Below, one piece after another: positions 1-46,787 of a stretch of DNA of 46,787 nt; the stretch's first letter is position 1, and every line of letters begins with the position of its first letter. The position numbers and the translations under genes were made by a program. The notes under the pieces were generated by a model. It saw only the letters and a program-made list of their open reading frames with translations, was not told the DNA's origin and ran no database searches. This stretch comes from Alphaproteobacteria bacterium SS10 (GTDB lineage: Bacteria > Pseudomonadota > Alphaproteobacteria > TMED2): NCBI GenBank assembly GCA_019192455.1, contig JAHCML010000009.1, positions 150,913-197,699 of the forward strand. Reading direction: 5' to 3'.

Positions 1-666
1 GTGACGATCCGCGTCTTCCAAGGTGAGCGTGAGATGGCAGCGGATAACAAGCCGCTGGGCCAATTCGACCTCGTCGGTATTCCGCCAGCACCCCGTGGCG
101 TGCCACAGATTGAGGTGACCTTCGACATTGATGCCAACGGTATCGTCCAGGTCTCCGCTAAGGATAAGGCCACCGGTAAAGAGCAGCAGATCCAGATCCA
201 GGCTTCTGGCGGCCTCTCTGATTCCGATATCGACCAGATGGTGAAGGACGCAGAGAGCAACGCGTCCGATGACCAAAAGCGTCGTGAAGTTGTGGAAGCC
301 CGCAACCAGGCCGATGGCCTCGTCTACTCAACTGAGAAGTCGTTGGAAGAAGCCGGTGACAAGATCTCCGTTGAAGAGCGTCAGGACATCGAAACCGCCA
401 TTGCCGCCACGAAGGAGGCAATGGAAGGCGACAACCCAGAAGCCATTAACGAGGCCCGCGAAGAGCTGCAAAAGGCAGCGATGAAGCTGGGTGAGGCCAT
501 GTACAAGCAGAGCCAGGAAGAGGCCGCAGCCGAGGGTGGTGACGATGCCGCCGATGCTGATGCCGCTGACGAGGCCGCGCGTAAGGCCGAGGCCGATGAG
601 GGTGTTGTCGATGCCGAGTTTGAGGAAGTCGACGAAGACGAGCAGGGCGATAAAAAGGCCAGCTAA
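1..666 (+). CDS. dnaK: Chaperone protein DnaK (Hsp70), C-terminal part, cut by window edge
   Basis: This is the substrate-binding half of Hsp70; the ATPase domain lies upstream of the window. The frame is open from base 1, so the first codon seen (GTG) is an internal Val and not a start. The beta-sandwich part includes [20 protein letters not shown], followed by the helical lid. The protein ends in an acidic Ala/Asp/Glu-rich tail containing VVDAEFEEV, which is characteristic of bacterial DnaK. DnaK folds and refolds client proteins with DnaJ and GrpE in the cytoplasm. The next gene on the same strand is dnaJ, after a hairpin at 711-738. Nothing looks damaged in the visible 221 residues. Confidence 0.97.
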
Positions 667-710
667 CCCGGTCTTTTGTCCTTTGGTCCGCTAATGGGCA
701 TGGCTTAAAG

Positions 711-742
711 GCCGGGTGTTTGGCAAACAGCACCCGGCTTTG
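711..742 (+). terminator. Hairpin between dnaK and dnaJ (terminator or attenuator)
   Basis: A perfect 8-bp inverted repeat, GCCGGGTG at 711-718 and CACCCGGC at 731-738, has a 12-base loop and is followed by TTTGCC. The stem is stable but the T-run is short, so it could be a partial terminator or a processing site that lowers dnaJ expression relative to dnaK. The function is inferred from position only. Confidence 0.5.
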
Positions 743-801
743 CCATTTCCAGATCACTTGTTCCGCCAACCCTCTTACTTGCTGTTTCGGATTAGCCAAG
801 C

Positions 802-1938
802 ATGTCAAAACAGGATTACTACGAACTGCTCGGTGTGGATAAAGGCGCCTCGGCTGATGAGCTGAAGAGTGCCTACCGCAAACAGGCGATGAAGTATCAC
901 CCCGACCGCAATCCGGGTGATGAGGCGGCCGAGCTTAAGTTTAAGGAAGTCAGCGAAGCGTACGACATACTGCGTGATGATGATAAGCGCGCGGCCTATG
1001 ACCGTTATGGTCATGCGGCGTTTGAAGGCGGCGGCGGTCCAGGCGGTGGCGCTGGTGACTTCGGCTTTGGCGCCAACTTCGCCGATATCTTTGATGAGAT
1101 GTTTGGCGACTTCATGGGCAGCAAGCGCGGCGGCGGCAAGGCCTCCAGCCGTGGCTCAGACCTCCGCTACAATCTAGAAATCGATTTAGAACAAGCCTTT
1201 AAGGGCGATAAGGTTCAAGTACGCGTCCCAACCTCGGTGATCTGTGAGGCCTGTGATGGCACCGGCGCTGAAGGTAAGAGCGAGCCTGAAACTTGCCCAA
1301 CCTGTGGTGGCGTTGGTCGCGTACGGGCCCAGCAGGGCTTCTTTATGATTGAGCGTACGTGCCCCACCTGTAGTGGTGCCGGTAAGATCATCAAAAACCC
1401 CTGTCGGGTCTGTTCTGGCTCTGGGCGCGTACGCAAAGAGAAGAGCCTTAGCGTCAATATCCCCTCAGGTGTTGAAGATGGTACGCGTATCCGCCTCGCC
1501 GGTGAGGGTGAGGCAGGGCTACGCGGTGCGCCAGCCGGTGACCTCTATATCTTCCTGACCGTACAGCCGCATGATTTCTTCATGCGCTCCGGTTCCGACC
1601 TTGGTTGCCGGGTGCCAATCCCGATGACCACGGCGGCCATGGGTGGTCAGATTGAAGTCCCAACCATTGATGGTAAGCGCGCCCGGGTGACGGTGCCGGC
1701 GGGTACCCAGACCGGCCAAGCCTTCCGCCTCAAAGGCAAGGGCATGTCGATCCTACGCTCCCAAACCAGGGGCGATATGATGATCGAAACGGTTGTCGAG
1801 ACACCGCGCAATCTGTCGGCCAGGCAGAAAGAGCTACTGAAAGAGTTCGATCAGGAAGGCAAGCCAGGCGCCAACAGCCCGGAATCAGAGGGCTTCTTCT
1901 CCAAAGTGAAAGAGCTTTGGGAAGATTTGAAGGACTAG
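802..1938 (+). CDS. dnaJ: Chaperone protein DnaJ (Hsp40)
   Basis: This 378-residue type I Hsp40 stimulates the DnaK ATPase and delivers unfolded clients. The J domain is at the N-terminus, with the HPD motif in YHPDRNPGD near residue 33. A Gly/Phe-rich linker runs over about residues 73-110. Four zinc-binding CxxCxGxG repeats follow: [24 protein letters not shown] and CRVCSGSG. After these come the C-terminal client-binding domains. The length is normal for the family. It sits 135 bases after dnaK, the standard alphaproteobacterial order, and probably shares heat-shock transcription from upstream of the window. No strong Shine-Dalgarno precedes the ATG. Confidence 0.98.
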
Positions 1939-1939
1939 G

Positions 1940-2809
1940 TCAAACCGGTCCGGTGATTGGGTTGATGACCCCCTTGGGCCGCGCCTCATAGCCCAGTCGC
2001 TCCAGCAGCTCTTGATAGCTTGGTTGCTGCTCAAAGAATGTCAGCATCGGTAGCGGCACATCTTTTGCTGTACCTTTGGTAATGCCGCTGGACGTACGCC
2101 CGCTACGATCCCCGGTCAGAGCGGGCGCAATGGCCAAGTCAGTCGCCTCGCTCTCATCCGCTCGGCTTAACCCTAGACCGCTGATCATCTCTCTGTCCAC
2201 CTGATCAGGTGCCTCGATAAAGGCTTCATGCTGGAAGATTGGGGTGGTCTCAATCGCCTTGGCAAAGGCCAGGTAGCCAAGCAGGAAGTGATTTATCTCT
2301 TGTGGATTCAGTAGCTTATCCTGATATCGCTGCATGCCGATCAGGCTCATAAACATGGCAAGCGGATGCCGGACCAGTGTAACCGCACGGATGCTGTAGT
2401 GTTTGGCCAGCAGGTCCCTGGTAACCATGCGCTGGTCAGCCCGCTCTGCTTCCGGCCAGCCATGGAAGTCCAGATGCGGCCAATCACGGATAACAACGGG
2501 TCGGCCTGCTGATTGAAAATGATCGATGACTTGGCAAAGCCAATGCTCATTGTTCTCCGCCTCATCAAGCGCGGCGCTGGGTGGGCTGTCAGGCATGGTG
2601 GTGCCGTAATACTCTTCCGCCTGATGCACGATATGGAAAAGGTGCCCGCGCCCTGGCTCCATGCGGTTAATATAGGCCGGGCCTCGTGGGTGGATCTCAC
2701 TAAATGTGGCGGCGCCCGTGGCGGCGGTCAGGTAGCGCGCGACGGCGGTGCCACCAGACCTGGAGAGGCAGTGGAACATGGCCACTGATTTGTCGCCAGA
2801 TTGGCTCAT
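1940..2809 (-). CDS. Sulfotransferase-like P-loop protein (stand-alone paralogue)
   Basis: The protein opens with a PAPS-type P-loop (FHCLSRSGGTAVARYL), then FSEIHPRGP. Further on are VIRDWPHLDFHGW and a TLVRHPLAMFMSL segment, as in the 3'-phosphate-binding region of sulfotransferase-fold proteins. The same landmarks occur in the C-terminal third of the 3818-6304 protein, so the two are paralogues. Their product and acceptor are unknown. I chose the ATG at 2809, which starts MSQSGDKS just before the P-loop, giving 289 residues. An in-frame ATG at 2899 would add 30 residues with no family character. The gene is convergent with dnaJ, one base apart, and divergent from dapB, so it looks like an insertion into the dnaJ-dapB backbone. 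Confidence 0.7.
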   Translation of the reverse strand: MSQSGDKSVAMFHCLSRSGGTAVARYLTAATGAATFSEIHPRGPAYINRMEPGRGHLFHIVHQAEEYYGTTMPDSPPSAALDEAENNEHWLCQVIDHFQSAGRPVVIRDWPHLDFHGWPEAERADQRMVTRDLLAKHYSIRAVTLVRHPLAMFMSLIGMQRYQDKLLNPQEINHFLLGYLAFAKAIETTPIFQHEAFIEAPDQVDREMISGLGLSRADESEATDLAIAPALTGDRSGRTSSGITKGTAKDVPLPMLTFFEQQPSYQELLERLGYEARPKGVINPITGPV

Positions 2810-2947
2810 AATCACATCGCGATGTCTTTGGGGTGGCCGATCTCTACCGGCACGATGATCTGTCGTGCTATAGCCTGCTGAATGCTGGAGGTCAGTCAAC
2901 TAGAACTGTCCTAAGCACCGAAAACTTCAGGGCTGGAGGTAACCCCC

Positions 2948-3805
2948 ATGCTGAACACATCACAGGGCCAAGGCCAAGCCACCGCGCGGGTTGGATTGAT
3001 TGGTGCTAAGGGCCGCATGGGGAAAAGCATTGCGACGGAGCTGTGGTCGCTTCAGCAGGCGGGTTCCGGTCCATCGCTTGCTGGCCTCGCCGTTCGGGCG
3101 GGTGATGGGTTGATTGGCCAGCCTGCCAGTGATGCGCTGGGCTTGGCTGGTTGTGATGCGGTGTCGATGAGTACGCTTGCGGCACTGCCTGATGGGCTCG
3201 ATGTGCTGATCGACTTCTCCTCCGCAGCGGCATTGGCTGATAACCTTGCCTTCGCCCGTGAGAAGCAGTTGCCAATCCTTATTGGGACAACCGGCTTGGA
3301 CGATCAGGCCTTGTCCGCGATTGATGCGGCTGCTGCTGATATCCCAGTGATACTGGCGGCAAATACCAGTCTTGGCATCAATCTGCTGTTGGACACGGTT
3401 GCCCGGTTGTCAGCTACTCTGCCCGCTGATCTTGCCGATATTGAGATTGTGGAGATGCATCATGGCGGGAAGCGGGATGCCCCTTCCGGCACTGCGCTTG
3501 CCTTGGGAGAGGCCGCCGCTGCGGGGCGCGGGCGGTCGCTTGCTGAGATACAGAAGCTCTCAAGAGAGGGTGACACAGGCATCCGCCCAGATGGCCAGAT
3601 TGGCTTTGCCACCTTGCGTGGTGGGGATGTGGCTGGCGAGCATACAGTTATCTTCGCCACGGCCGGTGAGCGGATAGAACTTACCCACCGTTGCACTGAC
3701 CGTGCCGTCTTTGCCAGGGGTGCCGTACGTGCCGCAGTATGGCTAGCTGCCAAGCGGGGCCAGCCTGGCAGGTACACCATGTCTGATGTGCTCGGTCTGG
3801 TGTGA
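2948..3805 (+). CDS. dapB: 4-hydroxy-tetrahydrodipicolinate reductase
   Basis: DapB reduces 4-hydroxy-tetrahydrodipicolinate with NAD(P)H in the diaminopimelate/lysine pathway in the cytoplasm. The nucleotide-binding motif GLIGAKGRMGKSI is at residues 17-29. The catalytic and substrate-binding segment EMHHGGKRDAPSGTAL is intact, and the 285-residue length is near normal. A clear GGAGGT at 2935-2940 lies 7 bases before the ATG and fixes the start. dapB following dnaKJ is common in alphaproteobacteria; here the sulfotransferase-like gene separates them on the other strand. The next gene is convergent with 12 bases between stops. Confidence 0.96.
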   Translation: MLNTSQGQGQATARVGLIGAKGRMGKSIATELWSLQQAGSGPSLAGLAVRAGDGLIGQPASDALGLAGCDAVSMSTLAALPDGLDVLIDFSSAAALADNLAFAREKQLPILIGTTGLDDQALSAIDAAAADIPVILAANTSLGINLLLDTVARLSATLPADLADIEIVEMHHGGKRDAPSGTALALGEAAAAGRGRSLAEIQKLSREGDTGIRPDGQIGFATLRGGDVAGEHTVIFATAGERIELTHRCTDRAVFARGAVRAAVWLAAKRGQPGRYTMSDVLGLV

Positions 3806-3817
3806 CCTTCGCTTGTT

Positions 3818-6304
3818 CTACACGACCGTGAACAAGCTTGGGTCGCGCGCTTCATAGCCAGTTTCGGCCAGTAAGGCTTCATAGGCTGGTGAAGCCTCAA
3901 TCAGCGCCATTTGGGCAGCGCTTACCTCAATCGGTGCTTTGGGCTCGATTGCCTTGGCTGCCCGGGCATCATTATCGCCGGTGATCTTCACCGGCTCACT
4001 CTGCAGCTTCTCAGCATAGTTGGGGCTGAAGGCCAGGCCGAGCGCGTCGCACATGGCCTTAACAACCTGATCCGGTTGTTGGACGAAATCCTCATATTTG
4101 AAGCGCGGGGCATCGCCTGCGGCTTCTAGGAACCGGACATAGCCTGCGAGGAAATCCTCACAACCCCGGGCGCTTTCCAAGAACTCCCGTGTGCCCTCAC
4201 CCTGGGCCAGTGACCGCAAAAGGGTAACCGGGTGCCGAAGGATGGTGATCGCCGTTGGTTGATAGTGCTTGGCCAGCATTTCCGTGGTTACCAACCGGTT
4301 GCTGCGGTTACTAGTAAACTGCCAGCCGAGGAAGTCTAGATGGGCCCAATCCCTAACAACTGGCCGTCGCTCCCGATCAAAGACCTGGTCGAGTACGGCA
4401 ATTGTCAGCGCCTCATCATTATCGCCAGCCTCTAGGGCCTCTTGATTTTCAGGCAGGGTGATGTCGAACCACTCCCGCGCCTGATGGGCAATGTTGAACC
4501 GTTCTGGTGATTTGGCATCCAGCTTGGCGGTCATGGATGGGCCAAGTGGGTGGATCTCGCTAAACAGACAGGTCTGGGGCATCGCTGCCAAGCAGCGGGA
4601 CATGATGGTGGCGCCGCTTCGCGCCAGGGCATGAACGACACGTACAGTCCGTCCGGGATGGCGGGATTCAACCGTAACGCTGGGATCGGCCGATCCGGTG
4701 ATATCGCGGAACCGCTTACCGAAGCCACCACTCCATAACTCGGCATTTCGGTGATCAGGTTCCCGGGTCATTAGGCGATTGAAAAAGCCCGGAACATCAC
4801 CGTCGATGCTGACATTACCCCGGATAATCACAAGCATTGCCCGGCGAAGCACTTCAATCGGCATATGCTGTGTTTTAACAATCTCCTGAAGCGAATTCAG
4901 GGTCTGTGCCGAGGTCATAAAGAAGCCTGAGAAGGCGTTATCGGTTAGACGCGTACACAGCATTGTGCACACCAACCAATCATTGATTGGGCCCTTTAGC
5001 GGTAGGGCATCATAGGCGGGTGCCGGTGACAGGAACGGCATCTGGATCGATGCCTCGCCCGTGCCCAATATGTCGATTGCCCGGCCAATGATTTTTAACT
5101 GTGCGCTTCGAAGTGCCAAATCACGCGCAATACGTGCGGCACTGATCAGCGCCGATGGATCTTCCTGCTGGTATTGTGGGCAGGTGGTCATCAGCTGCCA
5201 GGCTTGCTGCAAATGGGCAAGGCGCAGTGCTGTTGCCTCGCTATCTGGTGGTGTGGTGCCATCACTGGTCGGTTGGGGACCGATAAGGCTGGCTGCCGCC
5301 CAATGGCTGAGGGCATCTCGATACTGACCGGCGCCTAGGTCATCCGCCTGCTGGCCCCATTTAAGCCATACGCCGCCAATCATAGTGGCCCATGGCTGCT
5401 GTCGTATAACGAGGCTCCAATCCGGGGCTTGGGCGGGCAGGGCGGACAGTGTCTCCACCAGTAGGCCACGCTTGGCCAGCTGCTCTGCCCGGTCCGGCTT
5501 ACAGCCAAATAGGTTCAGCTGGAAGCCATCAATCTCTTCCGACAAGTCGAATGGACGAAGTGCCTGGATACCGCGAATGCTGACATAAGCTTTGTATCCA
5601 ATGTCCTCAAAGGCGGCGATCAGGGATTTGTTGACCTCACCACCATGCTTCAGTTCGAACATGACGAGCGGTGAATGCTCGGCGAAGAACTGCTTGCCGC
5701 CACGAATAATCGATTCCTCTGCGCCTTCAGCGTCCAGTTTGACGAAATCAATCTGCTCATCAGGGAAGGCATCACTCATCAACTGATCGAGGGTCGAGAG
5801 CGCCACCTTCTCGGTATTCTCGCTAGCCTCTTCCGCGAGGGCATTGAGTTCTGGGCTGTTCGAAATCGTCAGGAAGCCATCACCGGTACTGTCGGATAGG
5901 GCCAGTTGATGGACAGAGATGTTTTCAAACCCATTTGCCTCAACAGACTGGCGCAGGTAATCGGCGGTGGTGCTGGCGGGCTCTACCGCCCAAAACTTGC
6001 CAGACGGGCCCGACGCTTTGGCTGCTGCAAGGGTGTAGATGCCAAAATTTGCCCCGATATCCAGCATGCGCATGTTCGGCGCGCTCAGCTTTCGAACGAA
6101 GTCTAGCTCATGCTCAAACCAATCTTCCTGCTCCAGCAGGACATAGGGCGTAATCTGGGAAAGGTCATTGGGAACAACGGTTAAGGCACCGTCTTTCGAC
6201 TCAATCGTCAGTTTCTCGACCGCGGGACTCGGGTCAAAGGGGGCAAGAGCAGCCATCGGAGAGGATCCAGGGGCGGGGTAGGGAACAGTTTTTAGCACTG
6301 CCAA
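3818..6304 (-). CDS. FkbM-family methyltransferase fused to a sulfotransferase-like domain
   Basis: This 828-residue protein has three parts. Residues about 30-270 are an FkbM-type SAM methyltransferase with LDIGANFGIYTLAAAKA at 81-97 and DFVKLDAEGAEESIIRGG at 186-203. Residues about 280-540 are helical with no motif I recognise, perhaps TPR-like. Residues about 553-828 are sulfotransferase-like, with HALARSGATIMSR near 558, FSEIHPLGP at 581, a VVRDWAHLDFLGW block and an ITILRHPVTLLRSL block. The last part is a paralogue of the 1940-2809 protein. FkbM enzymes O-methylate sugars or lipids, so modification of a surface glycan or lipid by methyl and sulfuryl transfer is an inference. An alternative start at Met17 (6256) is possible. 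No export signal is visible. Confidence 0.8.
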   Translation of the reverse strand: MAVLKTVPYPAPGSSPMAALAPFDPSPAVEKLTIESKDGALTVVPNDLSQITPYVLLEQEDWFEHELDFVRKLSAPNMRMLDIGANFGIYTLAAAKASGPSGKFWAVEPASTTADYLRQSVEANGFENISVHQLALSDSTGDGFLTISNSPELNALAEEASENTEKVALSTLDQLMSDAFPDEQIDFVKLDAEGAEESIIRGGKQFFAEHSPLVMFELKHGGEVNKSLIAAFEDIGYKAYVSIRGIQALRPFDLSEEIDGFQLNLFGCKPDRAEQLAKRGLLVETLSALPAQAPDWSLVIRQQPWATMIGGVWLKWGQQADDLGAGQYRDALSHWAAASLIGPQPTSDGTTPPDSEATALRLAHLQQAWQLMTTCPQYQQEDPSALISAARIARDLALRSAQLKIIGRAIDILGTGEASIQMPFLSPAPAYDALPLKGPINDWLVCTMLCTRLTDNAFSGFFMTSAQTLNSLQEIVKTQHMPIEVLRRAMLVIIRGNVSIDGDVPGFFNRLMTREPDHRNAELWSGGFGKRFRDITGSADPSVTVESRHPGRTVRVVHALARSGATIMSRCLAAMPQTCLFSEIHPLGPSMTAKLDAKSPERFNIAHQAREWFDITLPENQEALEAGDNDEALTIAVLDQVFDRERRPVVRDWAHLDFLGWQFTSNRSNRLVTTEMLAKHYQPTAITILRHPVTLLRSLAQGEGTREFLESARGCEDFLAGYVRFLEAAGDAPRFKYEDFVQQPDQVVKAMCDALGLAFSPNYAEKLQSEPVKITGDNDARAAKAIEPKAPIEVSAAQMALIEASPAYEALLAETGYEARDPSLFTVV

Positions 6305-6377
6305 CGTCGCGCGCCAGTGCCACGATGTCCACTGTAAAGCCAGGAACCAACCAGATGGTTAAAACCTAGTTGATGCT

Positions 6378-7304
6378 CTACGAGGCCGCTGTGACGGCTG
6401 GGTTGCTGGCGAACTCCTGGGCCAGCAGCAGCCGCTTACGCCCAATGCCCCAGCGATAGGCATGGATCATCCCGGTTGAGGTGATGGCCCGATGGCATGG
6501 AACTAACCAACTGATTAGATTGGCACCACAGGCACTGCCGACCGCCCGTGTCGCTTTCGGTGCCCCGATGGAGGCCGCCAGTTCGCCATAGCTGGCCACT
6601 TGCCCTGGCGGAATACGCAGGAGGGCATGCCAGACCTTAAGCTGGAAATTCGTCCCGCGCAGCAGCAGTTTTGGCGGGCTGTCTTTGGCTTTTTTGCCAC
6701 CCGGCATAAGCCAGGACAGGGCGGTCTGTGCCGTCTTCGCAATCGCTTCATCATTGCGGAGTCGGGTGGCCCGCGACCACTCCTCATGGAACTGGGCTTC
6801 TGCGCTGCTCGGGTTGTCGGGATCAGCAAAGGCCAGCCAGCAAATACCCCGATCGGTGGTGCCGAGTAGGACCGGGCCGAGCGGCGAGATCGCCCAACCA
6901 TAGGTAATCTCAAGCCCTGCGCCTAAGTCCTTGTATTCACCGGGAGTCATCGCCTCCGTCGCGACGAAAAGATCGTGCAAACGGCTCGGTCCGGACAGCC
7001 CAGTCTCCAAAGACGTCTCTAACAGGCTGACTCCATTATCTAAATACGACCTCGCATGGGCGAGGGTGGCGAACTGTAAGAACCGCTTTGGGCTGACCCC
7101 CACATGTTGGGTAAAGGCACGCTGGTAATGTGGCGCGCTCCACCCGGCCCGGTTGGCCAGCTGTTCCAAGCTTGGCTGGCTCTGCCAGTTTGCCGCCAGA
7201 TATTCCAGGCTGTCGCCGATGGCGGCGCTGATGGCGCTGTCAGGTTCGGGATTTGGGGGTAGTGGCTCTGCCATGGCGGTAACTTGTGCGCTGCTGGGCG
7301 ACAT
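6378..7304 (-). CDS. AraC-type regulator fused to O6-methylguanine-DNA methyltransferase (Ada-like, short form)
   Basis: The 308-residue protein has an AraC helix-turn-helix domain (about 30-125, including SLEQLANRAGWSAPHYQRAF) and then an MGMT domain. The suicide acceptor Cys270 lies in LVPCHRAI, preceded by GQVASYGELAASIGAPKATR and followed by AYRWGIGRKRLLL. It moves alkyl groups from O6-alkylguanine to its own cysteine. The N-terminal zinc/phosphotriester-repair domain of E. coli Ada is absent, so the usual methylation switch is missing and regulation must differ. The start could be Met1 or Met11 (7274). No alkA or alkB neighbour is present. Confidence 0.88.
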   Translation of the reverse strand: MSPSSAQVTAMAEPLPPNPEPDSAISAAIGDSLEYLAANWQSQPSLEQLANRAGWSAPHYQRAFTQHVGVSPKRFLQFATLAHARSYLDNGVSLLETSLETGLSGPSRLHDLFVATEAMTPGEYKDLGAGLEITYGWAISPLGPVLLGTTDRGICWLAFADPDNPSSAEAQFHEEWSRATRLRNDEAIAKTAQTALSWLMPGGKKAKDSPPKLLLRGTNFQLKVWHALLRIPPGQVASYGELAASIGAPKATRAVGSACGANLISWLVPCHRAITSTGMIHAYRWGIGRKRLLLAQEFASNPAVTAAS

Positions 7305-7409
7305 GACCAGCCTCCTTCAATTCTCTCACGTTTGAAGCAGGGTAGTCATCGGCCCAATCGGCCGACACCCGATTATTGCGATTTTAGTTCTACGGGCGGA
7401 GATGGCGGC

Positions 7410-7949
7410 CTATTCGGCGGCAAGGGCAGCTTGGGGACGACGCCAGCGATCAAGGGCGCGCTGCAGGGCGGCGGCAAAATCAGCCCGTTCTTCCGGTGCA
7501 AGGAAACTGCCAATCGTGATGGATTTGCCGTGGCTGGTCAGGCGGATCTGACTGTCATGTTCCACCGGTTCGGCGATATGCACATGCAGCCAATAGGGCT
7601 GGAACGTCCAGCGGGTGTGCTTGCCCCAATGGTCACGCCGATCCACAACCAGGCGGCTCTCGGTTAATTTCACCGTCTCGTAAGTGCGGCCGGATTTGTA
7701 GTTTGCCCGGAACAGGCAATAAAGCAGCAGCACATCAAGCCCAAGGAAGCCAACCACAGGCCAGGCGCCAATGGCGAAGAAGAAGCTGCCAACGGTTAGC
7801 GACAGCATCACCACACCCGCCATTAACAGGCGAAAGCCACGCGGCGACAGGCTGCGATTGGGGTGCAGGATGGCGTCGAAGAACACCGCCTCGGCTGCCC
7901 GATCATCGCCCCGCTTTGGCTGCTGATTGTGGTTGCTGTCCATGCTCAT
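7410..7949 (-). CDS. DUF2244 domain membrane protein
   Basis: The 179-residue protein begins with a hydrophilic segment and then a FFDAILHPNRSLSPRGF block. Two membrane helices follow at about 43-64 and 67-82 (GVVMLSLTVGSFFFAIGAWP and VVGFLGLDVLLLYCLF). The C-terminal cytoplasmic domain contains the ESRLVVDRRDHWGKHTRW and PYWLHVHI blocks. This arrangement matches DUF2244, an inner-membrane family of unknown function that is often divergent from nth in alphaproteobacteria, as it is here. Its start is about 150 bases from the nth start, so the two may share a divergent promoter region. Confidence 0.85.
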   Translation of the reverse strand: MSMDSNHNQQPKRGDDRAAEAVFFDAILHPNRSLSPRGFRLLMAGVVMLSLTVGSFFFAIGAWPVVGFLGLDVLLLYCLFRANYKSGRTYETVKLTESRLVVDRRDHWGKHTRWTFQPYWLHVHIAEPVEHDSQIRLTSHGKSITIGSFLAPEERADFAAALQRALDRWRRPQAALAAE

Positions 7950-8098
7950 GGCCTAGCAATATGGCGTCGCTTCGGCTATCGGGAAAGCGCCAGCTTGCCG
8001 CGCCTGCCCGTCGGTATAGCTATCGGTATTGATCTTGGCGTTCAGCATGACTGAAACCGCTTAACCTACCCTTCACGCCAAAGCGCAAAGCCCGCACC

Positions 8099-8734
8099 AT
8101 GAAGCCAGAGCAGATTGACGAGTTCTTTGCCCGGTTATCGGCCATCGATCCGGAGCCGCAATCCGACCTTGAATACACCAATCCCTATACGCTGCTGGTT
8201 GCCGTGGTGTTGTCAGCGCAGGCCACCGATGCCGGGGTGAACAAGGCGACGCGGAACCTGTTTCCGCTGGCCGATAACCCCCATGACATGCTGGCCCTGG
8301 GCGAGGCAGTGGTACGGGACAAAATCAAGACGATTGGCCTGTTCAACGGCAAGGCCAAGAACGTTATCAAGCTCTCAGAGATCCTGGTTGAGAAGTATGG
8401 CGGTGAGGTGCCAAAGACGCGTAAGGCACTGCAGGCCTTGCCCGGTGTTGGTCGCAAAACCGCCAATGTGGTCCTGAACATTGCCTTCGGTCAGCCGACC
8501 ATCGCGGTCGACACACATATCTTCCGCGTGGGCAACCGCACCAAGATGGCGAAGGGTAAGACCGTCGATGATGTGGAGCGGAAGTTGGTGCGTAAGGTGC
8601 CAGCGAAATGGAAGCTGCATGCCCATCACTGGCTGATCTTACATGGACGCTACACCTGCAAGGCACGGAAGCCAGACTGCCCATCCTGCACGGTCCGGGA
8701 TTTGTGCCCCTATCCGGACAAAACCCCAGGCTGA
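8099..8734 (+). CDS. nth: Endonuclease III (DNA glycosylase/AP lyase)
   Basis: Nth removes oxidised pyrimidines and cleaves the resulting abasic site in base-excision repair. It is 211 residues, the usual length. The helix-hairpin-helix LPGVGRKTANVVL carries catalytic Lys120, and AVDTHIFR carries Asp138, the same numbers as in the E. coli enzyme. The [4Fe-4S] ligands are Cys187, Cys194, Cys197 and Cys203 with the canonical C-x6-C-x2-C-x5-C spacing. The gene is divergent from DUF2244 and is followed by convergent lipoprotein and EI24-type genes. Confidence 0.98.
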   Translation: MKPEQIDEFFARLSAIDPEPQSDLEYTNPYTLLVAVVLSAQATDAGVNKATRNLFPLADNPHDMLALGEAVVRDKIKTIGLFNGKAKNVIKLSEILVEKYGGEVPKTRKALQALPGVGRKTANVVLNIAFGQPTIAVDTHIFRVGNRTKMAKGKTVDDVERKLVRKVPAKWKLHAHHWLILHGRYTCKARKPDCPSCTVRDLCPYPDKTPG

Positions 8735-8751
8735 GATCGGGGAATTGGGCG

Positions 8752-8946
8752 TTAACCGGCGCTTTGTTCAGCGGCGGCGACCTCGGTTTCCTTCGCTGGC
8801 GCTTCGGCTGGGGCCTCAACCAACACATCGACGCTGGTCTTCATCACGCCAACGGCGGTGCCGAGAATGGCGCCCATGGTGCCGCAACCGCTCAAGCTAA
8901 GCAGGGCAAGGGCTAGGAAGGTGGTGCGGGGCAGGTGCTTAATCAT
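8752..8946 (-). CDS. Small putative lipoprotein
   Basis: The 64-residue protein begins MIKHLPRTTFLALALLSLSG and continues with Cys-Gly-Thr, so a lipobox (LSGC) ends a typical lipoprotein signal peptide at about residue 21. The mature part is short, with a Gly/Ala/Val stretch and then an Ala/Glu/Pro-rich tail. I chose the ATG at 8946; an in-frame upstream start at 8982 would place 12 polar residues before the signal peptide. It should be lipidated and retained in the envelope. Its function is unknown, and its product is too small to carry an obvious enzymatic domain. Confidence 0.7.
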   Translation of the reverse strand: MIKHLPRTTFLALALLSLSGCGTMGAILGTAVGVMKTSVDVLVEAPAEAPAKETEVAAAEQSAG

Positions 8947-9051
8947 GGGCGCCAGCCTGGGGCTCCGATGCCCATCAAACAACCCGTTTCAAGCTAAGTC
9001 GCTGTTTATGCTTGCCGATGTGCCCGGCCAGCGACGCGTTTTGTTGATGGT

Positions 9052-9825
9052 CTAGGCCGTTGGCGTGCCCAGATCGGGGCCCGAGTCGGTGATTTGTGGC
9101 GGCTTGGTTGTCGCTAGTTCATAGATATCGGTGCGCGATAGCCAGTGGCTGACCATGGCGGCCGCAATGATCGGCGCAATCAGGTTTAGCACCGGAATGG
9201 CGAACAGAACGGCGATCAGGCCGCCGCGAAACATAACCGCCTCTCGGTTACGGCGCCGCCATTCATCCACCGCCTTTTCTGGTACCCGGCGCATGGCGAC
9301 CATGGTCACAAACTCGCGGGAGAGCAGGTAACTATTGATGACCCAGGCGACAAACACACTGATCCCGGTCCAGAAGAACAGCATCGCGAAGAGGGAGAGC
9401 GCACCGGCAATCAGGATCAGTTTTAGGGAACTGATCAGGGCGGTTACGATTGGCACTGGTTGTTGCGGTGGCAGGTAGGCCTCGTAATCCGCCTCAATCG
9501 GGTCGAGCACTGGCTCGGCGGCGAGCCCCACAATCGCCGTCATCACCACCGGAAATAAGAGGAAGGCCAGGACGGCACTGCCGCCGACGGCGAGGGCGCT
9601 GATAACGCTGTCGATCCAGGCAATCTCAAAGGTCTGAATGCTGCCGAAGATCAGCCAGGCGAGACCGGGAATCGTGAATAAAACCACGAGGCCGGTGACA
9701 ATACAGACCACAAGCGCCAGTAGGACCTGGGGTCGGCGCAAATCGGCGAAGGCGGAGAAAAGATCATGCAGCATGGCGCCGACGATAGCCGTCTCGACAC
9801 CCGTCCTTAAGCCTTTTTGTGCCAT
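9052..9825 (-). CDS. EI24/CysZ-like integral membrane protein
   Basis: The 257-residue protein has at least four strong hydrophobic segments: VLLALVVCIVTGLVVLFTI, a Val/Leu-rich segment around residue 80, LILIAGALSLFAMLFFWTGI and GLIAVLFAIPVLNLIAPIIA. The family blocks LLSREFVTMVAMRR and NREAVMFRGG lie between the last two. These match EI24-domain (CysZ/DUF540-type) proteins, which occur near nth in many alphaproteobacteria. Relatives in gammaproteobacteria transport sulfate, but no sulfate-assimilation gene is nearby, so the substrate is not assigned. An alternative start at 9774 (Met18) begins closer to the conserved region. Confidence 0.82.
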   Translation of the reverse strand: MAQKGLRTGVETAIVGAMLHDLFSAFADLRRPQVLLALVVCIVTGLVVLFTIPGLAWLIFGSIQTFEIAWIDSVISALAVGGSAVLAFLLFPVVMTAIVGLAAEPVLDPIEADYEAYLPPQQPVPIVTALISSLKLILIAGALSLFAMLFFWTGISVFVAWVINSYLLSREFVTMVAMRRVPEKAVDEWRRRNREAVMFRGGLIAVLFAIPVLNLIAPIIAAAMVSHWLSRTDIYELATTKPPQITDSGPDLGTPTA

Positions 9826-9898
9826 AACCGCTCACCCGGTTTGACAACTGTGTGCCACCAGGGCCAGATGCCCCCGATTCTATCGCCCGCCCAACGGA

Positions 9899-10897
9899 AT
9901 GCTTGTTAGCGCCATGACCAACACCCAACCAAAAGTCGTCGGTATCGGTAACGCCGTCGTTGATATTATTGCCGAGGTCGATGAGGCCTTCCTGTCCAAC
10001 CATGACGTGCCTAAGGGCGTAATGAACCTGGTTGATCAGGATCGCTCGCGTGAGTTGTCTGGCGCCATCAGTAACCCAACCATGGCATCTGGTGGGTCGG
10101 TCGCCAACTCCATGGCCGGCATTGCCTCCTTTGGTGGCTCCGCTGGCTTTATCGGTCGTGTACGTGATGATGAGCCGGGCAAGTTCTACGGCGCGGATAT
10201 GGAGCGTGAGGGTGTTTATACCCCTATCGCCCCGGCCCAAGATGGTGGTGATACCAGCCGTTCGATCATCCTGGTAACCCCGGATGCCCAGCGCTCCATG
10301 AACACCTATCTTGGTGCCTCAACCGAGTTGAATAAGGACGATATTAATCACGCCCTGATCCAGGAGGCGGAGTATCTGTTCCTTGAAGGTTACCTCTGGG
10401 ATAGCGAGCGACCACGCGAAGCGATGATGGAGGCCGCTGATGTGGCCCTCACCGCCGGTACGGTTGTCGCCTTCTCCATGTCTGACCCATTCCTGGCGGA
10501 CCGGTATCGCGATGATATCCGCAACTTCCTGCCCCATTCGGTTGATCTGCTCTTCGCGAACGAGGCGGAGATTACCTCACTCTACAAGGTGAATACCTTG
10601 GCCGAGGCACTGGATCTGGCCCGCAATGATGTGGATACCGCCGTCATCACCCGCTCTGAGGCTGGCTGTGTTGCCATGCATAAGGGCGAGACCGTGCGTA
10701 TGCCGGCCGTCCCGGTGGCCAATGTGGTTGATACCACCGGCGCCGGTGACCAGTTCGCGGCCGGTTATCTCTTCGGCCTTAGCACCGGTCGATCCATGGC
10801 GGATTGCGCCCAGCTTGGCGTGATCGCGGCAGGCGAGGTGATCAGCCATATCGGCCCACGCCCCGCCCAACCGCTGAAGAACCTGATCCCGGGTTAA
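9899..10897 (+). CDS. PfkB-family carbohydrate/adenosine kinase
   Basis: The protein has the ribokinase fold: VVGIGNAVVDIIAEV at the N-terminus, substrate-binding GGSVANSMAGIASFGG near residue 65, and the catalytic anion-hole motif DTTGAGDQFAAGY at 278-290 with Asp284 as base. The overall sequence resembles the alphaproteobacterial adenosine kinase group. That points to phosphorylation of adenosine or a related nucleoside to the monophosphate, but the substrate is inferred. ATG codons at 9899 and 9914 are both possible starts, and neither has a good Shine-Dalgarno. The gene is single on its strand, convergent with the following oxidoreductase. Confidence 0.87.
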   Translation: MLVSAMTNTQPKVVGIGNAVVDIIAEVDEAFLSNHDVPKGVMNLVDQDRSRELSGAISNPTMASGGSVANSMAGIASFGGSAGFIGRVRDDEPGKFYGADMEREGVYTPIAPAQDGGDTSRSIILVTPDAQRSMNTYLGASTELNKDDINHALIQEAEYLFLEGYLWDSERPREAMMEAADVALTAGTVVAFSMSDPFLADRYRDDIRNFLPHSVDLLFANEAEITSLYKVNTLAEALDLARNDVDTAVITRSEAGCVAMHKGETVRMPAVPVANVVDTTGAGDQFAAGYLFGLSTGRSMADCAQLGVIAAGEVISHIGPRPAQPLKNLIPG

Positions 10898-10910
10898 TCG
10901 CCTGCGCCGG

Positions 10911-11912
10911 TTAGTCGGCGATAGCGATTACCACCTTGCCCAGGGGGCGGCCATTTTCGGCATGGGTCTGGGCCTCAGGCACCGTTTCCAGGGTGAAACG
11001 CTGATCATCGATCAGTGGCTTAAGCTTGCCCGCCTCAACCAGGGCCGTGGCACCGGTCAGAATGCGCTGGTGCTCTGCCCCGCCAATACCGGCCAGCAGG
11101 TTCAGTGGCATAAACACCAGATGCAGGCTAAGGCCGCGGGCGTGCAGAAGGCTTAGGTCATGAGTGAACAGGCTGACCAGCGCCACCACATGGCCATTTA
11201 GGCGCGCGGCACTGAAGGCGGGGTCCAGTTGATCGCCGCCGGTGCCGTCAAAGACAATGTCGAACCCGGCGCCATCGGTCAGTTTGGCCACCGCCTCATC
11301 CCAATCCTCATCACGGTAGTTGATGATGTGATCGGCACCCAGATCGCGGGCGATCTTGGCCTTGTCATCGCCGGAGACGGAGGCGGTCACCTCCGCACCC
11401 CAGGCTTTTGCTAGCTGGATGGCGATATGGCCGACACCGCCAGTACCACCGCGCACTAACACGGTTTTCTCGGCGCCCCGGCTCTCAGACAGCCCGGCGC
11501 GTTCTAGCCCTTCCCAGGCGGTAATCGTGACCAGTGGCATCGCCGCCGCCTCAACCGGGCTGATATTGCTTGGCCGCTTGGCGATCACGCGGGTCTCCGC
11601 TGCGATCAGCTCGGCATAGGCGCCGCCCTGGCCCTTTACCCCGCCCGCCGCACCGTAAACCGCGTCACCCACGGCGAAATCGGTCACATCGGGGCCAATG
11701 GCGGTAACAATCCCACTGACGTCAAAGCCAAGAATGCCGGGGAACTCAGGCGCAATGTCACGCCCATCGCTGCGCAGCTTGTAGTCGACGGGGTTCACGC
11801 TGCTACCCTGCTGACGGATCAACACCTGGCTGGGACCTGGGGTGGGATCGGGCACATCTTTCAATTGGAAAACTTCTGGGCCGCCAAAGGCCTCAATGAT
11901 CTGGGCGCGCAT
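10911..11912 (-). CDS. NADPH-quinone-oxidoreductase-like MDR protein
   Basis: The 333-residue protein belongs to the medium-chain dehydrogenase/reductase superfamily. The N-terminal GroES-like part includes PGILGFDVSGIVTAIGPDV, and the nucleotide-binding part has VRGGTGGVGHIAIQLAKAWG. Cys residues of the catalytic and structural zinc sites are not apparent, so this is the zinc-free quinone oxidoreductase-like branch, which reduces quinones or enones with NADPH. The exact substrate cannot be read from sequence. A LysR regulator starts 120 bases away on the other strand and is the likely controller. Confidence 0.87.
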   Translation of the reverse strand: MRAQIIEAFGGPEVFQLKDVPDPTPGPSQVLIRQQGSSVNPVDYKLRSDGRDIAPEFPGILGFDVSGIVTAIGPDVTDFAVGDAVYGAAGGVKGQGGAYAELIAAETRVIAKRPSNISPVEAAAMPLVTITAWEGLERAGLSESRGAEKTVLVRGGTGGVGHIAIQLAKAWGAEVTASVSGDDKAKIARDLGADHIINYRDEDWDEAVAKLTDGAGFDIVFDGTGGDQLDPAFSAARLNGHVVALVSLFTHDLSLLHARGLSLHLVFMPLNLLAGIGGAEHQRILTGATALVEAGKLKPLIDDQRFTLETVPEAQTHAENGRPLGKVVIAIAD

Positions 11913-12032
11913 TGCGTGTCTCCATGGCTATAGGGTCTGATCGGCAGATTGCCGTTCCCAAGGAAGATGCGCCCAACAGTATACTTTGATAATAGGATAT
12001 ATATAGAAGGCTATATTCGGATATTTTTGATA
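11913..12032. promoter_or_regulatory. Divergent regulatory region between oxidoreductase and LysR
   Basis: These 120 bases separate the two divergent genes. The half nearest the LysR gene (about 11976-12032) is much more AT-rich than the surroundings, with ATATATATAG and repeated GGATAT elements. This is the expected place for a LysR operator and back-to-back promoters. No single operator can be fixed by eye. Confidence 0.45.
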
Positions 12033-12935
12033 ATGGACACGCTTTCCCTCCGGCTCTTCATCCGCATTGCCCAGCGCGGTGGCCTCAGCCCGGCCGCCCG
12101 TGACCTTGGCCTGTCGCCAGCAACGGCGAGTGCCAGATTGCGTGGGTTGGAAGAAACCGTAGGCGTTCGTCTGTTCAATCGAACCACCCGGGCCCTATCT
12201 CTCACCGCCGATGGTCAGGCCTTTATGCCCTACGCTCAATCAGCGGTGGAGTTGCTAGAGGAGGGGGTGGTGGCCGCCGCTGGCGTGGCGCCCGGTGCCC
12301 AGGGGGCTTCGGCCGTACGTGGGGTATTACGGATGGCGGCCTCGGCCTCTTTTGCCCGGATGCATATCATGCCCGCCCTTCCAGCCTTCATGGTTCGGCA
12401 CCCGGCCATCTCGCTGGATCTGCAGCTCTCTGACGATATGGAGGATATGGTGGAGGGGGCCTATGATCTGGCCATTCGCAATGCGGAGTTAAGCGATAGC
12501 ACGATGATCGCACGGCAGTTGGCGCCCGATGATCGGATATTGGTCGCCTCACCGGCCTATATTGCTAATCGCGGTATGCCGCAGACGGCGCAGGAACTGG
12601 CGGCCCATGACTGCATTGTCACCGGGCAGGCTGATCACTGGCAATTCGCCAGCGGTGCCGCGTTCAAGATCAGACCCCGGCTACGCGTCAATGATGGGGA
12701 GGCCGCCAGGCTGGCGGCGGAGGCTGGCCTCGGCATCACCTTAAAGTCGCGATGGAATGTCTATCGCAGCCTGGCAACCGGCGCCCTTGTTCCGGTGCTG
12801 GTTGGGGATCAACCGGTAACGAAATCAGCGATTTGGGCGGTGGCGCCCTCGGCCCGCCTGATGCCGCCTAAGGTGCGGGCGATGATCGATTTCCTGGTCG
12901 ATCGTTTTGGGCCAAAACCCTATTGGGTCACCTGA
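12033..12935 (+). CDS. LysR-family transcriptional regulator
   Basis: From the ATG at 12033 the protein is 300 residues and starts directly with the winged HTH: LRLFIRIAQRGGLSPAARDL and then GLSPATASARLRGLE. That is the usual LysR beginning. In-frame codons back to 11949 would add 28 residues encoded in the AT-rich promoter region and are not expected to be translated. The C-terminal part is a LysR substrate-binding domain. It is divergent from the quinone-oxidoreductase-like gene, which it probably regulates. Its 3' end overlaps the end of the convergent YejA-like gene by 16 bases. The effector is unknown. Confidence 0.9.
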   Translation: MDTLSLRLFIRIAQRGGLSPAARDLGLSPATASARLRGLEETVGVRLFNRTTRALSLTADGQAFMPYAQSAVELLEEGVVAAAGVAPGAQGASAVRGVLRMAASASFARMHIMPALPAFMVRHPAISLDLQLSDDMEDMVEGAYDLAIRNAELSDSTMIARQLAPDDRILVASPAYIANRGMPQTAQELAAHDCIVTGQADHWQFASGAAFKIRPRLRVNDGEAARLAAEAGLGITLKSRWNVYRSLATGALVPVLVGDQPVTKSAIWAVAPSARLMPPKVRAMIDFLVDRFGPKPYWVT

Positions 12936-14821
12936 TCCGCCCACCATGCCTCGATAACCAGGCCATAGAGCGGCGTGTTCTCTGGTCTTTGCACCGGATC
13001 CCAATAGGCCACTAGGTCATGGCCCAGGTGATAAAGCAGTACCGCATAGTGATTATGGGTCAGCACCCGATCCAACGCATGGGCATGGGTTATCAGGTCT
13101 TCCCGGCTCTCGGCATTGGCGATCCCGGCGGCCAGGGCATCCACAGCCTCTGAGCGTACGCCCGCATAATTTCTTGAGCCCTGCTGATCGGCAAACTCAC
13201 TGCCCCAATAGAGCCGCTGCTCTAACCCGGGTGACAGGGTATTGATCCAGCGATAAAGCACCACGTCATAATCAAAGGCATTGAGGCGCTGCCGAAACTG
13301 GGTGGCGTCCACACTTCGAATGCCCGCCTTGATGCCAAGCCGGGCAAGCGTACGCGTCCACTCCAGAACGATCCCCTCTTCAGCGCCGGTCTGGATTAAG
13401 ATCTCAAGCTGCATCTGCTCGCCATCCGCATCCACCAGCTTGCCGCCTTTAAGCTGCCAGCCGGCCTCACGCAGTAGGGCAATCGCGTGGCGCAGATTAC
13501 CGCGCCTTCCGGCCATGCCCGACCCATCCGTTTGGGGCGCCGAATATGCATCGTTGAACACCGCCGCCGGTAAGGTATCGGCAAATGGCTCAAGCAGTGT
13601 TGCTTCCCCAGCTGTGGGCGTACCCGTCGCTGCCAGCTCGCTATTGGGGAAGTAGCTCTCAATCCGTTTATAGGCGCCCCGGAACACCGCCCGGTTTAGC
13701 CACTCAAAATCAAAGGCTAGGTCTAATGCCTGGCGTACGCGTAGATCATCAAGTGGCGTACGTCTTGTGTTCATGATCAGGGCGCGGGCCCAATCTGGCC
13801 GTTGATGCGCCAGCTCTTCCAGGTTCAGTGCCTGCCCGGCCGAACCCGGGACGTCATAGCGGGTGGCCCAGGCGGTTGGGTCACCCTCCCGTCGGAAGTC
13901 GGTTTCCCCGGCCTTGAACGCCTCGAGTGCCACGTCATTGTCGCGGAAGTATTCGATCTGCACCCGGTCAAAATTGTAATGCCCCCGATTAACCGGGAGA
14001 TCCGCACCCCAATAATCATCAACCCGCTGATAGATGATTTGCCGCCCCGGATCGATTGAGGCGATGCGGTAAGGACCGCCACCCAAGGGTGGTGTCAGCG
14101 TGGTGTCGCCAAACTCCTTATCCGCCCAATAATGGGCAGGCAGCACCGGAAGCATGGCGAGAACTAAGGGCAGCTCACGCTCCGCCGCCGGGTCCAGGTG
14201 GAAGATGACGCTGTGATCATCCGGGGTCTCAATCTTATCGACCAGGCCATAGGTACGGCGGGTATTGGGTCGCCCATGGGTACGCAACGCTTCGAGGGAG
14301 AAGCGCACATCCTCTGCCGTCACCGGATGCCCATCATGGAACCGGGCGGCTGGGTTAAGGCGGAACTCCATCCGCCGCCGATCTGGTGACAGCACCACGC
14401 TTTCGGCAATCAGGGCATAGACGCTGAACGGTTCATCCCAGACCCGGCGCATCAGCGTGTCATAGGTGAGGTTAAGCCGGGCCGCTGCCTGACCGGTGAT
14501 CAGAAACGGATGCAAGTTATCAAAGGCGCCGGTTGCCGCCTGCCGCAGAGTGCCGCCCTTAGGGGCCGCCGGATTGGCATAGGTTAGATGCTGAAAACCC
14601 GGGCCATATTTCGGGTCATCGAACAGGGCCAGGCCGTGTGTCGCGGGCGCTTCTTGGGTCGGGTCCGGTAGGGTATGGTCTGAGCCATTGGCAACTGCCT
14701 GGCTGTTGATCAGGATCAACACCAGAAAGGCGATAATTGGTGTACAAACAGCTTGCGCAACGCTGTGGCGCGCCGGTCTGCGCGCGCCGCCATCTCGGAC
14801 TGTAACCGAAGGGCCTGACAT
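12920..14821 (-). CDS. YejA-like ABC transporter substrate-binding protein (SBP family 5)
   Basis: The 633-residue protein has an Arg-rich n-region, a hydrophobic core (IIAFLVLILINSQA) and probable cleavage near AVA-NG, so it is periplasmic. The mature N-terminus has HGLALFDDPKYGPGFQHL and ANPAAPKGGTLRQA, typical of YejA-type oligopeptide/microcin C-like binding proteins. The length fits. No permease or ATPase gene is adjacent, so it is an orphan here and must use a transporter encoded elsewhere. The start at 14821 is divergent from, and shares bases with, the start codon of the CoA-ligase gene. A longer reading to 15001 would run into that gene and is rejected. Confidence 0.88.
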   Translation of the reverse strand: MSGPSVTVRDGGARRPARHSVAQAVCTPIIAFLVLILINSQAVANGSDHTLPDPTQEAPATHGLALFDDPKYGPGFQHLTYANPAAPKGGTLRQAATGAFDNLHPFLITGQAAARLNLTYDTLMRRVWDEPFSVYALIAESVVLSPDRRRMEFRLNPAARFHDGHPVTAEDVRFSLEALRTHGRPNTRRTYGLVDKIETPDDHSVIFHLDPAAERELPLVLAMLPVLPAHYWADKEFGDTTLTPPLGGGPYRIASIDPGRQIIYQRVDDYWGADLPVNRGHYNFDRVQIEYFRDNDVALEAFKAGETDFRREGDPTAWATRYDVPGSAGQALNLEELAHQRPDWARALIMNTRRTPLDDLRVRQALDLAFDFEWLNRAVFRGAYKRIESYFPNSELAATGTPTAGEATLLEPFADTLPAAVFNDAYSAPQTDGSGMAGRRGNLRHAIALLREAGWQLKGGKLVDADGEQMQLEILIQTGAEEGIVLEWTRTLARLGIKAGIRSVDATQFRQRLNAFDYDVVLYRWINTLSPGLEQRLYWGSEFADQQGSRNYAGVRSEAVDALAAGIANAESREDLITHAHALDRVLTHNHYAVLLYHLGHDLVAYWDPVQRPENTPLYGLVIEAWWADQVTQ

Positions 14822-17507
14822 GAGTATCCGTAACCTCGATGCGGTGTTTCGGCCGAAATCTGTCGCCTTGATTGGCGCCAGCCGCCGGGAAAATTCGATC
14901 GGCCAGGTTCTGGCCCGCAATCTCACCGCTGGTGGCTTTGCCGGGCCGGTCCTGCCAGTTAATCCCAAATATGACAGTGTTGCTGGCATCCTTGCGTACA
15001 AAAGTGTCGAGGATTTGCCGATTACCCCCGATCTGGCGGTGATCTGTACCCCAGCGCCAACGGTTGCCGGTTTGGTTGATCAATTGGCGGCGCGCGGAAC
15101 CAAGGGCGTGGTGGTTATCACCGCTGGATTCGCCGAAGGCGGCGAGGCTGGGCAAGAGCGACAGGCGGCCCTGCTAGAGGCGGCGAAACCGCATCTGGTT
15201 CGGATTGTGGGGCCCAATTGTCTGGGTATCTTGGTGCCTGGCCATGGGCTAAACGCCAGCTTCTCCCACCTGTCGCCGGCGGATGGGAATATTGCCTTCC
15301 TCTCCCAATCCGGTGCGGTTCTGACCTCGGTGATTGATTGGGCTGGAGGCCGTAACATCGGCTTCTCCCTCATGGCGTCCATGGGCGCCATGGCGGATGT
15401 GGATTTCGGCGATATGCTCGACTACCTCGCCCGTGATCCCAAGACCCGCGCAATCATGCTGTATATCGAGGCGGTAACCGAGCCACGGAAGTTCATGTCC
15501 GCCGCCCGGGCCGCCGCGCGGACCAAGCCGGTGATCGTTATCAAATCGGGCCGGACCGCAACCGGCGCCAAGGCGGCGTCCAGCCATACCGGCGCCCTGG
15601 CTGGGTCGGATGAGGTTTATGACGTCGCGTTCCGCCGGGCGGGCATGCATCGCGTGGCCGATATGGACGAGTTGTTTGATGCGGTTGAGACCTTGGGCAT
15701 GCGCCTCAAGGTGGGTGGTGAGCGTCTTGCCATCCTGACCAATGGCGGCGGTCTAGGGGTGATGGCGGCAGACACTGTCGCCGATCTTGACGGCCGTTTG
15801 GCCGAGCTTAAGCCCGAGACGATTGAGGCGCTGAACCAGGGCCTGCCACCAACCTGGAGCCATGGCAACCCGGTGGACATCATCGGCGATGCGCCGGGCA
15901 GTCGTTATACCGCCGCGTTGGATGCCCTGATCGGTGATCCCGGCGTGGATGCCATCCTGACCATAAATTGCCCCACTGCCATTGCCGATAGCGGCGATGC
16001 GGCCGAGGCCGTGGTAACGGCCGCGGGTAAAACGTCGAAGCCGATCCTGACCAGCTGGCTGGGTGAGCAAGCGGTTGCCCCCGCCAGAAGCCTGTTCGCC
16101 GAGAACAGTATCGCGACCTATGACACGGCCGAGCAGGCGGTGCGGGCCTTCATGCATTTGGTCACCTACCGTCGGAACCAAGAAACCTTGATGGAGGTGC
16201 CGGATAGCCAACCGGAGGAGGTGACGGCACACCTGCCCCATGCCAAGTCGATCATTGATGGCGCCCTGGCCGAAGGACAGCGCTGGCTGACAGAGTATCA
16301 GGCGAAGCAGGTGTTGGAAGCCTACGGTATTCCCACGGTCGAAACCGTCATTGCCAAAGACACAGCCGAGGCCGTTGCGCAGGCGAAACGAATTGGCAAG
16401 CCGGTGGCGATTAAGATCCTGTCCAAGGACATCACCCATAAATCCGATGTGGGCGGGGTGGCGTTACACCTCACCACACCGAAGGAAGTTGAGCAGGCCG
16501 CGAACGCTATGCTGGAACGGGTCAGCGCCCAGTATCCCGAGGCGGATATCGATGGCTTTACCGTCCAGGAAATGGCCCAGATGCCGGGCGCCCATGAGTT
16601 GATCATTGGGATGGTTGAGGATCAGGATTTTGGTCCGGTGATCCTGTTCGGCCAGGGCGGCACGGCGGTTGAGGTCTTCGATGATAAGGCGCTGGCCCTA
16701 CCGCCCCTGAACATGAACCTGGCCCGGGCAGCGATTAAGGAGACCCGGGTCTATCGCCAGCTGGCCGGTTACCGGGATCGACCGCCCGCTGATCTGGATG
16801 CCATCGCGCTCACCATGATCAAGGTGGCTTAGATCGTTACCGATTTTCCCGCCATTGATGAGCTCGATATCAACCCGCTTTTTGCCAATGAAAACGGTGT
16901 CTTGGCCCTTGATGCTCGGATTGGAGTTAAAGAGCCAAGCGTCGATATCGGCAGTAAGCGCCTGGCCATCCGCCCCTATCCAAGGGAGCAGGAACGGGTG
17001 ATCGAGGATGGCGGTGGGGCGCAATACTTCCTCCGCCCGATTAAGCCCGAGGATGAACCCGCCATGCATGACATGGTGGCGGATATGGAGCCTGAGGATC
17101 TGCGTCTGCGCTTCTTCTCCCCGGTGAAACGCCTGACCCATGACACGGTCGCCCGGCTAAGTCAGATCGACTACGACCGCGAAATGGCCTTCGTCGCGTT
17201 TGAGCAGGGGGATGATGGCGCCCCCAGCAACAAAATCGCCGGGATCGTCCGCATTGCCGCCGATCCTGACCGGTTGCGGGCTGAGTATGCGGTGATTGTC
17301 GCCTCACGCCTGAAGGGCAAGGGGCTGGGTCGCCGCCTGATGGGGGAGATCATTAGCTATGCCCGCAAGCGGGGCATCGGCGAGGTGTTTGGTGAGGTGC
17401 TGCGCGAGAACAAGCCAATGCTCGCCTTATGTGAGGAGCTGGGCTTTACGCGGAAGGCCAATGCGGACGAGCCCGAGATCGTCGAGGTGACCTTGGCGCT
17501 GTCGTAA
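14820..17507 (+). pseudogene. Pat-like CoA ligase (ADP-forming)/GNAT acetyltransferase, interrupted by in-frame TAG
   Basis: The first piece (14820-16832, 670 residues) has a CoA-binding domain (SVALIGASRRENSIGQVLARN), a succinyl-CoA-ligase-like domain with the phospho-His region SSHTGALAGSDEV at 254-266, and an ATP-grasp domain. A TAG at 16830-16832 ends it after MIKVA. The frame continues without shift as IVTDFPAIDELDINPLFA and then a GNAT domain with RLKGKGLGRRLMGEI. Read through, it would be 895 residues, as expected for protein lysine acetyltransferases of the Pat/Pka type that regulate acyl-CoA synthetases. CAG to TAG at a Gln position is the simplest explanation. The ATP-grasp domain would lack its end, and the GNAT part might be made separately. 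Confidence 0.8.
16902..17507 (+). CDS. GNAT acetyltransferase domain downstream of the TAG (possible separate product)
   Basis: If the upstream stop is real, the acetyltransferase could still be translated from a TTG at 16902 or a later start. The GNAT fold is complete: a YFLRPIKPEDEPAMHDM start, the substrate core, the acetyl-CoA-binding RLKGKGLGRRLMGEII and a C-terminal ENKPMLALCEELGF block. No good Shine-Dalgarno marks a start, so whether it is expressed alone is unclear. In intact relatives this domain acetylates an active-site lysine of acyl-CoA synthetases. Confidence 0.45.
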   Translation: MALDARIGVKEPSVDIGSKRLAIRPYPREQERVIEDGGGAQYFLRPIKPEDEPAMHDMVADMEPEDLRLRFFSPVKRLTHDTVARLSQIDYDREMAFVAFEQGDDGAPSNKIAGIVRIAADPDRLRAEYAVIVASRLKGKGLGRRLMGEIISYARKRGIGEVFGEVLRENKPMLALCEELGFTRKANADEPEIVEVTLALS

Positions 17508-17525
17508 TCCGCTTGTTCGGTCGGT

Positions 17526-18530
17526 TTAGTCGTCGATGCCTGGTAGTACGCGGTCTGGTGGCCGGTGGCTATCGGTGAAGGTCTTGATGTTGATGATGAC
17601 CTTATCGCCCATGGCCTGGCGGCCCTCCCGGGTGGCTGAGCCCAGATGCGGCAGGACCACGGCATTCTCAAGCTCACGCAGGGCTTGCGGCACTTCCGGC
17701 TCATTCTCATAGACATCGAGGCCAGCACCGGCGATCTCACCGGTTTGCAGGGCGCGGATCAGCGCCTCTTCATCCACTACTGGGCCACGGGCTGTGTTCA
17801 CCAGCACGGCATGGGATGGCAGCAGGGATAGCCGCTTGTCGGAAAGCAGGTGGTGGGTCGCCGGCGTATGTGGGCAGTTCACCGAGATGATGTCCATCCG
17901 GGCCAGCATCTGATCCAGATCCTGCCAGAACGTTGCCTCCAACCGCTGCTCAACATCAGCAGGGGCGCGGCGGCGGTTGTGATAATGGATTGAGAGGCCA
18001 AAGGCGCGGGCGCGGGTGGCAATCGCCTCGCCGATGCGGCCCATGCCGATAATGCCCAGGCGTTTACCCGCCAGTTTCAGGCCCAGCATCTGGGTTGGGG
18101 CCCAGCCGGTCCACTGGCCGCTGCGGACCAGGCGTTCACCCTCGCCCATGCGGCGCGCGACGGCCAGCATCAGGGCCATGGCCACATCGGCCGTATCCTC
18201 GGTCAGGACGCCGGGTGTGTTGGTAACGGTAATGCCCTTCGCTTGGGCTGCTTTAAGGTCGATATGATCAACCCCGGTGCCGAAGGAGGCGATTAGCTTC
18301 AGGTCGGGGCCTGCTGCCTCAATCACCTCGGCATCGATTCGGTCGGTAACGGTGGGAACCAGCACATCGCAGTCAGCGACAGCGGCTTTCAGGCCCTCGG
18401 CGTCCAGCGGGGTATCGTCGCCATTCAAGGTTGTGGAAAACAGCTCCATCAGCCGGGTTTCCACCGCCTCTGGCAGGCGGCGCGTGACCCGAACCCGGGT
18501 CGTCCGACCATTATTTGATACCGCGGCCAT
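17526..18530 (-). CDS. D-2-hydroxyacid dehydrogenase, glyoxylate/hydroxypyruvate reductase type
   Basis: The 334-residue protein has the NAD(P)-binding motif GIIGMGRIGEAIATRARAFG and the family signatures NCPHTPATHHLLS, VNTARGPVVDEEALI and LDVYENEP. The catalytic His is in LPHLGSATREGR, and the catalytic Arg is in the VNTARGP block. This pattern is that of D-glycerate dehydrogenase/glyoxylate reductase, interconverting D-glycerate and hydroxypyruvate or reducing glyoxylate. The neighbouring SH3-domain gene is divergent, an arrangement often seen in alphaproteobacteria. It is in the cytoplasm. Confidence 0.92.
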   Translation of the reverse strand: MAAVSNNGRTTRVRVTRRLPEAVETRLMELFSTTLNGDDTPLDAEGLKAAVADCDVLVPTVTDRIDAEVIEAAGPDLKLIASFGTGVDHIDLKAAQAKGITVTNTPGVLTEDTADVAMALMLAVARRMGEGERLVRSGQWTGWAPTQMLGLKLAGKRLGIIGMGRIGEAIATRARAFGLSIHYHNRRRAPADVEQRLEATFWQDLDQMLARMDIISVNCPHTPATHHLLSDKRLSLLPSHAVLVNTARGPVVDEEALIRALQTGEIAGAGLDVYENEPEVPQALRELENAVVLPHLGSATREGRQAMGDKVIINIKTFTDSHRPPDRVLPGIDD

Positions 18531-18753
18531 CTGGCGTTGCCTCCCCGTCTTTGGCTAGTCTTCATCTGCCTCTGAGGCCCATTGCCAGCATCCTGACGCC
18601 TTGATCGGCGACTTATCGATCTGCGCTGGCACAAATAGGCTAGACGGGGCACATAGCGCTGGCAGGGCGCGCTTGTCCAGATTGATTGGCGCATGCCTGC
18701 AGCGTTTCAGACCTGCCTCGCGGGTTTTTGACAGTTCGGAACGGGAAGTGACG

Positions 18754-19359
18754 ATGGGTTTTACCCGGATTAATTGGGTTGTGGCGGCGCTGGCGACCGT
18801 TGGTGCGCTGGCCCTCTTTGTGCCCGAAGCCTCGGCCCAGAACGGTGGCCGTGGCGAGGTGCTGGGCGCCATCTCTGATGGGGATGCCGCCGCGACTGCT
18901 ATCGCCACCGCCCAGGTTGCGCGTGGTCCACAGACCGGTTTGCGCCTGCCGCGCTTTGTTTCGCTGCGCCGGGATAAGGTGAATATCCGCACTGGCCCCG
19001 GGCTCAGCTATCCAATTGATTGGGTTTATCAGCGCGCGGGCCTGCCGATTGAGGTGACGGCCGAGTTTGAAACCTGGCGCCGGGTCCGTGATTTTGAGGG
19101 CACTGAGGGCTGGGTCCATCATTCCATGCTGTCAGGCCAGCGCAGTGCCATGATCCGTGGCCAGGATGCCGATCAAATCCGCATGCTTCAGGCCGCCCCA
19201 GATACCCAAGCAGAGCCGGTTGCCCGGGTTGAGCCGGGGGTGATCGGGGTCATTCGCCTCTGCGATGGTGCCTGGTGTGAATTGGATGTGGCTGGCCATG
19301 TTGGTTGGCTGCCGATTAGCGCACTTTACGGTGTGCGTGACGGTGAACAGGTTCAGTAA
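18754..19359 (+). CDS. Exported bacterial SH3-domain protein
   Basis: From the ATG at 18754 (GGGAAG at 18743-18748 upstream) the protein is 201 residues. It starts with a signal peptide ending near ASAQ (residue 29). An SH3b domain at about residues 70-130 has the typical DKVNIRTGPGLSYPIDW start and a GTEGWVHHSML end. A second, poorer SH3-like stretch (GVIRLCDGAWCELDVAGHVG) follows. Such proteins act in the periplasm, perhaps binding peptidoglycan, though the ligand is unknown. An upstream in-frame start at 18601 would place 51 residues before the signal peptide and is unlikely. Confidence 0.85.
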   Translation: MGFTRINWVVAALATVGALALFVPEASAQNGGRGEVLGAISDGDAAATAIATAQVARGPQTGLRLPRFVSLRRDKVNIRTGPGLSYPIDWVYQRAGLPIEVTAEFETWRRVRDFEGTEGWVHHSMLSGQRSAMIRGQDADQIRMLQAAPDTQAEPVARVEPGVIGVIRLCDGAWCELDVAGHVGWLPISALYGVRDGEQVQ

Positions 19360-19521
19360 TTTGACCTGATTGACCAGCGGCGGGGGCACCGACCTAGCTT
19401 TCCGTATACGTCCGGTTTTCAATCGGGGTTTGCGCCGCTCAACCGAATTGCCTAAAACCCGCCCATGGTTTGCTGCGGCGTGTCCCGCCCCGGCCCCCCG
19501 AATTAAATGGTATGACTGTCC

Positions 19522-20049
19522 ATGACTGCCTCCAGCATCGCGCACCGCAACAGCTTCGACTATGACGATCTGATCGCCTGCGGTAACGGCACGCTGTTCG
19601 AAACCCCGTATCCAAAGCTGCCACTGCCGCCGATGCTGATGTTTGATCGCATCACCAAGGTTGCTAGTGAAGGCGGCGCCTATGGTAAGGGCGAGCTTGA
19701 AGCTGAGCTGGATGTGAAGCCAGACCTTTGGTTCTTCCAATGCCACTTCAAGGATGACCCGGTGATGCCTGGGTGCCTCGGCCTTGATGCCCTATGGCAG
19801 CTGGTTGGCTTCTTCCTTGGCTGGTCCGGTGGCGTTGGTGCCGGCCGCGCCCTCGGCGTTGGTGAGGTTAAGTTCACCGGCCAGGTCCTACCGAACATCT
19901 CCAAAGTCACCTATCGCCTGGATTTCCGCCGGGTGATGAAGGGCCGTCTGATCATGGGCATCGCCGATGGCCAGGTTAAGGCTGATGATGAAGTGATCTA
20001 TGAGGCCAGCAACCTGAAGGTTGGCCTGTTCGATAACGACGCCAGCTAA
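19522..20049 (+). CDS. fabA: 3-hydroxydecanoyl-[ACP] dehydratase/isomerase
   Basis: FabA dehydrates 3-hydroxyacyl-ACP and isomerises trans-2- to cis-3-decenoyl-ACP, the branch point to unsaturated fatty acids. It is 175 residues. Catalytic His75 lies in [20 protein letters not shown] and Asp89 follows, matching the spacing of the E. coli pair. The [12 protein letters not shown] block is also intact. fabB and fabI follow on the same strand with gaps of about 100 and 60 bases, so an operon is likely. The 162 bases upstream hold the promoter region, but no clear operator is visible. Confidence 0.97.
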
Positions 20050-20147
20050 GCCCTAGAGAACCAGGCTCTGGTAGATAATCACTATGCCTGGACCGGCAGT
20101 TCGCCGGCCCATGGCGGTTGAGGCAAGCACCTCAGAGGCAAAAGAGT

Positions 20148-21413
20148 ATGTCTGCAACAGCAATGCCGCGTCCGCGCCGTGTCGTCGTCACCGGCCTTGG
20201 TATCGTCTCCCCCATCGGCAATGACGCCGATGAGGTTGTCGCGAGCCTTAAGGCCGGGAAATCCGGGATCGTTGCGGCCCCGGAATATACCGAGTATGGG
20301 TTCCGTAGCCAGATCCACGGATCGATTAAGCTGAACCCAGCGGATCATATCGACCGTCGCTTGCTGCGCTTCATGGGCGATGCCGCTGCCTATGCCTATA
20401 TCGCGATGGGCCAGGCGATCGAGCAGGCGGGCTTAAGCGAAGACGAGATCAAGAACGAGCGGACAGGCATCATTGTCGGCTCTGGCGGTGCCTCCACCAG
20501 CAATCAGGTCGCGGCCACCGGCCTGACCCGTGAGCATGGCGCCACCAAGAAGATGGGGCCGTTCATCGTGCCGCGCGTGATGGGCTCCACCGTCTCGGCC
20601 AACCTATCAACCGCCTACGGTATTCGCGGCATCAACTACTCGATCACCTCGGCCTGCTCGACCAGCGCCCATTGCATCGGTAATGCCGCTGAGATGATTG
20701 CCTGGGGCAAGCAGGACCGCATGTTCGCCGGTGGCGGTGAAGAGCTGCATTGGACCATGTCCCAGCTGTTTGATGCCATGGGTGCCATGTCGTCGAAGTT
20801 TAACGACACACCCGATAAAGCCTCACGCCCCTATGACAAGGATCGCGATGGTTTCGTGATCGCTGGCGGCGGCGCTGTCGTCGTTCTGGAAGAGTATGAA
20901 ACGGCAAAAGCCCGGGGCGCCAAAATCCTGGGTGAGCTGACCGGCTTCGGCGCTACCTCAGATGGTGCCGATATGGTTGCACCTTCGGGTGAGGGTGCTG
21001 TCCGTTGCATGCAGCTGGCCCTCGATGAGCATGCGCGTCATGCCAGCCAATCCAACAAGCCAGTTGGTTACATCAACACCCATGGCACCGCGACCCCAGT
21101 TGGGGATGGCCGTGAGTTGGCGGCGATCAAGGAAGTCTTCGGCGACAGCATGCCGGCGATTGCCTCAACCAAATCCCTCACCGGCCACAGCCAGGGTGCC
21201 GCCGGCGCCCATGAGGCGATCTACTCCCTCTTGATGCTGAACAACCAGTTCATCGCCGCGTCGGCGAATGTGGAGAGCCTGGACCCCGATTTTGAGGGCT
21301 TCCCGATCGTCACAGAGCGCCAGGATGACGTGCCACTGCAGGCCGTGATGTCGAACAGCTTTGGCTTTGGTGGGACCAATGCCAGCCTGATTTTCACCAC
21401 GGTTGACGACTAA
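20148..21413 (+). CDS. fabB: 3-oxoacyl-[ACP] synthase I
   Basis: FabB elongates cis-3-decenoyl-ACP by decarboxylative condensation with malonyl-ACP, downstream of FabA. The 421-residue protein has the full ketosynthase triad: Cys170 in [14 protein letters not shown], His312 in [13 protein letters not shown] and His347 in [14 protein letters not shown]. The ATG at 20148 (MSATAM) is preferred; an in-frame ATG at 20118 adds 10 polar residues. A purine-rich AGAGGCAAAAGAG lies upstream. It pairs functionally with fabA and fabI on either side. Confidence 0.96.
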
Positions 21414-21474
21414 AACATTCGATTATTGCTGAACCGAAACGATCAGATAAAAACCGACCCAGCGAAATAAAGCC

Positions 21475-22320
21475 ATGTCCGCAGCACCTGAAACCAAGAC
21501 CCCAACCAATGATGACGCCCGCCCTGCTAGCCTGCCGATCCTGGCCGGTAAGCGTGGCCTAATCATGGGTGTGGCCAATGAGCGCTCAATCGCTTGGGGT
21601 ATCGCGAAAAGCCTGCATGAGGCGGGCGCTGAGCTGGCGTTCACCTATCAGGGTGATGCGTTCATGCGCCGGGTTGAGCCGCTGGCCCAGTCGGTCGGCG
21701 CCGATATCCTGCTGCCTTGCGATGTGATGGATGAGGCCTCAATCGATCAGACCTTCGATCAGCTGAAAGAGCGGATGGGCGAGATCGACTTTGTCATCCA
21801 CGCCGTCGCCTTCTCAAACAAGGAAGAGCTTAAGGGCCGGTATGTCGATACTACCCTCGATAACTTCCTGATGACGATGCAGATCTCCTGCTACTCCTTC
21901 ACCGCGACGGCCCGCCGTGCCGCGGCCATGATGCGCCCAGGTGGCAGCCTGATTACCCTGTCCTATATCGGCGCTGAGCGGGTGATGCCGAACTACAACG
22001 TCATGGGCGTTGCCAAGGCGGCGTTGGAAGCGTCTGTGCGTTACCTGGCTGCTGATCTCGGCCCCGATGGCCTGCGGGTGCACGGTATCTCTGCCGGGCC
22101 AATGAAGACCTTGGCAGGTTCAGCGATTGCCAATGCGCGTCACACCTACCGGACAAGTGAGCAAACCTCGCCACTTCGCCGGTCGGTCAGCTTGGATGAA
22201 ATCGGTGGCACCGCGACCTATCTGCTCAGCGATATGTCCGCCGGTACCACGGGCCAGATCCATTATGTGGATGCCGGGTTCCATGCCATGGGCATGATCC
22301 CACCGGGTGCCGCTGAGTAA
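21475..22320 (+). CDS. fabI: Enoyl-[ACP] reductase (NADH), FabI type
   Basis: FabI reduces trans-2-enoyl-ACP in the last step of each elongation cycle. The 281-residue short-chain dehydrogenase fold has GKRGLIMGVANERSIAWG at the nucleotide site. The FabI-type catalytic residues are Tyr164, Tyr174 and Lys181 in LSYIGAERVMPNYNVMGVAK. The GISAGPMKTLA substrate loop is present. It is the last gene of the fab cluster, and a hairpin at 22355-22380 lies just after it. FabI is the target of triclosan and isoniazid-type inhibitors in other bacteria. Confidence 0.97.
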   Translation: MSAAPETKTPTNDDARPASLPILAGKRGLIMGVANERSIAWGIAKSLHEAGAELAFTYQGDAFMRRVEPLAQSVGADILLPCDVMDEASIDQTFDQLKERMGEIDFVIHAVAFSNKEELKGRYVDTTLDNFLMTMQISCYSFTATARRAAAMMRPGGSLITLSYIGAERVMPNYNVMGVAKAALEASVRYLAADLGPDGLRVHGISAGPMKTLAGSAIANARHTYRTSEQTSPLRRSVSLDEIGGTATYLLSDMSAGTTGQIHYVDAGFHAMGMIPPGAAE

Positions 22321-22348
22321 CCCTTAAATCAAGCTTTACAGCACTGGC

Positions 22349-24100
22349 TTAAGCGCCGCGCATCTTTGGTGTTGCGCGGCCTTTGTCGTTTGCGGCATCG
22401 GCGGCGGCAGCCGTTTTCGACGAGGGGTGCGGTTCTTCCACCGGCGCGGGCGCGGTCCCGCCGGCCAGTGCCTTTTCGGCGGCAACCTTGGTGCGGTTGC
22501 GCCAGCGGATCGGTCGCTTTGGATCGCCGGTAAACTCTGCAACTGGGCCCTTGCTTGGCCGCTTGGTTGGATCCTTGGCGGCAGCTTCCTGCGCGGCCTT
22601 GGCGTCATGGGTCGCCTGGATCGCCTCAACTTCCCTTAGGAACTGGCCACCAGAGATTGGCTCAACCTCTGCATGCTCTCCAATCCCGGTCATCTTCAGC
22701 ACCCGATCACCACTGAACAGGGCGACCTCACGGGCCCGGAGATGCCGGGCACCGTCAACCGCCGCTTCTTTGTCGTAGCGGACATAGGTGGTCTGGCCGT
22801 CGGGCGCGTGGTCAACCTTCACCCCATTGGCATGGCGCAGGCTGACGATCCCGTTTTTGCGGATCCGGGCGATGGTGCCGTCAGAACCGACCATCGCACC
22901 TAGAAGGCGGCTGTGGGAGAACTGCTCATGGATCTCTTCGATCACCGGCTCGCCCACTGGTACGGCCTCAGATTCCACCGCATCGGTTAGGCGGAACTTT
23001 TTAATCGCCTCCGGATCCACATCGCGCAGAAGCGCATCGAAACCAGGGGCGGTGCGCTTGTACTGGGCAAGGTTGTCAGTGACATCGAGGGGTGACGTCG
23101 TCTCGGCCACCTTGTCACGGATCTTGCCAACGAAGTCTTTGACCTGGCCCTTGGCCCACCCAATCGGCCCGTCAATGACACCGAGAGTGAAGACCAGGGC
23201 ATCAAGCGCGATGGTGTGGGGCTTATTCTCGCGGAAGTAGCGCTTGGTCTTCTGCCAGGCACGGTTGGCGAGCCAGATTGGGCGCAGGCCCTTCTCCTTG
23301 ATTGAGACGGGGTCATCGCCCATCGCCTCACGCCGGACGCGCTCAGCGAAGTCAGACTGCATCGCCTTGACCGCCTCGCCCCGCTCAAACTGGCCAAGCT
23401 TGGCGCCAAAGGTCAGGCCAGCTTCCAGTAGGTTCTTTGGACCCTTGGTGCTGATCTCGGTGAACTCGCCGGCATTCTCGGTGTTTGAGAACATCCAGAG
23501 ATTGAACTTAGGCGCCTCGCCCTTCTTGGTTCCCTCAACGGGATAGAGGGCATAGCCGACCTGGTCAGAGCGCCAGACATCAGTGCTGGTCTGATAAAGG
23601 GTAAAGTTCGTTAGCGCCCGCTCTTGCAACTGATGCTGGTGGCGCACGATTTCTGGAAACGCCCAATGTGCCGGGCTCTCTTCCTTACGGGCGGCGACCA
23701 CATGCAGGCGCTCAAGCCGACCGGCGGGCACATCCTTCGATAGGTCAGTTTCCTTCAGATCATCAGGATCGAAGGCGAAGAGAAGGGCGGCGGTGCCCTC
23801 ATCATCTTTGGCGATGCGGTAGCGGCCAATATTCGCCGGGATGTTGCCATCTGTACGGAAGAGCGGCTTCTGAAACGGGAACAGGTCACGAAGGACCCGG
23901 ACACCACCTTGGAGGCTGACCGCCTGGGCATCACGAAGATGGGGGTCAAAACCTTCCAGCGCCTTCTGATAATGGCCATCCTCTTCTGGGGTGGCTGGGG
24001 GCGCTTGGTCTTCGCTGGCGGCCTCGATCTCATCGAGGATGTCATCGCCCGGTTGGGGCTCACCAGCGGCTTGTTTTTGGGTCTTTGCTGGATCGCTCAT
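22349..24100 (-). CDS. Unrecognised soluble protein, about 583 residues
   Basis: I do not recognise a domain. The N-terminus is acidic (about 50 residues, Glu/Asp/Pro-rich) and the C-terminal 100 residues are Ala/Lys/Pro-rich, so both ends are probably disordered. The middle is globular, with blocks LFPFQKPLFRTDGNIPANIG, a YALYPVEGTKKG stretch and FSNTENAGEF. A hydrophobic stretch IALDALVFTLGVIDGPIGWA (about 290-310) could pack in a core or touch membrane. No signal peptide is seen. The ATG at 24100 is preferred over GTG at 24106; AAGGT lies upstream. It is convergent with fabI and divergent from the envelope cluster. Normal codon use and length argue for a real gene. Confidence 0.7.
   Translation of the reverse strand: MSDPAKTQKQAAGEPQPGDDILDEIEAASEDQAPPATPEEDGHYQKALEGFDPHLRDAQAVSLQGGVRVLRDLFPFQKPLFRTDGNIPANIGRYRIAKDDEGTAALLFAFDPDDLKETDLSKDVPAGRLERLHVVAARKEESPAHWAFPEIVRHQHQLQERALTNFTLYQTSTDVWRSDQVGYALYPVEGTKKGEAPKFNLWMFSNTENAGEFTEISTKGPKNLLEAGLTFGAKLGQFERGEAVKAMQSDFAERVRREAMGDDPVSIKEKGLRPIWLANRAWQKTKRYFRENKPHTIALDALVFTLGVIDGPIGWAKGQVKDFVGKIRDKVAETTSPLDVTDNLAQYKRTAPGFDALLRDVDPEAIKKFRLTDAVESEAVPVGEPVIEEIHEQFSHSRLLGAMVGSDGTIARIRKNGIVSLRHANGVKVDHAPDGQTTYVRYDKEAAVDGARHLRAREVALFSGDRVLKMTGIGEHAEVEPISGGQFLREVEAIQATHDAKAAQEAAAKDPTKRPSKGPVAEFTGDPKRPIRWRNRTKVAAEKALAGGTAPAPVEEPHPSSKTAAAADAANDKGRATPKMRGA
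22351..22384 (+). terminator. Hairpin after fabI, inside the 3' end of the convergent gene
   Basis: GCCGCGC at 22355-22361 and GCGCGGC at 22374-22380 form a perfect 7-bp stem with a 12-base loop, extended by AAG/CTT beyond one C-C mismatch. CTTTGTCGTTT follows on the plus strand. It fits a terminator for the fab operon that also encodes the last residues of the convergent protein. It is inferred from sequence only. Confidence 0.45.
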
Positions 24101-24106
24101 CGGCAC

Positions 24107-24279
24107 GACCTTATCCCATCGGACAGCTCACTAGAGCGTTGGGATATTACATAAATGTTTCGATCATTTCTCATGGGTTAACAATAGCAAGCTGATACGA
24201 AAGCGCGGATTGCCCAGGTGCTTTTGGTGCCATAAGCTGCGGGTTAGAACGTTACTCAAGTCCAAGGATTGACCGGTCC
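24107..24279. promoter_or_regulatory. AT-rich divergent intergenic region
   Basis: These 173 bases lie between the divergent genes starting at 24100 (minus) and 24280 (plus). The part at about 24138-24192 is AT-rich, with GGATATTACATAAATG and GGTTAACAATAG, and probably holds both promoters. No defined operator or terminator is visible. Confidence 0.35.
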
Positions 24280-24894
24280 ATGCCGCGCTGGGTTTCTCGA
24301 TACATGCTGGCCGCCTTATTGGTCGTGCTGGCGCCTGCATCCCAAAGCTTTGCCCAGGAGCAGGCGCAGTCGGCGGTGCCACCCAATGCCCGCTATCAGG
24401 GGATCGACCCGCAAGGGCATTTTAAGGCGATTATTCCGGCGCCACTCCGGTCCCTTGGCCATCAGAAGATTTCGAAGGATGGACGCCTCTGGGCGACATC
24501 CCACAGGCGTTTCGCAAGCTTCGGTAATGAGATTTCGCTCGTCTTTGGGGTGCTTGAGTTTACCAATCAGCTCGCCATCAATATGCAGATCCTAGACGCC
24601 GATCCCCTGGGTGTTTTGATGGAGGATGATGCCGAGGCCTTCCTGGCGGCGATGGGTAAGACCTTCAATATTACCGACATTCAAACCTTCAGGGCCTTCG
24701 GCACACGCGCTGCGCAGATCAAGGCGAGATCGTTGGTGGAGGATGATCCAAGGCCGCATCTGATTATGTATGTTGTGCCTTACCCCGATAGCATGGTCGT
24801 GACCTTCATGGGCGCCGCCACGCCTGAGCTTTTGCAGGGCTCAGAGGCGCAGGATTTTAACCGTAGTTTTGAGGCCTTCGAACAACCGCGATGA
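24280..24894 (+). CDS. Exported protein of unknown function (shared C-terminal domain with the 25785-26825 protein)
   Basis: The 204-residue protein has a signal peptide (LAALLVVLAPASQSFA, cleavage after FAQ near residue 26), so it is periplasmic or secreted. The body ends with FRAFGTRAAQIKARSL, then HLIMYVVPYPDSMVVTFMGA and EAQDFNRSFEAFE. The same pattern (FDAFGRDAVELTGA, YAVIWLMPDGDHLILVVLRA and EAAQFNQSFQLL) is in the third gene of this cluster, so the two share a domain. Its stop overlaps the next start in ATGA, which suggests translational coupling. I do not assign a function. Confidence 0.75.
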   Translation: MPRWVSRYMLAALLVVLAPASQSFAQEQAQSAVPPNARYQGIDPQGHFKAIIPAPLRSLGHQKISKDGRLWATSHRRFASFGNEISLVFGVLEFTNQLAINMQILDADPLGVLMEDDAEAFLAAMGKTFNITDIQTFRAFGTRAAQIKARSLVEDDPRPHLIMYVVPYPDSMVVTFMGAATPELLQGSEAQDFNRSFEAFEQPR

Positions 24895-25727
24895 ATTGGT
24901 TTGAGCCGGTTTTTCAGGGCATCATCCCACTGGGTGACACCCTTCTTGGTTACTGGGTCCTGCTGACCAGCATGATGCTGGCCTATACCCTTGCCAGCTG
25001 GGTTCGGCCGCGCTGGCACCAGCTGATCCGCCTCGCCATCGGTTTCGTGTTTGGTCAGGCCTGGATTGCCCTCGTGCCGCCACAACCCTTGGGGTCCATG
25101 GGTGGGCGTCTCGGCGGTTTTCAGGACGAGGTTTTTCTTGTTCTGACCCTGATTGTCATCGGCCTTGGCGGGATCGTCTATTCACTGTTTCGGCCGCGCC
25201 TAAACGTTTTGGCCCCAGCCATCGCCGCCCTGCTAATCGGTGGGTTGAGCTACACCTACCATATCATCCTGGCCAACGGCCTGGATGAGGCGGATCGGGC
25301 ACAACAGGCCGAGGAGCTGTCCGCCCTGCTAACCCTGTCTGATGAGGCCTATGGCGAGGTTTGCGCCCTGCCCCTTTATGAGTGCGGCGATGGCCCGCCC
25401 GAGACGGCGCATCAGGCCTTCAACCGTGACCTGGGCGATTGGCTAAGCTTTGCACCGCCCGATTATCGTGGATTGATTGCCTCCTCAAACGGGGCGGTCA
25501 CAACCAACCCTACCTATGTCTGGGCAGCAGAAATCGCCGATGATGGGGTTCGGTGGATCAAGAAGGACTATCAGAACCAAACCAATGCCCTGAACTTGGT
25601 GTTCGGCATGATGCTGCTTCTGGCGTCGAGCTTTTGGTTCTTTGCGGCGGTGCTGGTTGAGATGCTGCATGAACGCATGTGGCGACGCCGTGCGAAGGCA
25701 AATGCGGCGCCGGTTGCGGCGGATTAA
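24891..25727 (+). CDS. Polytopic membrane protein of unknown function
   Basis: The 278-residue protein has five hydrophobic segments: LLTSMMLAYTLASW, LIRLAIGFVFGQAWIAL, VFLVLTLIVIGLGGIVYSLF, VLAPAIAALLIGGLSYTYHI and, after a polar region of about 110 residues, NLVFGMMLLLASSFWFFAAV. An Arg-rich cytoplasmic tail follows (ERMWRRRAKAN). The large loop has several Cys and acidic residues and would be periplasmic if the first helix runs outward. It starts inside the stop of the previous gene (4-base overlap) and is followed 57 bases later by the third cluster gene. An envelope complex is plausible but inferred. Confidence 0.72.
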   Translation: MNWFEPVFQGIIPLGDTLLGYWVLLTSMMLAYTLASWVRPRWHQLIRLAIGFVFGQAWIALVPPQPLGSMGGRLGGFQDEVFLVLTLIVIGLGGIVYSLFRPRLNVLAPAIAALLIGGLSYTYHIILANGLDEADRAQQAEELSALLTLSDEAYGEVCALPLYECGDGPPETAHQAFNRDLGDWLSFAPPDYRGLIASSNGAVTTNPTYVWAAEIADDGVRWIKKDYQNQTNALNLVFGMMLLLASSFWFFAAVLVEMLHERMWRRRAKANAAPVAAD

Positions 25728-25784
25728 GGGTTCCGCTTAGATGGTTGGGCTGTTCGAGGTCGTGGCAATGTTGAGTGAGGCCCA

Positions 25785-26825
25785 ATGAAGGGGCTTTTGG
25801 TTCTATTGAGCATGTTGGCGGTGCTGGCCGCCGCCGGTGCTATCATTGGCTATGCCGTATTCGGCAAAGACTTCTACGACATCATTACCGTGGCTGAGGC
25901 CCGGCTTAAGGCAGCCGAGCGTGAGGCCCAGGAATTGGGCTTAATCGACGGTAGTACCGAGGATGGGCAGGCCGAAAACGCGCCCCCAGCCGACGGTTCT
26001 AGTGGACCCCCATCAGAGGTCGCGAGCACTCCAGCCGGGGATGCGAATGCTGGTGGCGGATTGCCGCCACTGCCCGGTGATGCTTCTGTCCCATCCAATC
26101 AGCAACCAGCTGCCCAACAACCGACGGCCCCGCCACCGGCACAGGTCGCCGTTGTGACACCACCGGCCGCATCCACGGCCCAGCAGGCGGTCACCTTTAC
26201 CGATACAGACCAGCTGTTCTCATCAGTCTTTCCGGCCCCGGTCAGCCGGTTTGAAGACTTTGTTCAAGGTATCGATCCGGAAATGGTGGCCGAAAGCGTG
26301 ACCTATGCTGCCGCTGGTGCCGAGATCATCGCCCAGGTGTCGCGCCTGCGCTGGCAAGATGAGTTTGCGCCAGTGATCCCGCCATTTTTGGATGCGGTCC
26401 GCCGTGATCCTGTTCCGGCGTTAGCGAGCGAGCTGGGTCAACGGATGGTGGCGGTCCTCATGGGCGAGGGGACGCGCATCGACCAGGTGCGCCGCTTTGA
26501 TGCCTTTGGTCGGGATGCGGTCGAACTGACCGGCGCTATTCCCGATGGCGATCAGGGCGGCCATTACGCTGTGATCTGGCTGATGCCCGATGGCGATCAC
26601 CTGATCCTGGTCGTGCTGCGTGCCTATGACAATACCGGCCTTCTGGGTGCAGAGGCGGCGCAGTTCAACCAGAGCTTTCAGCTGCTGAGAGAGGTCGCTG
26701 CAGTAAGTCCACAGGTGGAAGAGGCTGTAGAGCCAGCGCCTAGCGAAGAGACTGGTGCAACCCCTGAAGCGGCAGCCGAACCGGCTGAGCAGGCCGAACC
26801 CAAACCGGCCAAGGCTAAGGAATAG
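25785..26825 (+). CDS. Membrane-anchored protein with Pro/Gln-rich linker and shared C-terminal domain
   Basis: The 346-residue protein starts with a membrane anchor (LLVLLSMLAVLAAAGAIIGY). A disordered linker of about 75 residues rich in Pro, Gln, Ala and Gly follows (about 60-135). A folded domain at about 140-310 ends in FDAFGRDAVELTGAI and EAAQFNQSFQLLRE blocks, which are shared with the first cluster gene. The tail is Ala/Glu/Pro-rich and may be disordered. The anchor plus long linker would let the domain reach across the periplasm. The start codon follows GAGTGAGGCCCA, a weak Shine-Dalgarno. The function is unknown. Confidence 0.7.
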   Translation: MKGLLVLLSMLAVLAAAGAIIGYAVFGKDFYDIITVAEARLKAAEREAQELGLIDGSTEDGQAENAPPADGSSGPPSEVASTPAGDANAGGGLPPLPGDASVPSNQQPAAQQPTAPPPAQVAVVTPPAASTAQQAVTFTDTDQLFSSVFPAPVSRFEDFVQGIDPEMVAESVTYAAAGAEIIAQVSRLRWQDEFAPVIPPFLDAVRRDPVPALASELGQRMVAVLMGEGTRIDQVRRFDAFGRDAVELTGAIPDGDQGGHYAVIWLMPDGDHLILVVLRAYDNTGLLGAEAAQFNQSFQLLREVAAVSPQVEEAVEPAPSEETGATPEAAAEPAEQAEPKPAKAKE

Positions 26826-26831
26826 GCCCTT

Positions 26832-26846
26832 GCCCTGGGCCAGGGC
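26832..26846. repeat. 15-base palindrome between envelope cluster and mccB
   Basis: GCCCTGG at 26832-26838 and CCAGGGC at 26840-26846 form a perfect palindrome around one G. It follows the stop at 26825 and lies 64 bases before mccB. It may act as a transcription end signal or an operator; there is no T-run. Confidence 0.3.
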
Positions 26847-26909
26847 AGGCGCTAGCAGAGATGGGCACCGTTTCTGTGCGGCTTTCCACGTCTGCCCCAT
26901 AAGGCCCCC

Positions 26910-28517
26910 ATGACCGTCCTGACCAGCGCGATAAACACCAATAGTGCCGACTACAAAGATAACGCCGCTGCCATGGCGGCACTGGTCGATGATCTGCGTG
27001 ACAAATCGGCCAGCATCGCCGAGGGCGGTGGTGAGCGTGCCCGCTCAAAGCATCTGGCCCGGGGCAAGCTGTTGCCGCGCGACCGGGTGCAGACCCTGAT
27101 TGATCCGGGGACGCCGTTCCTCGAGCTATCCGCCTTTGCCGCCTATCAGGTCTATGACGATGTGGTACCAGCCGCTGGCATTATCACCGGTATTGGCCAA
27201 GTAAGCGGTGTCACCTGCATGATCGTGGCCAATGATGCGACGGTTAAGGGGGGCACCTATTATCCGCTGACGGTGAAGAAGCACCTCCGCGCCCAAGAGA
27301 TCGCGCGGGAGAACCGGCTGCCCTGCATCTATCTGGTTGATAGCGGTGGCGCGTTCCTGCCGCTTCAGGATGAGGTGTTTCCGGATCGCGATCACTTCGG
27401 CCGTATCTTCTATAATCAGGCCACCATGTCCTCCATGGGTATCCCGCAGATCGCGGTGGTCATGGGCTCTTGCACCGCTGGAGGCGCCTATGTGCCCGCC
27501 ATGGCGGATGAGAGCATCATCGTTAAAAAGCAGGGCACCATCTTCCTTGGTGGTCCACCACTGGTGAAGGCGGCGACGGGTGAGGTTGTGTCCGCTGAGG
27601 ATCTGGGTGGTGCCGATGTGCACGCCAAAATCTCTGGTGTTGCTGACCACTACGCCCAAGATGATGGCGATGCCCTGCGCATTGCCCGGCGGATTGTGGG
27701 CAATTTAAACCACAATCCAGCAGCATCGTTACAGATCCGGAATGATATCGATCCACTGTTTGATGCGGATGAGCTAAACGGCATTGTTCCAGCCGATGCG
27801 CGCAAGCCCTTCGATATTCGGGAGATCATTGCCCGCCTGGTCGATGGCAGCGAATTTGACGAGTTTAAAACCAATTACGGCACCACCTTGGTGACTGGTT
27901 TCGCCAAACTCTACGGCCAGCCAATCGGCATCGTTGCCAATAACGGCATCCTGTTTTCTGAAAGCGCGGTAAAGGGCGCCCATTTCATCGAGCTTTGTGC
28001 CCAGCGGCAGATTCCGCTGGTCTTCCTACAGAACATCACTGGCTTCATGGTCGGCCAAAAGTACGAGGCCGGCGGCATTGCCAAAGACGGCGCGAAGATG
28101 GTGACAGCTGTTTCTTGCGCAAATGTGCCCAAACTCACCCTTGTGGTGGGTGGCAGCTTCGGCGCGGGCAATTACGGTATGTGTGGTCGGGCTTTCCAGC
28201 CGCGGATGATGTTTATGTGGCCAAACGCCCGGATTTCAGTGATGGGCGGTGAACAGGCGGCCACGGTTCTCGCCCAGGTGCGGCGTGATATTCTGGAATC
28301 TAAGGGGGAAAGCTGGACCGAGAGCGAGGAGGCAGACTTCAAAGCGCCGATCGCGGACCAATATGAGACCCAGGGTCACCCCTACTATGCCAGCGCCCGG
28401 CTTTGGGATGATGGCATCATTGCCCCGGCTGATAGCCGCCGGGTGCTGGGCATGGCCCTATCAGCGGCGCTGAACGCGCCGATCGAAGCCACGAAGTTTG
28501 GCGTTTTCCGGATGTAG
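26910..28517 (+). CDS. mccB: Methylcrotonoyl-CoA carboxylase, carboxyltransferase (beta) subunit
   Basis: This subunit moves the carboxyl group from carboxybiotin to 3-methylcrotonyl-CoA in leucine breakdown. The 535-residue length and landmarks fit Mcc[77 protein letters not shown] and the ENITGFMVG-like [20 protein letters not shown]. The biotinylated subunit is encoded at 31172. Between them lie a thioredoxin-reductase-like gene and liuC, so the order is mccB, other, liuC, mccA. Confidence 0.96.
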
Positions 28518-28553
28518 CGTTGGGCAGTGTTCCAGCGCGATTGGAGTAGTCCT

Positions 28554-30296
28554 TTGCCTGATACAACTGACCTCAAGGAGCAGGCTCTAGAAGAGGCCAA
28601 GCTGACCAGAGCGCCCAATGATGTGCCGCATTCGATCCGGCCCATCCTGACCGATGCGCAAGTCGACCGCCTGCGCCCATTCGGCGTTGAGGACAGCGCC
28701 GGCACCGAGGAGGTGGTGATCTCCGAAGGTCAGCGGAATGTTGATTTTCTCGTGATCCTCAGCGGCCGCTTAGAGGCACGGCACAGCAATAGTGATGGCA
28801 CCTATACCAGCCTCGCCGACCATGGCGCCGGTGGGATCATGGGCGAGATTGCCACCATGTCTGGTCAGGCCTCACTGGTCTTTGTCAGTGCGTTGGAGCC
28901 GACCACCTTTGTTCGCATCTCCCCCGATAATCTGCGACGGGTTTTGGTCGAGGATAGCGAGATCAGCGACATTATCCTGTCGACCTTTATGGCCCGGCGG
29001 GAACGGATGCGAGAGCGCAGCCTGACCGCGATCCAGCTATTTGGTTCCAGCCTGGACAACAATACGCACCGCGTCCGGGAGTTCCTGACCCGCAACAACA
29101 TCCCGCATGGCTACACGGATGTGCAGAAATGCGAAGACTCTGCTGAGTTCATCACCGGCGCCTGTCGCATCCCAATCGGCGATATGCCGCTGTTAAAGCT
29201 GCGCACTGGCGAGATTCTCCGGAACCCATCGGGTCAGGAGATTGCGAAGCAGTTCGGGCTCGATCACATCAATGAGGGCGAGCTTTGGGATGTGGTTGTT
29301 GTTGGTGCGGGGCCAGCCGGCTTGGCCTCGGCGGTCTATGCGGCGTCTGAGGGCCTGAAGGTTTCTGTCATTGATGGGACGGCACCTGGCGGCCAGGCTT
29401 CAACCAGCTCGAAGATTGAGAATTATCTCGGCTTCCCCACGGGCATCTCTGGTCGTGATTTGGCCGATCGGGCGGCGGCCCAGGCCCAGAAATTCGGTGT
29501 TCAGCTCGCCACCCCAGTGGGGGCCAAGTCGCTGGATTGCTCAAGCGAGGCCTATGTCATCACGACCTCTGATGATCGGGAGTTAATGACCCGATCGATC
29601 ATCGTCGCCAGCGGTGCGAAGTACCGAAAGCTGCCGATTGATGGCCTGGCCGATTATGAGGGTCAGGGTGTGTTCTATGCTGCCACCGGGATGGAGGCGC
29701 AGCTGTGTGAAGGCGCAGAGGTCACGCTGGTCGGTGGTGGCAACTCTGCTGGCCAGGCAGCGGTTTTCTTGGCCTCGGTTGCCAAGCATGTGCACATCCA
29801 TGTTCGCAAACCCGATCTGACATCCAGCATGTCAGCCTATCTGATCCGCCGGATTGATGAGGCCGAAAACATCACCGTCCACGGCCATTCTTCAATCGTT
29901 GGGCTTGATGGGGAAGAGCGGCCAAGCGCGGGCGATGGCCATGGCAGTCGCCGGTTGCGGTCGGTGACAATCCACTATGCCGACCGGGATGAGACCGAGG
30001 TTCGTGAGTGCCGCCATCTATTCACCTTTATTGGTGCTGAGGCTTGCACCGACTGGTTGTCGGGTTGCGTGGCGTTGGATGCCGGTGGCTTTGTCAAAAC
30101 CGGTGCTGATCTGAGCCCGATGGAGTTGGTCCGCTCCGAATGGACGTTGGAACGTACACCCACCCTTTATGAAACGAGCCGCCCTCGCATTTATGCCGTT
30201 GGCGATGTGCGGGCAGGATCGGTAAAACGGGTTGCCTCCGCCGTTGGCGAGGGGTCGGTTGTCGTGCAATTCGTTCACCGCGCAATTGCCGAATGA
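28554..30296 (+). CDS. Thioredoxin-reductase-like FAD protein with N-terminal cyclic-nucleotide-binding domain
   Basis: From TTG at 28554 (GGAG at 28543-28546) it is 580 residues; a GTG at 28527 would add 9. The N-terminal cNMP-type fold has VVISEGQRNVDFLVILSGRL and GGIMGEIATMSG. A glutaredoxin-like middle follows (REFLTRNNIPHGYTDVQK). The C-terminal half is a two-domain pyridine nucleotide-disulfide fold with DVVVVGAGPAGLASAV and VTLVGGGNSAGQAAVFLA. Where thioredoxin reductases have their redox CxxC, this protein has ATGM, so disulfide reduction by the usual route is unlikely. It lies inside the leucine-degradation cluster without obvious link to it. A role as a redox or ligand sensor is inferred. 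Confidence 0.85.
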   Translation: MPDTTDLKEQALEEAKLTRAPNDVPHSIRPILTDAQVDRLRPFGVEDSAGTEEVVISEGQRNVDFLVILSGRLEARHSNSDGTYTSLADHGAGGIMGEIATMSGQASLVFVSALEPTTFVRISPDNLRRVLVEDSEISDIILSTFMARRERMRERSLTAIQLFGSSLDNNTHRVREFLTRNNIPHGYTDVQKCEDSAEFITGACRIPIGDMPLLKLRTGEILRNPSGQEIAKQFGLDHINEGELWDVVVVGAGPAGLASAVYAASEGLKVSVIDGTAPGGQASTSSKIENYLGFPTGISGRDLADRAAAQAQKFGVQLATPVGAKSLDCSSEAYVITTSDDRELMTRSIIVASGAKYRKLPIDGLADYEGQGVFYAATGMEAQLCEGAEVTLVGGGNSAGQAAVFLASVAKHVHIHVRKPDLTSSMSAYLIRRIDEAENITVHGHSSIVGLDGEERPSAGDGHGSRRLRSVTIHYADRDETEVRECRHLFTFIGAEACTDWLSGCVALDAGGFVKTGADLSPMELVRSEWTLERTPTLYETSRPRIYAVGDVRAGSVKRVASAVGEGSVVVQFVHRAIAE

Positions 30297-30329
30297 CTCG
30301 AATAAACACGCCTAACTGTCGATAAACAT

Positions 30330-31121
30330 ATGACAATTGAAAACGATGTGCTGATTGAGCAGGAGGGCGAAGTTGCCGCCATCACGCTTAACCGGCCGGA
30401 TAAGCATAACGCCTTCGATGACAAGCTGATCGCCTATCTGACGTCCACGCTGCGGGATATGGCCCATGATGCCAGCATCGGTGCAGTGCTGCTGCAGGCC
30501 GAGGGACCCAGCTTTTCAGCCGGTGCTGACGCGAATTGGATGCAGCGCATGGCCGAGTTCACCGAAACTGAGAATGTGAAGGATGCCGATGCCCTGGCTG
30601 GGTTGATGGCCACCCTCGACGATATGCCGAAGCCGACGATAGCCCGGGTGCAGGGCCCGGCCATTGGCGGTGGTGTTGGCTTGGTTGCTTGCTGTGATAT
30701 CGCCATCGCTGCTGAGGATGCGTTTGTTCAGCTGTCTGAGGTCCGCTTGGGCCTGACCCCGGCCACCATCTCGCCCTTTGTGATCCGGGCGATTGGGGGC
30801 CGTGCTGCGCGCCGTTATTTCCTAACGGCTGAGCGCATTGATGCTGAGACCGCCAAGCAGATCGGCCTGTTCCATGAGGTCGTGCCCGGTGATGAGTTGG
30901 ATGATGCGGTGGCTAAAGTTCTGAACCACCTATCCAAAGGTGGGCGCCAGGCGAAACGCTTGTCGAAGAAGCTAATCGCCGATGTGCGGGACTTTGAACC
31001 GGCGGCCATGCGCTCCACCACGGTGCAGCAGATCGCCAAGGCCCGCACTAGCCCGGAAGGGCAAGAAGGCTTGTCGGCCTTCTTAGAAAAACGTAAGCCC
31101 GACTGGGTCAAAGACGACTAA
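30330..31121 (+). CDS. liuC: Methylglutaconyl-CoA hydratase (enoyl-CoA hydratase family)
   Basis: This enzyme hydrates 3-methylglutaconyl-CoA to HMG-CoA in leucine degradation. The 263-residue crotonase fold has the oxyanion-hole motif SFSAGADANWMQRM and the IGGGVGLVACCDIAIAAEDA block. The Glu-bearing FVQLSEVRLGLTPATISPFV block is typical of methylglutaconyl-CoA hydratases and not of general enoyl-CoA hydratases. It lies between mccB and mccA, as expected for a liu cluster. The gap to the upstream gene is 33 bases and to mccA about 50. Confidence 0.9.
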   Translation: MTIENDVLIEQEGEVAAITLNRPDKHNAFDDKLIAYLTSTLRDMAHDASIGAVLLQAEGPSFSAGADANWMQRMAEFTETENVKDADALAGLMATLDDMPKPTIARVQGPAIGGGVGLVACCDIAIAAEDAFVQLSEVRLGLTPATISPFVIRAIGGRAARRYFLTAERIDAETAKQIGLFHEVVPGDELDDAVAKVLNHLSKGGRQAKRLSKKLIADVRDFEPAAMRSTTVQQIAKARTSPEGQEGLSAFLEKRKPDWVKDD

Positions 31122-31171
31122 GAATAAGAAGCCGCGCCAAATCAGCGGTATTGGGGAAGGGTCCAGACACC

Positions 31172-33154
31172 ATGGCTGAGATACGCAAACTCCTGATCGC
31201 CAATCGGGGGGAGATTGCCTGCCGCATCGCCCGCACGGCGCGTGAGATGGGTATCGCAACCGTCGCCATCTATTCCGATGCCGATGCGAAGGCCGCCCAT
31301 GTTGCGGCCTGTGATGAGGCAGTCCATATCGGCCCAGCGCCAGCCGCGGAAAGCTATCTGAAGATCGATAAGGTGATTGAGGCGGCAAAGCGTACGGGCG
31401 CCCAGGCCGTCCATCCCGGCTATGGTTTCCTCGCTGAGAATGCGGAGTTTGCCGATGCCTTGGCTGCCGCCGATCTGATCTTTGTGGGTCCGCCCGCCTC
31501 GGCGATCCGGGCGATGGGCGGTAAATCAGCAGCAAAGGCGCTAATGGCAGAGGCCGACGTGCCCTTGGTTCCCGGCTATCATGGCGATGATCAATCGCCG
31601 GAACATCTGGCGAAACAGGCAGAACAGGTTGGGTTCCCGCTGCTGATTAAGGCCTCCGCCGGTGGTGGCGGTAAGGGCATGAAGGTGGTCGAGAGTGCGG
31701 CCGAGTTCGCCGCCGGGCTTGAGAGTGCGAAGCGCGAGGCGCTGGCTGCCTTTAGCGATGACCACGTCCTGCTTGAACGCTATCTCGCTAAGCCACGGCA
31801 TGTGGAGATTCAGGTGCTGGCGGATCGTGAGGGTCGCTGCATCCACCTCTTCGAACGTGATTGCTCAATCCAGCGGCGCCACCAGAAGGTGGTTGAGGAG
31901 GCACCAGCCCCCGGTCTGGACCAGGCAACCCGGGAAGCCATGGGCGCTGCCGCCGTCCGGGCCGCCCAGGCCATTAATTATGTCGGGGCCGGAACGGTCG
32001 AGTTCCTGCTTGATGAAGATGGCTCATTCTACTTCATGGAAATGAATACCCGCCTACAGGTTGAGCACCCGGTAACCGAGGCGATCACCGGCCTCGATCT
32101 GGTTGAATGGCAGCTGCGGGTGGCAGCGGGTGAGCCCCTGCCAGGTCCACAATTCGATCTGACCGCCACCGGTCATGCGGTTGAGGTGCGTCTCTATGCC
32201 GAGGACCCGGCCCGGGGCTTCTTGCCCCAGATTGGCACCGTTGCCCGGTTTGATGTGCCGGCGGGTGAGGGGTTGCGGGTCGATGCCGGTATTCGGGCCG
32301 GGGATGCGGTTACCCCCTTCTATGACCCTATGATTGCCAAGCTGATTGCCTGGGGGCCAAGCCGGGACGCAGCCATTGAACGGTTAAGCGATATGCTGGC
32401 GGGAACCCGGCTCACCGGGCTGAACGGTAACCTTGGCTTCCTGCGGCGGGTGGTGGATCACCCAGCTTTCCGCGACGCCCAGCTAGACACCCGGTTCATT
32501 GAGCAGCATGAGGCTGACCTGCTCGGCCCGGGCCCTCAGCCGACCGCCACGGTGCTAATTGCCGCTGCCCTGGCGGTTGCCGGTTTGATCAAGAGTGCTG
32601 CTGGGCCCTGGGCTGCCGATGGCTGGCTGCTTAATCTGGATCGCCAGATCCCGCTCAACTTTACCGATGCCGCTGGTGGTGATCATGCCGTGACCTTGAA
32701 AACCGACGGGCGGGCACTGACCGCGCTGATCGGTGAGGAGGCGCATGAGGTGTCCGGTTTTGCACCGGTGGCACTTGGCTGGTCATTCAGCCTTAACGGT
32801 CATAACCAAACCATCGCGGTTGATCGCCAAGGGGATACGCTCTCCATCCGCGATGCCGCCGATGGCCGCTGGTATGACCTGACCTATCGCAACCCGCTCG
32901 CGGTGCCAGAAGCGGAAGCGGCGGCTGCCGGTGGCCTGACCGCTCCCATGCCCGGTAAGGTCACCACCGTGATGGTGACCTCCGGCACAGCGCTGAAAGC
33001 GGGTGACCCCATTCTGGTGCTCGAGGCGATGAAGATGGAGCATGTGATCAAGGCGCCAACCGATGGCACCGTAACCGATCTACCTTTTGCCGAGGGTGAT
33101 CAGGTTGAGGAGGGTGTGGCCCTTGTCGGTTTTGACGCGGTTGAAGCTGGCTAA
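31172..33154 (+). CDS. mccA: Methylcrotonoyl-CoA carboxylase, biotinylated (alpha) subunit
   Basis: This subunit carboxylates its own biotin with bicarbonate and ATP. The 660-residue protein starts IRKLLIANRGEIACRIARTA. It carries the biotin carboxylase ATP-grasp motifs KASAGGGGKGMKVVES and FMEMNTRLQVEHPVTEAITG, and ends with a biotinyl domain whose AMKM lysine is residue 621. The ATG at 31172 (GGGGAAGGG at 31152-31160 upstream) is preferred to an in-frame TTG at 31151. It follows liuC and shares the pathway with mccB at 26910 and isovaleryl-CoA dehydrogenase at 43237. No HMG-CoA lyase gene is in the window. Confidence 0.96.
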   Translation: MAEIRKLLIANRGEIACRIARTAREMGIATVAIYSDADAKAAHVAACDEAVHIGPAPAAESYLKIDKVIEAAKRTGAQAVHPGYGFLAENAEFADALAAADLIFVGPPASAIRAMGGKSAAKALMAEADVPLVPGYHGDDQSPEHLAKQAEQVGFPLLIKASAGGGGKGMKVVESAAEFAAGLESAKREALAAFSDDHVLLERYLAKPRHVEIQVLADREGRCIHLFERDCSIQRRHQKVVEEAPAPGLDQATREAMGAAAVRAAQAINYVGAGTVEFLLDEDGSFYFMEMNTRLQVEHPVTEAITGLDLVEWQLRVAAGEPLPGPQFDLTATGHAVEVRLYAEDPARGFLPQIGTVARFDVPAGEGLRVDAGIRAGDAVTPFYDPMIAKLIAWGPSRDAAIERLSDMLAGTRLTGLNGNLGFLRRVVDHPAFRDAQLDTRFIEQHEADLLGPGPQPTATVLIAAALAVAGLIKSAAGPWAADGWLLNLDRQIPLNFTDAAGGDHAVTLKTDGRALTALIGEEAHEVSGFAPVALGWSFSLNGHNQTIAVDRQGDTLSIRDAADGRWYDLTYRNPLAVPEAEAAAAGGLTAPMPGKVTTVMVTSGTALKAGDPILVLEAMKMEHVIKAPTDGTVTDLPFAEGDQVEEGVALVGFDAVEAG

Positions 33155-33175
33155 TCTCTCGCCATCTTGCTGATC

Positions 33176-33865
33176 ATGGCTGCTGTTATTGTCATATCGC
33201 TGATTTTGCTGGTGATCATCGTTGGCCCTGGGTTCTGGGCCAGCCGTGTGATCAAGCGCAACGGTGCTGAGCGTTTGGATTTCCCTGGCTCAGGCGGTGA
33301 ATTCGCGCGCCATCTGATCGACATTGCCGGGCTCGAGGATGTGGGCGTTGAGGTGACCAATCAGGGTGACCATTACGATCCTGAGAAGCGGATGGTTCGC
33401 CTAACCGCCGATCACATGCATGGCAAATCCCTCGCCGCCGTGACGATTGCCGCCCATGAGGTTGGCCACGCGCTACAGCACCGCGATGGCTATTGGGCCT
33501 TTAATATCCGCCAACCCTTGGTCCGGATCAGCAACCTCGCGGTTCAGATCTCGATGATCGTTTGGAGCATCTCACTCATCGCGGGTCCGCTGCTCAAGGC
33601 GCCGGGCCTGCCGATTGGCATGGGTTTGATGTTTTTGGCTGCGGTCGCCCTATCAGCTGCCACCCGGCTGATCACCTTGCCGGTGGAATTTGATGCCAGC
33701 TTTGGTCGGGCACTGCCGATCTTGGATCGTGGCCAGTTCCTGGGCGAGGCGGATATGCCCCAGGCCCGCGAGCTGCTGACCGCTGCGGCGATGACCTATG
33801 TCAGCAACTCCCTAATGGGCATGCTCCTGCTACTGCGCCAATTGCTTCCGTTTCTGCGCTTCTAG
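33176..33865 (+). CDS. YugP-type zinc metallopeptidase, membrane-anchored
   Basis: From the ATG at 33176 the protein is 229 residues (a TTG at 33167 would add three). The first helix is AAVIVISLILLVIIVGPGFW. The zinc site HEVGH lies in IAAHEVGHALQHRDGYW near residue 97, preceded by YDPEKRMVRLTADHM. Two further hydrophobic segments follow, the first being LAVQISMIVWSISLIAGPLL. This is the Zn_peptidase_2/YugP family, with catalytic part facing the cytoplasm or the membrane surface. Substrates are not known. The start is only 22 bases after mccA, so it may be co-transcribed. Confidence 0.88.
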   Translation: MAAVIVISLILLVIIVGPGFWASRVIKRNGAERLDFPGSGGEFARHLIDIAGLEDVGVEVTNQGDHYDPEKRMVRLTADHMHGKSLAAVTIAAHEVGHALQHRDGYWAFNIRQPLVRISNLAVQISMIVWSISLIAGPLLKAPGLPIGMGLMFLAAVALSAATRLITLPVEFDASFGRALPILDRGQFLGEADMPQARELLTAAAMTYVSNSLMGMLLLLRQLLPFLRF

Positions 33866-33912
33866 GCCTAGGGTTTGGCGGTCATTCCCCGTTTCATCCC
33901 GCGCCCGTCAGC

Positions 33913-35598
33913 ATGTCCAGCCCTTGGCCCCTAGATACAGCGGCAAAGCTTCTCTCTGGTGATCCAGCGGTCGATAGCCCGGCCTGGCATGAGCTGCTGT
34001 ATCAGCTCGTCGCCAATTGTCGTGAGGCAGCCCAGGCAAGCGATGACGTACCGCCGGTGATCATGGAATGCTTGGCGGCAGCGCTCGCGGCACCTGGCGT
34101 TACCCGGCAGACGGTCTACTCCTTAGCGCTGGCGCTCTTGGCCAATTCTGAACAGCAGGCCCATATGCTGGGGCTGGGTGCCGAGGATCCGGGCGCTGAG
34201 ACCCTTTGGTTCCTAACCGACCCCACCTGCCGCAAGCTTTTGGCGCAGCCCGCGCTGCACGAACTCCTGTTCGCTGGGGCGCTCTATGATGGTGTGTTGG
34301 AGGCTGTGCTGACCACTGTCAGGGCCAGGTTGGCCGGGGCGTTTATCGCCGGCGACCTGCCGTCATTTCAGTGGGACATGCTGCTACCGTTGATGAATGC
34401 GATCGCGGCGCAGGGGTTGCTGACCGAGTATGCCTGGGCCCTGGATGGCCGGGAGCAAGAGCAGGTTCAGCAACTCATCAATGATATTGACGTTGATGAT
34501 GATCTGCTCGCCGTGCGGCTATTACTCATCGCCAGTTACCAGCCGTTATTCAGTCTTGAGAGCTGGGAGAAGCTGCTTTCCGATGATGAGGCACGGGAAG
34601 ACCTTATCGATGATGGGTTTGATGAGCGGTTGATTGGCCTCCACTGGGATGAACCAAGAGCCTGGCAGCGCCATGCCGAAGCTATCCCGGTGATGACGGA
34701 GGTCAGCGATGCCATCTCAAAAGCGGTGGCAGAGCAGTATGAGCAGAACCCCTACCCACGATGGTCGCGGCTTGGTTTGATCCCGCCATTGGGGTTGGCT
34801 GGCTATATCTCCCACCAACTTGGCCGCCCGCTCGATGTCGGCGGTAGGGCCCAGCCCCGCATCTTAATCGCGGGGTGCGGTACCGGTCGGCAGGCCCTGG
34901 CTGTTGCCTCAATCATTCCAGAGGCCAGCATCGATGCGGTGGACCTTAGCCGTCAGAGCCTCGGCTATGCCGCGATGATGGCCGAGCGGTTGGGGCTGCA
35001 GCCGCGCTTAACCTTCGCCCAGGGTGATATTCTGGCCCTTGCAGACCATGTTGAGCCCGGCTCCTATGATGTGGCGGAGTCGATTGGCGTGCTGCATCAC
35101 ATGGCCGACCCGGCGGCTGGTCTCGCCTCCGTTGCCACCACGCTTCGACCCGACGGCCTTTTGCAGTTGGGTTTCTATAGCCGTACTGGTCGCTCGGCGA
35201 TTAATAGCCTCCGCGCCCGGTTTGGTGATGGCCGCGATCCGGACAGCGCCGCCGATCTTCGTGACCTGCGCCGACAGATATTAATGGATGGTGGGGAGGA
35301 TGTGGCCCGGGTGCGATGGACCACGGATCTCTATTCCCTCTCCGGTTTTCGCGACCTTCTATTCCACCGGCAAGAGCATCAGTTTGACCTGCCTGGGATT
35401 GCCCAGTTGCTTGCCGACCAAGGGCTTGAGTTCTTGGGCATGAGCTTTGCCGATCCCGTCCAGCGCCAACCCTACCGCACCATGTTTCCGGATGATGAGC
35501 AGATGGCCGATCTGGACCGTTGGCACCAGGTTGAGCAGGCCAATCCAACCATGTTCGCGGCCATGTACAATTTCTGGTGCCGTAAGCCAGCCGGGTAG
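33913..35598 (+). CDS. Class I SAM-dependent methyltransferase with helical N-terminal domain (copy 1)
   Basis: The 561-residue protein has a mainly helical N-terminal half (about 1-270) with no recognised domain. A QYEQNPYPRWSRL motif follows at 275-287, and then a Rossmann methyltransferase: motif I RILIAGCGTGRQALA near 316, acidic loop IDAVDLSRQSLGYAAMMAE and post-loop SIGVLHHMADPAAG. A paralogue of similar size at 40818-42488 is broken by a stop. The acceptor is unknown; the N-P-Y-P-R-W block is a family mark in tetratricopeptide-associated methyltransferases. The gene leads the accessory block and is followed 5 bases later by the 35604 gene, probably co-transcribed. Confidence 0.85.
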   Translation: MSSPWPLDTAAKLLSGDPAVDSPAWHELLYQLVANCREAAQASDDVPPVIMECLAAALAAPGVTRQTVYSLALALLANSEQQAHMLGLGAEDPGAETLWFLTDPTCRKLLAQPALHELLFAGALYDGVLEAVLTTVRARLAGAFIAGDLPSFQWDMLLPLMNAIAAQGLLTEYAWALDGREQEQVQQLINDIDVDDDLLAVRLLLIASYQPLFSLESWEKLLSDDEAREDLIDDGFDERLIGLHWDEPRAWQRHAEAIPVMTEVSDAISKAVAEQYEQNPYPRWSRLGLIPPLGLAGYISHQLGRPLDVGGRAQPRILIAGCGTGRQALAVASIIPEASIDAVDLSRQSLGYAAMMAERLGLQPRLTFAQGDILALADHVEPGSYDVAESIGVLHHMADPAAGLASVATTLRPDGLLQLGFYSRTGRSAINSLRARFGDGRDPDSAADLRDLRRQILMDGGEDVARVRWTTDLYSLSGFRDLLFHRQEHQFDLPGIAQLLADQGLEFLGMSFADPVQRQPYRTMFPDDEQMADLDRWHQVEQANPTMFAAMYNFWCRKPAG

Positions 35599-35603
35599 CG
35601 GCG

Positions 35604-36065
35604 ATGTATAAGCTTGCCCCAGGGATTAAGAGTGACCCGGTTCGCCGTTGGGCCTTACCTGACCGCGTGTTCTTCGCCGCCGGTGCCTGCCACATCCTGG
35701 CCTATGCGTTTCTAACCCGATATTCGTCGGCCGGATTTGGTGCTGTTTGGGTTAGGCCGTCTGAGGGCCATACCGGCAATCATATCTTTGTACGGGATCA
35801 GGCCGGACAGGCCTTTGACTACCACGGCTATGTCGATGCGGACCGCCTTCTGAACCACTTTACAGCTAAGGCGCAGCGGTATTGGCCAGGCTGGTCATGC
35901 CGCCTGGTGCCCCTGCCGACTGATGTGTTGGTCAGTGAGGCGAAGTCCAAAACCTATGACGGCCTATGGCTTCGGGAGCCGGGGCAATTTCTGCATGATG
36001 CCATGCCCCGGGCTGAGCGTTTCTTGGACCGCTTTCCAGCGCCCGCCTACTCGGCGGCGAGCTGA
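35604..36065 (+). CDS. Small protein with possible papain-like Cys-His arrangement, function unknown
   Basis: The 153-residue protein has FFAAGACHILAYAFL early on, then GNHIFVRDQAGQAFDYHGYV, and ends with LHDAMPRAERFLDRF. A helix-borne Cys followed by a His and an Asp is like papain-fold proteins, but this is from pattern only. No signal peptide is visible. It starts 5 bases after the methyltransferase stop, so it may modify or process the same substrate. Its 3' end overlaps the convergent CoA-ligase gene by 19 bases. I do not recognise a named family. Confidence 0.65.
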   Translation: MYKLAPGIKSDPVRRWALPDRVFFAAGACHILAYAFLTRYSSAGFGAVWVRPSEGHTGNHIFVRDQAGQAFDYHGYVDADRLLNHFTAKAQRYWPGWSCRLVPLPTDVLVSEAKSKTYDGLWLREPGQFLHDAMPRAERFLDRFPAPAYSAAS

Positions 36066-37720
36066 TAGCCGGCGAACTGATCGCGCAGGGCGGTTTTCAG
36101 GATTTTGCCAGTAGCGCCCAAAGGGATTTCATCGACGAACTCCACCGCGTCGGGCAGCCACCATTTGGCGACCTTTGGTTTTAGGAATTCGAGGATCTCT
36201 TCCGGTGAGGGGTCTTGGCCAGGGGCCTTGACCACCACCAGCAGCGGCCGCTCATCCCATTTTGGATGCGGGATCGCGATTACTGCTGCCATCGCCACGC
36301 CGGGGTGGGAGACGGCGGCGTTTTCCAGATCGATTGAGCTGATCCACTCACCGCCCGATTTGATCACATCCTTAGACCGGTCGGTGATGGCCATGAAGCC
36401 GAATTCGTCCAGATTGGCCACATCGCCGGTGGTGAACCAGCCATCCTCGGTAAAAGCTGATTGCCCTTTCCCTTTGAAATAGCCATTGGTCGACCAGGGG
36501 CTTCGGATCTGCAGGTGGCCTGCGCTCTCGCCATCGGCGGGCAGCTCATTGCCGTCATCGTCGACGGCGCGCATTTCAACGCCGAACATGCATTTGCCCT
36601 GCTTCAGCTTGATGCGCATCTGCTCATCCGCTGCCAGGTCGTCAAACTCCCGCTGCATTACGACGAAACTGCCGAGTGGGCTCAACTCGGTCATGCCCCA
36701 GGCATGGACGACCTTTACATCATAGGTGCCCTCATACGCCTCAATCTGTGCCTGCGGCACGGCGGAGCCGCCGACCACCAGGCGATCTAGGCAATCAACC
36801 CGGCCACCACTCTCTTGCAGGTGGTTAAGCAGGCCTAGCATGACGGTCGGCACGCCTAAGATGACGGAGGTGTCGGTCCGCTCAATCAACTCATGCAGGT
36901 TTTTGCCGTCCAGGCCCGGGCCGGGCATGACCAGCTGTGCCCCGGCCATTGGTGCGGCATAGGGGGTGCCCCAGGCATTCACATGGAACATCGGCACAAT
37001 CGGCATCACCGCATCGCGGGCGGTGAAGGCGCAGGCATTGCCCATATTGGCCGCCATGGCGTGCAGCACGGTGGAGCGGTGGGAATAGAGCACACCCTTC
37101 GGATTGCCGGTCGTGCCCGAGGTGTAGCAGAGGGAAGACGCCGTATTCTCATCAAACTGCGGCCAGTCGAACTGATCACTCGCAGGCGCGATCATCGTCT
37201 CATAGATGGACAGGTCGCGGATCTTCGCATCCGGTGCATGGCCGTCATCGGTCATCGCCACGAAATGCTCCACCGTCTTCAGGTGGTCCTGAACCCCCTC
37301 AATGATCGGGGTAAAGGTCAGGTCGAAGAACAGGATGCGGTCTTCGGCATGGTTGACGATATAGGCGATCTGTTCCGGGTGAAGGCGTGGGTTAATCGTG
37401 TGCAGCACCGCGCCGATGCCAGAGATAGCGTAGTACAGCTCAAAATGCCGGTAGGTGTTCCAGGCCAGGGTCGCAATCCGGTCGCCTGGCTTAATGCCCA
37501 TCTCAATCAGCGTGTTGGCCAGCTTACGGATCCGCTGGGCGGCATCGCGGTAGCTATATTGATGGAACGGACCCTCCACCGTGCGGGTGGTGATCAGCGT
37601 GTTTGGGCTCACCCGTTCGGCATGTTGCAGGATGCTGCTGATAAGTAACGGCATCTGCATCATCTGGCCCGGCAAGATCGGGGCTGCAGGGGTCGCTTGG
37701 TTAGCGCTGGTCATGGTCAT
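36047..37720 (-). CDS. Acyl-CoA ligase of the long-chain/3-methylmercaptopropionyl-CoA ligase type
   Basis: The 557-residue AMP-forming ligase activates a carboxylic acid with ATP and CoA. It has the AMP-binding signature [20 protein letters not shown]5/A8-like [17 protein letters not shown] and [20 protein letters not shown], and the A10 lysine in [14 protein letters not shown]. The N-terminus [20 protein letters not shown] and [15 protein letters not shown] resembles 3-methylmercaptopropionyl-CoA ligases (DmdB type) and medium-chain ligases. The substrate is not certain, since no other DMSP gene is evident. Upstream GAGGAAAC supports the start, with a second ATG two codons inside. Confidence 0.88.
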
Positions 37721-37918
37721 GTTTCCTCGGTCAAACGGGCCGCTTCGTTGGGGTTGCGGTCTTCCTTATCTGTGGGGAGCGACTGTGCTCAGAACTGCCG
37801 CCCAGGTCAACACCGCCCCGTATCAGTAAACCCTTATATTAATTACCAAAAAGAAACATGTTGCATTCACATGGCCACTTTCATTAATCACCAGTAAACA
37901 ATCGACAACGGATAAATT

Positions 37919-37953
37919 CTCGCGCAACCAGAAGTTCATACGCGAGCTTTTAT
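37919..37953 (+). terminator. Inverted repeat followed by CTTTTAT
   Basis: CTCGCG at 37919-37924 pairs with CGCGAG at 37941-37946 across a 16-base loop, and CTTTTAT follows. It might be a weak terminator on the plus strand or an operator. The loop is longer than usual, so confidence is low. Confidence 0.3.
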
Positions 37954-37984
37954 AAGGTCCAACACGATGGCTACGTTCTGGAAT

Positions 37985-38240
37985 TTAGGGTTGGCACAGG
38001 CCGACCATTTGCCATGCCACACAACGCCTGAAGCGGGTTCGCTTGAGGCGCCGCGAGAACCGTTGTCCACGATCCCGCGTTTTGGGACGCGCGGGTAGCC
38101 CTCAACCCTTAAGCACTGGCTTCTGGGTCGGTCCCACACAATCAAACCAAACATTTGAGCGCTGAAAGCGGCATCCGGGAACACCGGGTGCCCTTCGGCA
38201 TATCGCGCGACTGCCTGGCTTCAGCCATGGAAGGCAGGGG
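37985..38240 (+). ncRNA. Hairpin-rich leader or small RNA candidate
   Basis: Five stems can be drawn by eye. GGTTGGC/GCCGACC at 37989-38006 has loop ACAG. CGCCT-G-AAGCG/CGCTT-G-AGGCG at 38025-38050 has loop GGTT. CCCGCG/CGCGGG lies at 38074-38095. GGCATCC/GGGTGCC lies at 38170-38192, and CTGCCT/AGGCAG at 38211-38237. It lies just upstream of the first small-protein gene on the same strand, so it could be its structured 5' leader or a separate RNA. It does not match the conserved cores of RNase P, tmRNA, SRP RNA or cobalamin riboswitch that I can recall. Strand is inferred from the downstream gene. Confidence 0.4.
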
Positions 38241-38291
38241 CTGCGAGCACGACACAAACCGACAACCAATTGTTCTTTTAAGGGTAAATCG

Positions 38292-38792
38292 ATGACTGGA
38301 CGCGTTTGGACAAAAGCATTGGCACTGGCCGCAGCTAGTGCCGTTGGAAACCCCGCAGCTGCCCAAAACGAGGCTGCAACTGAAACCTATGACATTCGGG
38401 CTGAATGGTTGGACCCGGCGGTGGTCGACCACCCCAAAGCCCATGACCGGATCATGACCGAGCTGGCCAATCACTACCCGGTTAGCCGCCGCACTTTGGA
38501 TGAGCTGGGCCTGAACAGCGCTGCGGCCAGTGCCTTCGCCGAGGCCCGCAATCGTGGTGACCTGTTCTTGAAGCTCAACGAGACGGATCGAGAGTGGTGG
38601 AAAGACACCCAGCCGCAGCTTGAGCAGATCATGGATGACTATCGCACCCGAGAGCGGAACCGCTCACTTGCGGTTTTGGGCACCATCGGTGTTGCCGGCG
38701 CGGGCGGTTTGGCAGCCTGGAAGATCCGCCGTCGCCGCAAGGACAAAACGGCAGAAACGGCCGCCCCATCCGGGCCTAAGCGCAGCCCATAA
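38292..38792 (+). CDS. Small periplasmic single-pass protein, paralogous family member 1
   Basis: The 166-residue protein has a signal peptide (cleavage near AAAQ, residue 25). The periplasmic domain has EWLDPAVVDH and AFAEARNRGDLF, then EWWKDTQPQLEQIM with Trp102-Trp103. One membrane helix (SLAVLGTIGVAGAGGLAAW, about 125-143) and the Arg/Lys cluster IRRRRKDK follow, so the C-terminus is cytoplasmic. AAGGGT at 38280-38285 precedes the ATG. Four further copies follow at 38839, 39553, 40122 and 42994 (minus). Copy 1 has the most divergent middle: the G-E-L-P motif of the others is GDLF here. The function is unknown. Confidence 0.8.
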   Translation: MTGRVWTKALALAAASAVGNPAAAQNEAATETYDIRAEWLDPAVVDHPKAHDRIMTELANHYPVSRRTLDELGLNSAAASAFAEARNRGDLFLKLNETDREWWKDTQPQLEQIMDDYRTRERNRSLAVLGTIGVAGAGGLAAWKIRRRRKDKTAETAAPSGPKRSP

Positions 38793-38838
38793 CGCCGAGC
38801 CCTCAAGCCAACAGCATTTTCATTTGAAGGAGTTTTCC

Positions 38839-39423
38839 ATGTCTAAGTTTCGTAAAGGGCCTATCGCCCTCGCAGCCATTGCCGGTCTAACCTTTGGTGG
38901 TTCGGCACTCGCCAGCGGGCCGGATGCCCAGCAGCCCACCCAAACGGCTGCGGTCACTCAAACCGTTGAAGCGCCAGCACAGGCCCACGCGCAGACCGCG
39001 GTGCGGGTACATCCCGACCTGCTGGATGACTGGGCCGTCGACCGCCCCGACATTCAAGAAGAGCTGGTTGCCTCCCTCATGCCGCGCCACGCGATCATGG
39101 GTCAGTATCTGGACCGTGGTTTCACCACCGAGGCTGCTGGCGCCCTGACCCGGGCTAATAACCATGGTGAACTGCCGCGCGCGCTAGAGGGTGAGGCTGC
39201 TGGCGATTGGTGGCAACGCGCCGAGCCCGTGCTGTTTGAGAAGATGGCCGAGTACAAGGCCCAGCGGGACTTGCCCCTGCAGGTTGCCGGTGGTCTGGCT
39301 GGTCTAATGGCGCTGACAATGGTGGGCGGTGCGGCCGCCGGTGCCATCCGTCGTCGCAAGGATGGCCCACAAGCCACGGGTGAGGAGCGGCTACGCCAGC
39401 GTTTCGGCGGCATGACGCCGTAA
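38839..39423 (+). CDS. Small periplasmic single-pass protein, paralogous family member 2
   Basis: The start at 38839 follows AAGGAG at 38827-38832 with good spacing. The 194-residue protein has a signal peptide ending near ALAS (residue 26). A Gln/Ala/Thr-rich spacer leads to VHPDLLDDWAV (58-68). The conserved core is ALTRANNHGELPRALEG and GDWWQRAEPVLFEKMAEYKA, with Trp124-Trp125. A helix (VAGGLAGLMALTMVGGAAAG) precedes IRRRKDG and a 20-residue cytoplasmic tail ending FGGMTP. An in-frame start at 38620 would lie inside member 1 and is not used. Only 46 bases separate it from member 1. Confidence 0.82.
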   Translation: MSKFRKGPIALAAIAGLTFGGSALASGPDAQQPTQTAAVTQTVEAPAQAHAQTAVRVHPDLLDDWAVDRPDIQEELVASLMPRHAIMGQYLDRGFTTEAAGALTRANNHGELPRALEGEAAGDWWQRAEPVLFEKMAEYKAQRDLPLQVAGGLAGLMALTMVGGAAAGAIRRRKDGPQATGEERLRQRFGGMTP

Positions 39424-39440
39424 AACAATGGCCTCAGGCA

Positions 39441-39477
39441 TCATTTTATTGGTTCATATTATTTTACAATAAAATGA
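39441..39477. repeat. 11-bp perfect inverted repeat in AT-rich intergenic DNA
   Basis: TCATTTTATTG at 39441-39451 and CAATAAAATGA at 39467-39477 are exact reverse complements, separated by 15 AT-rich bases. It lies 17 bases after the stop of member 2 and about 75 bases before member 3. The arms contain little G or C, so an operator or protein-binding site is likelier than a terminator. A TATGAT-like -10 element lies at about 39499. Confidence 0.6.
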
Positions 39478-39552
39478 CAATCAGGCTCTTTCGTTCACAT
39501 ATGATATACAATAGCCCATACACAAAGAGAGATAATTCAAAGGGTTTCAACA

Positions 39553-40125
39553 ATGTCTACCGGTTGGAAGCAAACACTTTTAGTCGCCGCAACCGCGGCC
39601 CTCACCATGGCTGGACCAGCAGAGGCACAGGCCCAGCCACAGGCAAGCATTTGGCCGTTTCAGGCGAGCCAGGAGGTGCAGGCCATCCCAACCGATAACT
39701 ACCCTGAAATCTCACCAGAGCTTCTTGATGAGGGGATGATTGGCAATCGTAAGATGCAGAAGGCGGCGATTGATGACGCGGCCCGCGGCTATGCGATTGG
39801 CAACACGAAGTTTGATTTGGTCCTGACCACGGATGCGGCCTACACCCTGACCCGCGCCCGTAACTCGGGCGAGCTGCCCGGTGCAAAGGATGGGCAATCC
39901 CCGGCCGATTGGTGGCGCGAGACCGAGCCGAAGATCTTTGAGAAGATGGCCGAATACCGGGCTGAACGTGCCCTGCCATTCCAACTGGCTGGTGCCCTGG
40001 CCGGTGGCTTTGCCCTAATGGTTGGCGGCAGTGCGGCCCTTAGCGCCTATCGCCGTCGTAAGAATGGCCAAGGGCCAGCCAACGACCAGCGCATCGACGC
40101 AACCATGGGTGGCCCAACCCCATGA
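39553..40125 (+). CDS. Small periplasmic single-pass protein, paralogous family member 3
   Basis: The 190-residue protein has a signal peptide (MSTGWKQTLLVAATAALTMA, then cleavage near AEAQ). The spacer is Gln/Ala-rich. The core has ISPELLDEGMIG, DAARGYAIGNTKFDLVLTT, TLTRARNSGELPGAKDGQSP and ADWWRETEPKIFEKMAEYRA, with Trp120-Trp121. A membrane helix (LAGALAGGFALMVGGSAAL) and YRRRKNG follow, with a tail ending GGPTP. It is the closest copy to member 2, especially through the EKMAEY block. AAAGGG lies 10 bases before the ATG. The last four bases overlap the start of member 4 as ATGA. Confidence 0.82.
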   Translation: MSTGWKQTLLVAATAALTMAGPAEAQAQPQASIWPFQASQEVQAIPTDNYPEISPELLDEGMIGNRKMQKAAIDDAARGYAIGNTKFDLVLTTDAAYTLTRARNSGELPGAKDGQSPADWWRETEPKIFEKMAEYRAERALPFQLAGALAGGFALMVGGSAALSAYRRRKNGQGPANDQRIDATMGGPTP

Positions 40126-40712
40126 GGTCACGTTCAGCTAGCACCCCCTCAACCAACCCCTCAACGCGGTGGAAGAACCGGCTTCTGACGGCCGCCGTGA
40201 CCGCCATGACCATGGGTCCACCATTGGCTGCCAATGCACAGGACATCTCTTACGAGCAGCCACCAGCCCAGATATCCCAAGGCGCGCTGATCGACCATGA
40301 TCTGCTCGATGATGCGGTTATCGGTGACATCAAGGCCCAGCGCCAGATCATTGGAGCCGCGGCCAAGGGCCATGCCATTGCTGATCCCAGCTTTGATGGT
40401 ATGGGGCTGAGCCGCCGTGCTGCCCATGCCCTAACGGCCCTGCGCAATAATGGTGACCTACCAGGGGCCGCAGAGGGCCAGGACCCAGCAGAGTGGTGGC
40501 AACAGGCCGAGGGTAAGATCAAAGAGCATGTGGCGGACCAACGCCTCGCCGATGCCATTGGCGGCGGTATCCTAATCGCCGGTCTGGTCGGCATGGGGCG
40601 CGCCCTGATGGTTGGCAATATCGATGGCAACCAACCCGCCCGTCGTCGCCGCAGTGAGGATGAAGGACCCAGCCCGTCCCAATCGGGTCCGCGGACTGGC
40701 CCTAGGCCCTAA
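40122..40712 (+). CDS. Small periplasmic single-pass protein, paralogous family member 4
   Basis: The start codon overlaps the stop of member 3 in ATGA, so translation is probably coupled. The 196-residue protein has a longer n-region (about 20 residues with Arg/Lys) and a signal peptide ending near ANAQ (residue 40). The core is IDHDLLDDAVIGDIKAQRQI, ALTALRNNGDLPGAAEGQDP and AEWWQQAEGKIKEHV, with Trp125-Trp126. The helix (GGGILIAGLVGMGRALMVG) and ARRRRSED follow. The tail is Pro/Ser/Gly-rich. It lacks the EKMAEY stretch of members 2 and 3. The function is unknown. Confidence 0.8.
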   Translation: MRSRSASTPSTNPSTRWKNRLLTAAVTAMTMGPPLAANAQDISYEQPPAQISQGALIDHDLLDDAVIGDIKAQRQIIGAAAKGHAIADPSFDGMGLSRRAAHALTALRNNGDLPGAAEGQDPAEWWQQAEGKIKEHVADQRLADAIGGGILIAGLVGMGRALMVGNIDGNQPARRRRSEDEGPSPSQSGPRTGPRP

Positions 40713-40817
40713 TCCCTGAACCCAAAGGTAACCGGGTAAAGCGACTGGCCTTGATCGGCGCGGTGACGGTATACCGGTCTGGTTGGCTATCCCTCGACCA
40801 ATCGGCCCCCTAGCCCC

Positions 40818-42488
40818 ATGTCCCTGTTTGACCTGGCTGACCAACTCCACGGTCCCAGCGCGCTCAACCCCGCCACGCCTGAATGGGCCGATGCGGTGGA
40901 TCGGTTCCTGGCCGCGCTGGTCCAGCAGCCGCTGACGGATGAGGCCAGCTTTGGCCGGGTTGAGCAGGTGCTGGTGTTTTGCCTCGCCCAGCAAAACGCC
41001 GATCTTGATCAGGTTGGCAATTTTGCGCTCTCGCTGCTGTTCAACACCGGGATCGTTGGCCTGATTGATCAGGCGATGGCCACCGATCCAACGGGGCGCA
41101 GCCTTTGGTTTCTGGCTAACCCCACGCTAAGGCGCCTGGTGTCCTCACCACTATTGACCAGTCTGCTGACGCTGCGCCCAATTACCAATAGCCATGGTGA
41201 GCGGCTGCTGACTGCCCTCCGACAGGGCCTGCTGTTGGATTGGACCGGTGCGCGCGTCTTGGGGGATGAGCATTGGGGCCTGCTGCTGCCGATCTTGAAT
41301 GCGATGGCGGTCCATGGGGCGATGACCGAATATGCCTGGATGATTGAGGATGGCGCCATGGACGCCCTGGTGCCCGCCATCAAGTCACTGGCATCACCGC
41401 CCAGTGCTGAAATGCTGCCCACGCTGATGCTGGCTGCTTGCTATGGGCCGCTGACGGACTGGCCAGAAACCAAGGCAATGGCGCTTAACCATGAGGCGGC
41501 GTTGTTGGCCCTTGGTGTCTCCCCCACCTTGTTCGACTGACACATCAAACGCCCAACCGACCAGCGGCAAAAGGCCGAGGGGATCGCGCAACGGGGCGAG
41601 CTTCAGGGGCAGGTATCCGTCGATGTGGGCCAACATTATGAAGAGAACCCCTATCCGCGCTGGTCGCGCCTGCCATCGCTGCCTGCAATCAATACCGAGC
41701 TCTATCTGACCCATGATTTGGGCTATGAGCCCGAGGGGGCATCAGCGCCGATTGATCAGATTCTGATCGCCGGCTGTGGCACTGGCCAGCAGCCCCTGCA
41801 ACTGTTGATGCTGCTGCGTGATAAGGCCATTGATGCCATGGATTTAAGTCGTGCGAGCCTGGGTTATGCCGCCATGATGGCTGAACGGTATGGGGTGGGT
41901 GATCGCCTCAACCTGTTCCAGGGCGATATCCTTGAGTTGCCCAATCTGGACGCGCTCTATGACCTCATCCAATCCTCAGGTGTGATCCACCATATGGAGG
42001 ATCCGGCGGCGGGGCTTGCCGCCCTGACCGCATGTTTGAGGCCAGGTGGTTGGCTGCGGCTGGGCCTCTATAGCGAAACCGCCCGTCGGCATATTCGTAC
42101 ACTTCGTGACGCCTATGGGCAGGATCAGGATTTGGCCGATCCCGTAACTCTACGTCAGTTGCGGCAGCGCCTATTGGCCGATCAGAGTGAGGCGGCAAAG
42201 CAGGTCAGCCTGATCGCGGATTTCTACACCCTCTCAGGTTTTCGGGATCTGCTGTTTCACCGGCAAGAGCATCGCTACACAATCCCCATGATCGCCGACA
42301 TGCTGCCGGCGGAAGGGTTGGAGTTTATGGGCTTCTCCCTACCCAATCAGGCAGTGCGGGACCAGTACCGGGCAAGCTTCCCCGATGACCCAAATATGCT
42401 GTCGCTTGAGAACTGGCACAGGTTTGAGCAGGCCAACCCCGACACCTTCCTCGCGATGTACAATTTCTGGTGCCGTAGGCCGGGTTAA
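40818..42488 (+). pseudogene. NPYPRW-type SAM methyltransferase, copy 2, broken by in-frame TGA
   Basis: The helical N-terminal part (40818-41540, 240 residues) ends at TGA 41538-41540. The same frame continues without shift through HIKRPTDQRQKAEGIA into QHYEENPYPRWSRL at 41631, then a methyltransferase domain with QILIAGCGTGQQPLQL and SSGVIHHMEDPAAG. Read through, it is 556 residues against 561 for the copy at 33913. The stop falls near Trp245 of that copy (LHWDEP), so TGG to TGA is the simplest account. A separate start at GTG 41625 could express the catalytic half. It is probably decayed or recently damaged. Confidence 0.75.
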
Positions 42489-42994
42489 TAGCGGCGTCCG
42501 GGGCCAGCGCTGGCGAGGGCCGGGCCACTGGTAACGAGCCCAATGATAAGCCCGATGGCCGCTGCACCGATCAACCCACTGCGGATGGAGGTCTTGCGCG
42601 CCTCAATCAGGCCTGGCTCCACATCTTTCCACCATTCAGCCGCTGTCTGGCCGCCAGGCTGGGCATCAGCCGCCCCTAGCACATGCCCCTCATTCCGGTT
42701 CTCCGAAATGATCTTGGCCGCGGTTTCATCCATACCCATGGCCTCCAACCGTTGATTGGAAACCGGTAGCGGGCCGGCGGCGTAATCGATGATTTCACGC
42801 TGGGCTGCGGGATCGTTCTCAGCCTCAGTTTTCAGCAGGTCGGGGTGGATCGTTGGGTACGCCACCGGTGCCTCGGCCGTTATCTCATGGGTTGGCGTTT
42901 GCGTGTCAGGGCCGCTGGCAAAAACGGAAGCCGGGGCAACGACCATGCCAGCCGCAGCAAGAAGGGTGAGGGGAAGTCCAGCCTTGGGGGCCAT
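42485..42994 (-). CDS. Small periplasmic single-pass protein, paralogous family member 5 (opposite strand)
   Basis: The 169-residue protein has a signal peptide ending near VFAS (residue 27), IHPDLLKTEAE, AAKIISENRNEGHVLGAADA and AEWWKDVEPGLIEARK with Trp121-Trp122. A membrane helix (LIGAAAIGLIIGLVTSGPAL) follows, but the tail is short and less Arg-rich (GPGRRY). It is the only copy on the minus strand. AGGAG precedes the ATG at a spacing of 7 bases. Its stop codon and that of the methyltransferase copy share TTAA, so the two genes end tail to tail. The N-terminal SGPDTQTPT is close to that of member 2 (SGPDAQQPT). Confidence 0.8.
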   Translation of the reverse strand: MAPKAGLPLTLLAAAGMVVAPASVFASGPDTQTPTHEITAEAPVAYPTIHPDLLKTEAENDPAAQREIIDYAAGPLPVSNQRLEAMGMDETAAKIISENRNEGHVLGAADAQPGGQTAAEWWKDVEPGLIEARKTSIRSGLIGAAAIGLIIGLVTSGPALASAGPGRRY

Positions 42995-43236
42995 ATTAAG
43001 TCTCCTGGGGAGGGGAGCCTGACGATAAAAGGTACCGGCGAAGCGATGTATCAGTGATGTCTAGCCCTTGGCCTACGCCCCTCTGTCGAAAGCACCAATC
43101 CCCCGCTGCGGGTCGGCAAGCCCGTGACACCAGTAACCTTGGCGGCCTAGCCCCGCACGCGGTATATAGGCGGCAACAGATCGGCCAGCTTGCATCATCG
43201 CTGGCCCCATAAAGAATAACCTTGAGGAAACCACCC

Positions 43237-44409
43237 ATGCTCGCCAACGCGCCACGCCCGTTTAATCTCGATTTGGGAGAGACCGCCGACATGCTGCGCG
43301 ATAGCGTGGCCGATTTCGCGGCGGCTGAGATTGCGCCCCGGGCGGAGGAGATCGACCGCACCGATGTCTTCCCCGCCGATCTTTGGCAGAAGATGGGGGC
43401 CATGGGCCTGCACGGTGTCACGGTTGAGGAAGAGCTCGGCGGTGCCGGTATGGGCTATGTTGAGCATATGGTGGCGATGGAGGAAATCTCCCGCGCCTCG
43501 GCTTCCGTCGGCCTAAGCTACGGCGCCCATTCCAATCTCTGCGTGAACCAAATCCGCCTGAACGGCAATGATGAGCAGCGGGCCCGCTACCTCCCCAAAC
43601 TGATCTCTGGCGAGCATGTGGGGGCACTCGCGATGTCGGAGCCGGGTGCCGGTTCCGATGTGGTGTCGATGAAGCTGAAGGCGGAGAAGAAGGGCGACCG
43701 CTATATCCTCAACGGCTCCAAGATGTGGATCACCAACGGCCCGGATGCCGAGACGCTGGTCGTCTATGCCAAGACGGACCCGAGCGCCGGGTCACGCGGC
43801 ATCACCGCCTTTATCATTGAGAAGGGGTTTAAGGGCTTCTCCTGCGCGCAGAAGCTGGACAAGCTCGGCATGCGTGGGTCCCACACCGGCGAACTCGTGT
43901 TCCAGGACTGTGAAGTGCCAGAGGAGAATATCCTCGGCACCGAGGGCGGCGGGGTTGCCGTCTTGATGTCCGGACTGGATTACGAACGCGCGGTGCTGGC
44001 CGCCGGGCCGCTCGGCATCATGCAGGCCTGCATGGATATCGTGATCCCTTACGTGCATGAGCGCGAGCAATTCGGCAAACCGATCGGCACCTTCCAGCTG
44101 ATGCAGGGCAAGCTCGCCGATATGTATGTGACCATGAACACGGCCAAGGCCTATGTCTATATGGTGGGCAAGGCTATTGACCGAGGTGAGATCACCCGTA
44201 AGGACGCCGCCGGCGCCATCCTCTACGCCGCTGAAAAGGCCACCTGGATGGCCCTAGAGGCAATCCAATGCCTGGGCGGCAACGGCTATATCAACGAATA
44301 CCCAACCGGCCGCCTCCTCCGCGACGCCAAACTCTACGAAATCGGCGCGGGCACGTCGGAGATCCGACGCATGCTGATTGGTCGGGAACTGTTTGCTGAG
44401 ACGGCCTAG
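43237..44409 (+). CDS. liuA: Isovaleryl-CoA dehydrogenase
   Basis: This FAD enzyme oxidises isovaleryl-CoA to 3-methylcrotonyl-CoA, the step before the carboxylase encoded by mccA and mccB. From the ATG at 43237 (GAGGAAA upstream) it is 390 residues. It has [39 protein letters not shown], the catalytic Glu region [20 protein letters not shown] and the closing [16 protein letters not shown]. These match isovaleryl-CoA dehydrogenases better than other acyl-CoA dehydrogenases. It is separated from the rest of the pathway by about 10 kb of accessory genes. Confidence 0.95.
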
Positions 44410-44415
44410 TACTTA

Positions 44416-45306
44416 ATGCAGTTTGAATCTATACAACATTTTCAAAGTGTTTTTGCTTACAATCACTTTGTCTCGCAAGCAGATACCAATTATATCTTGG
44501 CAAAGATATCTGCGCTTGCGGGTTATCATGGGGAGTTTTACTGGAATGCAGCACAGTCCTTAGAAAAATATATGAAGGCGTGCCTGGTTTTAAATGGCCA
44601 TAAAGTAGATCGATTTGGCCATAAAATATTTGATGGATATAAAATTATTGAAGAAAATTTTGAAGAATTTATAAAATTTAAATCAGATTATATTGAAGAG
44701 CTATCAGAGATTATCTCTGTAAGAGATTATAAGTACTATATATCAAAAATTGATAATATGGGGCATCCGGATGTTAGATATGGAATGATCTCATATAACT
44801 TTGGCACAGATGACTTTGTGATTTTTTGCTACCTTAGCCAGTTAATTCGAAGCCTATCGATAGGCTTGGATTGGAAAATTGGACAGTATTTTCCAGAGTC
44901 AGATCCTGGCGCAGATGGATACGAAACATATGGAGACCTTTTGAGAAATAATCCTCTATATCAAATTAGAGAGTTTTATTTTCCGCAAAAATCATATTTT
45001 CCTAAATTTGACAATATTAATCAGATTAGGGATTATATGGATGTAACATATACTGATGTAAATGATATTTTGTCCACTAAGGTTCCAAATACTGTAAATT
45101 GTGAAATACCTTTTTTTAGAAATTCGTTTTTGAATTTACTATTTCATCATATCGGTAAGAGTCCGGATGATTATCTCGCCCGAGAGGGTGCTGAATGGAT
45201 GTTAAATAATATCTATTTGGATAGAGAATCAAAGAAGGTGTTTCGCTTACTTTTGGACGATCCTCAGTATTATTCAGTCGAGATCCTGTCTTCTGCGGGA
45301 GAATGA
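44416..45306 (+). CDS. HEPN-type domain protein on AT-rich DNA
   Basis: The 296-residue protein has an N-terminal HEPN-like region: YHGEFYWNAAQSLEKYMKAC, then LVLNGHKVDRFGHKI, which matches the helix pair and GHK/HDL pattern of HEPN domains. The rest is Tyr/Asp/Phe-rich and not recognised. It has no signal peptide. The DNA is far more AT-rich than the window (one stretch at 44641-44700 is about 15% GC), so it was probably acquired recently. It starts 6 bases after liuA without a Shine-Dalgarno. HEPN proteins often act in RNA cleavage or toxin-antitoxin systems, but no catalytic motif or partner gene is confirmed here. Confidence 0.7.
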   Translation: MQFESIQHFQSVFAYNHFVSQADTNYILAKISALAGYHGEFYWNAAQSLEKYMKACLVLNGHKVDRFGHKIFDGYKIIEENFEEFIKFKSDYIEELSEIISVRDYKYYISKIDNMGHPDVRYGMISYNFGTDDFVIFCYLSQLIRSLSIGLDWKIGQYFPESDPGADGYETYGDLLRNNPLYQIREFYFPQKSYFPKFDNINQIRDYMDVTYTDVNDILSTKVPNTVNCEIPFFRNSFLNLLFHHIGKSPDDYLAREGAEWMLNNIYLDRESKKVFRLLLDDPQYYSVEILSSAGE

Positions 45307-45402
45307 CCGATAGTGTCTCTGGTGCGGATTTATTTCATGTGGTGTTGCCATCAGATATCGGGCCTTTCTTTAGGTTCAGTCTTATGGCTTCAGCGCCTCC
45401 CC

Positions 45403-46347
45403 TCACTCAGACCGCAGCCAGTTCACAAACTGCACGGACCTGGTCCGCGCTTGTTGTTCGCTCGAGATTTCTAGCCAGTAGCCTCTGGGCCCGGTGACCA
45501 CGGTTTGGTCGATGGGGACCAGGCTGCCGGCGGCCAGTTCGTATTCGATCATGTGGCGGTCAACGATGGCGAGGCCGGCGCCGTTCTTGGCCGCCTCTAT
45601 CGCCATTTCTAGCGTGGCGAAATCGAGGGAGGTTTCGGGGAAGTCGCCCCGCGCCTGGCCCGACACCGCGAACCAATCATCCCAGAGTGGCAGGCGCTCC
45701 TCCTCATCCAGCACATGGAACAGGCAGCTATCGGCCATGGCCTTTGGATCGTCGCGCAAGCTGGGCGCGCAAACCGCCATATGCTGCTCGATCAGCAGCT
45801 GGGTGCTTTGCCCCGCCCGCTCCGCCCCGATGCCGAAGCGCACGCTGCAATCCATCCGGATATCGCCATGGGGCCTTGTATAGACCGCCAGATCATAGGC
45901 GGGGAACCGCTCCCTAAACGAATGCAGGCGCCGGGTCAGCCAGCGCGCGGCGAAGGTGGGTGGGGCCAGCAGGTTGATCCGCTGCCGGGCTGAAATGGCG
46001 CGGGTTTCGGCCACTGCCTCATCCAACAGGCCGAAGGTCTCAAATACCCGCTGGTGCAGGCTCGCCCCCTCCGGCGTTAGGGAGATGCTGTTGCCGATCC
46101 GGTGGAACAGGGTGATGTCCAGCGCCTCCTCCAACAGCTTGATCTGGCGGCTGATCGCACTCTGGGTCACGCCTAGCTGTTGTGCTGCCTTGGTAAAGCT
46201 TTGGCACTGCCCCACGGCGGAGAAAGCGCGGAGTGAGGTCAGGCTGGGTGGCGGTGCCTGTTGGGGTGGTGCTGATTGGCCTGCTGATTGGCCTGCCCCT
46301 GTGGGCTCTGTTGTGCCGGTGGCGCTCATCAAACTCAGCTCCTGCAA
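45403..46347 (-). CDS. LysR-family transcriptional regulator, GcvA-like
   Basis: The 314-residue protein has an N-terminal low-complexity stretch (AGQSAGQSAPPQQAPPP) and then a LysR HTH, SLTSLRAFSAVGQCQSFTKA and GVTQSAISRQIKLLE. The substrate-binding domain has FAARWLTRRLHSFRERFP and a C-terminal IVDRHMIEYELAAGSLVP, which are GcvA-type features. The start could be Met1 or Met7. It is divergent from the aspartase-like gene starting at 46401 or 46455 and probably controls it. The effector is not known. Confidence 0.88.
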   Translation of the reverse strand: MQELSLMSATGTTEPTGAGQSAGQSAPPQQAPPPSLTSLRAFSAVGQCQSFTKAAQQLGVTQSAISRQIKLLEEALDITLFHRIGNSISLTPEGASLHQRVFETFGLLDEAVAETRAISARQRINLLAPPTFAARWLTRRLHSFRERFPAYDLAVYTRPHGDIRMDCSVRFGIGAERAGQSTQLLIEQHMAVCAPSLRDDPKAMADSCLFHVLDEEERLPLWDDWFAVSGQARGDFPETSLDFATLEMAIEAAKNGAGLAIVDRHMIEYELAAGSLVPIDQTVVTGPRGYWLEISSEQQARTRSVQFVNWLRSE

Positions 46348-46454
46348 TCATGGCTAGGTCATAACTTAAATGAATGACCCCAGGATTTTGTAATTTGAAA
46401 ATGGCGGAAATACCAGCGACGCTGAGGTTTGATCGGCAATGTTGCGATGACGTC

Positions 46455-46787
46455 ATGAAAGAAACTGATGCTTCATACCGAGTGGAAACCGATGATATCG
46501 GCATGATTTACGTGCCGAGCCATGCGGCTTTCGGCGCCCAAACCCAACGTGCGGTTGATCTGTTCTCCGTCTATGGCGCCAATCGGCTCTGCGCCTATCC
46601 CCGGCTGATCGATGCGATGTTGTTCATCAAGATCGCCGCCGCCCGGACCAATGTGGCCATCGGTGAGTTAGAGCGGCACCACGGCGATGCGATCATCGCC
46701 GCCGCCCAAACGCTGCTTGAGCATCGGCTGCCCGAAACCTTCCCGGTTCATGCCTTCCATGGCGGGGGCGGTATCGCGACCAACATG
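46455..46787 (+). CDS. Aspartase/fumarase-family lyase, N-terminal part, cut by window edge
   Basis: Translating from ATG 46455 gives 111 residues open to the edge: YRVETDDIGMIYVPSHAAFG followed by AQTQRAVDLFSVYG, then IAAARTNVAIGELERHHGDA and a final HAFHGGGGIATNM. This matches class II fumarase/aspartate ammonia-lyase N-termini, in which the last block is the GSxGTSTNMN substrate loop. Here it reads GGGGIATNM, so the substrate may not be aspartate. An in-frame ATG at 46401 would add 18 residues. It is divergent from the LysR gene. Confidence 0.8.
   Translation, partial: MKETDASYRVETDDIGMIYVPSHAAFGAQTQRAVDLFSVYGANRLCAYPRLIDAMLFIKIAAARTNVAIGELERHHGDAIIAAAQTLLEHRLPETFPVHAFHGGGGIATNM

Follow-up and report, generated by a model that had tools for sequence, protein, structure and literature searches.

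The window analysed here, a stretch of 46,787 nucleotides from Alphaproteobacteria bacterium SS10, contains five related open reading frames (ORFs) of 166, 194, 190, 196 and 169 amino acids, which we refer to as copies A to E. The original prediction had described five genes of 166-196 residues, four in tandem on the plus strand and one inverted, and all five ORFs lie where it had placed them. The features of the locus are as follows.

38292-38792, plus strand: copy A, 166 aa; apparent signal peptide, short spacer, degenerate core (RNRGDLF, EWW), predicted transmembrane (TM) helix, KIRRRRK tail
38839-39423, plus strand: copy B, 194 aa; strong Shine-Dalgarno-like GAAGGAG before the ATG at 38839
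39424-39552, plus strand: AT-rich gap between B and C, 33% GC
39553-40125, plus strand: copy C, 190 aa; nearest core relatives are both neighbours, B (42%) and D (44%)
40122-40712, plus strand: copy D, 196 aa; overlaps C by ATGA; predicted TM helix followed about 10 residues later by an Arg cluster
40818-42488, plus strand: interrupted methyltransferase reading frame
42485-42994, minus strand: copy E, 169 aa; inverted; short GPGRRY tail without an Arg/Lys cluster
Predicted core helical domain, plus strand: A 38385-38669, B 38998-39282, C 39697-39984, D 40278-40562; minus strand: E 42572-42862

The run from A to D holds no genes other than family members. A longer ORF opening with TTG at 38620 overlaps copy A and is not the copy B gene. 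Shine-Dalgarno-like sequences are visible before B, C and E, and the ATGA that had been noticed to couple two of the copies is the C/D overlap at 40122-40125. Judged by its composition, the gap between B and C possibly starts a second transcription unit (C-D); upstream of A, C and E, no common promoter motif stood out beyond shuffled sequences. The 571 bp upstream of copy A (37721-38291) contain no convincing ORF and gave no Rfam match over the gathering score, and the search for Rfam matches and tRNAs returned none. A 30-bp stretch in which the copy D region resembles the methyltransferase fragment was taken as chance.

Copy E and the methyltransferase converge, their 3' ends overlapping by 4 bp. 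Apart from one in-frame TGA, at 41538-41540, the methyltransferase forms a continuous, intact reading frame. Its C-terminal part is 48% identical to that of an intact paralogue at 33913-35598, which, unlike the interrupted copy, is not adjacent to the family. A third relative lies elsewhere in the same genome (G000:C9:53824-54741). The array is flanked by apparent leucine-degradation genes for a carboxyltransferase (26910), an enoyl-CoA hydratase (30330) and a biotin carboxylase (31151), and by a gene at 43222 which, from its sequence, we take to encode an acyl-CoA dehydrogenase.

A proposed check was whether genomes with one copy carry several beside an NPYPRW-type methyltransferase. This enzyme occurs in 37 of 190 genomes of the class, the host's included, and the 36 carriers among the 189 others are without the five-copy family, convincing members of which were confined to the host in class samples of 385 genomes. 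Given these carriers and the intact paralogue that stands apart from the family, the association looks like simple neighbourhood rather than a conserved one. The claim that this is the window's best candidate for an undescribed system is not supported, since the four-gene run consists of family members only and the methyltransferase occurs without them; within our searches, the data support a genuine lineage-restricted family rather than a recognisable new system.

Homology, anatomy and predicted core

Pairwise comparison of the cores, with signal peptide and membrane helix removed, gave z = 13-38 over shuffled sequences, at identities of 26-44%. When a profile built from four copies was searched against all six-frame translations of the window, it recovered the omitted copy in each case (E = 2.7e-16 for A, 3.2e-22 for B, 8.6e-29 for C, 2.2e-24 for D and 9e-17 for E); no sixth, degenerate copy appeared in the window, where the best unrelated segment scored E 0.23. 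By these sequence measures, the five ORFs encode true homologues. Across the copies, codon position 2 is best conserved and position 3 least, dN is 0.58-0.96, and dS (1.1-3.0) is above 1 in all pairs and near saturation. This pattern indicates that the copies are old and under constraint, in agreement with the earlier view that they do not stem from recent amplification.

All five proteins begin with a hydrophobic stretch that ends in an A-x-A-like site; a spacer, a core of about 95 residues and one hydrophobic C-terminal segment follow. Signal peptide, cleavage and topology were read from hydropathy and charge, and this reading bears out the proposed common layout of a periplasmic, single-pass protein in 5/5 copies, with export and topology themselves being what we infer from it. 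The ectodomains are acidic (net charge -5 to -11) and the tails basic (+2 to +7), which is what the positive-inside rule asks. An Arg/Lys cluster, claimed for four of the five, is present in the 23-32-residue tails of A-D, and the tail of E has RR only. There are no cysteines in the five proteins. Every membrane helix contains small-xxx-small patterns, which constitute weak evidence for helix association because such helices are rich in Ala and Gly anyway.

The motifs described for the core hold to differing degrees. The WW pair is invariant, as claimed, and so is N-x-G; the full set of invariant residues comprises one Leu, an Ala-Ala pair, Asn, Gly and the WW pair. B and E show a clear HPDLLD-like motif, C and D weaker versions of it (SPELLD and DHDLLD, respectively), and A a degenerate one (RAEWLD). 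Similarly, the A-L-T-x-A/L-R/N-N-x-G-E/D-L-P stretch stands in B, C and D, while A and E retain only R-N-x-G. Conserved columns are mostly hydrophobic positions together with D40, R56-N57-x-G59 and W73-W74, and most exposed-type positions vary.

Structure prediction, which had been proposed as a check on the shared motifs, returned a common helical core. The isolated D core was modelled confidently throughout (pLDDT 89, pTM 0.80), with helices at 18-28, 36-40, 46-57 and 70-94, and the full-length AF2 model of C, confident over the core only (pLDDT about 67-90; membrane and tail part below 50), shows an identical helix order. The models thus support a predicted core fold common to the copies. 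Neither the full-length C model nor the D core found a Foldseek match under E 0.3 or a convincing PDB match in VIA (best Z 2.6), an absence that is no proof of a new fold. Rap2a of Serratia, a type VI secretion system (T6SS) immunity protein, comes second among the Foldseek rows for the core (TM 0.25) and is missing from the VIA rows; at E 3.9, this does not count as evidence.

Distribution of the family

Consistent with the earlier impression that this pattern fits no named family, searches of Pfam and NCBIfam (curated cut-offs), PHROGs and PADLOC (significant E-values) and PDB sequences returned nothing above cut-off, and the sub-threshold matches fell mostly on hydrophobic segments. Two weak matches were set aside: a CRP/FNR regulator, matched weakly (E 0.24-0.43) over half of the core, and the LPXTG family Gram_pos_anchor (PF00746), matched by copy A only, at 13.4 bits against a cut-off of 20, and with no LPXTG. 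Searching the literature for a family of this sort produced nothing relevant.

The host genome (3.19 Mb, 16 contigs) contains exactly five copies, all at this locus, and served as positive control, yielding all five in the same runs. Profile searches of 40 relatives, 385 genomes of the class (scanned with full-length and core profiles), 398 genomes of the phylum (all Pseudomonadota) and five genomes from the order of the nearest 16S relative, samples that overlap, gave no convincing member elsewhere. Matches in G044, G135, G175, G337 and G362 (E 0.002-0.01) cover 30-73 profile positions inside ORFs of 420-2782 codons and were rejected, being what chance would produce over 385 genomes. Pattern scans, which reach only fairly close relatives, found no family members among 84,980 GTDB species (using the C protein and a B/C/D alignment) or in IMG/VR viral contigs, and neither did tblastn searches of plasmids and phages.

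The host is an isolated, deep-branching alphaproteobacterial lineage: the nearest full-length 16S among the genomes compared is 89% identical, and every relative compared shares only its class, so that relatives from the same lineage may be missing from the samples. Taken together, the isolated host and the lack of relatives support an undescribed, taxonomically restricted orphan family, within the databases and genomes searched. Such families abound in poorly sampled lineages, and in uncultivated taxa TM segments occur in 32.9% and signal peptides in 23.7% of the novel families (PMC10849945). The present family resembles those of the FESNov catalogue in being conserved, coding, unannotated and limited to one lineage, and many of the latter are also exported or membrane proteins (PMC10849945); it differs in that five paralogues stand together in one genome.

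Candidate roles

We tentatively favour, with somewhat less than even confidence, an explanation in which the copies are lineage-restricted type I inner-membrane proteins that display paralogue-specific binding or adaptor modules in the periplasm. The proteins would be exported by Sec and then lose the signal peptide, leaving the helical domain of about 95 residues displayed in the periplasm on a spacer. One C-terminal helix rich in small residues would serve as the anchor, and in four of five copies a basic cluster would stop transfer after it and leave a short tail in the cytoplasm; copy E, having no such cluster, speaks against this anchoring model. The copies would derive from old tandem duplication, as suggested by the middle copy C being closest to both of its neighbours, and would have kept the residues that determine the fold while the remaining surface diverged. 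They would then act, most likely, as periplasmic binding or adaptor modules, each specific to its paralogue, and the Gly/Ala-rich membrane helices could let them associate side by side. Since the analysis turned up neither a partner gene nor an enzyme motif nor a regulatory link for the family, the adaptor or binding role is a guess from architecture.

The same gene context, which points to no specific partner, would also fit redundant lineage-specific orphans that share one minor envelope job, for example as stress-induced membrane proteins, with no paralogue-specific binding. Such families are abundant and often consist of TM or signal-peptide proteins (PMC10849945), but the persistence of five constrained copies despite near-saturated synonymous sites suggests distinct roles, and we consider this explanation unlikely, if a serious competitor.

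Rather improbable, in our estimate, is an orphan immunity array in which each copy neutralises a different competitor toxin delivered to the periplasm or inner membrane. A tandem array of small proteins that vary in surface but keep their scaffold does recall known orphan immunity arrays, and the family shares with the rAID type an array of diverged small paralogues and an acidic domain (PMC12247911). It differs from rAID-type arrays in lacking a recombinase, toxin relatives and a known immunity family, and mobility finds no support. PADLOC, Pfam and PHROG searches left the copies without a match, and their surroundings showed no recognisable toxin, recombinase or mobile marker. The host genome lacks the T6SS sheath family PF05943 (the E. 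coli control was positive), a point limited by the fact that defence against the systems of others would not need a T6SS of one's own. Moreover, the copies are old and found in one lineage only, whereas immunity genes usually spread horizontally.

We give little credence to the most far-reaching reading, that the core is a new domain fold used in a set of inner-membrane receptors, each paralogue recognising its own periplasmic ligand or toxin, which form hetero-oligomers and represent an envelope novelty that defines an as yet unstudied order of Alphaproteobacteria.

Less probable still are exosortase-type substrates, in which the C-terminal helix and basic cluster would be a sorting signal that is cut, the protein being released or re-anchored: four of five copies share with VPLPA/PEP-CTERM substrates a signal peptide, helix and basic cluster, giving tripartite-looking C termini, and the genome encodes an exosortase (PF09721, 88 bits against a cut-off of 25.7, E 8e-25), but VPLPA or any conserved pre-helix motif is found in 0/5 copies, A-D continue for some 15-20 residues beyond the basic cluster, E has no cluster, and the conserved folded core is unrelated to any such substrate found. 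At the pre-helix position, B and C only have LPLQ/LPFQ, and A, D and E have no proline. CTERM models of Pfam and NCBIfam did not match the five, a weak test given that the VPLPA protein next to the exosortase is also unmatched in NCBIfam. The exosortase itself (G000:C3:962306-963055) is nearest to the XrtD and XrtA models, and the adjoining 309-aa protein ends in VPLPAPVLALLLPLLLLVRR, with a VPLPA motif, helix and RR.

Returning to the periplasmic modules that we favour, the five paralogues are diverged enough to define the domain and fold it confidently with no outside sequence, making this a clean, well-delimited lineage-restricted family. Should the core prove to be a novel fold that acts in binding, the unknown share of alphaproteobacterial proteomes would gain a periplasmic module; otherwise, this is an ordinary orphan family of a poorly sampled lineage.

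Two further observations concern other parts of the window. The plus-strand genes at 24280-24894 and 25785-26825, separated by one for a multi-TM protein (24891-25727), form a homologous pair (26% identity, E 1e-8) of apparently exported or anchored proteins without a Pfam family. Downstream of the array, at 44416-45306 on the plus strand, lies a HEPN-like gene (sub-threshold in Pfam) whose GC content of 33.6% in a window of 59% makes it probably a recent acquisition; a 32% identical relative is found on a plasmid of Azospirillum ramasamyi.
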